Positions 1 to 64,000 of a DNA stretch of 64,000 nucleotides are shown here, in pieces. The position numbers and the translations under genes are program-made. Each line of letters begins with the position of its first letter. Position 1 is the first letter of the stretch. Origin of the DNA: Neoroseomonas oryzicola (GTDB lineage Bacteria > Pseudomonadota > Alphaproteobacteria > Acetobacterales > Acetobacteraceae); NCBI RefSeq assembly GCF_012163135.1, contig NZ_JAAVUP010000004.1, positions 434,001 to 498,000 on the forward strand. Reading direction: 5' to 3'. A model generated the notes under the pieces. That model saw only the letters and a list, made by a program, of their open reading frames with translations, made no database searches and had not been told where the DNA came from.

Positions 1-1
1 G

Positions 2-199
2 CTCGGCATCGCGCATCTCGACATGGCCTCGGGCGCCGGCCACGACGCGGCGGCCTTCGCCGAGGCGAAGATCCCGTCCAGCATGCTGTTCGTGCGCAAC
101 CAGAACGGCAGCCACAACCCGCACGAGGACATGCGGATGGAGGACTTCGCCGCGGCCTGCGCCGTCGTGCAGCGCTGGGCGGCGGAGGCCGCGCAGTAG
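2..199 (+). CDS. M20-family amidohydrolase (HyuC/AllC-like), C-terminal fragment
   Basis: Only the last 65 codons are inside the window; the reading frame is open from base 2 and ends at TAG 197-199. The fragment carries SGAGHDA followed by a conserved RNQNGSHNPHED segment, the C-terminal signature of N-carbamoyl-amino-acid hydrolases and allantoate amidohydrolases. Such enzymes are metal-dependent and hydrolyse ureido or amide bonds in the cytoplasm. HyuA/HyuB lie a few genes downstream on the same strand, which fits a cyclic-amide degradation locus. The exact substrate cannot be told from this fragment. Confidence 0.8.
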   Translation, partial: LGIAHLDMASGAGHDAAAFAEAKIPSSMLFVRNQNGSHNPHEDMRMEDFAAACAVVQRWAAEAAQ

Positions 200-225
200 C
201 GATCGGGCCTCCACGCCACCCCGCC

Positions 226-241
226 GGGGCCCTACGGCCCC
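226..241 (+). terminator. GC hairpin after the amidohydrolase gene
   Basis: GGGGCC (226-231), loop CTAC, GGCCCC (236-241) form a perfect 6-bp stem 27 bases after the stop codon. No T-tract follows, so this is only a possible terminator. Confidence 0.3.
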
Positions 242-285
242 CTGGATCCGCGGGACCATGGCGCCGGCACGGGAATGTCAGCGGA

Positions 286-924
286 ATGCTAAGGCTCGAC
301 CATCTGACCGTGATCGCGCCCACCCTGGCCGAAGGCGTGGCGCATGTGCGCGCCTGCCTCGATCTCGATGTGCCCTTCGGCCAGCGCCACACCTACATGG
401 GCACGCACAATCATCTGCTGCAGCTCGGGGACATGACCTATCTGGAGATCGTCGCGTTGGACCCGGATGCCGAATCCCCGGGGCGCCGCCGCTGGTTCGG
501 CCTCGATGACCAGACGCAGGTCAGGCGGGATTGGGATGCCGGCCGGCGCCTCCGTGGCTGGGTCGCCCGCACGGACGACATCGACGGCGTGATCAGGGAT
601 CGCGAGGCCATCTTCGGGCGCAAGGTCCCGCTGCCGGCGATCGCGCCGGCATTCGATTTCGCCATCCCGGAGGATGGTTCCCTGCCATGGGGTGGCGCCA
701 TGCCCTCCATCATCGACCGGCGGGGCAAGCCACGGGCCATGGCCGCCATCGCCGACCTCGGCGCCCGCCTTCGGGATTTCTCGCTCGAGCACCCGGACGC
801 GGATCGCGTCGCGACCTTGCTGCAGGATCTGGCCGTGGACCGGCCGCCGGCCATCCTGCCGGGCGCCGCCCTGCGCTATTCGGCGCGCATCGACACGCCG
901 GCCGGCCCCAGGGCGCTTCACTAG
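286..924 (+). CDS. VOC / glyoxalase-like domain protein
   Basis: The 212-residue protein begins LRLDHLTVIAPTLAEGVAHV, the typical first strand-helix of a vicinal-oxygen-chelate (VOC) fold. It then shows a glyoxalase-like layout with GTHNHLLQLGDMTYLEIVA around residues 39-57, as in the Glyoxalase_3 (PF13468) group. These proteins are small cytoplasmic metal-dependent or ligand-binding folds of mostly unknown substrate. The ATG at 286 is kept because the family motif starts right after it; no strong ribosome-binding site is visible. It stands alone between the amidohydrolase and a LysR gene. Function beyond the fold is unknown. Confidence 0.75.
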   Translation: MLRLDHLTVIAPTLAEGVAHVRACLDLDVPFGQRHTYMGTHNHLLQLGDMTYLEIVALDPDAESPGRRRWFGLDDQTQVRRDWDAGRRLRGWVARTDDIDGVIRDREAIFGRKVPLPAIAPAFDFAIPEDGSLPWGGAMPSIIDRRGKPRAMAAIADLGARLRDFSLEHPDADRVATLLQDLAVDRPPAILPGAALRYSARIDTPAGPRALH

Positions 925-1007
925 GCCAGCCGCCCCCGACCGGGTTTTGCCCTAGGTTCGTGGGCGGGGGCGTCCGGACAGGGCAAGGCCCCTCATCGAA
1001 AGGCCCC

Positions 1008-1895
1008 ATGCGCGACCTCCGTTCCCTCGAGACCGTCATCTGGGTCGTCCGCCTCGGCGGCTTCCGCGCCGCCGCGGCGCGGCTGAACACCACCCAGTCG
1101 GCGGTCTCCGCCCGCGTCGCGCAGCTCGAACAGGAACTCGGCATCCGCATCTTCCAGCGCGGTGCGCGCGTCACCCTGACGGCCGAGGGCAGCGCCCTGC
1201 TGCGCTACGCCGAGCAGATGGTCGACCTGCGCGAGGAGATGCTGCGCGCCATCGCCGACCCGGCGGCGATGCGCGGCCTGCTGCGCATCGGCATCTCGGA
1301 GACCCTCGCCCACACCCTGCTGCCGCGCCTGGTGCAGCGGATCGGCGCGGCGCATCCCGGCATCGTGCTCGACATGGTGGTCGACATCACCCCGGCGCTG
1401 CGCCAGCACCTCGTCGCCGGGCATATCGACATCGCCATGCTGGCCGGCACGGTGGACGACCCGCGGGCGGTGAACCAGCCGCTCTGCTCCTACCCGCTCG
1501 GCTGGCTGGCGAGCCCCGGCCTCGGCCTGCCGGACCGGCCGCTGCGCCTTTCGGAGCTGACCCGCTGGCCGATCCTGAGCTTCTCCCATGACACGGAGGT
1601 TTCGGCGGCGCTGCGCGGCCTGTTCGCCGATGCCGGCGTGCCAGGGGTGCGGCTGTGGGGCAGCACCTCGATCGCGACCATGGCGGAACTGGCCCGCGCG
1701 GGGGTCTGCATCAGCGTCGTGCAGCTCGTTGCCGCGGAACGGGACCTGGCCGAGGGCCGGCTGCGGCGGCTGGAGGTCGAGGACGTCGCCCTGCCGGATG
1801 TCGGCTTCCACGTGGCCTATATCCGCAAGCCCGACAGCCATGTCGCGGCGACCATCGCCGCCCTGGCCCGCGACCTGGCCGGCGCCCCCGACTGA
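1008..1895 (+). CDS. LysR-family transcriptional regulator
   Basis: The 295-residue protein has an N-terminal winged helix-turn-helix (residues about 5-65, with [20 protein letters not shown]) and a C-terminal periplasmic-binding-protein-like effector domain from about 90. ATG 1008 was chosen because LysR proteins start a few residues before the helix-turn-helix; the frame is open further upstream but shows no homology there. It is co-directional with the downstream DUF1445-hyuAB genes and probably controls that locus. Effector unknown. Confidence 0.9.
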
Positions 1896-1980
1896 TTTTT
1901 TCGATCACCCCGATCCAGATTTCGCGTTCGACAGGCGCCGCGCCGGGGGCTGGAATGCCGGCCCGACCGAGGAGGCTTCC

Positions 1981-2778
1981 ATGGACCACGCGCCATCGCA
2001 GCACGAGACCGGCTGGGACGTCCGCCAGCGCATCCGCCGCGGCGCCTGGACGCAGCCCACCCAGGGCATGGCGCCGGGCTATGTCCAGGCGAACCTCGCC
2101 ATCCTGCCCCGCGACCTGGCGGCGGATTTCCAGCGCTTTTGCATGCTGAACCCCAGGCCGTGCCCGCTGCTCGCGACCTCGGAGCCCGGCGACCCCTCCC
2201 TGCCGACCTTGGGCAATGACATCGACATCCGCACCGACATCGGCACCTACCGCGTCTGGCGCGACGGCGTGATGACCGAGGAAGTGCATGACATCGCCCA
2301 TCTCTGGCGGGACGACCTGGTGGCCTTCCTGCTCGGCTGCTCCCATTCCTTCGAGGAGGCGCTGCTGGCCGATGGCCTGCGCCTGCGCCATTTCGACGAG
2401 GGCAAGGCCGTCCCGGTCTACACCACGAACGTCCCGACCACGCCGGCCGGGCCCTTCCACGGCCCGCTGGTCGTCTCCATGCGCCCCTTCCGGCCGGCCG
2501 AGGCGATCCGGGCCATCCAGATCACCTCCCGCTTCCCCTCGGTGCACGGCGCGCCGGTGCATATCGGCAAGCCCGAGATGATCGGCATCCATGACCTCGC
2601 GAAGGTCGATGCCGGCGGCGTGGTGACCGTCGCCGAGGACGAATTGCCGCTGTTCTGGGCCTGCGGGGTGACGCCCCAGGCGGTGGTGGCCGCCAGCAAG
2701 CCGCCCTTCTGCATCACCCACGCCCCCGGCTGCATGCTGGTGACCGACCTGCTGAATTCGCGTCTCGCGGTCTTCTGA
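1981..2778 (+). CDS. DUF1445 family putative hydro-lyase
   Basis: The 265-residue protein matches the DUF1445 family along its length: a start near [20 protein letters not shown], a [13 protein letters not shown] segment around residue 117, [20 protein letters not shown] in the middle and a late [15 protein letters not shown] segment. The family is annotated as putative hydro-lyase. A related domain forms part of the mitochondrial D-glutamate cyclase DGLUCY, and bacterial members are often near 5-oxoprolinase genes. Here hyuA-hyuB follow 52 bases later. ATG 1981 is preceded by GGAGGC at about 1970. A role in D-glutamate or 5-oxoproline metabolism is inference. Confidence 0.8.
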
Positions 2779-2830
2779 ACCCCTCTGGCGCGCGCTATGC
2801 ATGGCGCGCGCAGTCCCTGCCCCAGGAATC

Positions 2831-4918
2831 ATGACCTCCGACATGGCCAAAGCACGCCTCGCCGTCGACATCGGCGGCACATTCACCGACCTCGCCATCG
2901 AGAAGGGCGAGCAGCGCTGGACCACCAAGGTGCTCACCACGCCCGCCGCGCCCGAGAAGGGCGTGCTGGAGGGCGTGACGCAGGTGCTCGCCAAGGCCGG
3001 CATGGAACCGGGCGACCTCGACCTGCTCATCCACGGCACCACGCTTGCCACCAATGCGATCATCGAGCGCAAGGGCGCGAAGACGGCGCTGCTGACGACC
3101 GAGGGCTTCCGCGACGTGCTCGCGTTGGCCAATGAGGCGCGCTACGACCAGTACGACCTCAACATCGACCTCCCCCAGCCGCTGGTGCGCCGCCGCTGGC
3201 GCGTGGCCGTGCCCGAGCGCCTGGACAATACCGGCAAGGTGCTGCTGCCGCTCGACGAGGCGGCGGTCCGCCAGCAGGTCGAGTTCCTCAAGGGCGAGGG
3301 CATCGAGAGCCTCGCCATCGGCTTCCTCCATGCCTTCGTGAACCCGGTGCACGAGAAGCGCGCGGCCGAGATCGTGCAGGAGATGTGGCCGGGCATGAAG
3401 GTCTCGCTGTCGAGCGAGGTCTCCCCCGAGATGCGCGAATGGGAGCGCTTCTCCACCACCGTCGCGAATGCCTATGTCCAGCCGCTGATGGCGTCCTATC
3501 TCGGGCGCCTCGAGGTCGGGCTGCGGGCGGCGGGGCTGACCTGCCCGCTCTTCCTGATGCTCTCGGGCGGTGGCCTGACCACCATCGAGACGGCGTCCCG
3601 CTTCCCGATCCGCCTGGTGGAATCCGGGCCCGCGGGTGGGGCGATCTTCTCGGCCCACGTCGCGAAGCAGCGCGGCTTCGACAAGGTGCTGTCCTTCGAC
3701 ATGGGCGGCACCACGGCGAAGGTCTGCCTGATCGACGGCTTCCGCCCGCAGGCCTCCCGCACCTTCGAGGTCGCGCGCGTCGGCCGCTTCAAGAAGGGCT
3801 CCGGCCTGCCGCTGCGCATCCCCGTCATCGAGATGGTGGAGATCGGCGCCGGCGGCGGGTCCATCGCCCAGGTGGACAGCATGGGCCGCATCCAGGTCGG
3901 CCCGGAATCGGCCGGCGCCGATCCCGGCCCGGCCTGCTACGGCCGCGGCGGCACGCATCCGGCGGTCACCGACGCGAACCTCTCGCTCGGCCGCTACGAG
4001 CCCTCGCTCTTCGCCGGCGGTTCGCTGCCGCTGAAGCCCGAACTGTCGCTCGCCGCGCTCGCCGAGCATGTCGGCGGCAAGCTCGCGCTCTCGGCTGAGA
4101 TGGCCGGACTCGGCGTGGTCGAGATGGTCGACGAGAACATGGCCAATGCCGCCCGCGTGCACGCCATCGAAAGCGGCAAGGGCTATGAAGGCCGCTTCGT
4201 CATCGCCTTCGGCGGCGGCGGTCCGGTGCACGGCTACCGGGTGTGCGAGAAGATCGGCGTGAAGCGCATGCTGGTGCCCTCGGGCGCCGGCGTGGGTTCG
4301 GCCATCGGCTTCCTGCGCGCGCCCGTGGCCTATGAGGTGGTGAAGTCGCTCTACCAGCGCTTCGGCACCTTCGACCTCGCCGCGGTGAACGGGCTGCTGT
4401 CGTCCATGTCGGCCGAGGCGACGAAGGTCGTCTCCGAAGGCGCCTTCGGCGCGGCGGTCGAGGAAACGCGCATCGCCTACATGCGCTATGTCGGCCAGGG
4501 TCACGAGATCGCGGTGCACATCCCGCCGCGCGCGCTGACCGCGGCCGACGTTGCCGCGATCCGCGCCGACTACGACGCCGAATACACCCGCTTCTACGAC
4601 CGCCCGGTGCCCGGCTCGGACGTGGAGATCCTCTCCTTCGCCGTCACCGTCCGCACCGTGGAAGCGCATGTGGAACCGGTCGCGCCCGTGCCCGACGCCC
4701 CGGCGCCGACGCCGATCCGCACCCAGATGGTGCGCGACACGGCGACCGGCGAAGTCGCCGAATGGCCCGTCTATGACCGCGAGCACATGAACCCCGGTGC
4801 CACGATCCACGGCCCCGCCATCGTGGCGGAGGCGGAGACCAGCACCCTGATCGGCCCATCCTGGACCTGCCGGATGGATGGGCTCGGTTACCTCGACCTG
4901 ACGCAGGAGGCCGCGTGA
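2831..4918 (+). CDS. hyuA: Hydantoinase/oxoprolinase subunit A (HyuA-like)
   Basis: The 695-residue protein has the actin-like ATPase layout of HyuA: RLAVDIGGTFTDLAIE at the start, HGTTLATNAIIERKGA around residue 70, LSFDMGGTTAKVCLIDG near 288 and a glycine-rich ATP site near 459. Members hydrolyse 5-oxoproline or hydantoins with ATP, working with HyuB. ATG 2831 is preferred because an AGGA lies just before it; in-frame starts at 2801 and 2843 are possible. The stop overlaps the hyuB start (TGATG), so the pair is translationally coupled. Substrate not determined. Confidence 0.9.
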   Translation: MTSDMAKARLAVDIGGTFTDLAIEKGEQRWTTKVLTTPAAPEKGVLEGVTQVLAKAGMEPGDLDLLIHGTTLATNAIIERKGAKTALLTTEGFRDVLALANEARYDQYDLNIDLPQPLVRRRWRVAVPERLDNTGKVLLPLDEAAVRQQVEFLKGEGIESLAIGFLHAFVNPVHEKRAAEIVQEMWPGMKVSLSSEVSPEMREWERFSTTVANAYVQPLMASYLGRLEVGLRAAGLTCPLFLMLSGGGLTTIETASRFPIRLVESGPAGGAIFSAHVAKQRGFDKVLSFDMGGTTAKVCLIDGFRPQASRTFEVARVGRFKKGSGLPLRIPVIEMVEIGAGGGSIAQVDSMGRIQVGPESAGADPGPACYGRGGTHPAVTDANLSLGRYEPSLFAGGSLPLKPELSLAALAEHVGGKLALSAEMAGLGVVEMVDENMANAARVHAIESGKGYEGRFVIAFGGGGPVHGYRVCEKIGVKRMLVPSGAGVGSAIGFLRAPVAYEVVKSLYQRFGTFDLAAVNGLLSSMSAEATKVVSEGAFGAAVEETRIAYMRYVGQGHEIAVHIPPRALTAADVAAIRADYDAEYTRFYDRPVPGSDVEILSFAVTVRTVEAHVEPVAPVPDAPAPTPIRTQMVRDTATGEVAEWPVYDREHMNPGATIHGPAIVAEAETSTLIGPSWTCRMDGLGYLDLTQEAA

Positions 4919-6591
4919 TGAGCAAGGAAACGGGCGCGCTCGCGCAGATCCAGCGCCAGATCCAGTGGAACCGCCTGATCGCGGTGGTCGAGGAACAGGC
5001 GCAGACCATGATCCGCACCGCCTTCAGCACCACGGTGCGCGAGGCGGGCGACCTGTCGGCCGGCATCTTCGACCTCGAAGGCCGCATGCTGGCGCAGGCC
5101 GTGACCGGCACGCCGGGCCATGTGAACTCCATGGCGGAATCGGTCGGGCACTTCCTCAGGAAGTTCCCGGCGCACACGATGCAGCCGGGCGACCACTACA
5201 TCACCAACGATCCCTGGCTCGCGACCGGGCACCTGCATGACCTCACGGTCGTCACGCCGGCCTTCCGCAACGGGAAGATCGTCGGGCTGTTCGCGAACAC
5301 CGCGCACATCATCGACATCGGTGGCCTCGGCATGGGCCCCGAGGGGCGGAGCGTCTTCGAGGAAGGCCTCTATATCCCCATCGTGAAGTGCTTCGACCGC
5401 AACGTCCCGAACGAGACCTTCTTCGACTTCATCCGCGCGGGATCGCGCACGCCCGTCGAGCTGGAAGGCGACATCTACTCGCTGTGCGCCTGCAACGACG
5501 CCGGCGCCAAGCGGCTCGTCGAGATGATGGACGAGTTCGCGATGGGCAGCCTCGACGAGCTCGCCGGCTACATCTTCGAGGCAAGCACCCGCGCGACGCT
5601 GGCCGAGATCGCGAAGATCCCGCGCGGCACCTACAGCTCGGAGATCAAGTCCGACGGCTACGAGGCGCCGGTCACGCTGAAGGCCGCGATGACGGTGTAT
5701 GACGACCGCATCGTGGTCGACTTCGCCGGCACCTCGGGCCTTTCCAACCGCGGCATCAACGTCCCGCCCGCCTATTGCCGCGCCTATTCCTGCTTCGGCA
5801 TCAAGGTGGTGGTGGCGCCGGAAGTGCCCAACAACTGGGCCTCCCTGCTGCCCTTCCAGATGGACATCCCGGAAGGGTGCATCCTTAACGCCCCGCATCC
5901 CTATCCGGTCTCGGTGCGCCATGTCGTCGGGCAGCTGCTGCCCGACCTGATGATGGGCTGCTTGCACCAGGCGGTGCCGCAGCGGGTCAATGCGGAAGGC
6001 TCCTCGGCGCTTTGGAACCCGCCGCTGCGCGGTGGTTCCCAGGTCTCGGGCCAGGCGGCCGAGACCGAGGATTTCGAGATCATCACCTTCAACTCGGGGG
6101 GCACCGGCGCGCGGCCGGGCAAGGACGGGCTGGACGGCACGGCCTTCCCCTCGGGCGTGCGGACCATGCCGGTCGAGGCGACCGAGAACGTCGCCCCGGT
6201 CATCTTCTGGCAGAAGCAGCTCCGCCCCGACTCGGCTGGCGCGGGCCGCACCCGCGGCGGCTTCGGCCAGGTGATGGAGATCGGCGCGAAGGGCGATGCC
6301 GAATTCGCCGTGAACGCCATCTTCGACCGCGTCGCCAACCCCCCCAAGGGGCGCGAGGGCGGAGGCGAGGGCGCGGCGGGCTGGGTGGGCCTGAACGACC
6401 CCAACGGCACCGTGCTCCGCACCAAGGGCTTTCAGGTCATCCCGAAGGGCCGGCGCCTGCTGCTGAAGCTGCCGGGCGGCGGCGGCATGGGCGATCCGAA
6501 GGATCGCGATCCCGCCCTGGTGCAGCGCGACGTCGAGGACGGGCTCGTCAGCCCCGAGGCGGCGCGCCGGATCTACGGCCGCAAGGACTGA
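4918..6591 (+). CDS. hyuB: Hydantoinase/oxoprolinase subunit B (HyuB-like)
   Basis: The 557-residue protein is a full-length HyuB: IRTAFSTTVREAGDLSAGIF near residue 30, GHVNSMAESVGHFL near 65, NDPWLATGHLHDL near 95 and a C-terminal GGGGMGDPKDRDP. HyuB is the catalytic partner of HyuA in ATP-dependent opening of cyclic amides. ATG 4918 shares a base with the hyuA stop and has AGGAGG at 4905-4910 at ideal distance; a GTG three bases earlier is less likely. It ends the presumed operon that starts with the DUF1445 gene. Confidence 0.92.
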   Translation: MSKETGALAQIQRQIQWNRLIAVVEEQAQTMIRTAFSTTVREAGDLSAGIFDLEGRMLAQAVTGTPGHVNSMAESVGHFLRKFPAHTMQPGDHYITNDPWLATGHLHDLTVVTPAFRNGKIVGLFANTAHIIDIGGLGMGPEGRSVFEEGLYIPIVKCFDRNVPNETFFDFIRAGSRTPVELEGDIYSLCACNDAGAKRLVEMMDEFAMGSLDELAGYIFEASTRATLAEIAKIPRGTYSSEIKSDGYEAPVTLKAAMTVYDDRIVVDFAGTSGLSNRGINVPPAYCRAYSCFGIKVVVAPEVPNNWASLLPFQMDIPEGCILNAPHPYPVSVRHVVGQLLPDLMMGCLHQAVPQRVNAEGSSALWNPPLRGGSQVSGQAAETEDFEIITFNSGGTGARPGKDGLDGTAFPSGVRTMPVEATENVAPVIFWQKQLRPDSAGAGRTRGGFGQVMEIGAKGDAEFAVNAIFDRVANPPKGREGGGEGAAGWVGLNDPNGTVLRTKGFQVIPKGRRLLLKLPGGGGMGDPKDRDPALVQRDVEDGLVSPEAARRIYGRKD

Positions 6592-6684
6592 CCCGGCGGG
6601 CGGCCCGGCCGCCTGCCCTGGCAACGACGCGCGCCCCTGGCCATGATCGGCCGGGGGCGCGTTTCGATTCGCGGCCCGACTGGA

Positions 6685-7449
6685 ATGAGGCCGTTTCGCA
6701 TGACCGTCGTGGTCGGTATCGCCGTCTTCGCCCTGACGCTGCTTTCCGGCCTGATCGGCCTCTGGCTGCATCGCCGGCTGCTCGATCATCACCGCAGCGA
6801 CGAATCGAAGGATGTCGTCCGCCTGGTGCAGGCGCTGATCGCCTCCATGGCGACGCTGGTGCTCGGCCTCCTGATCGCCTCGGCCAGTTCGCACTACCGG
6901 GCGCAGGCGGATGGCGTGACGGCGCTCGCCGCCGACATCATGGTCCTCGACGGCGCGCTGGCTCATGTCGGCCCGGATGCGCGGGAAGCCCGGACCGCCC
7001 TGCGCGGCATGCTGGCCGCGGCGATCGCGAGCCGCGTGCTGGAAGCCGGCGCCGAGGCCGCGGTGGTCGACCCGGCCAGCATGGACGCCTTCTACAACGC
7101 GATCGCCGGCCTGCGGACCGCCACCCCGGCCCAGCAATCCGCCCAGCAGCAGGCGCTGGCCATCGCCTCGCGGCTCGTGCAGGCGCGGGCGCTGCTGATG
7201 GTGCGGGACGTGACGGACCAGGTGCAGTGGCCCTTCCTCGCGGTGCTCGTCTCCTGGCTCGCGATGCTGTTCCTCGCCATGGGGCTCTTCGTGCGGGCCA
7301 ATTCGGTGATCCACGCGGCGCTGGTCGCCGGCTCGCTTGCCGTCGGCGGCGCGATCTTCCTGATCCTCGAGCTCGAACAGTCGCGCTCGGGCCTGCTGCA
7401 CATCTCGGACGAGCCGCTGCGCTTCGTGCTGCAGCGCGTCGGCGGCTGA
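6685..7449 (+). CDS. DUF4239 (bestrophin-like) membrane protein
   Basis: The 254-residue protein begins with a hydrophobic helix (about residues 6-26), then GLWLHRRLLDHHRSDESKDV, and a second helix (about 49-70). A soluble middle part of about 100 residues is followed by two C-terminal helices. This is the arrangement of the DUF4239 bestrophin-like group, possibly inner-membrane channels. ATG 6685 (MRPFRM) is chosen over 6643 because the hydrophobic segment starts just after it. It is a single-gene unit after hyuB. Function unknown. Confidence 0.7.
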   Translation: MRPFRMTVVVGIAVFALTLLSGLIGLWLHRRLLDHHRSDESKDVVRLVQALIASMATLVLGLLIASASSHYRAQADGVTALAADIMVLDGALAHVGPDAREARTALRGMLAAAIASRVLEAGAEAAVVDPASMDAFYNAIAGLRTATPAQQSAQQQALAIASRLVQARALLMVRDVTDQVQWPFLAVLVSWLAMLFLAMGLFVRANSVIHAALVAGSLAVGGAIFLILELEQSRSGLLHISDEPLRFVLQRVGG

Positions 7450-7656
7450 CACCGCCGTTGCCTCGGCTGACGACGTGTTCCCGACTGCCGCCCCATCCCC
7501 GAATGGCCTCGATGCCGGTCCCCGCCGTCATGTCTTGCGCCTTCCATGGATCACGCCCGGCCGCAGCCGACCCTGGCGGGGTTGCATCATCGACGGCTAA
7601 TGTGCGGCCCGCGACACGGGAAGTGCCGCTCCGACCGATGGTAAGGTCCCGGTGTC

Positions 7657-7779
7657 ATGACCCTTCGTCTTGCATCCGTGCTGGCAATCCTCCTTCTCGC
7701 CGCAGGCTGCTGCGGCGCGGGCGCCAATTGCAGCATTCCGCCGCGTGGCGCCTACAACAACGCGAATGGCGGCGCCTGA
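7657..7779 (+). CDS. Very small lipoprotein, 40 residues
   Basis: ATG 7657 opens a 40-codon frame ending at TGA 7777-7779. The product starts MTLRLASVLAILLLAAGCC: a basic residue, a hydrophobic core and a lipobox (LAAGC) that would be cut before the first cysteine and lipidated. The mature peptide would be about 23 residues with a second cysteine at once and a third further on, ending PRGAYNNANGGA. It stops 16 bases before the end of convergent motA. Tiny envelope lipoproteins of this kind (entericidin-like in size, not clearly in sequence) are easily missed. Confidence 0.6.
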   Translation: MTLRLASVLAILLLAAGCCGAGANCSIPPRGAYNNANGGA

Positions 7780-7795
7780 CGGCGCAACCGCACCG

Positions 7796-8662
7796 TCAGG
7801 CGATCTGCAGGTCCTGCAGGGCCTGCTCGAGTTCCTGGAAGCTCGGCATGCTCGCGCTGGGCACCAGCTTGCGGCCCGTCTCGACGGCGACCTGCGGCGC
7901 GTTGCCGTGCAGATGCGCCACGATCACCGCCTTGATCACGTCGTAGTAGCGCGCCTCCTCCTCGACCACGCCCTTCAGCCGCGTCGCGATCGGCCCGACG
8001 ATGCCGTAGGCCAGGAAGACGCCGAGGAAGGTGCCGACCAGCGCGCCGCCGATCATCTTGCCGAGCACCGCCGGCGGCTGGTCGATCGAGGCCATGGTCT
8101 TGATGACGCCCAGCACGGCCGCGACGATGCCGAGCGCCGGCAGCGCATCCGCAACACCCTGCAGCGCGTGGGAGGGATGCAGCTCCTCCTCCCGGACCTT
8201 CTTCAGTTCGCGGCCCATCACTTCCTCGATCTGGTGCGGGTCGTCGGCGTTCATGCCGACCATGCGCAGGTAGTCGCAGATCATCAGGACGGCATGGTGG
8301 TCGGCCGCGATCCGCGGGAATTTCTGAAAGGCGGCGCTCTCCTCGGGCTTCTCGATATGCGGCTCGAGCGCCATCGGTCCCTTCGTCTGCGCCAGGCGGA
8401 CCAGGTAGTAGAGGAGGGAGAGGATCTCCGTGTAGTCCTGCTTGTGGAAGCGCGCGCCTTTCACAACCTTCCCGAAGCCGCCCAGCGTGTGCTTGACGTC
8501 GTGCATCGAGTTCGAGGTGAGGAAGGCGCCGAGCGCCGCGCCGCCGATCATCATCATCTCGAAGGGCAGGGCTTTGACGATGATGTCGAACTTGCCGCCG
8601 GCGAGCAGGTAGCCGCCGAAGACCATGGCGAAGAGCACGCCGATGCCGAGCAGCGATGTCAC
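7796..8662 (-). CDS. motA: Flagellar motor stator protein MotA
   Basis: The 288-residue inner-membrane protein starts at GTG 8662 (TSLLGIGVLFAMVFGGYLLA), inside the end of motB. Four membrane helices are visible: two at the N-terminus and two after residue about 170 (VADALPALGIVAAVLGVIKT and GKMIGGALVGTFLGVFLAYG). The long cytoplasmic loop holds the charged stretch that contacts FliG. MotA with MotB forms the ion-conducting stator that drives flagellar rotation. The GTG overlaps the motB TGA (GTGA), so motB-motA is one coupled unit with motB first. No other flagellar genes are in the window. Confidence 0.95.
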   Translation of the reverse strand: MTSLLGIGVLFAMVFGGYLLAGGKFDIIVKALPFEMMMIGGAALGAFLTSNSMHDVKHTLGGFGKVVKGARFHKQDYTEILSLLYYLVRLAQTKGPMALEPHIEKPEESAAFQKFPRIAADHHAVLMICDYLRMVGMNADDPHQIEEVMGRELKKVREEELHPSHALQGVADALPALGIVAAVLGVIKTMASIDQPPAVLGKMIGGALVGTFLGVFLAYGIVGPIATRLKGVVEEEARYYDVIKAVIVAHLHGNAPQVAVETGRKLVPSASMPSFQELEQALQDLQIA

Positions 8663-9702
8663 GGGAGCGCCTCCGGCACCTGGCGCAGCAGGGTGATGGA
8701 CACGCGCCGGTTCGCCGCGGCGTTGGGCTGGTCCGGCAGCAGCGGGTCGCGGTCGGCGCGCCCGCTCACGCTGCGGATTCGCGCCTCGGGCAGCCCGGCC
8801 TCGGTCAGCAGGCGCCGGGTGACGTTGGCGCGCTCGGCCGAGAGATCCCAGTTGCTGCGGTCCCCGCCGCCGCGGAACGGCGTCGCGTCGGTATGCCCGG
8901 CGATGTCGACCTGGTTGGGCAGCCGCGCCGTCGCCTGCGCCACGCGGGCGAGCAGCGCGCGCGCCCGCTCGTTCGGCGCCGCGCCGCCGAGGGCGAACAT
9001 CGGCTGGCGTTCCGCGTCGAGCAGCTGGATGCGCAGCCCTTCCGGCGTCTGCTCGACGCGCAATTGCCGCGCGAGGTCGGCGAGCGCCGGATCGGCCGCG
9101 ACGGCCTGGCGGATCTGCTCGGCCGCGCGGTCGAAGGCCTCGCGCTCGCGCCGGGCCAGTTCGCGGCGCAGTTCCGCCTCGCCCAGCGCCTCGGGCGCCG
9201 CCTCGGACGTCTCGGCGGGGCCGCCCCGCGGCGGCTGCGTCCCGTCCTGCGCGCCGGGCGGGCTGGTGGTGACCGTGCGCGGCCGCTCGGCATCCTCCGC
9301 GCCCTCGGGGCCTTCGCGCCGTGGCATCGGTCGGGCAGGGGTCTCGCTCTCGTCTTCCTCGATGTCCATCACGATGGGCAGGCGCCCCTGCTGGATGGTC
9401 ATGGCCCCGGTGGTCGATGTCTGGTTGCCGTCGTCGTTCGGCGTCTGCCCGCCGAAGGGCTGGCCCGATCCCGAAACCGACCGCGCCAGCAGGTTGGTCG
9501 GCGCGAAATAGTCCGCCAGGCCGCGGCGCTGTTCCTCGGTGGTCGCGTTCAGCAGCCACATCAGCAGGAAGAAGGCCATCATCGCCGTGACGAAGTCGGC
9601 ATAGGCGACCTTCCAGGCCCCGCCATGGTGCCCGTGCTCGCCGCCTTCCTCGCGCCGGATGACGATGGTCGCGCGACCGTCGCCTTTTGCCTTGCCCGCC
9701 AT
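8659..9702 (-). CDS. motB: Flagellar motor stator protein MotB
   Basis: The 347-residue protein starts at ATG 9702. It has a basic N-terminus and one membrane helix (residues about 33-52, YADFVTAMMAFFLLMWLL) with the ion-binding aspartate at 36. A Pro/Glu/Arg-rich linker leads to an OmpA-like peptidoglycan-binding domain (VDIAGHTDATPFRGG, then NRRVSITLLRQ at the end). The extended upstream frame to 9846 has no homology and was rejected. The gene order motB-motA is the reverse of the enterobacterial order. Upstream lies a striking nested palindrome (9739-9780). Confidence 0.95.
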   Translation of the reverse strand: MAGKAKGDGRATIVIRREEGGEHGHHGGAWKVAYADFVTAMMAFFLLMWLLNATTEEQRRGLADYFAPTNLLARSVSGSGQPFGGQTPNDDGNQTSTTGAMTIQQGRLPIVMDIEEDESETPARPMPRREGPEGAEDAERPRTVTTSPPGAQDGTQPPRGGPAETSEAAPEALGEAELRRELARREREAFDRAAEQIRQAVAADPALADLARQLRVEQTPEGLRIQLLDAERQPMFALGGAAPNERARALLARVAQATARLPNQVDIAGHTDATPFRGGGDRSNWDLSAERANVTRRLLTEAGLPEARIRSVSGRADRDPLLPDQPNAAANRRVSITLLRQVPEALP

Positions 9703-9738
9703 CGGGTCCCTGCATGGCGCAGGCCTGCTGACTATTTC

Positions 9739-9780
9739 GCTAACCGCGCCGCGTGACACGGCGCGGGGCCTGTGGTTAGC
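9739..9780. promoter_or_regulatory. Nested palindrome between motB and the amidohydrolase gene
   Basis: Two inverted repeats overlap in the 88-base divergent gap. The outer pair is GCTAACC (9739-9745) with GGTTAGC (9774-9780). The inner pair is CCGCGCCG (9744-9751) with CGGCGCGG (9759-9766), loop CGTGACA. No T-tract adjoins it, so an operator or RNA-leader role is more likely than a terminator. Confidence 0.5.
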
Positions 9781-9790
9781 GTCGGTCGCG

Positions 9791-10669
9791 ATGGATCTTC
9801 CCGCCCCGAGCCTTCCCGGACAGGACGCCACGGCGCCGCTGGTCATCCGCCGGCCGGCGCGGCAGACCGTGCCGCTGGTCTTTGCCTCCGCCCATTCGGG
9901 CCAGGACTACCCGGCGGAGCTGGTGGCCGAGGCGCGGCTCGCGCCCCTCGCGCTGCGGCGGAGCGAGGATTCCTTCGTCGACGAGCTCTTCGCCGCCGCC
10001 CCCGCCCATGGCGCGCCGCTGATCGCGGCGACCTTCCCGCGCGTCTGGTGCGACGTGAACCGGGAGCCCTGGGAACTCGACCCCGCGATGTTCGAGGGCC
10101 CGCTGCCGCCCTGGGTGAACACGACCAGCCCGCGCGTCGGCGCCGGCCTCGGCACCATCGCGCGCATCGTCGCGACCGGGGAGACGGTCTACCGCCGCCG
10201 CCTGACCTTCGCCGAGGCCGAGGCCCGCATCCGCGGCTGCTGGGAGCCCTACCACGCCTCCCTGGCCGAGCTGATCGCCCAGACGCGCGCCCGCTTCGGC
10301 TTCTGCCTGCTGATCGACTGCCATTCCATGCCGGCCCACCCAGCCCAGGCGGCCAACCCGCCGGACATGGTGCTGGGCGACGCCCACGGCACGGCCTGCG
10401 CGCCCCGCGCCACGCGCCTGGTCGAGGACCTGCTCGTTTCGCGCGGCTATCGCGTGCGGCGGAACGATCCCTATGCGGGGGGCTACGTGACCCGCCACTA
10501 CGGCCGGCCGCGCGACGGCGTGCATGCGCTGCAGATCGAGATCGCCCGCGGCCTCTACATGAACGAGGTGCGGATCGAGCGCAGCCCCGGCTTCGCGGGC
10601 TTCGTCGCCGAAATGACCGACCTCGTTGCGCGGCTCTGCGCCGCGGACTGGACCTTCCTCCGCGCCTGA
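9791..10669 (+). CDS. N-formylglutamate amidohydrolase family protein
   Basis: The 292-residue protein carries the family landmarks: FASAHSGQDYPAEL near residue 36, RVWCDVNREPWELDP near 84, LLIDCHSMP near 174 and YAGGYVTRHYGRP followed by HALQIEIARGLYMNE near 230. Members are zinc-dependent and release formate and glutamate from N-formylglutamate in histidine degradation, or act on related N-acylated amino acids. No other hut genes are nearby. ATG 9791 starts the conserved region; the upstream frame to 9659 runs into motB. Substrate not certain. Confidence 0.85.
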   Translation: MDLPAPSLPGQDATAPLVIRRPARQTVPLVFASAHSGQDYPAELVAEARLAPLALRRSEDSFVDELFAAAPAHGAPLIAATFPRVWCDVNREPWELDPAMFEGPLPPWVNTTSPRVGAGLGTIARIVATGETVYRRRLTFAEAEARIRGCWEPYHASLAELIAQTRARFGFCLLIDCHSMPAHPAQAANPPDMVLGDAHGTACAPRATRLVEDLLVSRGYRVRRNDPYAGGYVTRHYGRPRDGVHALQIEIARGLYMNEVRIERSPGFAGFVAEMTDLVARLCAADWTFLRA

Positions 10670-10696
10670 TCCCCGCCGCCCGCTGCGGGGCGACGG

Positions 10697-10785
10697 AAAA
10701 AAGAAAGGCGGTGCCCGAAGGCACCGCCAAGTTTAGGGAGGAAACGTCCAAGAAAGACAGCGGGAGGCAATGCCTTGCCGCTGCG
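10697..10785 (-). ncRNA. Candidate small RNA with two CCUCCC motifs and UUCG terminator
   Basis: Read on the minus strand, about 89 nt form a complete small-RNA layout. The 5' hairpin (10783-10758) has arms CAGCGG/CCGCTG and an inner AGG/CCT stem. A mostly unpaired stretch (10757-10729) follows. The terminator is GGCGGTGCC-TTCG-GGCACCGCC (10728-10707) with TTTCTTTTTT (10706-10697) directly after. CCTCCC, complementary to ribosome-binding sites, occurs at 10767-10762 and 10741-10736. A possible promoter lies at 10820-10792. No minus-strand protein gene reads into this terminator. Anti-Shine-Dalgarno small RNAs are known in alphaproteobacteria; membership in a known family is not shown. Confidence 0.65.
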
Positions 10786-10791
10786 GGGGTT

Positions 10792-10820
10792 TAGATAGGC
10801 CTGCTTCGATGAGGCCGCAA
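10792..10820 (-). promoter_or_regulatory. Possible promoter of the small RNA
   Basis: On the minus strand, TTGCGG (10820-10815) and TATCTA (10797-10792) are separated by exactly 17 bases. Each matches the sigma-70 consensus at only three positions. Transcription would start near 10785, exactly where the first hairpin begins. Confidence 0.4.
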
Positions 10821-10826
10821 GGGATT

Positions 10827-10844
10827 TTTTGCAGCGCAGCAAAA
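10827..10844. promoter_or_regulatory. TGC/GCA palindrome upstream of the small RNA
   Basis: TTTTGC (10827-10832), spacer AGCGCA, GCAAAA (10839-10844) form an 18-base near-perfect palindrome just upstream of the proposed -35 box. Alphaproteobacterial PhaR binds TGC-rich palindromes, but this site does not match a published consensus exactly. The regulator is unknown. Confidence 0.4.
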
Positions 10845-10929
10845 CGGACGCGCCGCAATATGCGGATGCATATTTGTTGCGTGGCCCGGCGGCTGGACGT
10901 TCGGCACGCTGCTTGCGCCGCGCCCCGGC

Positions 10930-11718
10930 ATGCCGCGACGTGCCGCCATCCTGATTCGCCTCCTGGTCCCGCTGCTCTGGACGATGCCGGCGCTGGCCGA
11001 TCCGGCGCATCTCTGCCGCGCCGCGATCGCCGTCGCCGAACGGGAAGCCGGCATTCCCGCCGGATTGCTGCAGGCGATCGGCCGCGTGGAATCCGGCCGC
11101 CGCGACCCCGACAGCGGCCGTTTCGCCCCCTGGCCCTGGACCATCAACGCCGAGGGCCGCGGCATGTTCTTCCCGACGCGGGAGGCAGCGATTGCCGAGG
11201 TCCGGCAACTCCAGGCCGGCGGCGTGCGGTCGATCGACATCGGCTGCATGCAGGTGAACCTGCGCCACCACCCCGACGCCTTCGCAACGCTCGACCAGGC
11301 CTTCGATCCGCTGGCCAATGCCCGATATGCCGCGCGCTTCCTGACGGAACTGCAGGCCGCCCGCCAGGATTGGGGCCGTGCCGCGGCGCATTACCATTCC
11401 CAGACGCCCGACCGCGCCGAGGCCTATCGCGCCCGCGTCGCCGCCACCTGGGCCGAGGAACTGCGCCAGCCGGGCGGCGATCCGGCCGCCGAAGCCGCGG
11501 CACTCGCGGCCTTCGCGGGGCGGGCGCCGGCCGTTGCCTCGCTGGCGAACGGCGCCGACCGGGCGCGGGTGATCCCCTCGGCCGGGGGCGGGCAGGGGCG
11601 GGCGCTCGATGCCTACCGTGCCGCGCCGATCATGATGGTCGGGCGCGCGCCGGTCACCGCGGCGGCGCCACGCACGACGCCGCACATGCCGCTCGCCTTC
11701 TTCCGGCGCCCGCCGTGA
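10930..11718 (+). CDS. Lytic transglycosylase (SLT-domain) protein
   Basis: The 262-residue protein has a signal peptide (about residues 1-24, cut near ALA-D). An SLT lysozyme-like domain follows: AIAVAEREAGIPAGLLQAIG, then RVESGRRDP with the catalytic glutamate, a long insert with WPWTINAEGRGMFF, and DIGCMQVNLRHHPDAF. It would cleave peptidoglycan in the periplasm. The C-terminal about 100 residues are Ala/Gly/Pro-rich and not recognised. The gene is convergent with the CaiB gene, with only 6 bases between the stops. Such enzymes often serve flagellar or secretion assembly, but no such genes adjoin. Confidence 0.85.
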   Translation: MPRRAAILIRLLVPLLWTMPALADPAHLCRAAIAVAEREAGIPAGLLQAIGRVESGRRDPDSGRFAPWPWTINAEGRGMFFPTREAAIAEVRQLQAGGVRSIDIGCMQVNLRHHPDAFATLDQAFDPLANARYAARFLTELQAARQDWGRAAAHYHSQTPDRAEAYRARVAATWAEELRQPGGDPAAEAAALAAFAGRAPAVASLANGADRARVIPSAGGGQGRALDAYRAAPIMMVGRAPVTAAAPRTTPHMPLAFFRRPP

Positions 11719-11724
11719 TCTGCC

Positions 11725-12855
11725 TCAGGCCGCGAATTCGGCTCGGATCGCCGCGCTGTGCTGGCCGAGCGAGGGCACCGGGCCGAAGGGGCGCTCGCCA
11801 TCGGACAGGCGCGCGGCGGGCAGGGCGATCTGCACCGGGCCCTTTTCCGTCTGCACCGGCTTGCGCTTCAGCACGGGATGCTTCTGCAGGCCGCCGCAAT
11901 CGTTGACGAAGCCGTAAGCCGTATTGGCCTTGCGCAGCTTCGCGGCGCAGTCCTCGCGCGTCAGCGTCGCGAACATCGCCTGGATATGCGCGTCCACCAT
12001 CGGGCGATGCGCCACGCGGTCGTTGTTCACGGTGAAGCCGGGCCTCTGCGGCAGGTCGGGCTCGTCCAGGAAATGCGCGCAGAAGGACGCCCATTCGCGC
12101 TCGTTCTGGATCGCGATCAGCACGTCGTGCCCATCCTTGGTCTGGAAGGCGCCATAGGGGCAGATGGACGGATGCGCGAGGCCGATGCGCGGCGGGTTCT
12201 TCCCCGTGCCTTCGTATTGCAGCAGCGGCACCGACATCCAGTCCGCCATGCCGTCGAACAGGCTCACCGCGATCCCGCGCCCCTGGCCGGTGATGCCGCG
12301 CGACAGCAGCGCCTCGAGCACCGCGGTATAGGCATGCATCCCGCACGCGATGTCGCAGGCCGAGACGCCGACGCGCCCGGGGCCCTCCGCGCGGCCGGTC
12401 ACGTAGGCGAGGCCGGTTTCCGCCTGCACCAGCAGGTCGTAGGCCTTCATCGTGGCGTAGTCGCCTTCCTCGCCATAGCCCGAGATGTCGACGGTGATCA
12501 GGCGCGGATGCTTCGCGCGCAGTTCGGCGCTGCCGAAGCCTGCGCGCTTCATCGCGCCGGGGGCGAGGTTCTGGATGAAGACATCCGCCTTGGCGATCAT
12601 CCGCTCGAGCAGCGCCTTGTCGTCAGGCTTCTTGATATCGAGGCAGACGCTCTCCTTCCCCCGGTTCAGCCAGACGAAGTAGGAGGACAGGCCGTTCGCC
12701 ACCGAGTCATAGCCGCGCGCGAAGTCGCCCTCGGGCCGCTCGACCTTGATCACCCGGGCACCCGCGTCGGCGAGGCGCGAGGCGCAATAGGGCGCGGCCA
12801 CCGCCTGGTCCATCGCGACGACGAGAAGCCCTTCGAGGGGGCGCAGTCCGCTCAT
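11725..12855 (-). CDS. CaiB/BaiF family CoA-transferase
   Basis: The 376-residue protein starts at ATG 12855 (SGLRPLEGLLVVAMDQAVAA). It contains APYCASRLADAGARVIKVER near residue 20, LNRGKESVCLDIKKP near 64, the YDLLVQAETGLAYVTG region near 140 and GQGRGIAVSLFDGMADWM near 200. This is class III CoA-transferase organisation, moving CoA between carboxylic acids. Its start overlaps the stop of the upstream HAD gene by four bases, so it is the last gene of the five-gene operon. It probably activates the acid handled by the adjacent acyl-CoA dehydrogenase; that is inference. Confidence 0.9.
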   Translation of the reverse strand: MSGLRPLEGLLVVAMDQAVAAPYCASRLADAGARVIKVERPEGDFARGYDSVANGLSSYFVWLNRGKESVCLDIKKPDDKALLERMIAKADVFIQNLAPGAMKRAGFGSAELRAKHPRLITVDISGYGEEGDYATMKAYDLLVQAETGLAYVTGRAEGPGRVGVSACDIACGMHAYTAVLEALLSRGITGQGRGIAVSLFDGMADWMSVPLLQYEGTGKNPPRIGLAHPSICPYGAFQTKDGHDVLIAIQNEREWASFCAHFLDEPDLPQRPGFTVNNDRVAHRPMVDAHIQAMFATLTREDCAAKLRKANTAYGFVNDCGGLQKHPVLKRKPVQTEKGPVQIALPAARLSDGERPFGPVPSLGQHSAAIRAEFAA

Positions 12856-13694
12856 GCTTCGCTCTCCGGCGTGGGTGCTGTGACCGCCTCGCGCGCGGCG
12901 AGCAGGTCGAGGATGGCGAGGACGCGGCGTTCGAGCTCGGCCCCCTCGCGGTAGTCGGCGGGCACGGCGCAATGCACGCGGCCCTCGGCGATCAGCTTGC
13001 GCGTCCGCGCCGCGCGGCCGGCGTCGCCGTCCGGGTGGACGGCGATCGAGTGGCCGCCGAGTTCCTTCACGGTGCGGAAGCAGGGAATGTCCGTATCGCC
13101 ATCGCCGATGAAGATCATGTTGGCGAATGGCACGCGGCGCCGCTCCTGCGGTTGATATGCGTTCACCGCGGTATCGTCCGCCAGGTCGAGCGCGTCCTTG
13201 TTGATGCGGAAGAGGTACTGCGTCTTGGTCGTGTAGTTCACCGCGATCGCCGGCGCGATCGCCGCGCCCGAGGCGTTGTAGAGGAAGCCCGAGGCGAAGA
13301 CGGCGCGGAAGTGCTTCCGGATCGACGTCCCCTCGATCAGTTCCCGCAGGCCCGAGGAGATGACGTAGTGCTCGACCGAGAGGCCCCGCGCGGCCGCTTG
13401 GGCGTCGATCCGTTGGAACCAGGTCTCGACGCCGGGGAACAGCCTGATGCCTGCGCCGTGCTGCGCCCAGTCCTCGCGCCGCATCGGTATGTCATGCGCC
13501 GCCGCCTCGACCAGCATGCGATGCATGTAGGTGAGGATCTTGTCGCCCTGCTGATCCTTGGCGAGTGCATTCGCGCGGTCCCAGAAGGCGCGCTTCTCGA
13601 GACCGAGCTTCGGCAGGAACACGTGTTCCTGCATGTTGCCTTCGGCGAGCGTGCCGTCGAAGTCATACGCGATGGCGACTGGCACGCCGGCCAT
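12852..13694 (-). CDS. HAD-superfamily hydrolase
   Basis: The 280-residue protein shows HAD motif I, AYDFDGTLAEGN (nucleophile D11), motif II near VISSGLRELIEG (about residue 115), and motif IV FIGDGDTDIPCFRTV (about residue 200). The cap region lies between motifs I and II. It is a soluble phosphatase or related hydrolase of unknown substrate. It sits two bases downstream of the acyl-CoA dehydrogenase stop and overlaps the CaiB gene by four bases, so it is tightly co-expressed with both. A phosphatase inside an acyl-CoA operon is unusual. Confidence 0.85.
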   Translation of the reverse strand: MAGVPVAIAYDFDGTLAEGNMQEHVFLPKLGLEKRAFWDRANALAKDQQGDKILTYMHRMLVEAAAHDIPMRREDWAQHGAGIRLFPGVETWFQRIDAQAAARGLSVEHYVISSGLRELIEGTSIRKHFRAVFASGFLYNASGAAIAPAIAVNYTTKTQYLFRINKDALDLADDTAVNAYQPQERRRVPFANMIFIGDGDTDIPCFRTVKELGGHSIAVHPDGDAGRAARTRKLIAEGRVHCAVPADYREGAELERRVLAILDLLAAREAVTAPTPESEA

Positions 13695-13696
13695 GG

Positions 13697-14863
13697 TCAG
13701 TAGCTCCGCGGCATCCCCAGCACGTGCTCACCGATATAGGACAGCACCAGGTTCGTGCTGATCGGCGCCACCTGGTACAGGCGGCATTCGCGGTACTTGC
13801 GCTCGACGTCGTATTCCTCGGCGAAGCCGAAGCCGCCATGGGTCTGGATGCAGGCCTCGGCCGCCATCCAGGCGGCGTCGGCGCAGAGCATCTTGCCCAT
13901 GTTCGCTTCCTCGCCGCAGGGCAGGCCGGCCTCGAACTTCTTCAGCCCCTGCTGCAGCAGCGCCTCGGCCGCGCGCATCGCGGCATAGGCCTTGGCGATC
14001 GGGAACTGCACGCCCTGGTTCTTGCCGATCGGGTGGCCGAACAGGACGCGCTGCTTGGAATACTCCACCGCCTTGTTGATGAACCACTTGGCGTCGCCGA
14101 TGCACTCGGCCGAGATCAGCATGCGCTCGGCGTTCATGCCGTCGAGGATGTAGCGGAAGCCTCGGCCTTCCTGGCCGACCATGTTCTCCGCCGGCACTTC
14201 CATGTTGTCGAAGAAGACCTCGCACGAGTTGTGGTTCATCATCGTGCGGATCGGGCGGATGGTCAGGCCCTTGCCGAGGGCGGCCTTCATGTCGACCAGG
14301 AAGGTCGACAGCCCCTCGGTCTTCTTCTTCACCTGGTCGCGCGGCGTGGTGCGCGCCAGCAGCAGCATCAGGTCGGAATGCTCGGCGCGGGAGGTCCAGA
14401 TCTTCTGGCCGTTGACGATGAACCTGTCGCCTTCGCGCTTGGCGAAGGTGCGCAGCGCGGTGGTGTCGGTGCCCGAGGTCGGCTCCGTCACGCCGAAGGC
14501 CTGCAGGCGCAGCTCGCCGGTCGCGATCTTGGGCAGGTACTTGCGCTTCTGCTCCTCGCTGCCGTGCTTCAGCACCGTGCCCATGGTGTACATCTGGGCG
14601 TGGCATGCGGCGGCGTTGCAGCCCGAGGCGTGGATCTCCTCGAGGATCGCGGCGGCGGCCGACAGCGGCAGGCCCGAGCCGCCGTATTCCTCTGGGATCA
14701 GGGCGGCCAGCCAGCCGGCCTCGGTCAGCGCGGTGACGAATTCGGTCGGGTAGCCGCGGCGCTGGTCCAGCTCGCGCCAGTATTCGCCGGGGAAGCGGGC
14801 GCAGAGCTTGCGCACTTCCTCGCGGATCTCGGCGTGGCTGTCGGTCGGCGTCTGCATGTCCAT
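13697..14863 (-). CDS. Acyl-CoA dehydrogenase family protein
   Basis: The 388-residue flavoprotein starts at ATG 14863, with GGGAG at good distance upstream; the longer frame to 14914 is rejected. Landmarks are PEEYGGSGLPLSAAAAILEE (about 58-77), AFGVTEPTSGTD (about 122-133), the NGQKIWTSRAEHSD FAD site (about 151-164) and THGGFGFAEEYDVERKYREC near the end. The usual IYEGT catalytic motif is replaced by LYQVAPIST. Instead a glutamate lies at 246 in DGMNAERML, the position used by isovaleryl-CoA dehydrogenase. It probably oxidises a branched or unusual acyl-CoA. Third gene of the operon. Confidence 0.9.
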   Translation of the reverse strand: MDMQTPTDSHAEIREEVRKLCARFPGEYWRELDQRRGYPTEFVTALTEAGWLAALIPEEYGGSGLPLSAAAAILEEIHASGCNAAACHAQMYTMGTVLKHGSEEQKRKYLPKIATGELRLQAFGVTEPTSGTDTTALRTFAKREGDRFIVNGQKIWTSRAEHSDLMLLLARTTPRDQVKKKTEGLSTFLVDMKAALGKGLTIRPIRTMMNHNSCEVFFDNMEVPAENMVGQEGRGFRYILDGMNAERMLISAECIGDAKWFINKAVEYSKQRVLFGHPIGKNQGVQFPIAKAYAAMRAAEALLQQGLKKFEAGLPCGEEANMGKMLCADAAWMAAEACIQTHGGFGFAEEYDVERKYRECRLYQVAPISTNLVLSYIGEHVLGMPRSY

Positions 14864-14919
14864 CGGTTTTCTCCCGTAGCCGCTGGGATTAGGCCCCGTC
14901 GGCGGGGCTGACAAGGCGG

Positions 14920-15492
14920 TCAGGCGGCAAGGCCGAGGGCGGCCTGGAACCGCCCGCGGACATAGGCCCCGTCGCGGGAGGGCAGCACGCGCGGCGCCTC
15001 GGCCGGGTCGACCGCGATGACGACGACGCGCGGCGCGCCAGCGGGCGTCGCAATGGTCGCGGCGAGCGCCTCGACGCCGGCCTGGTCCGTCACGCGGCTC
15101 GCCGCAGCGATGCCGCAGCCGCGCGCCACGGCGGCGAGGTCCGTCCCGCCGCTGGTGTGGCTGCGCTGCCCGCCGGTCTCGCCATAGAGCCCGTTGTCCA
15201 GCACCACGATGGTGAGGTTGGCCGGGGCCTGGACCGCGATGGTCGCGAAGGCGCCGAGGCCCATCAGCTGTTCCCCATCCCCGGTGATCACCACCACGGG
15301 CCTGTCCGGCTGCGCGAGTGCGAGGCCGAGGCCAATCAGCGCCGCGCCGCCCATCGCGCCCCAGAGGTAGAAGTTGCGCGCATCGTCGCCGGCCGCCGCC
15401 ACGTCATAGGTCGCGGCCCCGAGCCCGGTGATCACCAGCGCCTCGCCACGATCCTTCAGCAGCCGCGCCACCACATCCCGCCTGTCGAGCAT
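14920..15492 (-). CDS. Thiamine-pyrophosphate enzyme, C-terminal-type subunit (ComE/sulfopyruvate decarboxylase beta-like)
   Basis: The 190-residue protein is a stand-alone TPP-binding half: YLWGAMGGAALIGLGLALAQ, then VVVITGDGEQLMGLGAFATI (GDG motif) and, 30 residues on, VVLDNGLYGETGGQRSHTSG, which completes the Mg-TPP site. Split decarboxylases of this shape act on sulfopyruvate or phosphonopyruvate. GAGGGAG lies close to two starts; ATG 15492 has the better spacing, ATG 15498 is an alternative. It follows the alpha-type gene after 11 bases. No coenzyme M or phosphonate genes are nearby, so the true 2-oxoacid substrate is open. Confidence 0.85.
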   Translation of the reverse strand: MLDRRDVVARLLKDRGEALVITGLGAATYDVAAAGDDARNFYLWGAMGGAALIGLGLALAQPDRPVVVITGDGEQLMGLGAFATIAVQAPANLTIVVLDNGLYGETGGQRSHTSGGTDLAAVARGCGIAAASRVTDQAGVEALAATIATPAGAPRVVVIAVDPAEAPRVLPSRDGAYVRGRFQAALGLAA

Positions 15493-15503
15493 GCTCATCT
15501 CCC

Positions 15504-16037
15504 TCAGAACACCTTGGCGCCGATCAGGCGCTGGCCCAGCAGCACGGCGACCGCGCTGCCGCCCTCGAAGACCATCCGCGCGGCGGCGGCGACGGTCTCG
15601 GCGACCTCCTCCGGCCGGTCGGCGCGGCGCGCGCCCACATCCATCAGGCCGAAGGCGGCCTCGGTGGTGGAGCCCATCGGCACCTGCCACGGATTGAACT
15701 CGCCCCACTCGCCCCGCATCGTCACCAGCGCGAGGAGGGGGAAGCCGCAGCTCTTCACCAGCGAGAGCATGTTCACGCAGTTCCCGACACCCGAGGACTG
15801 CATCAGCAGCACGCCCCGCTGCCCGCCCAGCGCCGCGCCGGCGAGGACGGCGATGCCCTCCTCCTCGGTCGTCAGCGGAATGGCCCGCATGGACGGTTCG
15901 GCATGGACCGCGCGGATCAGCCGCGCATGGCCGCCATCGGGCACATAGGCCACCTGCCGCACGCCCCAGCGCTGCAACTCGGCGAAGATCGCATCGGGCC
16001 AGGCGAGCGCCGCCGGGGCCGGAACCGAACCATCCAT
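15504..16037 (-). CDS. Thiamine-pyrophosphate enzyme, N-terminal-type subunit (ComD/sulfopyruvate decarboxylase alpha-like)
   Basis: The 177-residue protein matches the N-terminal PYR half of TPP-dependent decarboxylases: WPDAIFAELQRWGVRQVAYV, then TTEEEGIAVLAGAALGGQRG with the catalytic glutamate that activates the cofactor, and LMQSSGVGNCVNMLSLVKSC. With the next gene it would form a heteromeric decarboxylase. GGGAGAGG stands just before ATG 16037. It is the first gene of the five-gene operon and is divergent from a LysR gene. Confidence 0.85.
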   Translation of the reverse strand: MDGSVPAPAALAWPDAIFAELQRWGVRQVAYVPDGGHARLIRAVHAEPSMRAIPLTTEEEGIAVLAGAALGGQRGVLLMQSSGVGNCVNMLSLVKSCGFPLLALVTMRGEWGEFNPWQVPMGSTTEAAFGLMDVGARRADRPEEVAETVAAAARMVFEGGSAVAVLLGQRLIGAKVF

Positions 16038-16109
16038 GGAAGCCTCTCCCGCATCTCGGATGGCCCGGTTATGCGGCGACGGAATCCTTCACGGAATTCG
16101 CAAGGAGGG

Positions 16110-16133
16110 ATAGCATCCATCGCAATTTGCTAT
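16110..16133. promoter_or_regulatory. LysR-type inverted repeat in the divergent promoter
   Basis: ATAGCA (16110-16115) and TGCTAT (16128-16133) form a perfect 6-bp inverted repeat with a 12-base spacer. It lies between the TPP operon and the divergent LysR gene, in the usual place and shape of a LysR operator (T-N11-A type). It overlaps the more upstream possible LysR start (16132), which favours the start at 16144. Confidence 0.6.
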
Positions 16134-16143
16134 GGGTGCGGAT

Positions 16144-17067
16144 ATGGACCTCCGCCAGCTCAGGACCTTCCGCGAGATCGCCGAGGCTGGCTCCTTGAGC
16201 CGCGCCGCCGACCGGCTGCGCATCGCCCAACCGGCGCTCTCCCGCCAGATCCGCCTGCTCGAGGCCGAGGCCGGCCTGCCCCTCTTCACCCGCCATGGCC
16301 GCGGCATGGCGCTGACCGAGGCGGGCCGGGAACTCCTCGCCCGCGTCGCCGGGCCGATGCGGCAGCTGGAACGCGCGGTGGTCGAGGTCCGGGCCCTGGC
16401 CGGCACCATCGCCGGCCAGGTCGCGCTCGGCATGATGCCGACGGTCGCGGCCGTGCTGGCCGGGCCGCTCGCCCGGCGGGTCGCGGAACGGCATCCGGAG
16501 GTCTCGCTGCGCGTGGTGGAAGGCTACACCGGCCACCTGATCGAATGGCTCCAGCGCGGCGCCACCGACGCGACGCTGCTCTACGGCCCAGCCACGGATT
16601 TCCATCTGCGGGCCCGCGACCTCTTCGTGGAGGGGCTGGTCCTCGCCGGCCCCGCCGGCAGCGGCCTGTCGCCCGACCAGCCGGTCACGCTGGCCGCCGC
16701 CGCCCGCCTGCCGCTGGTGCTGCCGAGCCGCCCCCACGGCCTGCGCGCCATCGTCGAGGGCGCGGCCGCCCGCGCCCGCGTCCCCCTCAACCTGCGGCAC
16801 GAGGCGGATTCCTTCCTGGTCCTGAAGGACCTGGTCGTTTGCGGCCTGGGCTTCGCCATCCTGCCCCGTTCCTCGATCCGGCGGGAGGAGGCGGAAGGCC
16901 GCATGCTCGTCGCGCCGTTGGTCCGCCCGGCGATCCGCCGCCAGGTGGTCCTCGCCCAGCCCCCCGACCGCGCGCCGGGCCGGGCGACCCAGGCGGTGCT
17001 CGACCTGCTGGTCGAGGAGGTCGCGGCCCGCGCCGGTGAGGGGGATTGGCAGACGTTGCGCGGCTGA
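16144..17067 (+). CDS. LysR-family transcriptional regulator of the TPP/acyl-CoA operon
   Basis: The 307-residue protein begins DLRQLRTFREIAEAGSLSRA, a classic LysR start, with the helix-turn-helix to residue about 60 and an effector domain from about 90. ATG 16144 is preferred to ATG 16132, which would put the start inside the inverted repeat 16110-16133. It is transcribed away from the five-gene operon and is therefore its likely regulator. In the effector domain, MMPTVAAVLAGPLARRVAER is standard; no unusual residue was noted. Confidence 0.9.
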   Translation: MDLRQLRTFREIAEAGSLSRAADRLRIAQPALSRQIRLLEAEAGLPLFTRHGRGMALTEAGRELLARVAGPMRQLERAVVEVRALAGTIAGQVALGMMPTVAAVLAGPLARRVAERHPEVSLRVVEGYTGHLIEWLQRGATDATLLYGPATDFHLRARDLFVEGLVLAGPAGSGLSPDQPVTLAAAARLPLVLPSRPHGLRAIVEGAAARARVPLNLRHEADSFLVLKDLVVCGLGFAILPRSSIRREEAEGRMLVAPLVRPAIRRQVVLAQPPDRAPGRATQAVLDLLVEEVAARAGEGDWQTLRG

Positions 17068-17109
17068 GATCCTTGCCCGCCGCGATGGCGGCATGATAAG
17101 AAATCTACC

Positions 17110-17436
17110 ATGGGTAGAATTCTGCTGGCGATGTTTGCGCTGTCTATCGCGGTGCCCGCCGCCGCGCAGATGCAGACCGTCGTCGTCCCGGCCGGCCCGG
17201 GCGTGGTCATCGCCCCGCGCGGCCAGGCTGCCCCGCGCCCGAGCATCGCCCCGGCCACCCGCGCCCAGCGTCGCATCGTCACCGCCGAGCCCGCCGACAC
17301 CCTCTCCGCGCCGACCGCCGCCGTGGCCGTCGCGCTGGTCGGCGCGGCCGCGCTCGCGGTCGCCCTGGGCGGCACCGGCGGGAGCAGCGGCAGCGGAGGC
17401 GGCTCGGCGACCGGGGCGACGACGCGGACGCGCTGA
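17110..17436 (+). CDS. Small exported Gly/Ala-rich protein
   Basis: The 108-residue protein has a signal peptide (GRILLAMFALSIAVPAAAQ, cut near AAA-Q). A short Pro/Arg-rich part follows, then a hydrophobic stretch around residues 66-88 (APTAAVAVALVGAAALAVAL), and a Gly/Ser tail (GGTGGSSGSGGGS). It is probably in the periplasm or anchored in the inner membrane. No family is recognised. It stands between the LysR gene and a dehydrogenase gene on the same strand. Confidence 0.55.
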   Translation: MGRILLAMFALSIAVPAAAQMQTVVVPAGPGVVIAPRGQAAPRPSIAPATRAQRRIVTAEPADTLSAPTAAVAVALVGAAALAVALGGTGGSSGSGGGSATGATTRTR

Positions 17437-17515
17437 GGCATCGCCCCGGCCCCTTGCGCCGCGGCGTCCCGGGGGTCACGGTCGCGCCCGAATCCGGTTC
17501 GGGAGATCCTCATCC

Positions 17516-18484
17516 ATGTTGCCGCCGCGCGATCAGCTCACCCTCTGCTTCGCCCATGTCGCCTATCGCTTCGCGGACCGCTTCGCGCTGCGGAACACCG
17601 GCATCCGCTTCATCGAGGTGCGCTCGCGCGAGGAGCTCGACGCCAAGGTCGCCGAGGCCGATGTGCTGGTCTGCTCGGGCATGTGGCGCAACGACCTGCC
17701 GCAGATCGCGCCGAAGCTGAAATTCGTGCAGTCGGCCTCCGCCGGCACCGACCAGTATGACCGGGAGGTGCTGAAGAAGGCCGGGATCCGGCTCGCCAGC
17801 GGCCAGGGCATCAACGCCAATGCGGTGTCCGAGCACGCGATCGCGCTGATGCTCGCCCTGCTGCGCCGCATCCCCGAGGCGCGCGACAACCAGGCGAAGC
17901 ATGTCTGGCGCGGCATGATGGGCGATTTCAGCAAGCGCGAGGACGAGGCCGGCGGGAAGACCGCGGTCGTGGTGGGCCTGGGCCGCATCGGCGGGCGCAT
18001 CACGCGGCTGTGCAAGGCGCTCGGCATGACGGTGGTCGGCGTGCGCCGCGACGTGTCGGGCGGCGCCGAAGGCGCGGACGAGGTGCATTCCTTCCGCGAC
18101 CTCAAGCCGCTGCTGCCGCGTGCGGATTTCCTGATCCTCGCCTGCCCGCTGACCGACGAGACGCGCGGGCTGATTGATGCCGAGGCCATCGCCCTGCTGA
18201 AGCCGACGGCGCAGGTCATCAACGTCGCGCGCGGGCGCGTGGTGGATGAAGCCGCGATCAGCGCCGCGCTCGCCGCGCACAGGATCAAGGGCGCGGCCCT
18301 CGACGTGACGGCCGACGAACCGCTGCCGGCGACCAGCCCGCTGTGGGACATGCCGCACGTCCTGATCACGCCGCATACCGGCGGCGAGACCCATATGTAC
18401 GAGGACAACGTCCTCGACTTCATGATGGAGAACATCGCCCGCCTGCAGCGCGGCGAGGCGACCCTCGTGAACCAGATCGTCTGA
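17516..18484 (+). CDS. D-2-hydroxyacid dehydrogenase (NAD-binding)
   Basis: The 322-residue protein has the two-domain D-2-hydroxyacid dehydrogenase layout. The NAD site is TAVVVGLGRIGGRITRLCKA around residue 145. The catalytic triad is visible as arginine in NVARGRVVDE, glutamate in DVTADEPLP and histidine in VLITPHTGGE. It would reduce a 2-oxoacid or oxidise a D-2-hydroxyacid in the cytoplasm. ATG 17516 matches the family start; the frame extends upstream to 17036 without homology. The M20 peptidase gene follows 13 bases after the stop, so the two are likely co-transcribed. Confidence 0.9.
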   Translation: MLPPRDQLTLCFAHVAYRFADRFALRNTGIRFIEVRSREELDAKVAEADVLVCSGMWRNDLPQIAPKLKFVQSASAGTDQYDREVLKKAGIRLASGQGINANAVSEHAIALMLALLRRIPEARDNQAKHVWRGMMGDFSKREDEAGGKTAVVVGLGRIGGRITRLCKALGMTVVGVRRDVSGGAEGADEVHSFRDLKPLLPRADFLILACPLTDETRGLIDAEAIALLKPTAQVINVARGRVVDEAAISAALAAHRIKGAALDVTADEPLPATSPLWDMPHVLITPHTGGETHMYEDNVLDFMMENIARLQRGEATLVNQIV

Positions 18485-18497
18485 GGAGCGCGAGACC

Positions 18498-19886
18498 ATG
18501 GCCACGCGCGACGGTGCCCTTTCCCGCGCCGCTTCCTTCTTCGACGGCGGCGGCTTCAAGTCGCTGCTCTCGGATCTCGTCGCCATCCCTTCCACCGCGC
18601 AGGAGGAAGGGCGGGAGGCGGATCTCGACCGCTACCTCAACGGCGCCATCGGGCCCTGGCTGGAACGGCTCGGCTTCACGGTGCAGGTGCGGCCCAATCC
18701 CCGCGCCGGCTTCGGACCGATCCTGACGGCCGCGCGCATCGAGGATCCGGCGCGTCCCACCGTCCTGCTCTACGGGCATGGCGACACCGTGCGCGGCCTC
18801 GAGGACCAGTGGCGCCAGGGCCTCGAGCCCTGGAAGCTGATCGAGGAAGGTGATCGCTGGTACGGCCGCGGCACCGCGGACAACAAGGGCCAGCACGCGC
18901 TGAACATCGCCGCGCTGGAAGCGGTGATCGCGGAACGCGCCGGCAATCTCGGCTTCAACGTGAAGATCGTGCTCGAGATGGCCGAGGAGCGCGGCTCCAC
19001 CGGCCTGCGCGACTTCGTCGCCGCGAACGCCGAGGAACTGAAGGCGGACGTGCTGATCGCCTCGGACGGACCGCGCGTCGAGCCCGGCATCCCGACCATC
19101 GCCACCGGCACGCGCGGCACCTTCCACTTCGACCTGGTGCTGAAGCTGCGCCCCGGCGGGGTGCATTCGGGCCATTGGGGCGGGCTGACGCGCGACCCGG
19201 CGATCCTGCTCGCGCACGCGCTGACCACCATGATGGACCGCAACGGCAAGGTGCTGGTGCGCGGCATCCTGCCGCCGGCGCTCTCCAATTCCGTGCGGGC
19301 GGTGCTGGACGGCTGCCCGGTCGGCGGCGGCGACGGCGCGGCGACGATCGACGCGGGCTGGGGCGAGCCGGGCCTCTCGGCCGCCGAGAAGATCTACGGC
19401 TGGAACAGCCTGATCGTGCTGGCGATGATCTCCGGCCGGCCGGAGAACCCGGTGAATGCCGTGGCACCCGAGGCGCGGGCCCACATGCAGATCCGCTACA
19501 CGGTCGACAGCGACCCCGCGACCTTCGGCAAGGCGATCCGCGAACACCTCGACGCCAACGGCTTCCAGGACATCGCGGTGGAGAATGCGGGGCTGCGCAT
19601 GCCGGCCTCCCGCACCGATCCCGACCACCCCTGGGTGCGCTGGGCGCAGGCCTCGATGCAGGCCTCGCTGGGGAAGAAGGTCCAGATCATCCCGAATTCC
19701 TCGGGCGGCCTGCCGGGCGACGTCTTCGTCGACCACCTCCATGTGCCGCTGGTCTGGGTCCCGCACTCCTACAACGGCTGCAAGCAGCACGGCCCGGACG
19801 AGCATTTCCTGATCGCCCCGGCCCGGGAGGGCATCCTGGCCTTCGCCGGAATGTGGTGGGACCTGGGCGAACCCGGCACACCCTGA
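18498..19886 (+). CDS. M20 family metallopeptidase
   Basis: The 462-residue protein shows the M20 dinuclear-zinc layout: VLLYGHGDTVRGLEDQW near residue 94, YGRGTADNKGQHALN near 119, EMAEERGSTGL near 160, ASDGPR near 190 and a late CKQHGPDEHFL. A dimerisation domain lies in the middle. These enzymes cleave dipeptides or remove acyl or carbamoyl groups from amino acids. It is tandem with the hydroxyacid dehydrogenase. An ATG with GAGGAGCG upstream (about 18483) supports the start. Substrate not predictable. Confidence 0.9.
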   Translation: MATRDGALSRAASFFDGGGFKSLLSDLVAIPSTAQEEGREADLDRYLNGAIGPWLERLGFTVQVRPNPRAGFGPILTAARIEDPARPTVLLYGHGDTVRGLEDQWRQGLEPWKLIEEGDRWYGRGTADNKGQHALNIAALEAVIAERAGNLGFNVKIVLEMAEERGSTGLRDFVAANAEELKADVLIASDGPRVEPGIPTIATGTRGTFHFDLVLKLRPGGVHSGHWGGLTRDPAILLAHALTTMMDRNGKVLVRGILPPALSNSVRAVLDGCPVGGGDGAATIDAGWGEPGLSAAEKIYGWNSLIVLAMISGRPENPVNAVAPEARAHMQIRYTVDSDPATFGKAIREHLDANGFQDIAVENAGLRMPASRTDPDHPWVRWAQASMQASLGKKVQIIPNSSGGLPGDVFVDHLHVPLVWVPHSYNGCKQHGPDEHFLIAPAREGILAFAGMWWDLGEPGTP

Positions 19887-19949
19887 CCACGATCGGGTTA
19901 CGCTTCCTCACCCTGTCAAGCGGCCTGCGCAATGCGGCCGTTACAGGGG

Positions 19950-19983
19950 GGCGGCATCTTGCCCTCAGCGGCGAGATGCCGCC
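19950..19983 (+). promoter_or_regulatory. Leader hairpin before the EF-hand gene
   Basis: GGCGGCATCT (19950-19959) and AGATGCCGCC (19974-19983) are a perfect 10-bp inverted repeat with a 14-base loop, ending just before AGAGGA (19988-19993) and ATG 20002. A second small stem, CGGCC/GGCCG, lies at 19921-19940. The position suits control of translation or an operator. Confidence 0.5.
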
Positions 19984-20001
19984 TCACAGAGGACGCACAC
20001 C

Positions 20002-20658
20002 ATGCGGAAAACGACGATCGCGGCGCTGACCGCGGCCCTGATGGCCGGGACCGCCGGCCTGGCGCTGGCCCAGCCGGGCCCGGGCGGCCCCCCGCCGGGC
20101 GGCCCCGGCATGGGCATGATGGGCCCCGGCATGGGCCCCGGCATGGGCCCCGGCATGGGCCCCGGCTACCACCACCACGGCCCGCGCGGCGGCGATGGCT
20201 TCGCGATGGGCGAGGCCTTCGCCCGCGCCGACGCCAACAATGACGGCCGGGTGACGCGGGACGAGGCGATGGCCTGGGTCCAGGCCCGCTTCACCGAGAT
20301 CGACGCCAACAAGGACGGCGCCGTCACGGTCGAGGAGCTGCGCGCCTATTACGAAGCCCGCCGCCCCGAAGGCCGCCGCCAGCCGCCCGAGGCGATGCGC
20401 GAGCGCATGCAGCAGCGCAGCCTGGTGATGTTCCGCTTCATCGACGCCAACCTCGATGGCCGGATCACCATGGAGGAGCTGCGCCCGATGGCCGAGGCCG
20501 CCTTCCGCGCCCTCGACGCCAATTCGGACGGCGCGCTGACGCGGGACGAGGTCCGCCGTCGCGGCCCCGGCCCGGATGGTCCCCGTGGCCCGCGCGGCCC
20601 CGGCCAGCCGCCCGCTGCCCCGGGCGCGGCGCCTGCGGCACCGGCCACCCCGCGCTGA
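20002..20658 (+). CDS. Exported EF-hand calcium-binding protein
   Basis: The 218-residue protein has a signal peptide (residues 1-23, ALA-Q), then a Gly/Pro/Met-rich stretch (about 25-60) coded by a 12-base tandem repeat, then HHH. Four canonical 12-residue EF-hand loops start at D77 (DANNDGRVTRDE), D101 (DANKDGAVTVEE), D148 (DANLDGRITMEE) and D172 (DANSDGALTRDE). The tail is Pro/Gly/Ala-rich. It should bind calcium in the periplasm. AGAGGA precedes the start, and a long leader hairpin lies just upstream. Physiological role unknown. Confidence 0.85.
   Translation: MRKTTIAALTAALMAGTAGLALAQPGPGGPPPGGPGMGMMGPGMGPGMGPGMGPGYHHHGPRGGDGFAMGEAFARADANNDGRVTRDEAMAWVQARFTEIDANKDGAVTVEELRAYYEARRPEGRRQPPEAMRERMQQRSLVMFRFIDANLDGRITMEELRPMAEAAFRALDANSDGALTRDEVRRRGPGPDGPRGPRGPGQPPAAPGAAPAAPATPR
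20128..20163 (+). repeat. 12-base in-frame tandem repeat in the EF-hand gene
   Basis: GGCATGGGCCCC is present three times in a row (20128-20139, 20140-20151, 20152-20163), with degenerate copies just upstream. It codes GMGP units in the linker after the signal peptide. The number of units could vary between strains without frameshift. Confidence 0.8.
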
Positions 20659-20668
20659 TCCGAAACGG

Positions 20669-20716
20669 ACGCCGCCGCGCACCCCGTGGCGGCGTTCCGC
20701 CGTCCGGCACCGGACG
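20669..20716 (+). terminator. Two GC hairpins after the EF-hand gene
   Basis: ACGCCGCC (20669-20676) pairs with GGCGGCGT (20688-20695), and CGTCCGG (20701-20707) pairs with CCGGACG (20710-20716). They lie 11 bases after the stop codon and before the convergent tRNA gene. There is no clear T-tract, so termination is only probable. Confidence 0.4.
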
Positions 20717-20767
20717 CGCAAGACCACCCCGCCGTTGCAGGATCCGTTCATCGATGTTCGGGAAGGA

Positions 20768-20842
20768 TGGTGGGCGCGACAGGGATTGAACCTGTGACCC
20801 TTCGCGTGTGAAGCGAATGCTCTCCCGCTGAGCTACGCGCCC
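20768..20842 (-). tRNA. tRNA-Val (CAC anticodon), CCA encoded
   Basis: On the minus strand the acceptor stem GGGCGCG (20842-20836) pairs with CGCGCCC (20778-20772), with discriminator A at 20771 and a genomic CCA at 20770-20768. The D arm reads GCTCAGCGGGAGAGC. The anticodon stem TTCGC/GCGAA encloses loop TTCACAC with anticodon CAC at 20810-20808. The T arm contains GGTTCAATCC. It reads the GUG valine codon. A strong promoter lies just upstream. Confidence 0.95.
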
Positions 20843-20856
20843 GACCAGGGAGCGCG

Positions 20857-20885
20857 GACATAGAAGCCGCGATCAGGGGTGTCAA
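20857..20885 (-). promoter_or_regulatory. Promoter of tRNA-Val
   Basis: On the minus strand, a perfect -35 TTGACA (20885-20880), a 17-base spacer and TATGTC (20862-20857) lie 15 bases before the tRNA 5' end. It is among the best sigma-70-type promoters found in the window. Confidence 0.75.
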
Positions 20886-20919
20886 GCGGGCGCCACTTGC
20901 CTCGGGATCGCGATACGCC

Positions 20920-21708
20920 ATGTTGTTCCGCATGCCCCGCCGCGCCGCTGCCGTCGCGCTTGCCTTCGCCGCCCTCGGTGCCGGGGCGCCGCGTGCCGAG
21001 CCGATCGAGGCGACCTACGCCCTGTCCCAGACCGGCATCACGGTCATGGATGTGCAGCTCAGCATCGACCTTTCCGACGACCGCTACCGCGTCGCCAGCC
21101 TGTCGCGCTCGCGCGGCATCGGCCGCTTCTTCCTGCCGCGGGAACAGCGGGCCGAGGCGGTCGGCGGCCTCGCCGGGCGGGACGTCCAGCCCTTCCGCTA
21201 CATGTCCGAGGGCGAATGGCGCGGTGGCCCGCGGCGGACCGTCCTCGAATACCTGGGCGGCGCCCCGCGCCTCGCGCTGCTCGAACCGACCGAGGATCCC
21301 GATCGGATTCCCGTCCCGCCGGAACAGCGCGACGGGACGATCGACACCCTCTCGGCCCTGGTGCGGCTGGCCCGCAACGCGAGTGCGACCGGGCGATGCG
21401 ACATGGCGGGCGCGGTCTTCGACGGGCGGCGGCGCGTCGAATGGAACTCCCGCACCATCGGCACCGGCGCGCCCCCGATCCCGGGCCTGACCGGGGAGGC
21501 GCTGCGCTGCCGGCTGGAAAGCCGCCTCGTCGCCGGCTTCCGGCGCGGGGACGATCCCGCCCAGGCCGGCCGACCGAGGGAGGCCGATGCCTGGATCGCG
21601 GTCCTGCGCGCCGGCGCCCCGCCGATGCCGCTCAGGGTGGAATTCCCCTCGACGATCCTCGGCGCGATGCGGCTCGACCTGGTGCGGCTCGGCCCGTCAG
21701 GGCCGTAG
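20920..21708 (+). CDS. DUF3108 domain exported protein
   Basis: The 262-residue protein has a signal peptide (residues about 1-26, PRA-EP) followed by EATYALSQTGITVMDVQLSI and a beta-rich body with RFFLPREQRAEAVGGLAGRD. This matches the DUF3108 family of periplasmic proteins. Later, VRLARNASATGRCDMAGAVF and a C-terminal ILGAMRLDLVRLGP also fit. ATG 20920 opens the frame. The last 12 bases overlap the 3' end of the convergent gph gene. Function unknown. Confidence 0.8.
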   Translation: MLFRMPRRAAAVALAFAALGAGAPRAEPIEATYALSQTGITVMDVQLSIDLSDDRYRVASLSRSRGIGRFFLPREQRAEAVGGLAGRDVQPFRYMSEGEWRGGPRRTVLEYLGGAPRLALLEPTEDPDRIPVPPEQRDGTIDTLSALVRLARNASATGRCDMAGAVFDGRRRVEWNSRTIGTGAPPIPGLTGEALRCRLESRLVAGFRRGDDPAQAGRPREADAWIAVLRAGAPPMPLRVEFPSTILGAMRLDLVRLGPSGP

Positions 21709-22344
21709 CGTCGCGACCAGGCCGGGCAGGTCGGCCGGGCGCGCGGCGATCGGCGCGCCATCGGCCATCGCGGCCGGCCCGTAGCCCCAGGCAACGAAGA
21801 TGCAGGGAATGCCGGCGCCGGCGGCGGCCATCACATCGTTGCGATGGTCGCCGACCATCACCGCCGTCTCCGGCACCCCGCCCGCCGCGGCGAGCGTCGC
21901 GCGCAGGTGGTCCGGGTGCGGCTTTCGCACGGGGAAGGAATCGCCCCCGCCGATCGCGGCGAAGCGCCCGCCGAGGCCGAGCGAGGCCAGCAATTCGCGC
22001 GCCGGCCCCTCCGGCTTGTTGGTGCAGACGGCAAGCCGCCAGCCCTCCGCCTCGAGCGCCGAGAGCACCTCGGCGATGCCCTCGAAGGGCGCGGTCAGCC
22101 GCGCGGAGCGGATGTCCTCGTCGGCCACCAGCTCGTCATGGCAGGCCTGGTCATAGGCCTGGCCGCGGCCGGCGAGGAAGCGTTCGGTCAGCACCTTCAC
22201 GCCGTCCCCGATCATCGCCTTCACCTCATCGAGGCTGTAGGGCGCGAGGCCGCGGCGGCCGATCACCCGGTTCACCGCCGCATGGATGTCGGGCGCGCTG
22301 TCGAGCAGCGTGCCGTCGAGGTCGAATACCACCACCTTTTTCAT
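21697..22344 (-). CDS. gph: Phosphoglycolate phosphatase
   Basis: The 215-residue HAD protein has motif I VVFDLDGTLLDSAPDIHAAV (nucleophile D8), motif II VCTNKPEGPARELL near residue 106, the motif III lysine in FPVRKPHPDHL near 140 and motif IV VMVGDHRNDVMAAAGAGIPC near 161. This is the Gph/PGP pattern, removing phosphate from 2-phosphoglycolate. It is divergent from glmU. Its 3' end overlaps the DUF3108 gene by 12 bases. Another small-metabolite phosphatase role cannot be excluded. Confidence 0.88.
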   Translation of the reverse strand: MKKVVVFDLDGTLLDSAPDIHAAVNRVIGRRGLAPYSLDEVKAMIGDGVKVLTERFLAGRGQAYDQACHDELVADEDIRSARLTAPFEGIAEVLSALEAEGWRLAVCTNKPEGPARELLASLGLGGRFAAIGGGDSFPVRKPHPDHLRATLAAAGGVPETAVMVGDHRNDVMAAAGAGIPCIFVAWGYGPAAMADGAPIAARPADLPGLVATLRP

Positions 22345-22551
22345 GCCATCCGCGTAGGACGGGCCGCGCCGGGCGGCAAGGCTTCACGACCGGGCAACCT
22401 CGACCGGCGAGCATGGCGGCCTGCGCGCGAGGGAATGGAGCATGGATCGGATGCGGCTGGCGGAGCCCGGAGGCGGATCGATACATCCCGCAAAGCATGT
22501 TGACGCGCGTCGCGCTGGACGCGGCGCGGCGCGGCGCGTTACCCGAACGGC

Positions 22552-23859
22552 ATGACCCACGCCGCCGTCATCCTCGCCGCCGGCCTCGGCACCCGCATGA
22601 GGTCCCCGCGCCCCAAGGTGATGCACCCCATCGCCGGGCGCCCGATGATCCGCCACCTGCTGCAATCGGTGGAGGCCCGCTTCGGCCGCGTCGTCGTGGT
22701 GGTCGGGCCCGACATGCCGGAACTCGAGGCCGCGGTCGCGCCGCATGCGGTCGCGGTGCAGCGCGAACGCCTCGGCACCGCGCACGCGGCCCTGCAGGCC
22801 GGCCCGCAGCTCGGCGGGCATGACGGCGACGTCGCCATCCTCTACGGCGACAATCCGCTGATCTCGGAAGCGACGCTCGCACGGCTGCAGGCGGCACGCT
22901 CCGAGGCCGACCTGGTGCTGCTCGCCATGCGTCCCGCCGATCCCGGCCGCTACGGGCGCGTCGTCACGCGCGCGGACGGCATGGTCGAACGCGTCGTCGA
23001 ATGGGCCGATGCGAGCGCCGACGAACGCGCCATCGGCCTGTGCAACGCCGGCGTGGTCTGCGCGCGGGGCCCGGACCTGTTCCGCTGGCTCGCCGCCGTG
23101 CGCAACGACAACGCCAAGGGCGAATACTACCTGACCGACGTGGTCGCGCTCGCCCGCGCCGAGGGCCGCAGCGTGCGCGCGGTGGAAGCCCCGGAGGCTG
23201 AGCTGCGCGGCATCAACAGCAAGGCCGAGCTCGCCGGCGCCGAGGCCGAGGTGCAGGCCGCCCTGCGCGCCGCAGCCCTCGATGCCGGGGTGACCATGAT
23301 CGCACCCGAGACCGTGTTCCTGTCCTGGGACACGCGCCTCGGTGCGGATACGGTGATTGAGCCCAACGTCTTCTTCGGCCCCGGCGTGACGGTCGAGGAG
23401 GGCGCGCTGATCCATTCCTTCAGCCACCTGACGCAATGCATCGTTCGCCGCCATGCCGAGATCGGCCCCTTCGCGCGGCTGCGCCCCGGCGCCGTGATTG
23501 AGCCGCGCGCGCATGTCGGGAACTTCGTCGAACTGAAGGCCACGACGCTGGGGGAGGGCGCGAAGGCGAACCATCTCAGCTACCTGGGCGATGCGACGAT
23601 CGGGGCGGGGGCGAACATCGGCGCCGGCACCATCACCTGCAACTACGACGGGGTGAAGAAGCACCGGACCGAGATCGGGGAAGGCGCCTTCATCGGCAGC
23701 GACACCTCGCTCGTCGCACCGGTGAAGGTGGGCGCGCGCGCGCTGATCGGCGCGGGCAGCGTCATCACCACCAACGTGCCGGACGATGCGCTCGCCATCG
23801 CGCGCGGCCGCCAGGCGGTCTTCGAGGGCCGCGGCTTCAAGGGCAAGAAGGGGAAGTAG
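22552..23859 (+). CDS. glmU: Bifunctional UDP-GlcNAc pyrophosphorylase / GlcN-1-P acetyltransferase
   Basis: The 435-residue protein has the uridyltransferase motif ILAAGLGTRMRSPRPKVMHP (residues about 7-26), a GERLGTAHA-like segment and YGDNPLIS near 103. The left-handed beta-helix acetyltransferase domain begins near residue 240 and includes FVELKATTLGEGAKANHLSY and IGAGANIGAGTITCNYDG. It makes UDP-GlcNAc for peptidoglycan and lipid A. Somewhat shorter than the E. coli enzyme. glmS follows after three bases, so both steps of the pathway are co-transcribed. Confidence 0.97.
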   Translation: MTHAAVILAAGLGTRMRSPRPKVMHPIAGRPMIRHLLQSVEARFGRVVVVVGPDMPELEAAVAPHAVAVQRERLGTAHAALQAGPQLGGHDGDVAILYGDNPLISEATLARLQAARSEADLVLLAMRPADPGRYGRVVTRADGMVERVVEWADASADERAIGLCNAGVVCARGPDLFRWLAAVRNDNAKGEYYLTDVVALARAEGRSVRAVEAPEAELRGINSKAELAGAEAEVQAALRAAALDAGVTMIAPETVFLSWDTRLGADTVIEPNVFFGPGVTVEEGALIHSFSHLTQCIVRRHAEIGPFARLRPGAVIEPRAHVGNFVELKATTLGEGAKANHLSYLGDATIGAGANIGAGTITCNYDGVKKHRTEIGEGAFIGSDTSLVAPVKVGARALIGAGSVITTNVPDDALAIARGRQAVFEGRGFKGKKGK

Positions 23860-23862
23860 GGC

Positions 23863-25686
<1,824 letters not shown>

Positions 25687-25690
25687 GCCG

Positions 25691-26008
25691 ATGGAGGTTC
25701 ACATCGCGCCCGGCCAGGCGCCCCGCCTAACGGCGGTCGAGGATCTCAAACGCTTCAGCGTCGTCGCCGCGGCCGATCCGGCGGCGCTTGCGGAGCTGTC
25801 ATTGGACGGCGTCCTGGCCTTCGAAGGCCAGGACCATGCCTGGGTTTCGGTCGACTGGCTGCTGGCGGCTTCCGGCCAGTCCGGCTCCGAGGCCTGGCGC
25901 GCCGGCTTCGATGCCATGCGCGCCTTCGCGGCGAAGCATGGCTGGACGCGCGACGACCCGCCCGCGATCCGCGGTCATGTCGTCTGGCAGGGCGCGCCGC
26001 CGTCCTGA
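25691..26008 (+). CDS. Small conserved-looking hypothetical protein after glmS
   Basis: The 105-residue soluble protein follows glmS by four bases and is probably in the same transcript. Visible features are VEDLKRFSVVAAADPAALAE, VSVDWLLAASGQSGSEAWR and a C-terminal IRGHVVWQGAPP. There is no signal peptide and no membrane segment. No family is recognised. Position suggests a link to amino-sugar synthesis, but that is only context. Confidence 0.6.
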   Translation: MEVHIAPGQAPRLTAVEDLKRFSVVAAADPAALAELSLDGVLAFEGQDHAWVSVDWLLAASGQSGSEAWRAGFDAMRAFAAKHGWTRDDPPAIRGHVVWQGAPPS

Positions 26009-26026
26009 GAACGGCGGCGCCGGGGG

Positions 26027-26971
26027 CTATTCGGGCTGCACCCCGAGTTCCCTCAGGATCCGGCCGTAGGCCTCGTACTCGCTGTGCACCATGGCGGTGA
26101 AGTCGGCGCGCGACATGTAGTTGACCGGCACGCGGCGGGCGGCGGCGACGCGGCGGAAGGCCTCGTCCTCCGTCCCCGTGCGGCAGGCTTCCTCGAGCTT
26201 CGCCATCACCGGCTCGGGCGTGCCGCGCGGGGCGTAGATCCCAACCTGGCTCAGCTGTTGCGCGTCGATGCCCTGCTCCCGCGCCGTCGGCACGTTCGGG
26301 TAGTCCGGATGGCGGCGGGCGGAGAACACCGCGATCAGCCGCACGCGGTCGCCGTCGATCAGCCCGCTGGCCGAGGCCACCACGGCGGCGGAGAAGTCGA
26401 TCCGTCCGGCGATCAGCTCGTTCAGGTGCGGCGGGTCGCCGCGGAAGGGGATGTGGCTGAACTCGACGCCCGTCGCCCGCGTCACCCGCACCACCGCGAG
26501 CTGCGGCAGGGAGTTCGGCCCGGGACTGCCGAAGGTCAGGTTGCGCTTGCGGCCTTCCTCGACCAGCGCGGGCAGGTCGCGGATCGGGCTCTGGGCGGAG
26601 ACGAGCACGCCGATGACGTTCTCGTTGGTGCCGCAGACCGGCGCGAAGCTGTCCGGCCCGATGCCGAGGTTGCGCACCATGTGCGGCTGCACCACCACGG
26701 GCGTGACCGGCGTCAGGCCAAGCGTGTGCCCGTCCGGCGCGGATTGCGCGACGAAGCGCATGCCCACCACGCCAGAGCCGCCGTCGCGGTTGGTCAGCAC
26801 CACGGGCTGGCCCATCAGCCGGGTGAAATGCTCGCCGAGCGCGCGGCCATAGGCATCGGACGCGCTGCCCGGCGCATAGGGCAGCACGATGGTGATCGGC
26901 CGGTCGGGGAAGGTCTGGGCCGTCGCCGCGATCGGCGCGGCGAGCGCAAGGGCGAGAAGGGCGCGGCGCAT
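26027..26971 (-). CDS. Bug-family tripartite tricarboxylate transporter substrate-binding protein
   Basis: The 314-residue protein has a signal peptide (RRALLALALAAPIAATAQ) followed by FPDRPITIVLPYAPGSASDA, the Bug-family start. Then come LGEHFTRLMGQPVVLTNRDG and FVAQSAPDGHTLGLTP. These periplasmic proteins capture carboxylic acids for TctAB membrane partners; no tctAB genes are in the window. ATG 26971 is five bases after the cyclase stop, so it is last in the FAH-cyclase-Bug operon. The cargo may be the acid degraded by that operon. Confidence 0.9.
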   Translation of the reverse strand: MRRALLALALAAPIAATAQTFPDRPITIVLPYAPGSASDAYGRALGEHFTRLMGQPVVLTNRDGGSGVVGMRFVAQSAPDGHTLGLTPVTPVVVQPHMVRNLGIGPDSFAPVCGTNENVIGVLVSAQSPIRDLPALVEEGRKRNLTFGSPGPNSLPQLAVVRVTRATGVEFSHIPFRGDPPHLNELIAGRIDFSAAVVASASGLIDGDRVRLIAVFSARRHPDYPNVPTAREQGIDAQQLSQVGIYAPRGTPEPVMAKLEEACRTGTEDEAFRRVAAARRVPVNYMSRADFTAMVHSEYEAYGRILRELGVQPE

Positions 26972-26976
26972 CGCGG

Positions 26977-27765
26977 TCACTCCTCGAAGATCGCGACGGC
27001 CCGCGTCCAGCCGGCCGAGCCGCGATGCACCTTCACCGGGAAGCAGGCGATCATGAAGCCGTCGGCGGGCAGGGATTCGAGGTTGCTCAGCTTCTCCATG
27101 TGGCAGTAGCCGATGTCGCGCCCGGCACGATGGCCCTCCCAGATCAGGCCAGCATCGCCTGTCTCGGCCACCTTCTTCTTCGTGAGCGAGAACGGCGCAT
27201 CCCAGGACCATCCATCCGTGCCGGTCACGCGCACGCCCTGTTCGAGCAGCCAGAGCGTGGCCGCCTTGCCGACGCCGCAGCCCGAATGGATGTAGTCGTC
27301 CTGCCCGTAGCGGCTGCCCGCGCGCGTGTTCACCACCACGATCTCGAGCGGCTTCAGCGTATGCCCGATGCGCGCGAGCTCCTTCTGCACGTCCTCCGGC
27401 GTCGCGACATAGCCGTCCGGCAGGTGGCGGAAGTCGAGCTTCACGCCGGGCTGGAAGCACCAGTCGAGCGGCACCTCGTCAATCCGCCAGGACGGTTCGC
27501 CGCCCGGCACCAGGCGCTCGTTCATGCGCGAGAAGAAGTGGTAGGGCGCGTCGAGATGCGTGCCGTTGTGCGTGCTGATGTGCACGCGCTCGACCGCCGC
27601 GTATTCACCCTCGGGCAGCGCGTCGATCGGGATGCCAAATTCCTGCGCCATGGCGGGCGCGGTCATGTGGTGATCGTGGTACTCGATCTCCGGCAGCATG
27701 CGCGGCGGATCGCTGGCGATCCCGGCCTTCAGCGCGACGGAGATGTCGACGATGCGACGGGGCAT
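26977..27765 (-). CDS. Metal-dependent cyclase-family hydrolase (kynurenine formamidase-like)
   Basis: The 262-residue protein has VHISTHNGTHLDAPYHFFSR near residue 62, the HxGTHxDxPxHF zinc-binding motif of the cyclase family (PF04199). It also has PLEIVVVNTRAGSRYGQDDY near 128 and VTGTDGWSWDAPF near 170. Members hydrolyse N-formylkynurenine, isatin or other amide and lactam rings. It lies between the fumarylacetoacetase-like gene and the Bug gene. ATG 27765 begins PRRIVDISVALKAG, a typical start. Substrate unknown; a ring-derived acid is likely. Confidence 0.88.
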   Translation of the reverse strand: MPRRIVDISVALKAGIASDPPRMLPEIEYHDHHMTAPAMAQEFGIPIDALPEGEYAAVERVHISTHNGTHLDAPYHFFSRMNERLVPGGEPSWRIDEVPLDWCFQPGVKLDFRHLPDGYVATPEDVQKELARIGHTLKPLEIVVVNTRAGSRYGQDDYIHSGCGVGKAATLWLLEQGVRVTGTDGWSWDAPFSLTKKKVAETGDAGLIWEGHRAGRDIGYCHMEKLSNLESLPADGFMIACFPVKVHRGSAGWTRAVAIFEE

Positions 27766-27791
27766 GGGGCGTTTCCTGTTGCTTGGTTGAC

Positions 27792-29069
27792 TCAGGCGGG
27801 CCAGGCGATGGCGGGGTTCAGCACCCCGCGGCATTCGCCGAAGCCGATGGGCACCGCGCCGGGCGCCTCGGCCCGGGCGCGGAAGACGATCTCGTCGCCG
27901 TCCTGGATCCAGCGTCGCGTCTCGCCATTCGGCAGCGAGACCGGGCCGGTGAGGCCGATCTCGGCGAGGCAGGCGCGCGCCGTCTCCTCGGGCCCCGAGA
28001 CGGTGCCGCTGCCGAGCAGATCGCCCGCCAGCAGGTTGCAGCCGTTCGACGCGTGGTGCGCGACCATGGTCGCCGCGGTCCAGTACATGCCGGCGAACTG
28101 CGTGTCGGTCAGCACGAAGGGTGCGGCACCTTCCGCGCGCATGCGTGGCGTGAGGATCGCCGCCGTCATCCGCACCGCGAGCGCCCCGTTCGACCGGTTC
28201 CAGGCGCTGTCGAGATAGGGCAGGGCGGGCGGCTCCTGCACCGGCGCCGGCATTTCGAAGGGGGCCAGCGCCTCGGCGGTGACGATCCAGGCCGAGACGG
28301 AGGTCGACACGCTCTTGCCGAGGAACGGCCCGAGCGGCGGCATCTCCCAGCGCTGCACGTCGCGCACCGACCAGTCGTTGAGCAGCCCGTAGCCGAAGAT
28401 GCGGTCGGGCGCGCGGGACATCGGCACCGGCTCGCCGATCGCGTTGTCGCCGGCGATCCAGACGGCCATCTCGAGCTCGTAGTCCATCGCCTCGGTCGGG
28501 CCGAAATGCATCGTGCCGTCCTGGCGCTGCCACTGGCCATGTGGGCGGATCACCGCCTCGCCGCTGACGCGCACGGACGATGCCCGCGAGTGATACGCGA
28601 CCGGCAATTGCCGGAAGGCCTGGGGCAGGGGGTTCTTCGGGTCCCGCCGCACGCCGAGCCGCGCGCAATGGTCGTAGGACGCCATGAAGTCCGAGAAGTT
28701 CCGCACCGTGGTGGGCAGGTGCATCCGCGCCGCCGCCATCGGCACCAGCAGGTCGGTGCGCGACGGCGTGCCTTCGGACAGCAGCGCCGAGACCTCCGTC
28801 CGCAGCGCGGCCGAGGCGCGCCGCCCTTCCGTCATCAGCGGGCCAAGGGAGTCCGCGGTGGCCGCCGGGTTGCTCACCAGCCCCGCGCCATGCGCCGCCT
28901 TCAGGTCGAGGATCCGGTCCCCGATCGCCACCCCGCAGCGCGGCGCCGCGCCCGCGGTGCTGAACACGCCCAGCGGCAGGTTCTGCACCGGGAAATCCGT
29001 CCCCGGCGTATTCGCCGAGGCGACCCAGCTCTTCCGCGCAGGGTCGTGGGTGGCATCGCGCTGGGCCAT
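27792..29069 (-). CDS. Fumarylacetoacetase-family hydrolase
   Basis: The 425-residue protein is full-length for fumarylacetoacetase. The N-terminal domain (about 1-115) is followed by TVRNFSDFMASYDHCARLGV, LPVAYHSRASSVRVSGEAVI, GPTEAMDYELEMAVWIAG with metal-binding glutamates, and LNDWSVRDVQRWEMPPLGPF. It cleaves 1,3-diketone acids such as fumarylacetoacetate at the end of tyrosine or homogentisate breakdown. ATG 29069 is supported by the family start; the frame extends upstream without homology. No hmgA or maiA is present, so a related diketone acid is possible. Divergent from a GntR gene. Confidence 0.88.
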   Translation of the reverse strand: MAQRDATHDPARKSWVASANTPGTDFPVQNLPLGVFSTAGAAPRCGVAIGDRILDLKAAHGAGLVSNPAATADSLGPLMTEGRRASAALRTEVSALLSEGTPSRTDLLVPMAAARMHLPTTVRNFSDFMASYDHCARLGVRRDPKNPLPQAFRQLPVAYHSRASSVRVSGEAVIRPHGQWQRQDGTMHFGPTEAMDYELEMAVWIAGDNAIGEPVPMSRAPDRIFGYGLLNDWSVRDVQRWEMPPLGPFLGKSVSTSVSAWIVTAEALAPFEMPAPVQEPPALPYLDSAWNRSNGALAVRMTAAILTPRMRAEGAAPFVLTDTQFAGMYWTAATMVAHHASNGCNLLAGDLLGSGTVSGPEETARACLAEIGLTGPVSLPNGETRRWIQDGDEIVFRARAEAPGAVPIGFGECRGVLNPAIAWPA

Positions 29070-29095
29070 GGACGCTCCGTTTGCTCCCGAATGAC

Positions 29096-29120
29096 GTCGA
29101 TCATGCGCGCGTTGATCGAC
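29096..29120. promoter_or_regulatory. Long inverted repeat in the FAH/GntR divergent promoter
   Basis: GTCGATCA (29096-29103) and TGATCGAC (29113-29120) are perfect 8-bp inverted arms separated by 9 bases. The site lies midway in the 77-base gap between the fumarylacetoacetase and GntR genes. It is a strong operator candidate for the adjacent regulator. Confidence 0.6.
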
Positions 29121-29129
29121 ATGGCAAGA

Positions 29130-29144
29130 CGAAATATATTTTCG
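29130..29144. promoter_or_regulatory. AT-rich palindrome before the GntR gene
   Basis: CGAAATATATTTTCG is a 15-base palindrome (arms CGAAA/TTTCG), ending three bases before the GntR start codon. It is the most AT-rich point of this GC-rich gap and may be a second operator or a -10 region. Confidence 0.5.
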
Positions 29145-29146
29145 CC

Positions 29147-29818
29147 ATGGACGCCGCCCCCGCCACCGCCGTCGAGGCCGCCACGCATCGCCTGCGGGAG
29201 GAAATCGTCGCCGGCGCCCTGCCGCCCGAGGCGCGGCTGCGCCTGCGCGACCTCGCCGCCCGCACCGGCTACGGCGCGACGCCGCTGCGCGAGGCACTCT
29301 CCCGCCTCGCCGCCGAAGGCTTCGTCGTCTTCGAGGGCCAGAAGGGCTTCTCCGTCCCCCCGGTCACGCGGGCGCACCTGCTCGACATCACGCGATCCCG
29401 CCAGTTCGTGGAGCCCGAGGCGCTGCGCCTGGCGATGGAAGCCGGCGGCGCGGCCTGGGAGGACGAGATCGTCGCGAGCCTCTCCTTGCTGAAGCGGGAG
29501 GTGGAGCGCCGCACCCCGGAGGAGTCCTGGCTCGACGTCTACGAGGCCAAGCACCACCGCTTCCACCGCGCCCTGATCGCCGCCTGTCCGCTCGTCTCGC
29601 TGCGCGCCTTCTGCGACGACCTCTACATGCAGACGACGCGGTATCGTCGCCTGATGAAGTCCGTCACGCCCGACTGGCAGCGCATGGCAGCCGCCCATCA
29701 GGCGCTGGCCGACCTGGTCCTGGCGCGCGATGCCGCGGCGCAGCAGGCCCTGCGCGACCATATCGGCACCACGGCAAGCCGCGTGCTCGCAATGTTCGGG
29801 GATGCCGATCCACCCTGA
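29147..29818 (+). CDS. GntR-family (FadR/FCD) transcriptional regulator
   Basis: The 223-residue protein has an N-terminal winged helix (ATHRLREEIVAGALPPEARL, then GYGATPLREALSRLAAEGFV around residues 44-63) and a helical FCD ligand-binding domain from about 85 (TRSRQFVEPEALRLAMEAGG, later YEAKHHRFHRALIAACP). Such regulators respond to organic acids. ATG 29147 is chosen because the helix-turn-helix begins soon after it. It is divergent from the FAH-cyclase-Bug operon, with two palindromes in between, and is its likely repressor. Confidence 0.9.
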   Translation: MDAAPATAVEAATHRLREEIVAGALPPEARLRLRDLAARTGYGATPLREALSRLAAEGFVVFEGQKGFSVPPVTRAHLLDITRSRQFVEPEALRLAMEAGGAAWEDEIVASLSLLKREVERRTPEESWLDVYEAKHHRFHRALIAACPLVSLRAFCDDLYMQTTRYRRLMKSVTPDWQRMAAAHQALADLVLARDAAAQQALRDHIGTTASRVLAMFGDADPP

Positions 29819-29869
29819 CAGCGGGTCCCGGCGGGCCTATGTTCCGCCGCGTATAGAGGAGGGACCGCC

Positions 29870-31348
29870 ATGCTCGATGCCATCGCCAAGGTGCCGCTGA
29901 AGGATGCGGACCTGTTCCGCCAGGCCAACTACATCGACGGCAAGTGGGTGCAGGCCGACAGCGGCAAGACCATTGCCGTGCGCAACCCCGCCACCGGCGA
30001 GGTCATCGGCAACGTCCCCGCCATGAGCCAGGCCGAGACGCGCCGCGCCATCGAGGCCGCCAACGCGGCGTATCCCGCCTGGCGCGCCATGCTGGCGAAG
30101 GACCGCGCCGTCATCCTGCACAAGCTCGCGAAGCTGATGCATGAGAACGCGGACGACCTCGCCGCCATCATGACGGCCGAGCAGGGCAAGCCGCTCGCCG
30201 AGGCGAAGGGCGAAGTCGTCTACTCCGCCTCCTTCATCGAGTGGTTCGCCGACGAAGGCCGCCGCGTCTATGGTGAGACCATCCCGCAGAACGCCAAGGG
30301 CCGCCGCATCATCGTGACGAAGGAGCCGATCGGCGTCTTCGCGGCGATCACGCCCTGGAACTTCCCCTCGGCGATGATCACCCGCAAGGCCGGCCCGGGC
30401 TGGGCCGCGGGCTGCACCGGCGTGATCCGCCCGGCGTCCCAGACGCCGTTCAGCGCGCTGGCCATCGCCGTACTGGCCGAACGCGCGGGCATGCCGGCGG
30501 GCGTGTGCAACGTCATCACCGGGCCGTCGGGCGAGACCGGCAAGGAACTCACCGCCAACCCGATCGTGCGCAAGCTGTCCTTTACCGGCTCGACCGAGGT
30601 TGGCCGCGTGCTGCTCGCGCAATGCGCCGCGACCATCAAGAAGACCTCGATGGAACTGGGCGGCAACGCGCCCTTCATCGTCTTCGACGATGCCGACCTC
30701 GACGCGGCGGTGCAGGGCGCGATGGCGTCCAAGTACCGCAACACCGGGCAGACCTGCGTCTGCGCCAACCGCCTCCTGGTGCAGGACGGCGTCTACGACG
30801 CCTTCGCGAAGAAGCTGAAGGAAGCGGTCGAAGGCCTGAAGGTCGGCAACGGCATGGAAGCCGGCGTGACCCAGGGCCCGCTGATCAACGCCGACGCGGT
30901 CGCGAAGGTCGAGGAACACATCGCCGACGCGCTGTCCAAGGGCGCCTCCGTCGTCACCGGCGGCAAGCGCCACGCCCGCGGCGGCAACTTCTTCGAACCG
31001 ACCGTGCTCGCCAACGTGCCGCGCGGCGCGAAGATCTTCGGCGAGGAGACCTTCGGCCCCGTCGCGCCGCTCTTCCGCTTCAAGACGGAGGAAGAGGCGA
31101 TCAAGCTCGCCAACGACACCGAGTTCGGCCTCGCCTGCTACTTCTACGCGCGCGATGTCGGCCGCATCTTCCGCGTCGCCGAGGCGCTGGAATACGGCAT
31201 CGTCGGTATCAACGAGGGCATCATCTCGACGGCCGAGGTGCCCTTCGGCGGCTTCAAGCAGTCCGGCCTCGGCCGCGAAGGCAGCCACATGGGCATCGAG
31301 GAATACCTCGAGGTGAAGTACCTCGCCCTCGGCGGCATCGGCACGTGA
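29870..31348 (+). CDS. gabD: NAD(P)-dependent aldehyde dehydrogenase (succinate-semialdehyde dehydrogenase-like)
   Basis: The 492-residue protein has N164 (ITPWNFP), E262 (MELGGNAP) and C296 (NTGQTCVCANR), the catalytic set of aldehyde dehydrogenases. The pattern is GabD-like: ITRKAGP, FSALAIAVLAERAGMPAGV, SFTGSTEVGR. One site is odd: where GabD has AGCTxVxKPAxQTP, this protein has AGCTGVIRPASQTP, so the nucleotide-binding lysine is arginine 187, and GW replaces the usual AL just before it. GAGGAGG precedes ATG 29870. A GTG-started MaoC gene overlaps its stop. The substrate may differ from succinate semialdehyde. Confidence 0.88.
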   Translation: MLDAIAKVPLKDADLFRQANYIDGKWVQADSGKTIAVRNPATGEVIGNVPAMSQAETRRAIEAANAAYPAWRAMLAKDRAVILHKLAKLMHENADDLAAIMTAEQGKPLAEAKGEVVYSASFIEWFADEGRRVYGETIPQNAKGRRIIVTKEPIGVFAAITPWNFPSAMITRKAGPGWAAGCTGVIRPASQTPFSALAIAVLAERAGMPAGVCNVITGPSGETGKELTANPIVRKLSFTGSTEVGRVLLAQCAATIKKTSMELGGNAPFIVFDDADLDAAVQGAMASKYRNTGQTCVCANRLLVQDGVYDAFAKKLKEAVEGLKVGNGMEAGVTQGPLINADAVAKVEEHIADALSKGASVVTGGKRHARGGNFFEPTVLANVPRGAKIFGEETFGPVAPLFRFKTEEEAIKLANDTEFGLACYFYARDVGRIFRVAEALEYGIVGINEGIISTAEVPFGGFKQSGLGREGSHMGIEEYLEVKYLALGGIGT

Positions 31349-31800
31349 GGGAACCCCTCTTCCTCGAGGACCTGACCCCGGGCCGGCGATTCACCGCCGG
31401 CCCGGTGACGGTCACCGAGGCGGAGATCATCGCCTTCGCCAGCCGCTACGACCCGCAGCCCTTCCACACGGATCCCGAAGCGGCCCAGGCGCATCCGCTC
31501 TTCCAGGGCCTCGCGGCGAGTGGCTGGCACACCGCGTCGCTGACCATGCCCCTGGTCATCGAAGCCGTCGGCCACATCGCCGACGGCGTGATCGGCGGCG
31601 GCGGCGAACTGCGCTGGCCGCGACCCGTGCGGCCCGGCGACAGCCTGTCCATCGATATCGAGATCCTGGAATCCGCGCCCTCGCGCTCGCGGCCCGACCG
31701 CGGCGCGGCCCTCGTCCGCATCCGCACGCTGAACCAGCACGGGGAGGAAGTTCAGGTCTTCATCCCGCGCATCGTCGTGCCGCGCCGGCCCGCGACGTGA
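31345..31800 (+). CDS. MaoC-like hot-dog dehydratase
   Basis: The 151-residue protein starts at GTG 31345, overlapping the aldehyde dehydrogenase stop (GTGA). It shows LFLEDLTPGRRFTAGPVTVT and then FASRYDPQPFHTDPEAAQAH with the hydratase-2 aspartate and histidine, followed by FQGLAASGWHTASLTMPLVI. MaoC enzymes hydrate enoyl-CoA thioesters. Coupling to an aldehyde dehydrogenase suggests a short degradative route; the actual acyl group is unknown. A two-hairpin repeat element follows directly. Confidence 0.88.
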   Translation: MREPLFLEDLTPGRRFTAGPVTVTEAEIIAFASRYDPQPFHTDPEAAQAHPLFQGLAASGWHTASLTMPLVIEAVGHIADGVIGGGGELRWPRPVRPGDSLSIDIEILESAPSRSRPDRGAALVRIRTLNQHGEEVQVFIPRIVVPRRPAT

Positions 31801-31804
31801 TCTT

Positions 31805-31866
31805 CCGAGAGGGGCCTTGCCCCTCTCGGGCTCTCCCTACCAAAGGCCGAAAGGCCTTTGGGAACC
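31805..31866. repeat. Convergent-gap hairpin repeat, copy A
   Basis: Stem 1 is CCGAGAGGGGC/GCCCCTCTCGG (31805-31815, 31819-31829). Stem 2 is CCAAAGGCC-GAAA-GGCCTTTGG (31840-31861). It fills the gap between the convergent MaoC and Sel1 genes and is the reverse complement of copy B in layout. It can terminate both transcripts. Confidence 0.8.
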
Positions 31867-31867
31867 A

Positions 31868-32638
31868 TTACCTGGCGATCTCCTCGGCGACCGCGCGCAG
31901 TTCGGGTTCGGGGCGCGATGCGAGGCGCTCGGCCATGGCGCGGCGGAAGGCCGCATGGGCGCCGGCGGCGGCACGCCGGAACCAGGCGGCGGCCTCCTCG
32001 ATCCGTCCCTCGGCCGTCAGCAGGGCCGCCAGGTTGAACTGGCCCCGGAAGTCGCCGCGCTCGGCCGACAGGGCGTAGAGCCGCGCGGCCTCCGCCGCAT
32101 CGCGCGGGCCCTCCCAGCCTTCCTCCAGATAGCGCGCCACCATGTTGATCGACTTCGCATGGCCCTGCGCCGCCGCGCGGCGGTACCAGGCCAAGGCCTC
32201 CGCCCGGTCCTCCGCCACGCCCCGGCCGCGGAAGAACATGTTGCCGAGGTTGTACTGCCCCCAGTCGAGCCCCGCTTCCGCCGCCCGCCGGAACCAGCCC
32301 GCCGCGGCCGCCTGGTCCTCCGCCACGCCCCAGCCGTTCTCGAGGCAGCGGCCGAGCATGTTCATCCCCTCGGGCTCGCCGGCCTCGGCCGCCGCCCGGA
32401 ACCACGCGGCCGCCGCCGCGCGGTCCTGCGCCACGCCCCCGAGCCCGTCGAGCAGGATCTGCCCCCAGAACACCATCGCCCGGGCGATGCCGTACTTCGC
32501 CGCGGCTTCGACCCAGGGCGCCGCCGCCTCGGGCGGCGCGGCGAAGGCGGCGGCGAGCGCCTCGGGGGTCGCGTCGCGGATTTCGTCGAAGGACACCCTG
32601 GCGCGGGCGGGCTTCGGGGGGCGGGGGCGGCGGAACAT
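31868..32638 (-). CDS. Sel1-repeat (TPR-like) protein
   Basis: The 256-residue protein consists of Sel1-like helical repeats of about 36 residues. Successive units include GWGVAEDQAAAAGWFRRAAE, GRGVAEDRAEALAWYRRAAA and WEGPRDAAEAARLYALSAER, covering residues about 55-230. There is no clear signal peptide. Sel1 proteins are protein-interaction scaffolds. ATG 32638 has GGGAG upstream at good spacing; the longer frame to 33283 overlaps the divergent methyltransferase gene. Partner unknown. Confidence 0.85.
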   Translation of the reverse strand: MFRRPRPPKPARARVSFDEIRDATPEALAAAFAAPPEAAAPWVEAAAKYGIARAMVFWGQILLDGLGGVAQDRAAAAAWFRAAAEAGEPEGMNMLGRCLENGWGVAEDQAAAAGWFRRAAEAGLDWGQYNLGNMFFRGRGVAEDRAEALAWYRRAAAQGHAKSINMVARYLEEGWEGPRDAAEAARLYALSAERGDFRGQFNLAALLTAEGRIEEAAAWFRRAAAGAHAAFRRAMAERLASRPEPELRAVAEEIAR

Positions 32639-32821
32639 CGTCTCCCGATACTGCGAATGCGAGCGAATCGCAAAACGACGCATTGGAACCGCGCGCCCGG
32701 CACCCCAGATGCCGCTCCGGCAGCAAGGAACGCGGCGCCCGCCGCCGGCCGCGATGCCCGACCGACACCGCCGGCGATGGACGCAGGCCCCGCGCCTGCC
32801 GCGCAACCCAGGGAGGGACGG

Positions 32822-33631
32822 ATGTCGGCTCCTGACGCCATCTTCGCCGGCTCGGTGCCGGCCAATTACGACCGCTACATGGGCCCGCTCTTCTTCGAGC
32901 CCTTCGCCCGGTATGTCGCCCGGCGCCTGTCCGACCTCAGCGCCGGCGCCGTGCTGGAAACGGCCGCCGGCACTGGCATCGTCACCGCGGCCCTGGTGGA
33001 CACGTTGCCGCCCGCCGTCGCGATCACCGCGACGGACCTCAACCAGCCGATGCTCGACCACGCGATGGCCAAGCCCGCCCTCGCCCGGGTCGCCTTCCGC
33101 CAGGCCGACGCCCAGGCGCTGCCCTATGGTGATGCCGCCTTCGACGCCGTGGTCTGCCAGTTCGGCGCGATGTTCTTCCCCGACCGCGTCGCCGCCTATC
33201 GCGAGGCGCGCCGCGTGCTGCGACCCGGCGGGCGCTTCCTGTTCAGCACCTGGGACCGCGTCGACCACGCGCCGGTCGCCCATGCGGCGCTCGAGGCGCT
33301 GTCACGGCTCTTCACGCCCACCGGCACCTGGTTCCTGGAACGCACGCCGCATGGCCACTTCGACGCCGGGGCCATCGAGCGCGACCTGCGCGCGGCGGGC
33401 TGGGAGGCGATCGCGGTCGAGACGGTGACCCAGACCGGCCGCGCCGCCTCGGCCCGCAGCGCCGCCATCGCGCTCTGCCAGGGAACGCCGATGCGCGCCG
33501 AGATCGAGGCCTTCGGCCCCGACGCCCTGGCTGTCGCGACCGACGCCGTCGCGGTCGCGATCGCCGCGCGGTTCGGCGAAGGTTCCTTCGAGGCGCCGAG
33601 CCGGGCGCTGGTGATGGAAGCGACGCGCTGA
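32822..33631 (+). CDS. SAM-dependent class I methyltransferase
   Basis: The 269-residue protein has the SAM-binding motif I VLETAAGTGIVTAALVDTLP (residues about 41-60), ATDLNQPMLDHAMAK for the acidic loop, and motif VVCQFGAMFFPDRVAAYREA, matching the Methyltransf_11/UbiE type. It is a soluble small-molecule methyltransferase of unknown substrate. ATG 32822 has GGGAGG at about 32811. It is divergent from the Sel1 gene over 183 bases that show no strong motif. Confidence 0.85.
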   Translation: MSAPDAIFAGSVPANYDRYMGPLFFEPFARYVARRLSDLSAGAVLETAAGTGIVTAALVDTLPPAVAITATDLNQPMLDHAMAKPALARVAFRQADAQALPYGDAAFDAVVCQFGAMFFPDRVAAYREARRVLRPGGRFLFSTWDRVDHAPVAHAALEALSRLFTPTGTWFLERTPHGHFDAGAIERDLRAAGWEAIAVETVTQTGRAASARSAAIALCQGTPMRAEIEAFGPDALAVATDAVAVAIAARFGEGSFEAPSRALVMEATR

Positions 33632-33730
33632 GCGTATGCCTGCCCGCGCGGCGGCGTCGCATTGCCGCCCGCGCCGCGACCCACTAACTCAGGCGCAGGA
33701 TGGGCGGGGCCGGCCCCGCGGGGGATACCG

Positions 33731-35110
33731 ATGCCATACGACTTCGACCTCTTCGTCATCGGCGGCGGTTCGGCCGGCGTGCGCTGCGGGCGCATCGCGG
33801 CGGGGCACGGTGCCCGCGTCGCGGTCGCCGAGGAGCGCTTCTGGGGCGGCACCTGCGTCAATGTCGGCTGCGTGCCCAAGAAGATCATGGTCAATGCCGC
33901 CGAATACGGCGCCTGGATGGAGGATGCCGCAGCCTTCGGCTGGCCGCACCACCGCCATCAGGCCCATGACTGGGCGAAGCTCGCCGCTGCCCGGGACACC
34001 GAGGTCACGCGCCTGTCGGGCATCTACGGCAAGCTGTTGGCCGGCGCCGGCGTCACCTCCTTCGACGCGCGCGCGACCTTCGTCGATCCGCACACCCTCG
34101 ACGTGGGCGGCAAGCGCGTCACGGCCGAGCGCATCGTCATCGCTGTCGGCGGCACGCCGACGCGCCTGCCGATCCCGGGCGCGGAACTCGGCCTGATCTC
34201 GGACGACCTGTTCACGCTGAAGGCATTGCCGAAGCGTGCCATCGTCATCGGCGGCGGCTACATCGCGGTGGAGTTCGCCTGCATCCTGCGCGGCCTCGGC
34301 GCCGAGGTGGACCTGATCTATCGCGCGCCCCTGCCGCTGCGCGGCTTCGACGAGGACGTCCGCGCCGCGGCGGCCGAGGCGCTCGCCGCCCAGGGCATCC
34401 GCCTCAACCCCGACGTGGCGCCGACGCGCATCGCGAAGGTGGGCGACCACCTCATGGTCTCGAAGTCCGACAACTTCATGCGCGAGGCCGACGCGGTGTT
34501 CTTCTGCACCGGCCGCGAGCCGAACACGGCGGGCCTCGGGCTCGACAAGGCCGGGCTCGACGTCCGGCCGGGCACCGGCATCCCGGTCGATGACGAGCAC
34601 CGCACCGCGGTCCCCCACATCTACGCGATCGGGGACGTGATCGACCGCGTGAACCTCACGCCCATGGCGACCGCGGTCGGCCACGCGCTCGCCGACACGC
34701 TGTTCGGCAAGAACCCGCGCAAGGCGTCCTACGAGAACGTGCCGACGGCCGTCTTCATGTCCCCGCCCATCGCGACGGTCGGATTGACGGAAGCCGAGGC
34801 CGCCGCCCGTGGCCCCGTCGACATCTACGTCACCCGCTTCACCCCCATGCGCCACACCATCAGCAAGCGGGAGGGGCGCCGGACGCTGATGAAGCTGGTG
34901 GTCTGCCAGAACACCCAGAAGATCCTCGGCGCCCACATGCTGGGCGAGGATTCCGCCGAGATCATGCAGGGCATCGGCATCGCCGTGGGGATGGGTGCGA
35001 CCAAGCAGGATTTCGACCGCACCATCGGCATCCACCCGACCGCGGCCGAGGAATTCGTCACGCTGCGCACGCGCACCCGCGTCGCCGGCGTCCAGGCGGC
35101 GGCGCAATAG
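33731..35110 (+). CDS. gor: Glutathione-disulfide reductase
   Basis: The 459-residue flavoenzyme has the FAD motif DLFVIGGGSAGVRCGRIAAG, the redox pair in GGTCVNVGCVPKKIM, the NADPH motif IVIGGGYIAVEFACILRGLG, YAIGDVIDRVNLTPMA for the second FAD site and the C-terminal GIHPTAAEEFV with the catalytic histidine and glutamate. It keeps glutathione reduced in the cytoplasm. A GTG-started MFS gene follows one base after its stop, so the two are co-transcribed. Mycothione or trypanothione reductase-like variants are less likely. Confidence 0.93.
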   Translation: MPYDFDLFVIGGGSAGVRCGRIAAGHGARVAVAEERFWGGTCVNVGCVPKKIMVNAAEYGAWMEDAAAFGWPHHRHQAHDWAKLAAARDTEVTRLSGIYGKLLAGAGVTSFDARATFVDPHTLDVGGKRVTAERIVIAVGGTPTRLPIPGAELGLISDDLFTLKALPKRAIVIGGGYIAVEFACILRGLGAEVDLIYRAPLPLRGFDEDVRAAAAEALAAQGIRLNPDVAPTRIAKVGDHLMVSKSDNFMREADAVFFCTGREPNTAGLGLDKAGLDVRPGTGIPVDDEHRTAVPHIYAIGDVIDRVNLTPMATAVGHALADTLFGKNPRKASYENVPTAVFMSPPIATVGLTEAEAAARGPVDIYVTRFTPMRHTISKREGRRTLMKLVVCQNTQKILGAHMLGEDSAEIMQGIGIAVGMGATKQDFDRTIGIHPTAAEEFVTLRTRTRVAGVQAAAQ

Positions 35111-35111
35111 G

Positions 35112-36335
35112 GTGTCGCCCCAGGCCCGCCTGACGGTCCTCTTCGCCTCGGCGGGTCATTTCCTGCACCACGTGCTGACGGGCGTCTTCCTCACCCTCGC
35201 GGTCATCCTCGAGCGGGTTTGGGAGAAGCCCTATGCCGAGATCATCCCGCTCTGGACCGCGGGGGCGATGATGGTCGGCCTCGGTGCGCCGGCGGCGGGC
35301 TGGCTCGCGGACCGCTTCGGCCATGCGCGCATGATGGCGGTCTTCTACCTCGGGATCGGGGCTTCGGCCGTCGCGGCGGGCATGGTCAGCGGGCCGTCGG
35401 GCATGGCGGTCGCGCTGGGCGCGGTCGGGCTGTTCGGGGCGATCTACCACCCGGTCGGCATGGCCTGGGTCTCGATGGCCGCGCCCATCGCGATCCGGGG
35501 ACGGATCATGGGCTGGCTCGGCATCGCCGGGTCGATCGGGGTTGCGCTGGCCGCCGTGATCGCGGGCGGGCTGGCGGAAGTCGCGGGCTGGCGCGCGGCG
35601 CTGATCGTGCCAGGGCTCGTGACGATCGCGGGCGGGGTGTTGCTGATGCTGGCGATCGCCGGCGGGCGCGTGGCCGCCGCGCCCGCGCATACCGTGACGG
35701 CGGCGCCCGGCACGGCGACGGCGCCCGACAGCCGGGCGCCGATGGGCGTGCTGGTGGTGCTGGCGGTGACCTTCTCGCTGGGCTCGGTCGTCTACGCCGC
35801 CTTCTCGACGGCCCTGCCGAAGTGGCTCAGCGACAGTCTCGGCCTCGATGCCGGGGAGGCTGCGCAGCTTGGCTTCGTGGTCGGGGCGACGCTGCTGGCG
35901 GGCAGCGTCGGGCAGCTGGTCGGCGGACGGCTGGCGGACCGGTTGCCGTTCAAGTGGCTCTATGTCGCGACCTTCGCGCTGAAGCTGCTGCCGCTGGCGG
36001 TTGCCGGAGCGCTCGGTGGGCCGGCCGCGGTCGTGGCGGCAGCGGTGATCGGCTTCACCTTCGACATGTCAGCCCCGGTCGAGAACCTCCTCCTCGCCCG
36101 CTATTCCTCGGGCCGCCGCCGTGGCCTGGCCTTCGGGATGAAGTTCGCGATGGGCTTCGCCGCCGCGCCGCTGGGGGTGAACCTGGTCGCCTGGGCCTAT
36201 GCGGATGGTACCGGCGGGGCAGGGGTGCTGTTCGCGATCCTGGCCGGCCTGACTGCGACGATGCTCGCGGCCGCGTTGCTGCTCCCGCGCGAGGCCGCAT
36301 CCTCCGCCCGCGCCGTCCCCGCCCCGGCCGAATAG
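35112..36335 (+). CDS. MFS transporter
   Basis: The 407-residue membrane protein starts at GTG 35112 (SPQARLTVLFASAGHFLHHV). About 12 hydrophobic helices are visible, with the MFS loop 2-3 motif GWLADRFGHARMMAVF near residue 60 and a second half from about 205 after a Pro/Ala/Thr linker. GGRLADRLPFKWLYV repeats the motif in the second half. Export of a sugar, drug or acid is possible; the cargo is not predictable. It lies directly downstream of gor. A hairpin repeat (copy B) follows the stop. Confidence 0.88.
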   Translation: MSPQARLTVLFASAGHFLHHVLTGVFLTLAVILERVWEKPYAEIIPLWTAGAMMVGLGAPAAGWLADRFGHARMMAVFYLGIGASAVAAGMVSGPSGMAVALGAVGLFGAIYHPVGMAWVSMAAPIAIRGRIMGWLGIAGSIGVALAAVIAGGLAEVAGWRAALIVPGLVTIAGGVLLMLAIAGGRVAAAPAHTVTAAPGTATAPDSRAPMGVLVVLAVTFSLGSVVYAAFSTALPKWLSDSLGLDAGEAAQLGFVVGATLLAGSVGQLVGGRLADRLPFKWLYVATFALKLLPLAVAGALGGPAAVVAAAVIGFTFDMSAPVENLLLARYSSGRRRGLAFGMKFAMGFAAAPLGVNLVAWAYADGTGGAGVLFAILAGLTATMLAAALLLPREAASSARAVPAPAE

Positions 36336-36350
36336 CGCACACCCAAGTCC

Positions 36351-36409
36351 TGGTTTCCAAAGGCCTTTCGGCCTTTGGTGGGGTGGTCCGGAGGGGCGAG
36401 GCCCCTCCG
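36351..36409. repeat. Convergent-gap hairpin repeat, copy B
   Basis: Stem 1 is CCAAAGGCC-TTTC-GGCCTTTGG (36357-36378). Stem 2 is CGGAGGGGC-GAG-GCCCCTCCG (36389-36409), ending one base before the serine-hydrolase stop codon. The order is reversed relative to copy A, so the element occurs in both orientations. It lies between convergent genes and may terminate both. Confidence 0.8.
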
Positions 36410-36410
36410 C

Positions 36411-37577
36411 TCATTCCCCGTTGAGCGTCGCCTCGAACCCCCGGAACAGCGCGATCGCCTTGGGGTCGAAGAAGGGCAGGACCTGGCTCATCATCAGCCC
36501 GGTCGTCCCGTGCCCGTGGTCGATCCAGTAGTATGTGTTGGCCAGCCCCGCCCAGGCCAGGCTGCCCGCCGCGCGTCCCTGCGGCGTCTGCCGGCGGTTC
36601 ACCAGGAAGGACAACCCCCAGCCGCACGGGATGCCCGGGAAGAAATCGGCGTCATGCGTCGCGGAGGGCACGGCGGAGACCATCGGCTGAACCGCGAGCG
36701 GGGCGATCTGGTCCCGCGCCATCTCGGCGATCGTCTCGGCCTTCAGCAGCCGCTCCCGCCCATGCCGTCCGCTGTTGAGGATCATGCGCGCGAAGGCGAG
36801 GTAGTCCCTGGCGGTCGAATAGAGCCCGCCGCCGCCGCTTTCGAACTCGGGGTCCTGCTCAACGATCATGTCGATCGGCGTCAGGCTGCCGTCCGGGCCC
36901 CGGGCATGCACGCTGGCAAGGCGCGCGCGCATGTCCTCCCGCAGCCGGAAGGCGGTGTCCGCCATGCCGAGGGGGGCGAAGATCGTCTCGGCGAAGTGAT
37001 CGCCCAGGCGCTGGCCGGTCGCCGCCTCGACCATGCGACCGACCCAGTCGAGGCCGATGCCGTAGTTCCAGGATTCGCCCGGATCGAACAGGAGAGGCAG
37101 GCGCAGGGCCGCCAGCTTCCCAGTCGGCATCGGCGGTAGGCCCAGCGCCTTGCGCGCCTTGATCGTCTCGGCACTCCACATCTCGTAGGAGAAGCCGGAG
37201 GTGTGCGTCAGCAGGTGGCGCAGCGTCATCGCCCGCTTCGGCGCCCGCAGGATGGGCTGGCCCGCGGCGTCGAAGCCCTCCAGGACCCGGGCCTCGGCCA
37301 GGTCGGGCAGGATTTCGGCGGCCGGGGCGTCCAGCGCCAGGCGCCCGGCCTCGACCAGGCGCATCGCCGCCACCGCGGTGACGGCCTTGGTCATGGAAGC
37401 GATCCAGACGACCGTGTCGGGCGCCATCGGCTCGGGGGCGCCCAGCCGCCGCACGCCGTAACCGGCCGCGAAGCCTGCCTCCTCCCGCCCCGCGGCCGCG
37501 ACGACCACGCCGGGCAGGTCGCCCGCCTGCACGGCGCGCTGCATCAGGATCCCGACGGCGTCGGCGCGGTCCAACAT
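36411..37577 (-). CDS. Serine hydrolase, class C beta-lactamase/esterase family
   Basis: The 388-residue protein has the catalytic SxxK in [20 protein letters not shown] (about residues 58-77), [16 protein letters not shown] near 117, [20 protein letters not shown] with the tyrosine near 159, and GHGTTG near the C-terminus in place of KTG. It has no signal peptide, which favours an esterase (EstB-like) over a periplasmic beta-lactamase. ATG 37577 ([16 protein letters not shown]) is the family start. The gene is divergent from DAHP synthase. Confidence 0.88.
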
Positions 37578-37691
37578 GACATCCCCTTCCCAAGCATGGC
37601 GGTCCGGCGAGCCTCGCACGGCCGCGCCGCTTCCCCCATCCCCCACGCCGAGGGTAAGGTGCCCGACTTTCATGGAGGAGAGTGCCAGACA

Positions 37692-39071
37692 ATGACCGCG
37701 CGAGGCTGGAGCCCGGATTCCTGGCGGGCGATGCCGATCCGGCAGGTGCCGGACTACCCGGACCAGGCGGCGCTTGCCGCGATGGAAGGGAAGATCGCGC
37801 GATTTCCCCCGCTGGTTTTTGCAGGCGAGGCCCGGCGCCTCCGGGCCGCGCTGGCGCGTGCCGGCGACGGGGAAGCCTTCGTCCTGCAGGGTGGGGACTG
37901 CGCCGAGAGCTTCGGCGACTTCACCGCCAACGTCATCCGCGACACCTTCCGCGTGCTGCTGCAGATGGCCGTGGTGCTGACCTTCGGCGGCCAGGTGCCG
38001 GTCGTGAAGCTCGGCCGCATGGCCGGGCAGTTCGCCAAGCCGCGGTCCAGCGACACCGAGACCAAGGACGGCGTCACGCTGCCCTCCTATCGCGGGGACA
38101 TCATCAACGGCCCGGACTTCACGCCAGAGGCCCGCATCCCCGACCCGGCGCGCATGGAATTCGCCTACATGCAGTCGGCGGGCACGATGAACCTGCTGCG
38201 CGCCTTCGCGACCGGCGGCTATGCGGACCTGCACCATGTGCACCGCTGGAACCTCGGCTTCGTCGCCCGCAGCCCGCTGGCCGACCGCTACGCCGACCTC
38301 GCGACGCGCATCGACCAGACGCTGTCCTTCATGCAGGCCTGCGGCATGTCGGACCTGCCCCAGGTGCGCGAGACGGATTTCTACACGAGCCACGAGAGCC
38401 TGCTGCTCCCCTATGAGGAAGCGCTGACCCGCATCGATTCCACCACGGGCGATGCCTATGCCTGCTCGGCGCATTTCCTCTGGATCGGCGACCGCACGCG
38501 GCAGCCGGACGGGGCGCATGTGGAATTCCTCCGCGGCGTGAAGAACCCGATCGGCATGAAGGTCGGCCCGTCGATGGACGCGGACGAGCTCGTCCGCCTG
38601 ACCGAGATCCTGAACCCGGCGAACGAGAAGGGGCGCCTGACGCTCATCTCCCGCATGGGCCACGACAAGGTCGAGGCGAAGCTCGCCCCGCTGGTGCGCG
38701 CGGTGCAGAAGGCCGGGCGCAACGTGGTGTGGCTGTGCGACCCGATGCACGGCAACACCACGACCGTCGCCGGGTACAAGACCCGCGTCTTCGATTCCAT
38801 CATGGGCGAGGTGCGCGGCTTCTTCGACGTGCATGAGGCCGAGGGCACCACCGCCGGCGGCGTCCATGTCGAGATGACCGGCCAGGAAGTGACGGAATGC
38901 CTCGGCGGTGCGCATCGCCTGTCCGAGACGGACCTGTCGGCCAACTACGCGACCTCCTGCGACCCGCGGCTGAATGCCGAGCAGTCGCTGGAACTGGCCT
39001 TCCTGATCGCGGAGGAGCTGAAGGCCCGCAAGGCCGCCGCGCTCGCGACCCCGGCCCAGGCGGCGCAGTGA
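37692..39071 (+). CDS. Class II 3-deoxy-7-phosphoheptulonate (DAHP) synthase
   Basis: The 459-residue enzyme is the plant-type (class II) form: [19 protein letters not shown] at the start, [14 protein letters not shown] near residue 64, [31 protein letters not shown] and [19 protein letters not shown]. It joins phosphoenolpyruvate and erythrose-4-phosphate in the first step of aromatic synthesis. ATG 37692 follows GGAGAG. Its TGA overlaps the GTG of the nicotinate phosphoribosyltransferase gene, so the two are translationally coupled. Confidence 0.95.
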
Positions 39072-40297
39072 ACAAGCCGCCACCGCTCGGCGGCGCCACG
39101 CTCGGCGCCGCGCTGGCGACCGGCGTGCCGCGGCGGGAGACCCCCGCCGCGCCGCCCCCCGACACGTCGGATGCGGTGATCACCGCGCGGACGGATTCCT
39201 ACTTCAACCGCACCAAGCAGATCGTCGAGCGCTTCGGCGACACGCGGGTGACCTATGCGGTCTTCCTGCGCCGTCCCGTGGTCTGCGCGCCGCGGCTGAT
39301 GCTCGACTGGCTGCGGGCCGTGGCGAAGGCCCGCGGCACCGACGTGCACATCGAGGTGATGCACGAGGAAGGTGTGTGGGTCGGCGCCGGCGATCCGCTG
39401 CTCTACATCACCGGCTCGCTCGTCGCGCTGTCGGACCTCGAGACGCTGCTGCTCCAGAAGCTGGGCGCTGCCTGCGTCGCCGCGCACAACGCCTACCAGA
39501 TGTGCCTCGAACTGCCGAAGGTCGCCTTCCTCGCGATGGAAGCGCGCCACTGCGCCGGGGCCGAGATGCAGGAGATGATGGCCTACGCCGCCTCCGTCGG
39601 CAGCCGCGCGGCGCAGGCCGAAGGGGCCAAGGGCTTCATCGGCAACGCCAATGACGCGACGGCCCATTGGTTCGGCCAGAAATCCGGCTACGGGACCATG
39701 CCGCACGCCCTGATCGGCTACGCCGGCACCACCGTCCGTGCGGCCGAGATGTTCCACGAGACCTATCCGACCGAGCCTCTCACCGTCCTCGTCGACTACT
39801 TCGGGCGCGAGGTGACGGATGGCCTGGCGGTCGCGCGGCGCTTCCCGGAACTCGCGGCGGAAGGGCGGCTGGCGGTGCGCCTCGACACCCATGGCGGCCG
39901 CTTCCTCGAGGGCCTCGACCCGGCGGAATCCTACGCCGTGCTGGAACGCCACGCGCCGGGCGCGATCCGCCGCTACCGCAGCGAGACGGAACTGCGCCAC
40001 CTGGTCGGCACCGGCGTTTCCGCCGCGGCGATCTGGAAGATGCGCGAGGAACTCGACACCGCCGGCTTCCCGAAGGTCCGCATCGTTGCCTCCTCCGGCT
40101 TCGGCGTCGGCAAGTGCCGCGTGATGGCCGAGGCCAAGGCGCCGATCGACGTCGTCGGCACCGGATCCTTCATCCCCGACGCCTGGTCCGAGACCTACGC
40201 GACCGCCGACATCGTCGACTATGACGGCACGCCGCGGGTGAAGGTCGGGCGCGAATTCCTGCTGCGCAACGGGGCGCGCCGGCGCGGGGGCGCCTGA
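39068..40297 (+). CDS. pncB: Nicotinate phosphoribosyltransferase
   Basis: The 409-residue protein starts at GTG 39068, inside the end of the DAHP synthase gene. Landmarks are [72 protein letters not shown] and [15 protein letters not shown], which fit the NAPRTase phosphate- and base-binding sites. It converts nicotinate to nicotinate mononucleotide for NAD salvage. nadE lies 2 kb downstream. The coupling with an aromatic-pathway enzyme is noteworthy. Nicotinate is more likely than nicotinamide as substrate. Confidence 0.88.
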
Positions 40298-40315
40298 CGC
40301 CGCCACCCTGCGCGA

Positions 40316-41359
40316 TCAGCGCATGTCCACGCCTTGCTTGCCCTGGGCCATGGCCTGGGCAATGAGGCGGCGTTCCTGTTCCGCCCCCTCGGCATCGGTG
40401 AAGAAGGTGAAGATCGCGAAGCGCTCCCCGCGCGTGACGGGCAGCGCCTCGTGCAGCAGGTCGCAGGAGAAGATCACGCAGCCGCCCGCCTCGGGCTCGT
40501 ATTCCTCGGGGCCGAATTCGGGGAAGCGCAGCGTCCCGCCCTCGTAGTCGCCGGTGTTGAGGTTCAGGCTCATCGCGAAGCGGCGATGCGCCGTGGTCGG
40601 CGTGCGGTTGTCGCGATGCGCGCCGAAGGCGCCGGCGTCGGTCGCGGAGTAGCAGCCGATCCGCGGCGCCTCGAAGCTCGCGGCGCGGAACCGATAGGCG
40701 CGCCACATCTCGGGCACCACGCGCCGTTCGAGCCGCTGCTGGAAGCGGTCATAGAGCGCCCGGTCGTCGAGGAAGACATCCGTGCGGCGCTTGATGTCGG
40801 CGACCGCGCCGGTGCCGACCGCCTCGCTGCCCACGGCGACGCGCCCCTGGCTCTTGGTGCCGTTGCGCCAATGGGTCAGCAGCGATTCGATCAGCGCGGG
40901 TTCGAGGACATCCGGGATGATCAGCACGGGCGCGCCCTGGCGGCGTGGCGCCCCGGCCGGTTGCTGCGGCGGGATGGACTCGATCGCGGCGTCGAGCGCC
41001 GTCTCGCCCGCCCCAAGAAACCCGATCCGCCCGCGCGGGGTCAGCACCACGGCGCCGCCATCGGGCAGCCCGAACCCGTTGAGCAACCGGCGTGCGGGGT
41101 CGAACACCCGCTGCGGGCCGCCCGGGCGCGGCGCGCCGGCGGGCATCTGGCACACCACCAGGAACAGCAGCGCCCCGCGCTCCGCGAGGCGTGCCGTGGC
41201 CGCAGCCAGGCGCTCCGGCGTCGGCTCGATGCCCAGCAGCAGCACGCGGTGCGACCCCGCGATGGCCTGGCCATGGAGGTCGACATTCTTCCCGGTCGCA
41301 TCGGGAAGCGTGAGCGAGAGGAGAAGATCCCCTTGCGCGAGGGAGGCGCTGTTCGACAT
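40316..41359 (-). CDS. 2OG-Fe(II) oxygenase with thioredoxin-fold N-terminal domain
   Basis: The 347-residue protein has two parts. Residues about 1-125 look like a peroxiredoxin/AhpC-type thioredoxin fold (GDLLLSLTLPDATGKNVDL, then FLVVCQMP) without the usual catalytic cysteine near the N-terminus. Residues about 145-345 are a prolyl-4-hydroxylase-type double-stranded beta-helix with iron ligands H248 and D250 (FGAHRDN) and H303 (LLHEALP), and R313 for 2-oxoglutarate. It probably hydroxylates an unknown protein or small molecule. ATG 41359 (SNSASLAQGD) is used; the longer frame to 41473 has no homology. Confidence 0.85.
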   Translation of the reverse strand: MSNSASLAQGDLLLSLTLPDATGKNVDLHGQAIAGSHRVLLLGIEPTPERLAAATARLAERGALLFLVVCQMPAGAPRPGGPQRVFDPARRLLNGFGLPDGGAVVLTPRGRIGFLGAGETALDAAIESIPPQQPAGAPRRQGAPVLIIPDVLEPALIESLLTHWRNGTKSQGRVAVGSEAVGTGAVADIKRRTDVFLDDRALYDRFQQRLERRVVPEMWRAYRFRAASFEAPRIGCYSATDAGAFGAHRDNRTPTTAHRRFAMSLNLNTGDYEGGTLRFPEFGPEEYEPEAGGCVIFSCDLLHEALPVTRGERFAIFTFFTDAEGAEQERRLIAQAMAQGKQGVDMR

Positions 41360-41436
41360 GGCTGCAATCTCGCATCGGAATGTGTGGGCCGGAACCGGTT
41401 TCTGGATCGGGGCCGATCGGCGATGATGCGGCTCCC

Positions 41437-42354
41437 ATGCCGGATCCCACCCAGCCGCCCCCCCGGGCCCCAATCACGCCCGACGCGGCCGCGCGCGAAC
41501 GCCGCATCGGCTGGATCTGCGCTGGCCTGCTGCTGATGGTCTGGGCGAGCTTCCACCTCGTCTCCCGCTTCGTGGTGCGCGAGACGCTGACGCCCTGGGA
41601 CGTCGCGGCGCTGCGCTACGGCGGGGCCTTCCTCTGCGTGCTGCCCTTCCTGGCGCTGCGCGGCCTGCCGCGGGTGCCCGTCACGCGCATCCCGGCGGCG
41701 CTGGTCTTCGCGGGGCTCGGCTTCCCGATCATGGCCTATGCGGGCTACCGGCTCGCCCCGGCCGCGCATGGCGCGACGATCATGGCCGCGGGCCTGCCGG
41801 CGGTGACCGCCATCCTGGCCGCGCTGGCGGGGCAGGGGATGCCCTCCCGCCGCCGCATGCTCGGCATCGCAACGATCATCGCGGGCAGCCTGCTGCTTGC
41901 CGTGACGACGGGCGGGGCCTGGGCCGGGGCCTGGCGGGGCGACCTGCTGTTCCTCGCCGCGGTCAGCAGCTGGGCGGTCTACACCCTGCTGGTCCAGCGC
42001 TGGCGCCTGCCGGCGCTCGACACCACGCTGGCCATCGGGCTGACCGCCGCGCCGGTCTACCTGCCGGTCTGGTGGCTGTTCCTGCCCTCGGGGTTGGCCG
42101 AGGCCTCCTGGGCGGCCATCCTCGGCCAGGCGGCGTTCCAGGGGGCGGGGGCGGCGATCATCGCCGGCGTCCTGTTCACCCGCTCGGTCACCGCCCTCGG
42201 CCCGACCATCACGACCATGATCGGCGCCGCCGTGCCGGGCATCGTCGCCCTGGTCGCCTGGCCGCTGCTGGGGGAGGCCCTGCCCCCCGTCGGGCTGCTG
42301 GCCGTCCTGCTCGTCTCGGCGGGCATGCTGCTCGGGATCGGCGGATCGCGTTGA
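41437..42354 (+). CDS. DMT-superfamily (EamA) transporter
   Basis: The 305-residue membrane protein has about ten hydrophobic helices in two EamA halves (from about residue 25 and about 165). Features include IGWICAGLLLMVWASFHLVS, the ALRYGGAFLCVLPFLALRGL loop and LGPTITTMIGAAVPGIVALV. Such transporters often export amino acids or metabolites. ATG 41437 is chosen over the upstream frame start. It is divergent from the oxygenase gene and followed by nadE 34 bases later. Confidence 0.88.
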   Translation: MPDPTQPPPRAPITPDAAARERRIGWICAGLLLMVWASFHLVSRFVVRETLTPWDVAALRYGGAFLCVLPFLALRGLPRVPVTRIPAALVFAGLGFPIMAYAGYRLAPAAHGATIMAAGLPAVTAILAALAGQGMPSRRRMLGIATIIAGSLLLAVTTGGAWAGAWRGDLLFLAAVSSWAVYTLLVQRWRLPALDTTLAIGLTAAPVYLPVWWLFLPSGLAEASWAAILGQAAFQGAGAAIIAGVLFTRSVTALGPTITTMIGAAVPGIVALVAWPLLGEALPPVGLLAVLLVSAGMLLGIGGSR

Positions 42355-42388
42355 CCCCCACCCCGGCGATACCTAGGTTCCGCGGATC

Positions 42389-44059
42389 ATGGCCGACACG
42401 CTGAAGATCGCGCTCGCGCAGATCAATACCACCCATGTGGGCGCGCTCACCGCCAATGCGGACCGCATCCGCGTGGCGCGGGCCGAAGGGGCGCGCCTTG
42501 GCGCGGACCTGGTGGTCACCCCGGAATTCTCGGTCGGCGGCTACCTGCCCGAGGATCTCGTCCTGAAGCCGGCCTATGTCGCCGCCTGCGCCGAGATCAT
42601 CGCGCAGCTCGCCGCCGAGACCGCCGATGGCGGCCCGGGCCTGATCGTCGGCGGCCCCTGGCGGGACGGCGACAAGCTGCACAACGCGGCCTTCCTCCTC
42701 GAAGGCGGGCGCATCGCCGCGCGCCGCGCCAAGCACGAGCTGCCCAATTACGGCGTCTTCGACGAGAAGCGCGTCTTCGATGCCGGCCCGGTGCCCGGCC
42801 CGATCCCGTTCCGCGGCTTCCGCATCGGCCTGATGGTCTGCGAGGATTGGTGGCTGCCGACGGTCGCCGAGACGCTCTGCGAGACCGGCGCCGAGATCCT
42901 GCTGTCGATCAACGGTTCCCCCTTCGAGGCCGACAAGCACGAGAGGCAGCGCCTGCCGCTCGCCGTGACGCGCGTCGTCGAGACCGGCCTGCCCTTCGTC
43001 TTCCTGGGCCAGGTCGGCGGGCAGGACGAGATCGTCTTCGACGGCGCCTCCTTCGTGCTCAATCCCGACCGTTCGCTCGCGCAGCTCATGCCCTCCTTCG
43101 CCGAGGAGGTGCGACTGACCGAATGGCACCGGGAGGGCGAGCGCCTGGTCTGCAAGCCCGGCGCCATCGCGAAGGTCCCGGACCGGCTCGGGCAGGTCTA
43201 TGCGGCGATGGTGCTCGGCCTGCGCGACTATGTCGGCAAGAACGGCTTCCCGGGGGTGGTGCTCGGCCTGTCGGGCGGCATCGATTCCGCGATCTCGGCG
43301 GCCGTCGCCGTCGATGCGCTGGGGCCCGACCGCGTGCGCGCGGTGATGATGCCCTCGCCCTACACCAGCGGCGAGAGCCTCGAGGACGCGGCGGAATGCG
43401 CGCGCCTGCTCGGCATCCGCTACGACACCATCGGCATCGGGCCGGCGATGGATGCCTTCACCTCCATGCTCGCGCCCGCCTTCGGCAACCGCCCGGCGGA
43501 CATCACCGAGGAGAACATCCAGTCGCGCATCCGCGGCGTGACGCTGATGGCGCTGTCCAACAAGTTCGGCGACATGCTGCTGACCACCGGCAACAAGTCC
43601 GAAATGTCGACCGGCTACGCCACCATCTATGGCGACATGTGCGGCGGCTATTCGGTGCTGAAGGATGTCTACAAGACGATGGTCTTCGCGCTCTGCCGCT
43701 GGCGCAACGCGAACGTGCCGGATGGCGCGCTCGGGCCCGCTGGCGCGGTGATGCCGGAACGCGTCATCACCAAGCCGCCCTCGGCGGAACTGCGACCGAA
43801 CCAGAAGGACCAGGACAGCCTGCCGCCCTATGAGGTGCTGGACGCCATCCTCGAGGGGCTGGTCGAAGGCGAGAAGTCGGTCGATGCGCTCGTCGCCGAG
43901 GGCTTCGACCGCCCGACCGTGCTGCGCGTGTGGAAGCTGCTCGACCGTGCCGAATACAAGCGCCGCCAGGCGCCGCCCGGCGTGAAGATCACTGCCCGCG
44001 CCTTCGGTCGCGACCGCCGCTACCCGATCACCAACGGCTTCACGGCGCTGGTGAAATGA
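42389..44059 (+). CDS. nadE: Glutamine-dependent NAD+ synthetase
   Basis: The 556-residue enzyme joins a nitrilase-type glutaminase and an NAD synthetase. The glutaminase triad is visible: glutamate in VTPEFSVGGYLPED, lysine in AKHELPNYGVFDEKRVF and cysteine in GLMVCEDWW. The synthetase has the PP-loop VLGLSGGIDSAISAAV near residue 291 and GNKSEMSTGYATIYGDMCGG. It amidates deamido-NAD using glutamine. Its stop overlaps the start of the first small paralogue (ATGA). Confidence 0.96.
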   Translation: MADTLKIALAQINTTHVGALTANADRIRVARAEGARLGADLVVTPEFSVGGYLPEDLVLKPAYVAACAEIIAQLAAETADGGPGLIVGGPWRDGDKLHNAAFLLEGGRIAARRAKHELPNYGVFDEKRVFDAGPVPGPIPFRGFRIGLMVCEDWWLPTVAETLCETGAEILLSINGSPFEADKHERQRLPLAVTRVVETGLPFVFLGQVGGQDEIVFDGASFVLNPDRSLAQLMPSFAEEVRLTEWHREGERLVCKPGAIAKVPDRLGQVYAAMVLGLRDYVGKNGFPGVVLGLSGGIDSAISAAVAVDALGPDRVRAVMMPSPYTSGESLEDAAECARLLGIRYDTIGIGPAMDAFTSMLAPAFGNRPADITEENIQSRIRGVTLMALSNKFGDMLLTTGNKSEMSTGYATIYGDMCGGYSVLKDVYKTMVFALCRWRNANVPDGALGPAGAVMPERVITKPPSAELRPNQKDQDSLPPYEVLDAILEGLVEGEKSVDALVAEGFDRPTVLRVWKLLDRAEYKRRQAPPGVKITARAFGRDRRYPITNGFTALVK

Positions 44060-44445
44060 GCGGGGAATTCGAAGCCGAGGTCTTCCCGCGCGGCGAGTTC
44101 GCCGTGCAGATCATGGACATGTCCGGCGCCAACGGTTCCGATCCGGTCGAAACGGTGACCGGCTTCATCAGCATCGAGCACGCCAACGCCTTCGCGCGCC
44201 GCTACGTGCGCGATTCCGTCGAACGCTGCCGCGCGCCGGGCGCCGATGCGAAGGCGACGCTCGATGCCTGGTTCGCCTATGGCGAGGATGCCGAGGTGCT
44301 CGGCGCCGGCGACGATGCCTGGGTGAGCCGGTCGGAACTCAAGGACTTCGCCGACACGCCGGTGCGCGACGCCGAGGAGCGCAACTGGCGCGTCCTCGAC
44401 CCCCGCCAGGACGAGGACGACGACGAGGAGGAGGACGAGGCGTGA
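44056..44445 (+). CDS. Small acidic protein, paralogue 1
   Basis: The 129-residue protein starts at ATG 44056 overlapping the nadE stop. Its core GFISIEHANAFARRYVRDSV followed by an ATLDAWFAYGEDAEV segment resembles the next gene (GFRTAEAAAEYARRFVRDQI, then ALRDAYLSFGEYAIA), so the two are tandem paralogues. Both end with LDP; this one adds an extreme acidic tail (QDEDDDEEEDEA). There is no signal peptide. No family is recognised. It is coupled to nadE and gltX in one chain. Confidence 0.75.
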   Translation: MSGEFEAEVFPRGEFAVQIMDMSGANGSDPVETVTGFISIEHANAFARRYVRDSVERCRAPGADAKATLDAWFAYGEDAEVLGAGDDAWVSRSELKDFADTPVRDAEERNWRVLDPRQDEDDDEEEDEA

Positions 44446-44747
44446 GCCATTCCGTCCTCTGCGGCGACTTCGCGCATTACCAGGACCCCGACGAGGAATG
44501 GTCGGTCGACGGCTTCCGCACGGCTGAAGCGGCGGCCGAATACGCCCGCCGCTTCGTGCGCGACCAGATCGAGGGACTTCGCGGCGAATACGCGTCGCCC
44601 GAGGCGCTGCGCGACGCCTACCTCTCCTTCGGCGAATACGCGATCGCGCCAGGCTTCGACCTGCAGGCCTGGCTCGCCCACTGCATCGCCAATCCCGCCG
44701 CCCGCAAGGCGGACACCGACTACCAGGCGCTCGATCCCTCCGCATGA
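44442..44747 (+). CDS. Small protein, paralogue 2
   Basis: The 101-residue protein starts at GTG 44442 (SHSVLCGDFAHYQDPDEEWS), overlapping the previous gene by four bases, and its TGA overlaps the gltX ATG. It shares the AARRFVRDQI-type helix and SFGEYA segment with paralogue 1 but lacks the acidic tail. No family is recognised. The unbroken overlap chain nadE-paralogue 1-paralogue 2-gltX implies production at matched levels. Confidence 0.75.
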   Translation: MSHSVLCGDFAHYQDPDEEWSVDGFRTAEAAAEYARRFVRDQIEGLRGEYASPEALRDAYLSFGEYAIAPGFDLQAWLAHCIANPAARKADTDYQALDPSA

Positions 44748-46078
44748 AACTCCGCTTCGCCCCGTCGCCGACGGGCCTTCTCCATGTCGGCAATGCCCGC
44801 GTGGCGGTCGCCAACTGGCTCTTCGCGCGCCACCACGGCGGCGCCTTCGTGCTGCGCCTGGACGACACCGACCTTGAACGCTCCAAGCCCGAATTCGCCC
44901 AAGCGATCGAGGAGGACCTGCGCTGGCTCGGCCTGGACTGGGATGAGCGCGTCGCGCAGTCCGACCGGCTCGACCGCTACGCCGCCGCCGCGGAAAAACT
45001 GAAGGCCTCCGGCCGCCTCTACCCCTGCTTCGAGACCGAGGAGGAACTCGCCTACAAGCGCGAGCGCCGCCGCCGCGAGGGCCGCCCGCCGATCTACGAC
45101 CGCGAGGCGCTGAAGATGACGCCCGAGCAGATCGAGCGCGCCATCGCCAATGGCAAGCAGCCCTATTGGCGCTTCCGGCTGTCGATGCGCTCGGTCGGCT
45201 GGCGGGACCTGGTGCTCGGCGACCGCACCGTGAAGCTCAGCGCCATTTCCGACCCCGTGCTGGTCCGCGCCGACGGCTCGCCGCTCTACACCTTCACCTC
45301 GGTCGTCGACGACCTCGAGATGGGTGTGACGCACATCATCCGCGGCGAGGACCACGTCACCAACACCGGCATCCAGCTCGACCTCTTCGAGGCGCTGGGC
45401 GGGGATCCCGCGACGCTCGCCTTCGGTCACCTGCCGCTGCTGACGGATGAGGAAGGCGGCGCCCTGTCGAAGCGCCTCGGCTCCATCTCGCTGCGCCACC
45501 TGCGCAAGGATGGGATCGAGCCGGCGGCGCTGGTGGGCTACCTCGCCGCGCTCGGCACCTCCGCCGATCCGGTGCCGGGGATGCCGCGCGACCTCGCGCC
45601 GGGCTACGACATCGCCCGCACCTCCCACGCCACGGCGCGCTTCGATACGCGGCACATGCTGGCGCTGAACCGCCGCGTGCTGCACGAGGCCCCCTTCGAC
45701 GCCATCCGCGCCCGCCTGCCCGAGGGCGCGGACGAGGCCGCCTGGCTCGCCATCCGCGGCAATCTCGACCTGATGCGGGAAGCCCGCCATTGGTTCGAGA
45801 TCGTCCGCGGCACGATCATCCCGCCGGTGCAGGAGGGGGAGCACGACTTCCTCGCCGCGGCCCTCGCTGCCCTGCCGCCCGAACCCTGGGACGCCGGCAC
45901 CTGGCGCGCCTGGACCGAGGCCCTGAAGGCCACCACCGGCCGCAAGGGCAAGGCACTGTTCCACCCGCTGCGCCTGGCCCTGACCGGTGAGGAGCAGGGC
46001 CCCGACCTCGGCACCCTGCTGCCGCTGATCGGGCGGGAAAGGGCGGCGTTCCGGTTGCGCCTGTCAGCCGGCGCTTGA
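44744..46078 (+). CDS. gltX: Glutamyl-tRNA synthetase
   Basis: The 444-residue class I synthetase starts RFAPSPTGLLHVGNARVAVA with the HIGH-type motif HVGN (residues 14-17). Later, GGALSKRLGSISLRHL carries the KMSKS-type LSKR. YTFTSVVDDLEMGVTHIIRG and EDHVTNTGIQLDLFEAL are typical catalytic-core segments. It charges tRNA-Glu (and possibly tRNA-Gln) with glutamate. It is shorter than the 470-residue standard. Alphaproteobacteria often carry two GluRS copies, so this may be either form. A small hairpin follows the stop. Confidence 0.95.
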   Translation: MKLRFAPSPTGLLHVGNARVAVANWLFARHHGGAFVLRLDDTDLERSKPEFAQAIEEDLRWLGLDWDERVAQSDRLDRYAAAAEKLKASGRLYPCFETEEELAYKRERRRREGRPPIYDREALKMTPEQIERAIANGKQPYWRFRLSMRSVGWRDLVLGDRTVKLSAISDPVLVRADGSPLYTFTSVVDDLEMGVTHIIRGEDHVTNTGIQLDLFEALGGDPATLAFGHLPLLTDEEGGALSKRLGSISLRHLRKDGIEPAALVGYLAALGTSADPVPGMPRDLAPGYDIARTSHATARFDTRHMLALNRRVLHEAPFDAIRARLPEGADEAAWLAIRGNLDLMREARHWFEIVRGTIIPPVQEGEHDFLAAALAALPPEPWDAGTWRAWTEALKATTGRKGKALFHPLRLALTGEEQGPDLGTLLPLIGRERAAFRLRLSAGA

Positions 46079-46163
46079 ACTGGGCGCGGGTTCCGCGCCA
46101 TAAGCAAGCCATGTCCGCGTCCAGGCTCCGCGCGCCCGCGCTCTGTCGCTGAACCGCTCGTCC

Positions 46164-46180
46164 GGGGAAGATGCTTCCCC
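46164..46180 (+). promoter_or_regulatory. Hairpin between gltX and cysS
   Basis: GGGGAAG (46164-46170), loop ATG, CTTCCCC (46174-46180) form a perfect 7-bp stem in the 147-base gap. It is too far from T residues for a clear terminator. Nothing else was recognised in this gap. Confidence 0.35.
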
Positions 46181-46225
46181 GCGCGCCTGCACGACGCCCC
46201 CGACCTCCGCCGACGACGGACCGCC

Positions 46226-47650
46226 ATGACCGACCTCTTCCTCCACGACAGCGCCGCGCGCACGAAGCGCCGGTTCCAGCCGATCGATCCGGCCCATGTG
46301 CGGATGTATGTCTGCGGCCCGACGGTCTACGACCTCGCGCATCTCGGCAACGCGCGCCCCGTCGTGGTGTTCGACGTGCTGGCACGGCTGCTGCGGCGCC
46401 TCTACCCGAAGGTCACCTACGTCCGGAACATCACGGACGTGGACGACAAGATCAACGCGCGGTCGCGCGACAGCGGTGAGCCGATCTCGGCCATCACCGC
46501 CCGCACCACCGCCGATTTCCACCGCGACATGGCCGCCCTCGGCGCCCTGCCGCCGGATGTCGAGCCCCGCGCGACCGGCCACATCGCCGAGATGATCGCG
46601 CTGATCGAGCGCCTGATCGCAAACGGCCATGCCTATGCGGCCGATGGCCACGTCCTGTTCAGCGTCCCCTCCTTCGGAGATTACGGGAAGCTGTCGGGCC
46701 GCACGCCGGACGAACTGCTCGCTGGCGCGCGCGTCGACGTCGCGCCCTACAAGCGCGATGCCGGCGATTTCGTGCTGTGGAAGCCTTCCGACGACGCCAC
46801 GCCTGGCTGGGACAGCCCCTGGGGCCGTGGGCGCCCGGGCTGGCACATCGAATGCTCCGCGATGTCGTGGAAGCATCTCGGCGAGGAATTCGACATCCAC
46901 GGCGGCGGACACGACCTGATCTTCCCGCACCATGAGAATGAGGTGGCGCAATCCGTCTGTGCCTTCCCGGGCCATGCTTTCGCGCATTACTGGATGCACA
47001 ACGGCATGCTGCTCGTCGACGGCGAGAAGATGTCGAAGTCGCTCGGCAATTTCCGCACCGTGCGCGACATCCTCGCCGAGGGGCCATGGGCCGGCGAGGC
47101 CTTCCGCCTGCTGCTGCTGCGCACGCATTACCGGGCCTCGCTCGACTTCACGATGGAGGCGTTGCGCGAGGCCAAGGCTGAGCTCGACGACCACTACGCC
47201 ATGCTGTCGCGCGCGCCGGCCGCGCCCGGCGGCAGCGCGGCGTCGCACCTCGCCGACTGGGTCATCGCGCCGCTGCTCGACGACCTGAACACGCCGCTCG
47301 CCCTCGCGCGCCTGCGCGACCTGCGCACCCTCGAGAACGCGGTGACCGTCGGCGGTTCGCCCGCCGTCGCGATGGAACGCGCGGGCCTGGCCGCGCCGCC
47401 CGCGCCGGGCGTGGCCGCCGCCGCCTTCCGCGAGGCCGCCGCCGTGCTCGGCGTCGCCACCGGCGATCCCGCCGCCTGGCTGCAGGGTGGGGGCGACGAC
47501 GCCGCTGACGTCGAGGCCGCCATCGCCGCCCGCCTCGCCGCCCGCAAGGCGAAGAACTGGGCGGAGGCCGACCGCATCCGCGACGACCTCAAGGCCAAGG
47601 GAATCGTGCTGGAGGACGGCGCCGGCGGGACCACCTGGCGGCGCGCTTGA
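46226..47650 (+). CDS. cysS: Cysteinyl-tRNA synthetase
   Basis: The 474-residue class I synthetase has the zinc/HIGH region [20 protein letters not shown], the [12 protein letters not shown] segment, [20 protein letters not shown] with zinc ligands, [11 protein letters not shown] and the signature [18 protein letters not shown]. The C-terminal anticodon-binding DALR domain includes a [20 protein letters not shown] helix. It charges tRNA-Cys. ATG 46226 opens the frame. It lies 147 bases after gltX on the same strand. Confidence 0.97.
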
Positions 47651-47711
47651 CCTTCCCATTGTGGGAAACCCCATCTCTCCACCCGGTCCACGCCAGCCGG
47701 GAGAAACGCAG

Positions 47712-48077
47712 ATGATCCGTCCTGTCCTTGCCCTCGCCGCCGCCCTGGTCGCGCTGCCCGCCCTCGCGCAGCAATCCCACCAGGGCCACGGCGCACCAGC
47801 CGCGGCCGCCGCGCAGGAACCGGCCTCGACGCGCGAGTACCGCGCCGCGTCGGACCGCATGCATCGCGACATGGCGATCCGCTACACGGGCAATGCCGAT
47901 CGCGACTTCGCCGCCGGCATGATCCCGCATCATCAGGGCGCCATCGACATGGCCCGCGTCGTCCTGCGCCATGGCTCCGACCCGGAGATGCGCGCGCTCG
48001 CCGAGAACATCATCCGCGCGCAGGAGGCGGAGATCGCGCAGCTGCGCGCCTTCCTCGCCCGCACCCAGCCGCGATGA
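47712..48077 (+). CDS. DUF305 exported protein
   Basis: The 121-residue protein has a signal peptide (IRPVLALAAALVALPALAQ), a His/Ala-rich spacer and then the DUF305 core DFAAGMIPHHQGAIDMARVV with the HHQGAIxMA metal-binding-like motif, ending IIRAQEAEIAQLRAFLA. DUF305 proteins are periplasmic four-helix proteins, some linked to copper. GGGAGAAACGC precedes the ATG. Its stop overlaps the next gene's start (ATGA). Confidence 0.88.
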   Translation: MIRPVLALAAALVALPALAQQSHQGHGAPAAAAAQEPASTREYRAASDRMHRDMAIRYTGNADRDFAAGMIPHHQGAIDMARVVLRHGSDPEMRALAENIIRAQEAEIAQLRAFLARTQPR

Positions 48078-48913
48078 CCGGCGGGCGGAAGGACGGGCGG
48101 GCGAGGCTGACGCCGCCGGCGGGCGAGAGCCCCATCATCGTGCTGGTGCGCCCGCAGATGGCGCGCAACATCGGCACGACGGCGCGCGCCATGGCCAATG
48201 GCGGCCTTTTCCACCTGCGGATCGTCGCCCCGCGCGACGGCTGGCCGCAGGCCGACGCCTATCCCTCCGCCTCGGGTGCCGATGCGATCCTGGATGCGGC
48301 GCAGGTCTTCGACACGGTGGCGGAGGCCGTTGCCGACTGCCACCGCGTGATGGCGACCTGCCCGCGCCCGCGCCATGTGGTGGTCCCGGTCCGCACCGCG
48401 CGCGCCGCCGCCGAGGACCTCCGCGAGATCGCCGCGCGCAACCTGCGGGCCGCCGTGCTGTTCGGGCCGGAGCGCGCAGGCCTCGAGAACGAGGACATGG
48501 CCTGCGCCGACACGCTGGTCCGCTATCCGCTGAACCCCGAGCACATGTCGCTCAACCTGGCCCAGGCGGTGATGATCCTGGCCTATGAGTGGTGGACCGC
48601 GGCCGAGACGACCCCCCCGCGCGCCCTGATGACCAACGAGACGCGCGTCGCGACGAAAGGCGAGCTCGAGGGCTTCCTGAACCGTCTGGTCGCCGAGCTC
48701 GACGCGACGGGCTTCCTGGACAACCTGGAAAAGCGCCCGGGGATGGTCCGCAACCTGCGCCACTGGTTCCAGCGCGGCGAGGTCACGGAACAGGAGCTCC
48801 GCACCCTCCATGGCGTGGTCACGGAACTCTCCCGCGGCCGCATGCGCCGCGGCCGCCTGGACAAGGACGACCCGTCGCCGCCGTGGCAGGTACCAGGTTC
48901 CAAGGGCCCTTAG
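48074..48913 (+). CDS. TrmH/SpoU-family RNA methyltransferase (TrmJ-like)
   Basis: The 279-residue protein has the knotted SPOUT motifs: VRPQMARNIGTTARAMANGG near residue 25, LFGPERAGLENEDM near 136 and PLNPEHMSLNLAQAVMILAY near 155. This fits 2'-O-methylation of tRNA (TrmJ) or rRNA. Its start overlaps the DUF305 stop. The last codons (QVPGSKGP) and the TAG stop lie inside hairpin repeat copy C, so the element sets the C-terminus. Confidence 0.9.
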   Translation: MTGGRKDGRARLTPPAGESPIIVLVRPQMARNIGTTARAMANGGLFHLRIVAPRDGWPQADAYPSASGADAILDAAQVFDTVAEAVADCHRVMATCPRPRHVVVPVRTARAAAEDLREIAARNLRAAVLFGPERAGLENEDMACADTLVRYPLNPEHMSLNLAQAVMILAYEWWTAAETTPPRALMTNETRVATKGELEGFLNRLVAELDATGFLDNLEKRPGMVRNLRHWFQRGEVTEQELRTLHGVVTELSRGRMRRGRLDKDDPSPPWQVPGSKGP

Positions 48914-48970
48914 GCCCTTGGTGGGTCCAGGGCAGAGCCCTGGTGGGGTCTCGGGGCGAAGCCCCGTCCC
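48893..48970. repeat. Convergent-gap hairpin repeat, copy C
   Basis: Three stems occur in a row: CCAAGGGCC/GGCCCTTGG (48900-48921), CCAGGGC/GCCCTGG (48927-48943) and CGGGGC/GCCCCG (48952-48966), joined by TGGGTC- and TGGGGTC-like linkers. The first matches copies A and B with GGG for AGG. It lies between the convergent methyltransferase and small membrane-protein genes and supplies the stop codon of the former. Confidence 0.8.
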
Positions 48971-48973
48971 GCG

Positions 48974-49174
48974 TTACAGCTTGGCCGCCAGCTTCCGCGC
49001 CAGCAGCAGCCCGAGCCCGCCGCCCGCCGGCGCCGCCGGCAGCGCCAGGATCCACCCCGCATGATTGCCGTTGAGCACCAGGGCAAGCCCCGCATAGAGC
49101 ATCAGCCCGCCCACCAGGCTGCCGACCACGCCCGCCGTGAGGCCGAGCACCAGGATGTCCGATCGCGTCACCAT
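48974..49174 (-). CDS. Small two-helix membrane protein
   Basis: The 66-residue protein (ATG 49174) has two hydrophobic segments, LVLGLTAGVVGSLVGGLMLY-ALVL and WILALPAAPAGGGLGLLLA, with a short polar turn between them and a basic end. It is probably an inner-membrane protein. The longer start at 49210 lies in a palindrome (CCAAGGCCTTGG) and is less likely. No family is recognised. It is divergent from rpsD. Confidence 0.5.
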   Translation of the reverse strand: MVTRSDILVLGLTAGVVGSLVGGLMLYAGLALVLNGNHAGWILALPAAPAGGGLGLLLARKLAAKL

Positions 49175-49203
49175 GGCGGCGGAGTAGGGGCCAAGGCCTT
49201 GGT

Positions 49204-49232
49204 TTGACAAGCCCGGCCCGCACCTCTAGACG
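49204..49232 (+). promoter_or_regulatory. rpsD promoter
   Basis: A perfect -35 TTGACA (49204-49209), a 17-base spacer and TAGACG (49227-49232) give a likely start near 49239. A 12-base palindrome CCAAGGCCTTGG (49191-49202) abuts the -35 box. Confidence 0.65.
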
Positions 49233-49256
49233 ACCGCCACCTTCCGGGAACGTGGA

Positions 49257-49273
49257 CAGGCCTTCGGGGCCTG
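49257..49273 (+). promoter_or_regulatory. rpsD leader hairpin
   Basis: CAGGCC (49257-49262), loop TTCGG, GGCCTG (49268-49273) form a stem in the roughly 135-base leader between the promoter and ATG 49373. A CCTGGGCCCAGG palindrome follows downstream. The leader could be the site of S4 autocontrol, as known in other bacteria; this is inference. Confidence 0.4.
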
Positions 49274-49372
49274 CGCCCGCCTTCGCCCAGCCTGGGCCCA
49301 GGCCTACCGGGACAACAGCCCTCCGGGGCACAGTAAGAAGGCCCGCACGCACAACGCGGCGGGGTGCAGCGC

Positions 49373-49990
49373 ATGACCAAGCGCGCCGAATCCAAGTACA
49401 AGATCAACCGCCGCCTCGGCGTGAACCTCTGGGGCCGCGCCAAGTCCCCGATCGCCAAGCGCGAGTATGGCCCCGGCCAGCACGGCCAGCGCCGCAAGCA
49501 GAAGCCGACCGACTTCGGCGTGCAGCTGATGGCGAAGCAGAAGCTGAAGGGCTATTACGGCAACATCGGCGAAAAGCAGTTCCGCAAGTACTACGAGGAA
49601 GCGGTCCGCCGGAAGGGCGACACCTCGGAGAACCTGATCGAGATCCTGGAGCGCCGGCTGGATGCCGTCATCTACCGCATGAAGTTCGCGGTGACGCCGT
49701 TCGCAGCCCGCCAGTTCGTCAACCACGGCCATGTGACCGTGAACGGCAAGCGCGTGAACATCCCCTCCTACCTCGTGAAGGACGGCGACCAGATCGAGGT
49801 GAAGGAGAAGTCGAAGCAGCTCGTGGCCGTGCTCGACGCCGCCCAGTCCGCCGAGCGCGACGTGCCGGAGTACATCGAGGTCGACCACCGCGCGATGCGC
49901 GGCAAGTTCCTCCGCGCGCCGAAGCTCTCGGACGTGCCCTACCCGGTCCAGATGGAACCGAACCTGGTCGTCGAATTCTACAGCCGCTGA
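49373..49990 (+). CDS. rpsD: 30S ribosomal protein S4
   Basis: The 205-residue protein starts [20 protein letters not shown] and has the S4 RNA-binding domain [20 protein letters not shown] followed by [20 protein letters not shown]. It ends with [12 protein letters not shown], the usual C-terminus. It binds 16S rRNA early in 30S assembly. ATG 49373 is the family start. It is a single-gene unit with its own promoter (49204-49232), structured leader and terminator (50018-50045). Confidence 0.97.
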
Positions 49991-50017
49991 TCCGTTCCTC
50001 GGATCGTCGCCTGGCAG

Positions 50018-50045
50018 CGCCGGGGCCTTCGGGTCCCGGCGTTTT
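50018..50045 (+). terminator. Intrinsic terminator of rpsD
   Basis: CGCCGGGGCC (50018-50027), loop TTCG, then GGTCCCGGCG (50032-50041) pair with one G-T wobble, followed by TTTT (50042-50045). A UUCG-capped stem with T-tract 28 bases after the stop is a good rho-independent terminator. Confidence 0.8.
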
Positions 50046-50225
50046 GCGTTTCAGGGCCCAGGCAATGGGCAGGTAGCCCGTAGAGATGCGGAATCCTTGG
50101 GCAGGGTTCGTGGGGGTTGGAGTTTTCCTACAACAAAAGACTTGAAGAAGAATTCTCTCCCCGGATAGGGTGCGGCGAAAGACGCGTTCTCCGGCTCACC
50201 GCCGGTCCGCCCGCAGGATCCGCGC

Positions 50226-50738
50226 ATGAACGTCATCGCCGCCCGCAGCGCCCTCGATGCCATGACCGACGGCATCTCCGCCGCCCTTCGCACGGCGAGG
50301 GACGACCCTTCCGCCGCGGTTGCCGAGGTCATCGGCCGCTTTGCCGCCGACCCGATGCTGCTGCTCGGCCGCGACTGTCCCTGCAGGGCCGAGACCTACA
50401 TCCGCCACCTGCTGCACGAGGACGCCGAGGAAGGATGGGCGGTCGCCGCCCTGGTCTGGCGCCCCGGCCAGATGTCCCCCGTCCATGGTCACAAGGCATG
50501 GTGCGCCGTCGGCGTGCACCGCGGCATCCTGACCGAGACCTTCTACGAACCGGGCGAACCGCCCGTGCTCTCCGGCATCGCGATGCGGCGCCCGGGCGAC
50601 ATCACCTTCGGCCCGGCGCGGCCGGACGCGATCCACCGTCTGGCCAACCTCGGCACCGAGACGGCGATCTCGATCCATGCCTACGGCCTGCCCTACGCCC
50701 GCTTCTGCACGGATCTGAACCGCATCCACGCGGCCTGA
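50226..50738 (+). CDS. Cysteine dioxygenase-family cupin protein
   Basis: The 170-residue cupin has MSPVHGHKAWCAVGVHRGIL (residues about 79-98) with the iron-binding histidines and a later TAISIHAYGLPYARFCTDL with the third. This matches bacterial type I cysteine dioxygenase, which oxidises cysteine to cysteine sulfinate. Mercaptopropionate or other thiol dioxygenase activity is possible. The upstream gap (50046-50225) includes a rare AT-rich patch near 50130 that may hold the promoter. Confidence 0.8.
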   Translation: MNVIAARSALDAMTDGISAALRTARDDPSAAVAEVIGRFAADPMLLLGRDCPCRAETYIRHLLHEDAEEGWAVAALVWRPGQMSPVHGHKAWCAVGVHRGILTETFYEPGEPPVLSGIAMRRPGDITFGPARPDAIHRLANLGTETAISIHAYGLPYARFCTDLNRIHAA

Positions 50739-50810
50739 CCTGCGGCTTCATGCCTGCCCCGCGCCGCGGCGCCGTTTCGCGGCGCGCGTCGACAGGGCAG
50801 GGTGGCGGCG

Positions 50811-51701
50811 ATGAATCCGAAAATCCTGCTCGGCCTCGCGCTTGGCGTCGCCTCGTCGCTCATCTGGGGCGGGCATGCTGTCGTCGCGCGGCCGGCGCTG
50901 GCGGGGCAGGGCTTTCACCCGCTCGACCTGGCGACGTTCCGCTACGTGCCGGCCGCGCTGCTGCTGGCGCCGCTCGCCTGGGCGGCACGGGACACGCTCG
51001 CGCGGATCGGGCTGCGGCGGCTGGCGGTGCTCGCCTTCTTCGGCGGTACGCCGAACCTGCTGCTCTTCCTCTCCGCGCTGGTCTATGCGCCGGCCTCCCA
51101 TGGCGGGACCATCGCGCCGATGACGGTGCCGATCGCCGGCGCTGTCCTCGCCGTGCCGCTGATCGGCGAGAAGCCGAGCCCCGGCCGCGCGGCCGCCCTC
51201 GGCGTCATGGCCGCGGGCGTGCTGATGATCGGCTGGGACGGCGTTGCCGGCGCGCATCCCGGTGCCTGGCGGGGCGACCTACTGCTGCTGCTGGCCGGCG
51301 GCACCTGGGCGGTCTTCACCCTGCTGCTGCGCCGCTGGCAGGTGCCGGCCATTCCCGCGACGGCGGCGGTGACGATCGTCTCGGCACTCGCCGTACTGCC
51401 GATCTGGCTGCCGTGGCGCGCCGCGACGGTGCTGGCGCTGCCGACCGGGTCGCTGCTGCTGCACCTCGCCATGCAGGGCATCGTGCTCGGGGCGCTCGCG
51501 ATGTTCCTCTATGCGCGCGCGGTGGAGTTGCTAGGACCGACGCGCGCCGCCACCCTCTCGATCATGGTGCCCGTGACCGCGCTGCTGCTCGCTGCCCTCG
51601 TGCTGCACGAACCGCTCTCCTGGCTGCAGGGGATGGGCGCGTCGCTGGCGGTGGGCGGGATGCTGGCCGCCGTGCTGTTCACGGGTAGGAAGACGGCATG
51701 A
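50811..51701 (+). CDS. DMT-superfamily (EamA) transporter
   Basis: The 296-residue membrane protein has about ten helices: LGVASSLIWGGHAVVARPAL at the N-terminus, ATFRYVPAALLLAPLAWA, and in the second half LLLLLAGGTWAVFTLLLRRW and LGPTRAATLSIMVPVTALLL. It resembles the product of the gene at 41437. ATG 50811 is chosen over a GTG at 50802. Its stop overlaps the start of the FAD oxidoreductase gene (ATGA), so its cargo may be the substrate or product of that enzyme. Confidence 0.88.
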   Translation: MNPKILLGLALGVASSLIWGGHAVVARPALAGQGFHPLDLATFRYVPAALLLAPLAWAARDTLARIGLRRLAVLAFFGGTPNLLLFLSALVYAPASHGGTIAPMTVPIAGAVLAVPLIGEKPSPGRAAALGVMAAGVLMIGWDGVAGAHPGAWRGDLLLLLAGGTWAVFTLLLRRWQVPAIPATAAVTIVSALAVLPIWLPWRAATVLALPTGSLLLHLAMQGIVLGALAMFLYARAVELLGPTRAATLSIMVPVTALLLAALVLHEPLSWLQGMGASLAVGGMLAAVLFTGRKTA

Positions 51702-53005
51702 ACGCGATCTCCCCCCCGATGCCGCCGAGCCTCTGGGCCGCGACCGCCCCGCCGGCGCCGCCGACCACGGCGCTTGCCGGCGACGCGCGCACCGGCGTCG
51801 TCGTGGTGGGCGGCGGCTTCACCGGCCTGTCGGCCGCGCTGCACCTGGCCGAGGCTGGCGTGCCCGTGACCGTGCTCGAGGCCGCGGAGATCGGCTGGGG
51901 CGCCTCCGGCCGCAACAACGGCCAGGTCATCCCGACGCTCTCGCGCCTGGATCCCGACCAGATCGTCGCCGCCGTGGCGCCCGAACATGGCGGGCGCGAC
52001 AAGGGCGAGGAACTGGTCGGCCTGATCCGCGACAGCGCGGCCCTGACCTTCGACCTCATCCGCAAGCACGGCATCGACGCCGAGGCGGTGCAGAACGGCT
52101 GGATCCAGCCTGCCCATCGCGAGGGCCGCCTGCGCCTGTCCGAATCCCGCGCCGAACAATGGGGCCGCCGCGGCGCCCCGGTGCGGATGTATTCGCGCGC
52201 CGAGATGGCGGCACTGACCGGCACCGACCACTGGTTCGGCGGCTGGGGCAATGCGACGGGCGGGCGGATCAACCCGCTCGGCCTGGCGCGGGGCATGGCA
52301 GCCGCGGCCATCCGCGCCGGGGCGGTGATCCACACCGCGAGCCCCGTCACCGGCATCGAGAAGGGCCCCGCCGGCTGGCAGGTGAGGACGCCGGGCGGCA
52401 CGCTGGCGGCCGATCGCGTCATCGTCGCGACCCACGCCTATACCGGCGATTTCTGGCCGGGCCTCAAGCGCACCATCGTGCCGGTGCGCTCCTACCAGAT
52501 GGCCACCTCGGTCCTGTCGGACAACATCCGCAAGACCATCCTGCCGGAAGGCCATGCGCTCTCGGACACGCGCGGGGATCTCTACTTCTACCGCTTCGAT
52601 GCGAATGGCCGGCTCGTCACCGGCGGCGGGCTGATCGTGCCCCTCGGCTGGGACAGCCGCATCCGCGCCCGCATCACCGACCGCGTCCGCCGCGTCTTCC
52701 CGCAGATCGGCGAGGTCACCTTCGACTACGTCTGGTGGGGCTATGTCGCCGGCACGGCGGACCGCATGCCGCATGTCTACGAACTCGCCCCCGGCGTGCT
52801 GTCCTGGACCGGCTGCAACGGCCGCGGCGTCGCGCTTGGCATCGCGCTCGGGCGCGAGCTCGCCAAGGCGAGCAACGGCACGTCGCTGAAGGACATCGCC
52901 GCGCCGGTCGAGACGCGGCTGCGCACCATTCCGGGCCATGCCTTCCGCGCCATCGGCATCGCCTGGAATGTCGCCAAGCTGCGCCGGCTCGATGCCCGCG
53001 ACTGA
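51698..53005 (+). CDS. FAD-dependent amine/amino-acid oxidoreductase (DAO family, PuuB-like)
   Basis: The 435-residue protein has the dinucleotide motif VVVGGGFTGLSAALHLAEAG near residue 35, then IGWGASGRNNGQVIPTLSRL, typical of the gamma-glutamylputrescine oxidase group. Further signs are VIVATHAYTGDFWPGLKRTI and a C-terminal GCNGRGVALGIALGRELA. It would oxidise an amine or N-substituted amino acid with FAD. It overlaps the transporter gene upstream (4 bases) and the unknown gene downstream (14 bases). Substrate unknown. Confidence 0.88.
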   Translation: MNAISPPMPPSLWAATAPPAPPTTALAGDARTGVVVVGGGFTGLSAALHLAEAGVPVTVLEAAEIGWGASGRNNGQVIPTLSRLDPDQIVAAVAPEHGGRDKGEELVGLIRDSAALTFDLIRKHGIDAEAVQNGWIQPAHREGRLRLSESRAEQWGRRGAPVRMYSRAEMAALTGTDHWFGGWGNATGGRINPLGLARGMAAAAIRAGAVIHTASPVTGIEKGPAGWQVRTPGGTLAADRVIVATHAYTGDFWPGLKRTIVPVRSYQMATSVLSDNIRKTILPEGHALSDTRGDLYFYRFDANGRLVTGGGLIVPLGWDSRIRARITDRVRRVFPQIGEVTFDYVWWGYVAGTADRMPHVYELAPGVLSWTGCNGRGVALGIALGRELAKASNGTSLKDIAAPVETRLRTIPGHAFRAIGIAWNVAKLRRLDARD

Positions 53006-53849
53006 GGTCGCCCTCGCGACCTCCATCCCGCCGGGCATGAAGCGCCCGGGGCCGGGCGGTGCCGAGGCGGGCGCCATCTGGCGGCAGGATTGCATCGCCT
53101 CCTGGCCCGCCCCGGGTTGGCGCATCCTCACCGTGAACCCGGCTGAGGAATCCGCGAGCCTCGCCAACCTGCCCGAGACCATCGAACGCCGCACCGCCGA
53201 ACCCGGCGTCGCCGAGGCTTATGGCCGCCCCGGCGCCTGGGTCGGCGACGCGCTGCGCCAGGCGGTCGCGACCGGCGCGCCGGTCGTGGGCCTGGTGAAC
53301 GCCGATATCCGCCTCGACCTCGATGCCACCCGCCGCGCGGCGCTGGCCGCCGAGGCGCGCCAGGCGATGCTCGCCTGCAACCGCATGGACGTGCAGCACG
53401 CCGCGCAGGCCGAGGGCGCGGCCTATCGCTACGGCTACGACCTGGTGCTGATGCCGGCCGCGATGGCGCAGCGCATCGACCTGACCGGCTTCGCCTTCGG
53501 CGTGCCGTGGTGGGACTACTGGATCGTACTCGACGCGCTCCTGCGCGGCCTGCCGGTCCGCGCGGTGCGCTGCGACGGCATCCGGCACCTGGCCCACAAG
53601 GCCGCCTGGAACCAGCCGGGCTGGCGGCGCGCGCTGCGGGTGCTGATGGCGCATCTCGCGCCGCGGCGGGCGGCGCTCGGGGCCCTCGGCCTCGGCCCGG
53701 TTGCCGAGGCGGTCGCCGACCTGCTGCTCGCCATCGCCTCGCGCGAGGAGGAAGGCTATCCCGTGGCCGAGATGATCACCGTCGCCGGTACCCGCTTCGG
53801 GCTCGAGGTCGTGCGCCTCGCCGAGCGGGAGGCCCTGCGGCTGGATTGA
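52992..53849 (+). CDS. Unrecognised protein, possible GT-A-like fold
   Basis: The 285-residue soluble protein begins PATEVALATSIPPGMKRPGP and overlaps the FAD oxidoreductase gene by 14 bases. Visible features are VGLVNADIRLDLDATRRAAL, a strand ending in D-x-D-like acidic residues, and FGVPWWDYWIVLDALLRGLP. These are reminiscent of nucleotide-sugar transferase folds, but no clear family motif is present. ATG 52992 is used because the frame upstream has no independent support. The next gene follows after 5 bases. A glycosylation role is inference only. Confidence 0.65.
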   Translation: MPATEVALATSIPPGMKRPGPGGAEAGAIWRQDCIASWPAPGWRILTVNPAEESASLANLPETIERRTAEPGVAEAYGRPGAWVGDALRQAVATGAPVVGLVNADIRLDLDATRRAALAAEARQAMLACNRMDVQHAAQAEGAAYRYGYDLVLMPAAMAQRIDLTGFAFGVPWWDYWIVLDALLRGLPVRAVRCDGIRHLAHKAAWNQPGWRRALRVLMAHLAPRRAALGALGLGPVAEAVADLLLAIASREEEGYPVAEMITVAGTRFGLEVVRLAEREALRLD

Positions 53850-53854
53850 GGACC

Positions 53855-54826
53855 ATGGCAACCGGACCCTGGCGGCGGCGCGCCGTCCACGACCTCGTCT
53901 TCGCGATCGACGGCAGCGGCTGGCACGAGCCCGCCATGCGCGACGCCGTCGGCTTCCGCTGGTCGGGGCCGGGGCGCTTTTCGGTGCTGCGCGTGGCGGC
54001 CCCGCCCGGGGCGGGGCGCGGCGAGGCGCAGATCGTGCTCGACCCCGGCGAGGCGATCCCGGATGTCGCGGTCTTCCTGAATGGCCAACGCCTCGCGGCC
54101 GCGCCGCGGCGCCTTGGCGCCTTCGGCGTGCTGGACTTCGCCTGGGACGCGGCCGCGGCCGAGGGGGCGGGACCGCTGGAATTCTGGTTCCTCGCCGACC
54201 GCATCACGCAGTTGCCAGCGCCGGGCGAGCGGATGCGCGGCGTCGGCTTCCGGCTCTCGACGCTGACGATCGAGTCCGCCGAAGACGGCCCCGCGCCTGC
54301 GCGTGAATCCGCCGCGCTCATCGCCGGCCGCCGCTTCCTGGCCGAGCGGCTTCCGGTCGCCGCCGGGAAGCCCTGGATCTCCTTCCGCAGCCAGGGCGAG
54401 GCGCGGCTGCTCGACCTGCGGCTCGACGGCGCGCGCCTCGGCCCGACGCCACAGCCGCACCTCGCCTTCGCGATCCAGGCCGGGGCAGGGGGCGCGGAAC
54501 TCGCCCTCGGCGCGCCGGGCGGCGGCACCGTCACCGCGGGCCTCACGGCGGATGGCGCATGGCGCCCCGGCATCGGTCTTTCGCCGCGCGACGAGTTGCT
54601 GGTGCTGCGCCTCGTCGGCGAGCTGCCGCGCGCCTTCGGCCGCTGGCTCGACCAGGCCATGGCGGGCGCGGCGCCGGATGCGGAGCTGCTGTCCTTCTGG
54701 CGGCGGCAGCTCGGCATCATCGCCCGCGCGGCCGATTTGCGCCTCGCCGCCTTGCTCGCCGACGGGCCGGACCCCTATGCGGGCGACCCGGACGTGCCTT
54801 TCGCCTGGCCTTCCGTCAGCACCTGA
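53855..54826 (+). CDS. Unrecognised protein with beta-sandwich-like N-terminus
   Basis: The 323-residue protein begins [20 protein letters not shown]. Residues about 20-145 look like an all-beta domain ([20 protein letters not shown], then [20 protein letters not shown] and [14 protein letters not shown]), similar in style to domains accompanying glycosyltransferases. A second beta-rich part (about 160-260) and a short helical end follow. No signal peptide. It closes the DMT-oxidoreductase-unknown-unknown operon. Its last 11 bases overlap the convergent cysNC 3' end. Confidence 0.65.
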
Positions 54827-56672
54827 CGCCGGCGGCGCGCAGCTTCTCGAGTACCTCCGCCGCGCAATCCTCGGGCGCGCGGCCCGCGGTGCGGATGTGC
54901 AGCTCCGGAGCCTCGGGCGGCTCGTAGGGGCTGTCGATGCCGGTGAAGTTCTTGATCTGCCCGGCCTGCGCCTTGGCGTAGAGGCCCTTCGGGTCGCGCG
55001 CGATGCAATCCTCGATCGGCGTGTCGACGAAGACCTCGACGAATTCGCCGGCCCCGAGCAGGTCGCGCACCATCCGCCGCTCCGCCCGGAAGGGGGAGAT
55101 GAAGGAGCACATCACGATCATCCCCGCATCGACCATCAGCTTCGCGACCTCGCCGACGCGGCGGATGTTCTCGACGCGGTCCTCGGCGGTGAAGCCGAGG
55201 TCGCGGCACAGCCCGTGGCGGATGTTGTCGCCGTCGAGCGCATAGGTCGCGCGCCCGGCGCGGTGCAGGGCCTGCTCCACGATGTTCGCGATGGTCGACT
55301 TGCCCGACCCCGACAGGCCGGTGAACCACAGCACAATCGGCCGGTTGCCCGTCAGCGCCGCGCGCGACGCCTTGTCGATGGTGAAGTGTTCCTGGTGGAT
55401 GTTCGACGCCCGCCGCAGCGGATAGGCGATCATCCCCGCGCCGGCGGTGCGGTTGGTGAAGCGGTCGACCAGGATGAAGGCGCCGGTCGCCCGGTTCTCC
55501 TCATAGGGATCGAAGGGCACCGCCTGGCCGGCGGAGAAGTTGCAGAAGCCGATCTCGTTCAGCGCGAGGCGCCGCGCCGCGTGCTGCTCGAGCGTGTTCA
55601 CGTCCACGCGGTGCCGGATGGAGGTGACGGAACAGGGCGTCCAGACATTGCCGATGCGCATGAGGTAGCCGCGCCCCGGCAGCATCGGCTCCTCATCCAT
55701 CCAGAGCAGGTGCGCGGCGAACTGGTCCGCGACGGCGGGGCGCTCGGCGGGCCGAGCGAGCACGTCCCCGCGCGCGACATCGACCTCATCCGCCAGCGTC
55801 AGCGTCACCGCCTGGCCCGCCTCGGCGCGGTCGAGGTCGCCCTCGGCGGTGACGATGCGCGCGACGCGCGTCGCCTTGCCCGAGGCCGCGACCACCACTT
55901 GGTCGCCAGGTGCTACGGTCCCGCTCGCGATGGTTCCGGCGAAGCCCCGAAAATCGAGGTTCGGCCGGTTCACCCATTGCACCGGGAAGCGGAAGGGCTT
56001 CGCGGACAGGTCCTGCGAGACGTCCACGCCCTCGAGATGCGCGAGCAGCGTCGGCCCGTGATACCAGGGCGTATTGCCCGACTTCGCGGTGACGTTGTCG
56101 CCGAAGCGCGCGCTGATCGGAATCGGCACGATGGAGCGGAAGCCGAGCTCGGCCGCGAAGGTCACATAGTCGCCGACGATGCGATCGAAGGTCGCCTCGT
56201 CGAAGTTCACCAGGTCGATCTTGTTCACCGCGACGACGATGTCGCGGATGCCGAGCAGCGAGCAGATGAAGGAATGCCGCCGCGTCTGCGTCAGCACGCC
56301 CTTGCGCGCGTCGATCAGGATGACGGCGAGCGACGCGTTCGACGCGCCCGTCGCCATGTTGCGCGTGTACTGCTCGTGCCCCGGCGTGTCGGCGACGATG
56401 AAGGATCGCCGGGGCGTCGCGAAGAAGCGGTAGGCGACGTCGATGGTGATGCCCTGCTGCCGCTCGGCCTCGAGCCCGTCCACCAGCAGCGCGAGGTCGA
56501 TGTCCTCGCCCGTCGTGCCGTGCTTGCGGCTGTCCTTTGCGATCGTTGCGAGCGTGTCCTCGAAGATCAGCTGGCTGTCGTAGAGCAGCCGCCCGATCAG
56601 CGTCGACTTGCCGTCATCGACCGACCCGCAGGTGAGGAAGCGGAGAAGCTCGTGCTGCGCGGGGGCGGCCAT
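54816..56672 (-). CDS. cysNC: Fused sulfate adenylyltransferase large subunit / APS kinase (CysN-CysC)
   Basis: The 618-residue protein joins two enzymes. Residues about 1-430 are CysN: GTPase P-loop GSVDDGKS (16-23), [11 protein letters not shown] switch II, and NKIDLV. Residues about 440-618 are Cys[21 protein letters not shown] (P-loop) and [18 protein letters not shown]. With CysD it activates sulfate to APS and then phosphorylates it to PAPS. ATG 56672 lies one base after the cysD stop. The 3' end overlaps the convergent upstream operon by 11 bases. Confidence 0.96.
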
Positions 56673-56673
56673 G

Positions 56674-57597
56674 TCAGAAGTATCCCTCGCGCTTCTTCTT
56701 CTCCATCGACGCGTCCTCGTCGGTGTCGATCAGGCGGCCCTGGCGTTCGGAGGTCCTGGCCGCGCGCATCTCCGCGATGATGTCGGGCAGGTTCGCCGCC
56801 GTGCTCTCGACCGCGCCCGACAACGGATAGCAGCCGAGGGTGCGGAAGCGCACCATGCGCATCTCGGGCGTCTCGCCCGATTCGAGCGGCAGGCGCTCGT
56901 CATCCACCATGATCCAGGTGCCCGACCGCTTCACCACCGGCCGAGGCTTCGCGAAATACAGCGGCACGACCGGGATGTCCTCGGCGAGGATGTAGTCCCA
57001 CACGTCGTATTCGGTCCAATTGGACAGCGGGAAGACGCGGATGCTCTCCCCGTCGCGGATGCGCGTGTTGAACAGCGACCACAACTCCGGCCGCTGCGCG
57101 CGCGGATCCCAGGAATGGCCCGGCCCTCGGAAGGAGAAGACGCGTTCCTTCGCACGCGACTTCTCCTCGTCGCGTCGCGCCCCGCCGAAGGCCGCGTCGA
57201 AGCCGAACTTGTCCAACGCCTGCTTCAGCGCCTCGGTCTTCATCACCTGCGTATGCAGCGCGGACCCCGAGGCGATCGGATTGATGCCGCGCGCGATCCC
57301 GTCCGGATTGGTGTGGACCAGCAGCTCCATCCCGACCTGCTTCGCCATGGCGTCGCGGAAGGAGATCATCTCCCGGAACTTCCAGGTCGTGTCGATGTGC
57401 ATCAGCGGGAAGGGCGGCTTGCCCGGTGCGAAGGCCTTCAGCGCCAGGTGCAGCATCACGCCGGAATCCTTGCCGATGCTGTAGAGCATCACCGGCTTGC
57501 GGAAGGAGGCCGCGACCTCCCGGATGATGGCGATGGATTCCGCTTCCAGCCGCGCGAGGTGCGGCGTGAGCGGGGATCGTGGGCTGGCGATGGTCAA
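56674..57597 (-). CDS. cysD: Sulfate adenylyltransferase small subunit
   Basis: The 307-residue protein has the PP-loop [19 protein letters not shown] (S40-S45 region), [39 protein letters not shown] and [20 protein letters not shown]. It transfers AMP to sulfate with CysN, giving APS. It is the first gene of the cysD-cysNC unit and is divergent from cysQ with a 119-base gap. No CysB-type motif was certain in that gap. Confidence 0.96.
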
Positions 57598-57716
57598 GGA
57601 TCCCTCACGGGCGGAATTTGCCGGGTTTCAATGTCTTTCCGGCATCGTCCGGGTCTTCCCATGGCGCCCGGCATTGCGCAAGTTCCGCGCCCTGCCCGAG
57701 ACGGACGACCGAGACG

Positions 57717-58499
57717 ATGCGAACCACCCCCGAGATGCGACAGGACCTGGCCCGGCGCTTCGTGGCCGTCGCGCGGGAAGCCGGGGCGCGCATCATGGCG
57801 ATCTACGGGACCGCGACGGCCGAGCAGAAGGCCGATGGCAGCCCGCTGACGGCGGCCGACCTCGCGGCGCATGAGGCGATCCTGGACGGCCTCAGGGCCT
57901 GCTGCCCCGAATTCCCCGTCATCTCGGAGGAAGACGCTGCCCTCGCAGCCGCCGCGCCGGAGTGTCCCTTCATCCTGGTCGATCCCCTCGATGGCACGCG
58001 GGAGTTTCTCTCAGGGAACGGTGAGTTCACCGTGAACATCGCCCTGATTGAGGACGGCGTGCCGGTCGCCGGCGTGGTCTACGCCCCGGCGCTGGGCCGG
58101 CTCTGGCTCGGAGCGCTCGGCGCAGGGGCCGAGGCCGCCCATGGCGATGCCGCGCCCCGGCCGATCGGCTGCCGCCACCCGGGGGAGGAGGGTCTCGTCG
58201 CCGTCGCCAGCCGGTCCCACCGGGATGCCGCGACCGACGCCTTCCTCGCCGACCGGCCCATCGCCGGGCTGCGCTCGGTCGGCTCCTCGCTCAAATTCTG
58301 CCTGGTCGCGGAGGGCGAGGCCGACGTCTATCCGCGCTTCGGTCCGACGATGGAATGGGACACCGCTGCCGGGCAGGCCGTGCTCGCCGCAGCCGGTGGC
58401 GCTGTCGTCACCCCGGACGGCGATCCCTTCCGCTACGGCAAGGCCGCGACCGGCTGGCGCAACGGCCCCTTCATCGCCTGGGGCGCGCCGAAGCGCTGA
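57717..58499 (+). CDS. cysQ: 3'(2'),5'-bisphosphate nucleotidase CysQ
   Basis: The 260-residue inositol-monophosphatase-fold protein has metal-binding motifs VISEEDAALA, ILVDPLDGTREFLSGNGEFT and EWDTAAGQAVLAAAGGAVVT. This is the CysQ pattern: removal of the 3'-phosphate from PAP formed during PAPS use. It is divergent from cysD-cysNC, completing a sulfate-activation module. ATG 57717 (RTTPEMRQDLARRF) is used; an in-frame ATG at 57735 is an alternative. An inositol or histidinol phosphatase role is less likely given the context. Confidence 0.88.
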   Translation: MRTTPEMRQDLARRFVAVAREAGARIMAIYGTATAEQKADGSPLTAADLAAHEAILDGLRACCPEFPVISEEDAALAAAAPECPFILVDPLDGTREFLSGNGEFTVNIALIEDGVPVAGVVYAPALGRLWLGALGAGAEAAHGDAAPRPIGCRHPGEEGLVAVASRSHRDAATDAFLADRPIAGLRSVGSSLKFCLVAEGEADVYPRFGPTMEWDTAAGQAVLAAAGGAVVTPDGDPFRYGKAATGWRNGPFIAWGAPKR

Positions 58500-58925
58500 T
58501 CATCCCCGCCGCGTCACCGAGGCCCAGCTCGTCGTGACGTGCGCCGCGATGGCTTCGGCGCCTTCCGTGCGGATCATCACCTCCCCGAAGATGATCCGAC
58601 CGCGCTTCAGCACGCGGGCCTCGGCCAGCACCGGCCCGGGATCGAGCCGTCGGAGGAAGTGGATGGACAGGCTCGAGGTGAGGCTCTCGTCCCGCCCGCC
58701 GGTCTCCCCCAGCAGCGCCGCCCACATCGCGACATCCGCAAGCCCCATCAGCGCAGGCCCCGAGACCGTCCCGCCCGGCCGCAGCAATTCCTCCCGCCAG
58801 GGCAGCCGGCACACCGCGCTGCCGCCGGCGGCCGAGACCACCTCGATCCCCCAGGCTGCGGCGAGTGGCACGCCGCGATGCAAGATGTCCTGGATCGCGC
58901 CGGGTGCGGGCGCCGCGTCGTCCAT
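58500..58925 (-). CDS. PaaI-type hot-dog thioesterase
   Basis: The 141-residue protein has the PaaI thioesterase core RPGGTVSGPALMGLADVAMW with the catalytic aspartate, LTSSLSIHFLRRLDPGPVLA and a final VTTSWASV. It would hydrolyse an acyl-CoA thioester. GGAGG lies at ideal distance before ATG 58925. It shares no overlap with cysQ: stops meet end to end (58499/58500). It is divergent from the SDR gene. Confidence 0.88.
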   Translation of the reverse strand: MDDAAPAPGAIQDILHRGVPLAAAWGIEVVSAAGGSAVCRLPWREELLRPGGTVSGPALMGLADVAMWAALLGETGGRDESLTSSLSIHFLRRLDPGPVLAEARVLKRGRIIFGEVMIRTEGAEAIAAHVTTSWASVTRRG

Positions 58926-59045
58926 GTCGTTCCTCCGGCAGGCGGGCGCCATGCTGCCGCAGGGTCGCCGCCGACGCCATGCGCGCCGTTGCCGCCCCGC
59001 CCCCGATGCGCGATGGATTCGGGCGCAGCAACAGGAGAAGCGTGC

Positions 59046-59795
59046 ATGACCGACCTCGCCGGCCAGGTCGCGATCGTCACCGGCGGCAGCCGTGGCATCG
59101 GTGCGGCCATCGTGCGCGCCTTCGCCCGCGCCGGCGCCGACGTCGCCTTCTGCCACCTCGACGATGCCGAAGGCGCGGCGGCCGTCGTCGCGGAGGTCAG
59201 CGCGCTCGGTCGCCGCTGCCATGCCGAATCGCTCGACGTCGCCGACACCGCACGGCTGCGCGCCTTTGTCGCGGCCGCCGAAGCCGCGCTCGGCCCCGCC
59301 GACATCCTCGTCACCAATGCCGGGATGAACCTGCGCGGCGCCTTCGAGACGCTGCCGGAGGAGACCTTCCGCCGCATCCTCGACGTCCATTTCATGCACA
59401 CGGTCGTGGCCGCCCAGGCGGTCTATCCCGGCATGGCGGCGCGCGGGCGGGGGCGGATCATCACCATTTCCTCGCAACTCGCCTTCAAGGGCTCGCCCAA
59501 CCTGACGCCCTACACGGCGGCGAAGGGCGCGATCCTGTCCTTCACCCGCTCCCTCGCGCTTGAAGCGGCGCCGCGCGGCGTGCGCGTGAACAGCATCGCC
59601 CCGGGCCCGGTCGACACCGACCTCACCCGGTCCCGCGGCCCTGAATGGCGCGCCGCGATCGAGGCGGCGCTGCCCGCCGGTAAGCTCGGCCGCCCCGAGG
59701 ACATCGCCGCCACCGCGCTCATGCTCGCCGGGCCCGGCGGCGACTTCTATGTCGGCGCCTGCCTGTCGCCGAATGGCGGCGACGTGATGCATTGA
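59046..59795 (+). CDS. SDR-family oxidoreductase
   Basis: The 249-residue protein has the NAD(P) motif TGGSRGIG (residues 12-19), NAG near 91, ISS in TISSQLAFKGSP and the catalytic YxxxK in PYTAAKGAILSF, ending NSIAPGPVDTDL. This is the classical FabG-like short-chain dehydrogenase. ATG 59046 follows AGGAGAAG. The stop shares a base with the GNAT start. The substrate is unknown. Confidence 0.9.
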   Translation: MTDLAGQVAIVTGGSRGIGAAIVRAFARAGADVAFCHLDDAEGAAAVVAEVSALGRRCHAESLDVADTARLRAFVAAAEAALGPADILVTNAGMNLRGAFETLPEETFRRILDVHFMHTVVAAQAVYPGMAARGRGRIITISSQLAFKGSPNLTPYTAAKGAILSFTRSLALEAAPRGVRVNSIAPGPVDTDLTRSRGPEWRAAIEAALPAGKLGRPEDIAATALMLAGPGGDFYVGACLSPNGGDVMH

Positions 59796-60634
59796 TGCAG
59801 ATTCGCACCATGACGCGCGAGGACCTGGCCCTCGCGCTGGACTGGGCCGCCGCGGAGGGCTGGAATCCCGGCCTCGCCGACGCCGAATGCTTCCACGCCG
59901 CGGACCCGGACGGCTTCCTGGTCGGCGAGGTCGACGGCGTGCCGGCCGGCTGCGTCTCGGCCGTGCGCTATCCGGGCGGCTTCGGTTTCCTTGGCTTCTA
60001 CATCGTGCGGCCCGAATTCCGCGGCCGCGGCCATGGCTTGGCTCTGTGGCGGGCGGCGATGGCGCGACTGCAGCCGGGCGTGGTCGGCCTCGACGGCGTG
60101 GTGGCGCAGCAGGCGAACTACCGGAAATCCGGCTTCACCCTGGTCCATCGCAACGTCCGCTACGGCGTGGCCGCGCCCGTCGCGCCACGGGTCGCGGATG
60201 CGCCGCCGGTTGTCCCGCTCGCCGCGATTCCCTTCACGACGCTCGCCGCCTTCGACCGCCGGTTCTTCCCCGCGCCGCGCGACTCCTTTCTGCGCGCCTG
60301 GATCGCCGCGCCCGGCCATGTCGCCCTCGCGGCGACCGGTCCTGCCGGCCTGCAGGGCTACGCCGTCCTGCGCCCCTGCCGGCACGGATCGAAGATCGGC
60401 CCCCTCTTCGCCGAAACCCCCGCGGCCGCGCGCGCGCTGTTCGCCGGGCTGCTCGCCGCCGCGCCCGCCGGCCCGGTCTTCATCGACCTGCCCGAGCCCA
60501 ATGCCGACGCCGTCGCCATGGCTGTCGCCGCCGGCATGGCGCCGGCCTTCGAGACCGCGCGCATGTATGTCGGCCCTGCGCCGGACCTGCCGCTCGCGCA
60601 CATCTATGGCATCACCAGCTTCGAACTCGGCTGA
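59795..60634 (+). CDS. GNAT-family acetyltransferase with second C-terminal domain
   Basis: The 279-residue protein has a GNAT domain at residues about 1-135, with the acetyl-CoA loop FYIVRPEFRGRGHGLALWRA. The C-terminal half (about 150-279) fits the acetyltransferase-associated domain seen in YitH-type proteins (GYAVLRPCRHGSKIGPLFAE). ATG 59795 shares a base with the SDR stop (TGATG); the upstream TTG is less likely. Substrate unknown; likely co-transcribed with the SDR gene. Confidence 0.82.
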   Translation: MQIRTMTREDLALALDWAAAEGWNPGLADAECFHAADPDGFLVGEVDGVPAGCVSAVRYPGGFGFLGFYIVRPEFRGRGHGLALWRAAMARLQPGVVGLDGVVAQQANYRKSGFTLVHRNVRYGVAAPVAPRVADAPPVVPLAAIPFTTLAAFDRRFFPAPRDSFLRAWIAAPGHVALAATGPAGLQGYAVLRPCRHGSKIGPLFAETPAAARALFAGLLAAAPAGPVFIDLPEPNADAVAMAVAAGMAPAFETARMYVGPAPDLPLAHIYGITSFELG

Positions 60635-60649
60635 GACTCGGGCCCGCGG

Positions 60650-60678
60650 TTGACCGGCTTCGCGCGCGGGGGCTAGCC
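60650..60678 (+). promoter_or_regulatory. Promoter candidate of the repeat-protein gene
   Basis: TTGACC (60650-60655), a 17-base spacer and CTAGCC (60673-60678) lie 32 bases before ATG 60711 in a 76-base gap. The -10 part is weak. Confidence 0.4.
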
Positions 60679-60710
60679 CTTCCCCGCGCCAGACGAGGGA
60701 TGCCGCGAGG

Positions 60711-62255
60711 ATGCACGACCAGACCGACCGTCGGATTCGCGCGCTCCGTCGCACCGGCTTCGCGCTGATGGGCGCGGCCATGCTCGCCGCGCCGCCGTCC
60801 CTCGCCCAACGCGCGGCGCCGCCGGCGGTCACGGCGCAGGCAAGCCCCGCGGCCCCCTTCGCCCTCGACCTCGCCGACGCCGCGATCCTGGCGCCGCTCA
60901 CCCTGGGCGCGACCGTCGATGTCGATCTCGCCCCGGGCCAGTCGGCCTTCTTCCGGCTGCCCGAAGGCAGCGGCGACATCGTCGCGCAGACCCGCCGCCT
61001 CGCGCGCGGGACCGACACCGTCATGGCGCTGCTCGACGCCCAGGGGCGGATCCTCGCCGAGGACGACGATGGCGGCGACGAGAACCTCGCCTCGCGGCTC
61101 GAGGTCGCGGCCGACCAGGGCGGGCCGCTCTACCTGCGCGTCGGCATCCTGGAGGACGCCGCGGGTCGCTTCGAACTGCTGCTCGAGGCCGCGCCGCCGG
61201 TCGATCCCTCCGCCCCCGCCCGGACCCTCGCCGAGGCCGCCACGCGACCGGAACTGATCGTGGGCCAGCCCGTCCCTGTCACGCTCCGCGGCCGGCAGGA
61301 GGCCTATTTCCGCATCCCCGTCGCCCGGCAGGACCTGGTCGCCCTGACCCGCGCCCTGCAGCCAGGCACCGACACCACGCTCGCGCTGCTCGACGCCAAT
61401 GGCCGCGACATCGCCGAGGACGACGACAGCGGCGAGGAGAACCTCGCCTCCCGCGTCGAGATCCCGGCCGGCCAGCGCCGCCCGGTCTTCCTCCGCGCCC
61501 GCTCGATCGGCGGCGCCACCGGCACCTTCGAACTGGTGGTCCTGCCCGACACCACCCCCGCCGCGCCGCCTTTTCCGCGCAGCCTGCGCGAGGCCGCCAA
61601 CGCCCCGGCGCTGGAGGTCGGCCAGTCCGTCGCCCTGCTGCTCCGCCGCGGCCAGGCGGCCTATTACCGCCTGCCGGAGGGCGACATCGCGGTGCTGACC
61701 CGCAACCTCCGCCGCGGCGCCGACACCGTCCTCTCGCTGTTCAACGCCGAGGGGCAGGAAATCGCGGACGACGACGACGGGGGCGGCGGCCTCGCCTCGC
61801 GGCTCGAGGTGCCGGCAAGCGAGCGCCGGCCGCTCTTCATCCGGGCCAGCCTGCTGGGCGATGCGACCGGCGGCTTCGACCTCGTGGTGGAGGCCGACAA
61901 GCCGGAAGGCGCGCCGGTGCCGCTCTCGATCGCCCAGGCAACGGCCGCGCCCGTGCTGGAGCGCGGCGTCCGCATCCCGGTGCGCCTGCGCCGCGGCGAG
62001 GCCGCCGTCTTCCGCCTGCCGCCCGGGGATCATGTCGCGGTCACCCAGAACCTGCGTGACGGCACCGACACCGTCCTCGAGATCATCGACGAATCGGGCC
62101 GCGTCCTCGCCGAGGACGACGATGGCGGGGACGGCCTCGCCTCGCGCCTCGTGGTCCCGGCGGAGCGCAAGGGGAACCTGTTCCTCCGCGCCTCGGTCAT
62201 CGGCGGCGGCGCCGGCGCCTTCGACGTGGTGCTGATGGACGCGCGCGGCCGCTGA
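60711..62255 (+). CDS. Exported protein with four PPC-like beta repeats
   Basis: The 514-residue protein has a signal peptide (about residues 14-31) and then four repeats of about 110 residues (51-160, 171-280, 290-395, 403-510). Each has GTDTV or GADTV, then LLDAQGRILAEDDDGG or a variant and NLASRLEV. The acidic loop DDDGGDENLASR recurs nearly unchanged. This resembles pre-peptidase C-terminal (PPC) domains, which are secreted beta-sandwiches often binding calcium. No catalytic domain is attached, which is unusual for PPC. Confidence 0.75.
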   Translation: MHDQTDRRIRALRRTGFALMGAAMLAAPPSLAQRAAPPAVTAQASPAAPFALDLADAAILAPLTLGATVDVDLAPGQSAFFRLPEGSGDIVAQTRRLARGTDTVMALLDAQGRILAEDDDGGDENLASRLEVAADQGGPLYLRVGILEDAAGRFELLLEAAPPVDPSAPARTLAEAATRPELIVGQPVPVTLRGRQEAYFRIPVARQDLVALTRALQPGTDTTLALLDANGRDIAEDDDSGEENLASRVEIPAGQRRPVFLRARSIGGATGTFELVVLPDTTPAAPPFPRSLREAANAPALEVGQSVALLLRRGQAAYYRLPEGDIAVLTRNLRRGADTVLSLFNAEGQEIADDDDGGGGLASRLEVPASERRPLFIRASLLGDATGGFDLVVEADKPEGAPVPLSIAQATAAPVLERGVRIPVRLRRGEAAVFRLPPGDHVAVTQNLRDGTDTVLEIIDESGRVLAEDDDGGDGLASRLVVPAERKGNLFLRASVIGGGAGAFDVVLMDARGR

Positions 62256-62390
62256 GGCGGCGTCGCAGCAGGTCGCGAAGGGTGCGGCCTTCGGCCACCG
62301 GGGCACCGCGCCCTGGTCCGGTTGGCCGTCAGCGCGCGAACGACGGTTCGGCCATCGAAGCGACGAGGGTCGATCCCCTGTCGCCCGGCG

Positions 62391-62915
62391 TCAGGGCGTG
62401 CTGCGGCGCAGGCGGCTGACGTCGAAGCCCTCGCGCCGCGCGATCGCGACCGCCGCGGTGTAGTCGGCCGGCGCCATCGCCGCATCGCGCGACAGGATCC
62501 AGAGGTAGTCGCGCTCGGGCGCCCCGACCACGGCCCAGCGATAGTCGGGGTCGAGCCCGATCACCCAGTAATCCCCGTAGAAGGGCCAGAAGAACGACAC
62601 GCGCAGCCGGTCGTTGCCCGGCGCCGCGCTGTAGGCGACGCCGTTCGCGACCTTCTCCTGCCCATTGTCGAGCGCGTTCCGGCAGCGGTTCACCACGCCC
62701 ACCTTGCCGTCCGGCCGCAGCGTGTAGGTCGCGGTCACGTCCACGCAGCGCAGTCGCGCATTGTCCTGGAAGGAGGTCGGGAAGCGCGCCACCTCGTGCC
62801 AGGTCCCGGCATAGCGCTGCAGGTCTACCGCGCCGACCGTCCGCGGCGTGCCGGGACCGGGTTCCGTCGTGCAGGCGGCGGCGAGCAGGGCGAGGGCGGC
62901 GATTGCAAGGCGCAT
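62391..62915 (-). CDS. Lipocalin-family lipoprotein (Blc-like)
   Basis: The 174-residue protein has a lipobox (ALLAAACTT) so it is lipidated and outer-membrane anchored. It then shows the lipocalin GxW start YAGTWHEVARFPTSFQD, a central VTATYTLRPDGKVGVVNRC and a C-terminal YLWILSRDAAM. Blc-type lipocalins bind fatty acids or lysophospholipids and are linked to envelope stress. ATG 62915 overlaps nothing; the deacetylase stop is one base upstream on the same strand. The 135-base gap after the repeat-protein gene holds only an imperfect GC hairpin near 62281-62302. Confidence 0.92.
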   Translation of the reverse strand: MRLAIAALALLAAACTTEPGPGTPRTVGAVDLQRYAGTWHEVARFPTSFQDNARLRCVDVTATYTLRPDGKVGVVNRCRNALDNGQEKVANGVAYSAAPGNDRLRVSFFWPFYGDYWVIGLDPDYRWAVVGAPERDYLWILSRDAAMAPADYTAAVAIARREGFDVSRLRRSTP

Positions 62916-62916
62916 G

Positions 62917-63810
62917 TCAGTCTCCCGGTATGGTTCCGGGCGGCAGGGTCCTTACGTGGTCCAGCACGCCGCCCGCGGTGGTGATCCAGACAACGCCGCG
63001 CCGCGCCGAAAGATGCGCGAGCGCCCGGCGCAATTGGCGCAGCCGGTAGGGCTGGCCGACCAGGTAGGGATGCAGCGCGATGCCCATCACCTGCGGCAGC
63101 CCGTCGCGCACCTGGAGCAGCCGTTCCTCGAGATCGTCGACGATCATGTCGGCGAACTGCGCCGCGCCGTCCTTGCGCGCGACGATGGCCGGGATGTCGT
63201 TGACCTCCTGCGGGTAGGGGATGGCGAGCAGCCTGCCGCCCCGTGTCCGCATCCAGATCGGCGCATCGTCGGCGCACCAGTTGAGCGTGTAGGCGTAGCC
63301 GGCCTCGGCCAGCAGGTCCGGCGTGGTGCGGCTCTCGGCGATCCAGGGGGAAAGCCAGCCGCGCGGCGCCTGGCCCTCGTGGCGCAGGATCGCCGCCGTG
63401 CTTTCGGCGATCAGGCGCTGCTCCTCCGCCTCCGGCAGGACGGATTGCCGCTCGGAATTGGTCCGCCCATGCCCCGCGATCTCGTCCCCCCGCGCGCGAT
63501 GGGCGGCGACCAGGGAAGGGGCGTAGTCGTACATCGCGCTGTTCAGCAGCACCGTCGCCGGCAGGGCGAATTCGTCGAGCAGCTCGATCAGCCGCCAGGC
63601 GCCGACGCGATTCCCATAGTCCCGCCAGGCGAAGTTCAGCACGTCCGGCTGTGGCCCGCCGGGTGCGAGTTCCGCCCCGAGCCCCTCTCCGAAGGCGAAA
63701 TGCTCGAGGTTCACGCCGAGATAGACCGCGAGCCGCGCCTCCCCCGGCCAGGCATAGGCCTGTCGAGTCGGCCAAGGGTGGTAGTCGTATCGCCCGTGGG
63801 TCGGCAGCAT
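62917..63810 (-). CDS. Polysaccharide deacetylase-family (PuuE/allantoinase-like) protein
   Basis: The 297-residue protein has the NodB-fold layout of the PuuE type: LAVYLGVNLEHFAFGEGLG, NFAWRDYGNRVGAWRLIELL, EIAGHGRTNSERQ and RGWLSPWIAESRTTPDLLAE. The usual TFDDG aspartate is not present in standard form, as in PuuE-type allantoinases. AGGAGAG precedes ATG 63810; the longer frame to 63852 is rejected. It is upstream of the lipocalin on the same strand. Allantoin, or a related cyclic ureide, is one plausible substrate. Confidence 0.82.
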   Translation of the reverse strand: MLPTHGRYDYHPWPTRQAYAWPGEARLAVYLGVNLEHFAFGEGLGAELAPGGPQPDVLNFAWRDYGNRVGAWRLIELLDEFALPATVLLNSAMYDYAPSLVAAHRARGDEIAGHGRTNSERQSVLPEAEEQRLIAESTAAILRHEGQAPRGWLSPWIAESRTTPDLLAEAGYAYTLNWCADDAPIWMRTRGGRLLAIPYPQEVNDIPAIVARKDGAAQFADMIVDDLEERLLQVRDGLPQVMGIALHPYLVGQPYRLRQLRRALAHLSARRGVVWITTAGGVLDHVRTLPPGTIPGD

Positions 63811-63906
63811 CGCGTCTCTCCTGCAACGCCCCTGATGGGGCTGACCTGCCATTCCAGCAAGACGGGGGCCGTGGCGGCCCGGCGGGCTTTCGCCTAAGAG
63901 AGCGGC

Positions 63907-64000
63907 ATGGCTTCCCCTCCGCGGGGCGTGGAGGCCGGTGCCGCGCAGCTCCTCCGCCGGGAAGCGCGCACCGAGCGCGCCCGCCTCCTGGCTCCGATCC
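63907..64000 (+). CDS. Possible start of a truncated gene
   Basis: ATG 63907 opens a frame of 31 codons that runs off the window (ASPPRGVEAGAAQLLRREAR, then TERARLL). GAGAG lies just upstream. It is divergent from the deacetylase gene. Too short to assign; the reading frame might be spurious. Confidence 0.35.
   Translation, partial: MASPPRGVEAGAAQLLRREARTERARLLAPI

Follow-up and report, generated by a model that had tools for sequence, protein, structure and literature searches.

Intergenic DNA at 10697-10785 of the window (the whole 64,000-nucleotide stretch of Neoroseomonas oryzicola DNA that was analysed, with a GC content of 71.5%) had been flagged in an earlier note as an undescribed small-RNA candidate with two anti-Shine-Dalgarno motifs, and it raises the questions of whether an independent RNA is encoded here, to which family it belongs and what might control it. 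Small RNAs of the anti-Shine-Dalgarno type occur in several lineages of the Alphaproteobacteria, among them the CcsR/cuckoo RNAs of Rhodobacter and NfeR1 (αr14). The RNA of this locus is almost certainly a trans-acting RNA of this mode, and a member of the αr8 family (MmgR/SisA; RF00519).

Organization and fold of the small RNA gene

The gene lies on the minus strand at 10697-10784, is about 88 nt long with a predicted 5' end near 10784, and is supported by a match to the Rfam model RF00519 and by its fold. The folding energy of -38.7 kcal/mol compares with -26.1 kcal/mol (sd 3.2) for shuffled sequences (z -4.0), with none of 200 shuffles equalling it. The minimum free energy structure starts with a 5' hairpin at 10757-10784, most of which lies outside the Rfam model, while the Rfam alignment places the weak hairpin of the family, GUCU-UUCUU-GGAC, at 10746-10758. 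A CCUCCC motif at 10741-10736 falls within an unpaired stretch between the 5' hairpin and the terminator stem. The 3' part is a Rho-independent terminator at 10697-10728, consisting of a 9-bp stem (10728-10707) capped by a UUCG loop and followed on the minus strand by the U-tract UUUCUUUUUU. The hairpin, the single-stranded CCTCCC stretch and the UUCG-capped terminator with its T-tract, all read from the minus strand in the earlier note, are therefore present. A terminator scan of 10600-11000 returned this one site; since shuffled sequences yield a mean of 0.6 sites, such a pattern carries little weight by itself.

The RNA gene is convergent with a plus-strand gene for an N-formylglutamate amidohydrolase (FGase) at 9659-10669 (PF05013, E 5.7e-77; start codon uncertain), which ends at 10669. 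The claim that no minus-strand protein gene lies upstream agrees with our reading of the region, in which none was seen and the next gene on that side is a plus-strand open reading frame at 10930-11718, lytic-transglycosylase-like, with PF01464 just below its cut-off.

The RNA belongs to the αr8 family

The minus strand between 10692 and 10765 matches RF00519 (suhB/MmgR) with 63.8 bits, against a gathering cut-off of 41 (E 7.9e-11), and the match runs end to end over model positions 1-77 of 77. It is one of two matches over curated cut-offs in the Rfam scan of the window, the other being a tRNA; this tRNA gene lies at 20771-20842 on the minus strand. As described in PMC12559287, the αr8 family unites MmgR of Sinorhizobium with SisA-D of Caulobacter and is recognised by its Rho-independent terminator and by a UUUCCUCCCU that follows a weak hairpin and is itself unpaired; most species have one copy adjoining the FGase gene. 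At our locus the 10-mer UUUCCUCCCU, identified as the family motif from the same source, occupies 10735-10744 on the minus strand as a predicted anti-Shine-Dalgarno seed, the terminator stands directly after the αr8 core, where the family definition places it, and the neighbour is the FGase gene. As DNA the 10-mer, TTTCCTCCCT, occurs once in the 64-kb window; the 6-mer CCTCCC is common there (20 on the plus and 26 on the minus strand, 46 in total, at 71.5% GC).

The label 'undescribed' is accordingly wrong, since the RF00519 cut-off is passed over the full length of the model and both the αr8 10-mer and the neighbour gene are present, and the same three features supply the family identity that had been left as not established. 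The supposed new RNA at 10697-10785 can thus be taken off the list and given a name. Published work already covers the family with its motif and neighbour gene, and PhaR control has even been reported for one member; what is new here is a small detail, a conserved PhaR-like site together with a changed 5' stem. Among the papers listed in searches of the open-access literature, none dealt, by title and opening of the abstract, with this RNA in Acetobacteraceae or Roseomonas.

The gene, its seed and its synteny are conserved

The covariance search in related genomes that had been proposed as a check gave RF00519 matches in all 35 genus genomes searched, the window's own included (E <= 0.001), and, under stricter filters at the same E-value, in 119 of the 200 order genomes sampled, covering 36 of 51 genera. 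The remaining 81 order genomes were without a match under these stricter filters; the 20 of them that were listed are 1.7-3.4 Mb in size. In a control set of 14 well-known genomes, matches were found in two, Caulobacter vibrioides (expected) and Thermus composti (unexpected), with one of the two above the cut-off. Many Neoroseomonas-type genomes have a further RF00519 match below the cut-off (about 29-36 bits), and the genome of the window has only two matches. The second of these is another αr8 copy (L002, contig 1:399165-399242, 51.6 bits), which has its own, different upstream sequence, with the flank UUCUUGGAC absent. A minus-strand open reading frame near this copy resembles prolyl-tRNA synthetase, a putative assignment judged by eye.

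Synteny was followed with the FGase protein. A scan of the genome collection left 80 loci from 86 relatives, the nearest being Neoroseomonas marina at 97%, and the small RNA was found at 66 of the 80, 65 by the exact 11-mer TTTCCTCCCTA and one more (L089) by the Rfam model. At each of the 65 the 11-mer follows the 3' end of the FGase gene on the other strand, in 62 of them no more than 250 nt from the FGase match. Of 14 loci without the RNA, two (L057 and L081) end at a contig edge 21-23 nt past the FGase match. In eight loci without the RNA (L076, L077, L078, L080, L085, L087, L090 and L092), the FGase match is preceded at a distance of about 90-190 nt by a tRNA gene on the minus strand; these tRNA-flanked loci possibly represent a different FGase paralogue or neighbourhood.

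The loci used for counts across relatives, promoters, seed accessibility and the alignment were picked by the exact 11-mer, so that invariance of the 11-mer core among them exists by choice. The unbiased figure comes from loci brought in by the Rfam model and not by the motif: all 51 of these, the best-scoring among those listed, carry the αr8 10-mer, which includes the first CCTCCC. The 11-mer occurs in 50 and the 22-mer in 44 of the same 51 loci, the exceptions are L031 and second-copy loci, among them L002, L123 and L127. Sequence next to the core is also kept, the flanking UUCUUGGACG being present in 45 of 45 aligned sequences (the window and 44 loci), in which the flank was not a selection criterion; it is absent from second-copy loci, L002 and L123 among them. 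Together, the Rfam match, the conservation and the synteny strongly support the earlier proposal that a small RNA containing an anti-Shine-Dalgarno stretch is encoded here.

A predicted PhaR operator next to the -35-like element

The predicted promoter comprises a -35-like TTGCGG at 10815-10820 and a -10-like TATCTA at 10792-10797, both on the minus strand. The 17-base spacing given for this pair is correct (10820-10815, 17 nt, 10797-10792), and the proposed start at the first hairpin fits the sequence, in which the first base of the stem, 10784, lies 8 nt past the -10-like element. Relatives show CTTGC at the -35 position, in 44 of 44 orthologous promoters. These come from loci L032-L083, which we call Acetobacteraceae-type, a label of our own since several are metagenome-assembled genomes titled Rhodospirillales, Alphaproteobacteria or otherwise; L065 was dropped from the promoter and accessibility counts because its upstream sequence is too short. 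A strict sigma-70 scan found no promoters and left the TTGCGG/TATCTA pair unscored.

Three bases upstream of the -35-like element, at 10824-10844 on the minus strand, lies a predicted PhaR (AniA) operator, TTTTGCTGCGCTGCAAAAAAT, which fits all 21 positions of the Sinorhizobium meliloti consensus printed in PMC12542648 and is the sole full match in the 64-kb window. In the study reported there, S. meliloti PhaR bound the mmgR promoter in gel-shift experiments. The consensus is matched in full by 20 of the 44 Acetobacteraceae-type promoters and with at most one mismatch by 33, as compared with 0 and 3 of 561 control stretches, respectively, and with 2 of 220 shuffled promoters at up to one mismatch. 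In 20 promoters of more distant loci, 11 of them titled Reyranella, no site with at most one mismatch was found. The stretch 10824-10844 is a near-symmetrical dyad situated between the small-RNA promoter and the divergent lytic-transglycosylase-like gene, and a second YGCRNYGCR core occurs 19 nt farther upstream in several Neoroseomonas orthologues (for example L037, L038, L040, L041, L042 and L074).

The genome also encodes PhaR itself (PF07879 and PF05233) and two Phasin_2 proteins. The phasin gene of contig 1 has two PhaR-like sites near its start, with two mismatches and one mismatch, the second overlapping a possible start codon; no PhaR-like site with up to two mismatches was found at the second phasin locus or at that of phaR. 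From these data and the precedent of S. meliloti, we consider that the promoter is probably controlled by PhaR.

The explanation that competes best with this holds that an αr8-type RNA is subject only to general promoter control and that the PhaR-like dyad is no operator or is bound by something else. In its favour, exact consensus matches number 9 genome-wide against 19 for a reversed control pattern, which makes the consensus alone unspecific; promoters of the Caulobacter siblings are unrelated (PMC12559287); and the second copy in the same genome has a different upstream sequence. Against it stand a match to all 21 consensus bases immediately before the -35-like element, kept in Acetobacteraceae-type loci far above controls, and the presence of a PhaR in the genome, whose S. 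meliloti counterpart binds mmgR (PMC12542648). We regard general promoter control as unlikely, though deserving of real weight.

As a finder of a genome-wide regulon, the PhaR consensus failed against the control pattern (9 versus 19 places). One of its genome-wide matches (L139, 1501-1521) precedes a DUF3141 gene (PF11339, a family of unknown function), whose start is 57 nt away, and another (L144) lies upstream of a sugar transferase gene.

A single CCTCCC motif is predicted to be exposed

The seed 10-mer of the window RNA has unpaired probabilities of 0.66-0.99, and across 65 sequences (the window and 64 loci) its accessibility averages 0.74, the lowest value being 0.30 in one relative. The second CCTCCC reported inside the first hairpin does exist, at 10767-10762 on the minus strand, and is paired within the 5' stem: its unpaired probabilities of 0, 0, 0.06, 1, 0.01 and 0 leave five of six bases paired and one free. 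It is present in 6 of the 65 sequences. The suggestion of two anti-Shine-Dalgarno motifs is thus unsupported as far as function goes, and the second motif is rejected as a second seed for its pairing and its presence in only 6 of 65; it reads as stem sequence happening to contain CCTCCC, and only one CCTCCC is plausible as a seed. Another aligned sequence, L043, also has a second CCTCCC, located inside its terminator, and L118, outside the 65-sequence count, shows one in its 5' stem.

A rival reading is an RNA of the AbcR (αr15) type, in which two functional CU-rich anti-Shine-Dalgarno motifs act on transporter mRNAs. PMC7143759 describes AbcR RNAs as having two unpaired CU-rich motifs, partial suhB similarity, an lsrB neighbour and a length of 114-120 nt, and the window RNA shares with AbcR1/2 the CU-rich motif, here as two CCUCCC, and the partial likeness to suhB. 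It departs from them in genomic setting, in size and in how many motifs are exposed: FGase, which marks αr8, stands next to it in place of lsrB, the RNA is about 88 nt long, and its second CU-rich motif, present in 6 of 65 sequences, is base-paired, where AbcR RNAs have two that are conserved and unpaired. RF00519 is, moreover, the best full-length match, in a scan that keeps only the best match of a clan. We therefore think an AbcR-type RNA very improbable.

That there is no independent RNA at all, the signals belonging to a terminator or leader fragment or to a short open reading frame, is scarcely credible. In its favour, long mechanical minus-strand frames cross the region, as is expected at 71.5% GC. 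Against it, no minus-strand gene lies upstream, some orthologues keep the terminator stem but have a loop that differs by 1-2 bases, a change that would put any reading frame out of register, and family members elsewhere are described as transcribed small RNAs. As coding potential, the region offers mechanical frames only.

The first stem varies around a conserved block

The 5' hairpin reaches past the hairpin of the Rfam family, and the weak family hairpin overlaps its 3' end by two bases. The stem was assessed in an alignment of 21 of the 45 rows (20 distinct sequences), selected after their common stem register was noticed, so that the counts lean toward structure. In this subset 88.6% of the stem cells are paired, compared with 80.8% in shuffles (0 of 500 as high), and 5 of 11 pairs show changes on both sides against 3.1 in shuffles (14 of 500 as high); sliding the partner strand by 1-3 columns lowers the paired cells to 63.2% or less. 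The rows omitted were 15 whose stem sits elsewhere (for the most part Roseomonas metagenome-assembled genomes), two of Caldovatus, three Plastoroseomonas-like and four Pseudoroseomonas-type with a shorter stem. Other lineages have a different stem at this position. All four pairs of the weak family hairpin are possible in the window sequence and, over the 45 aligned sequences as a whole, in 20, with at most two of the four in another 20. The first stem therefore varies, and it is the block around the seed that is kept.

The RNA has in common with MmgR of S. meliloti the full-length covariance match, the 10-mer core, the terminator and, as a predicted feature, a PhaR/AniA-type promoter site; it differs in its long 5' hairpin, which competes with the weak first hairpin of the family, and in the placing of the PhaR-like site upstream of the -35 element. 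With SisA-D of Caulobacter crescentus it shares UUUCCUCCCU after a hairpin, the FGase linkage (as for sisA) and the occurrence of more than one copy per genome.

Candidate targets

In Caulobacter, the 10-mer of SisA pairs with mRNA leaders and represses them together with Hfq, and SisA is itself sponged by the RNA CrfA (PMC12559287). Such Hfq-assisted repression of leaders is the best explanation for the 10-mer here as well, by analogy with Caulobacter. The complement of the 10-mer, AGGGAGGAAA, is found at 8 places in the genome, two of which are the small RNA genes themselves; of the six others, three precede an ATG with an open frame of at least 60 residues. They belong to a cupin gene and an alpha/beta hydrolase gene, both Pfam-supported (L147 and L150), and to a mechanical open reading frame (L152). 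The cupin and hydrolase genes, whose putative ribosome-binding sites match the 10-mer in full, are candidate targets and only leads. Duplex energies of leaders picked by the motif were matched by 0 of 200 and 11 of 200 shuffles, a circular result because the leaders were chosen by the same motif.

Direct targeting of the phasin mRNAs is unsupported, the complementarity to the seed being no better than in shuffles: for the two leaders 78 of 200 and 52 of 200 shuffles were at least as good, and 121 of 200 for an alternative start. The energies of these leaders are -16.4 and -14.9, with a median of -13.7 for the 91 mechanical ORF leaders of the window. A genome-wide search for a CrfA-like sponge or a long target, by 13-mer complement with at most one mismatch, found only the two small RNA genes themselves, and at this setting the genome differs from that of the SisA-D RNAs; a sponge may act through shorter pairing.

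Implications for αr8 RNAs in Acetobacteraceae

Because a predicted PhaR-type operator sits in the small-RNA promoter, a PHB/PhaR switch appears the most likely logic of the system. Transcription would start near 10784 and stop at the UUCG terminator, and the exposed UUUCCUCCCU would pair, probably with the help of Hfq, with purine-rich ribosome-binding sites, so that several mRNAs would be translated less. When polyhydroxybutyrate (PHB) is lacking, PhaR would repress the small RNA together with at least one phasin gene; as PHB accumulates, it would draw PhaR off, and the RNA could then limit granule-related or other carbon-use genes. In this scheme the expression of the RNA, its Hfq dependence, its binding by PhaR and the repression of its targets are expected from the behaviour of relatives, and PHB as the signal for PhaR from S. 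meliloti in particular. Family membership, synteny, the conserved seed and stems and the operator-like site are shown for the locus itself, and PhaR and phasin genes for its genome.

The prediction that follows is that the FGase-linked αr8 RNA of Acetobacteraceae should respond to PHB via PhaR, as MmgR does in Sinorhizobium. A broader proposal, for which we see roughly even chances, is that this RNA is a long-standing member of the PhaR regulon, with PhaR control reaching well beyond the rhizobia, and that an interchangeable 5' stem has replaced the first hairpin of the family. The 22-nt block UUCUUGGACGUUUCCUCCCUAA would then be kept in FGase-linked copies as sequence and not as structure, suggesting a pairing or protein-binding surface longer than the 10-mer, and the second copies, which lack its first half, may have other partners.
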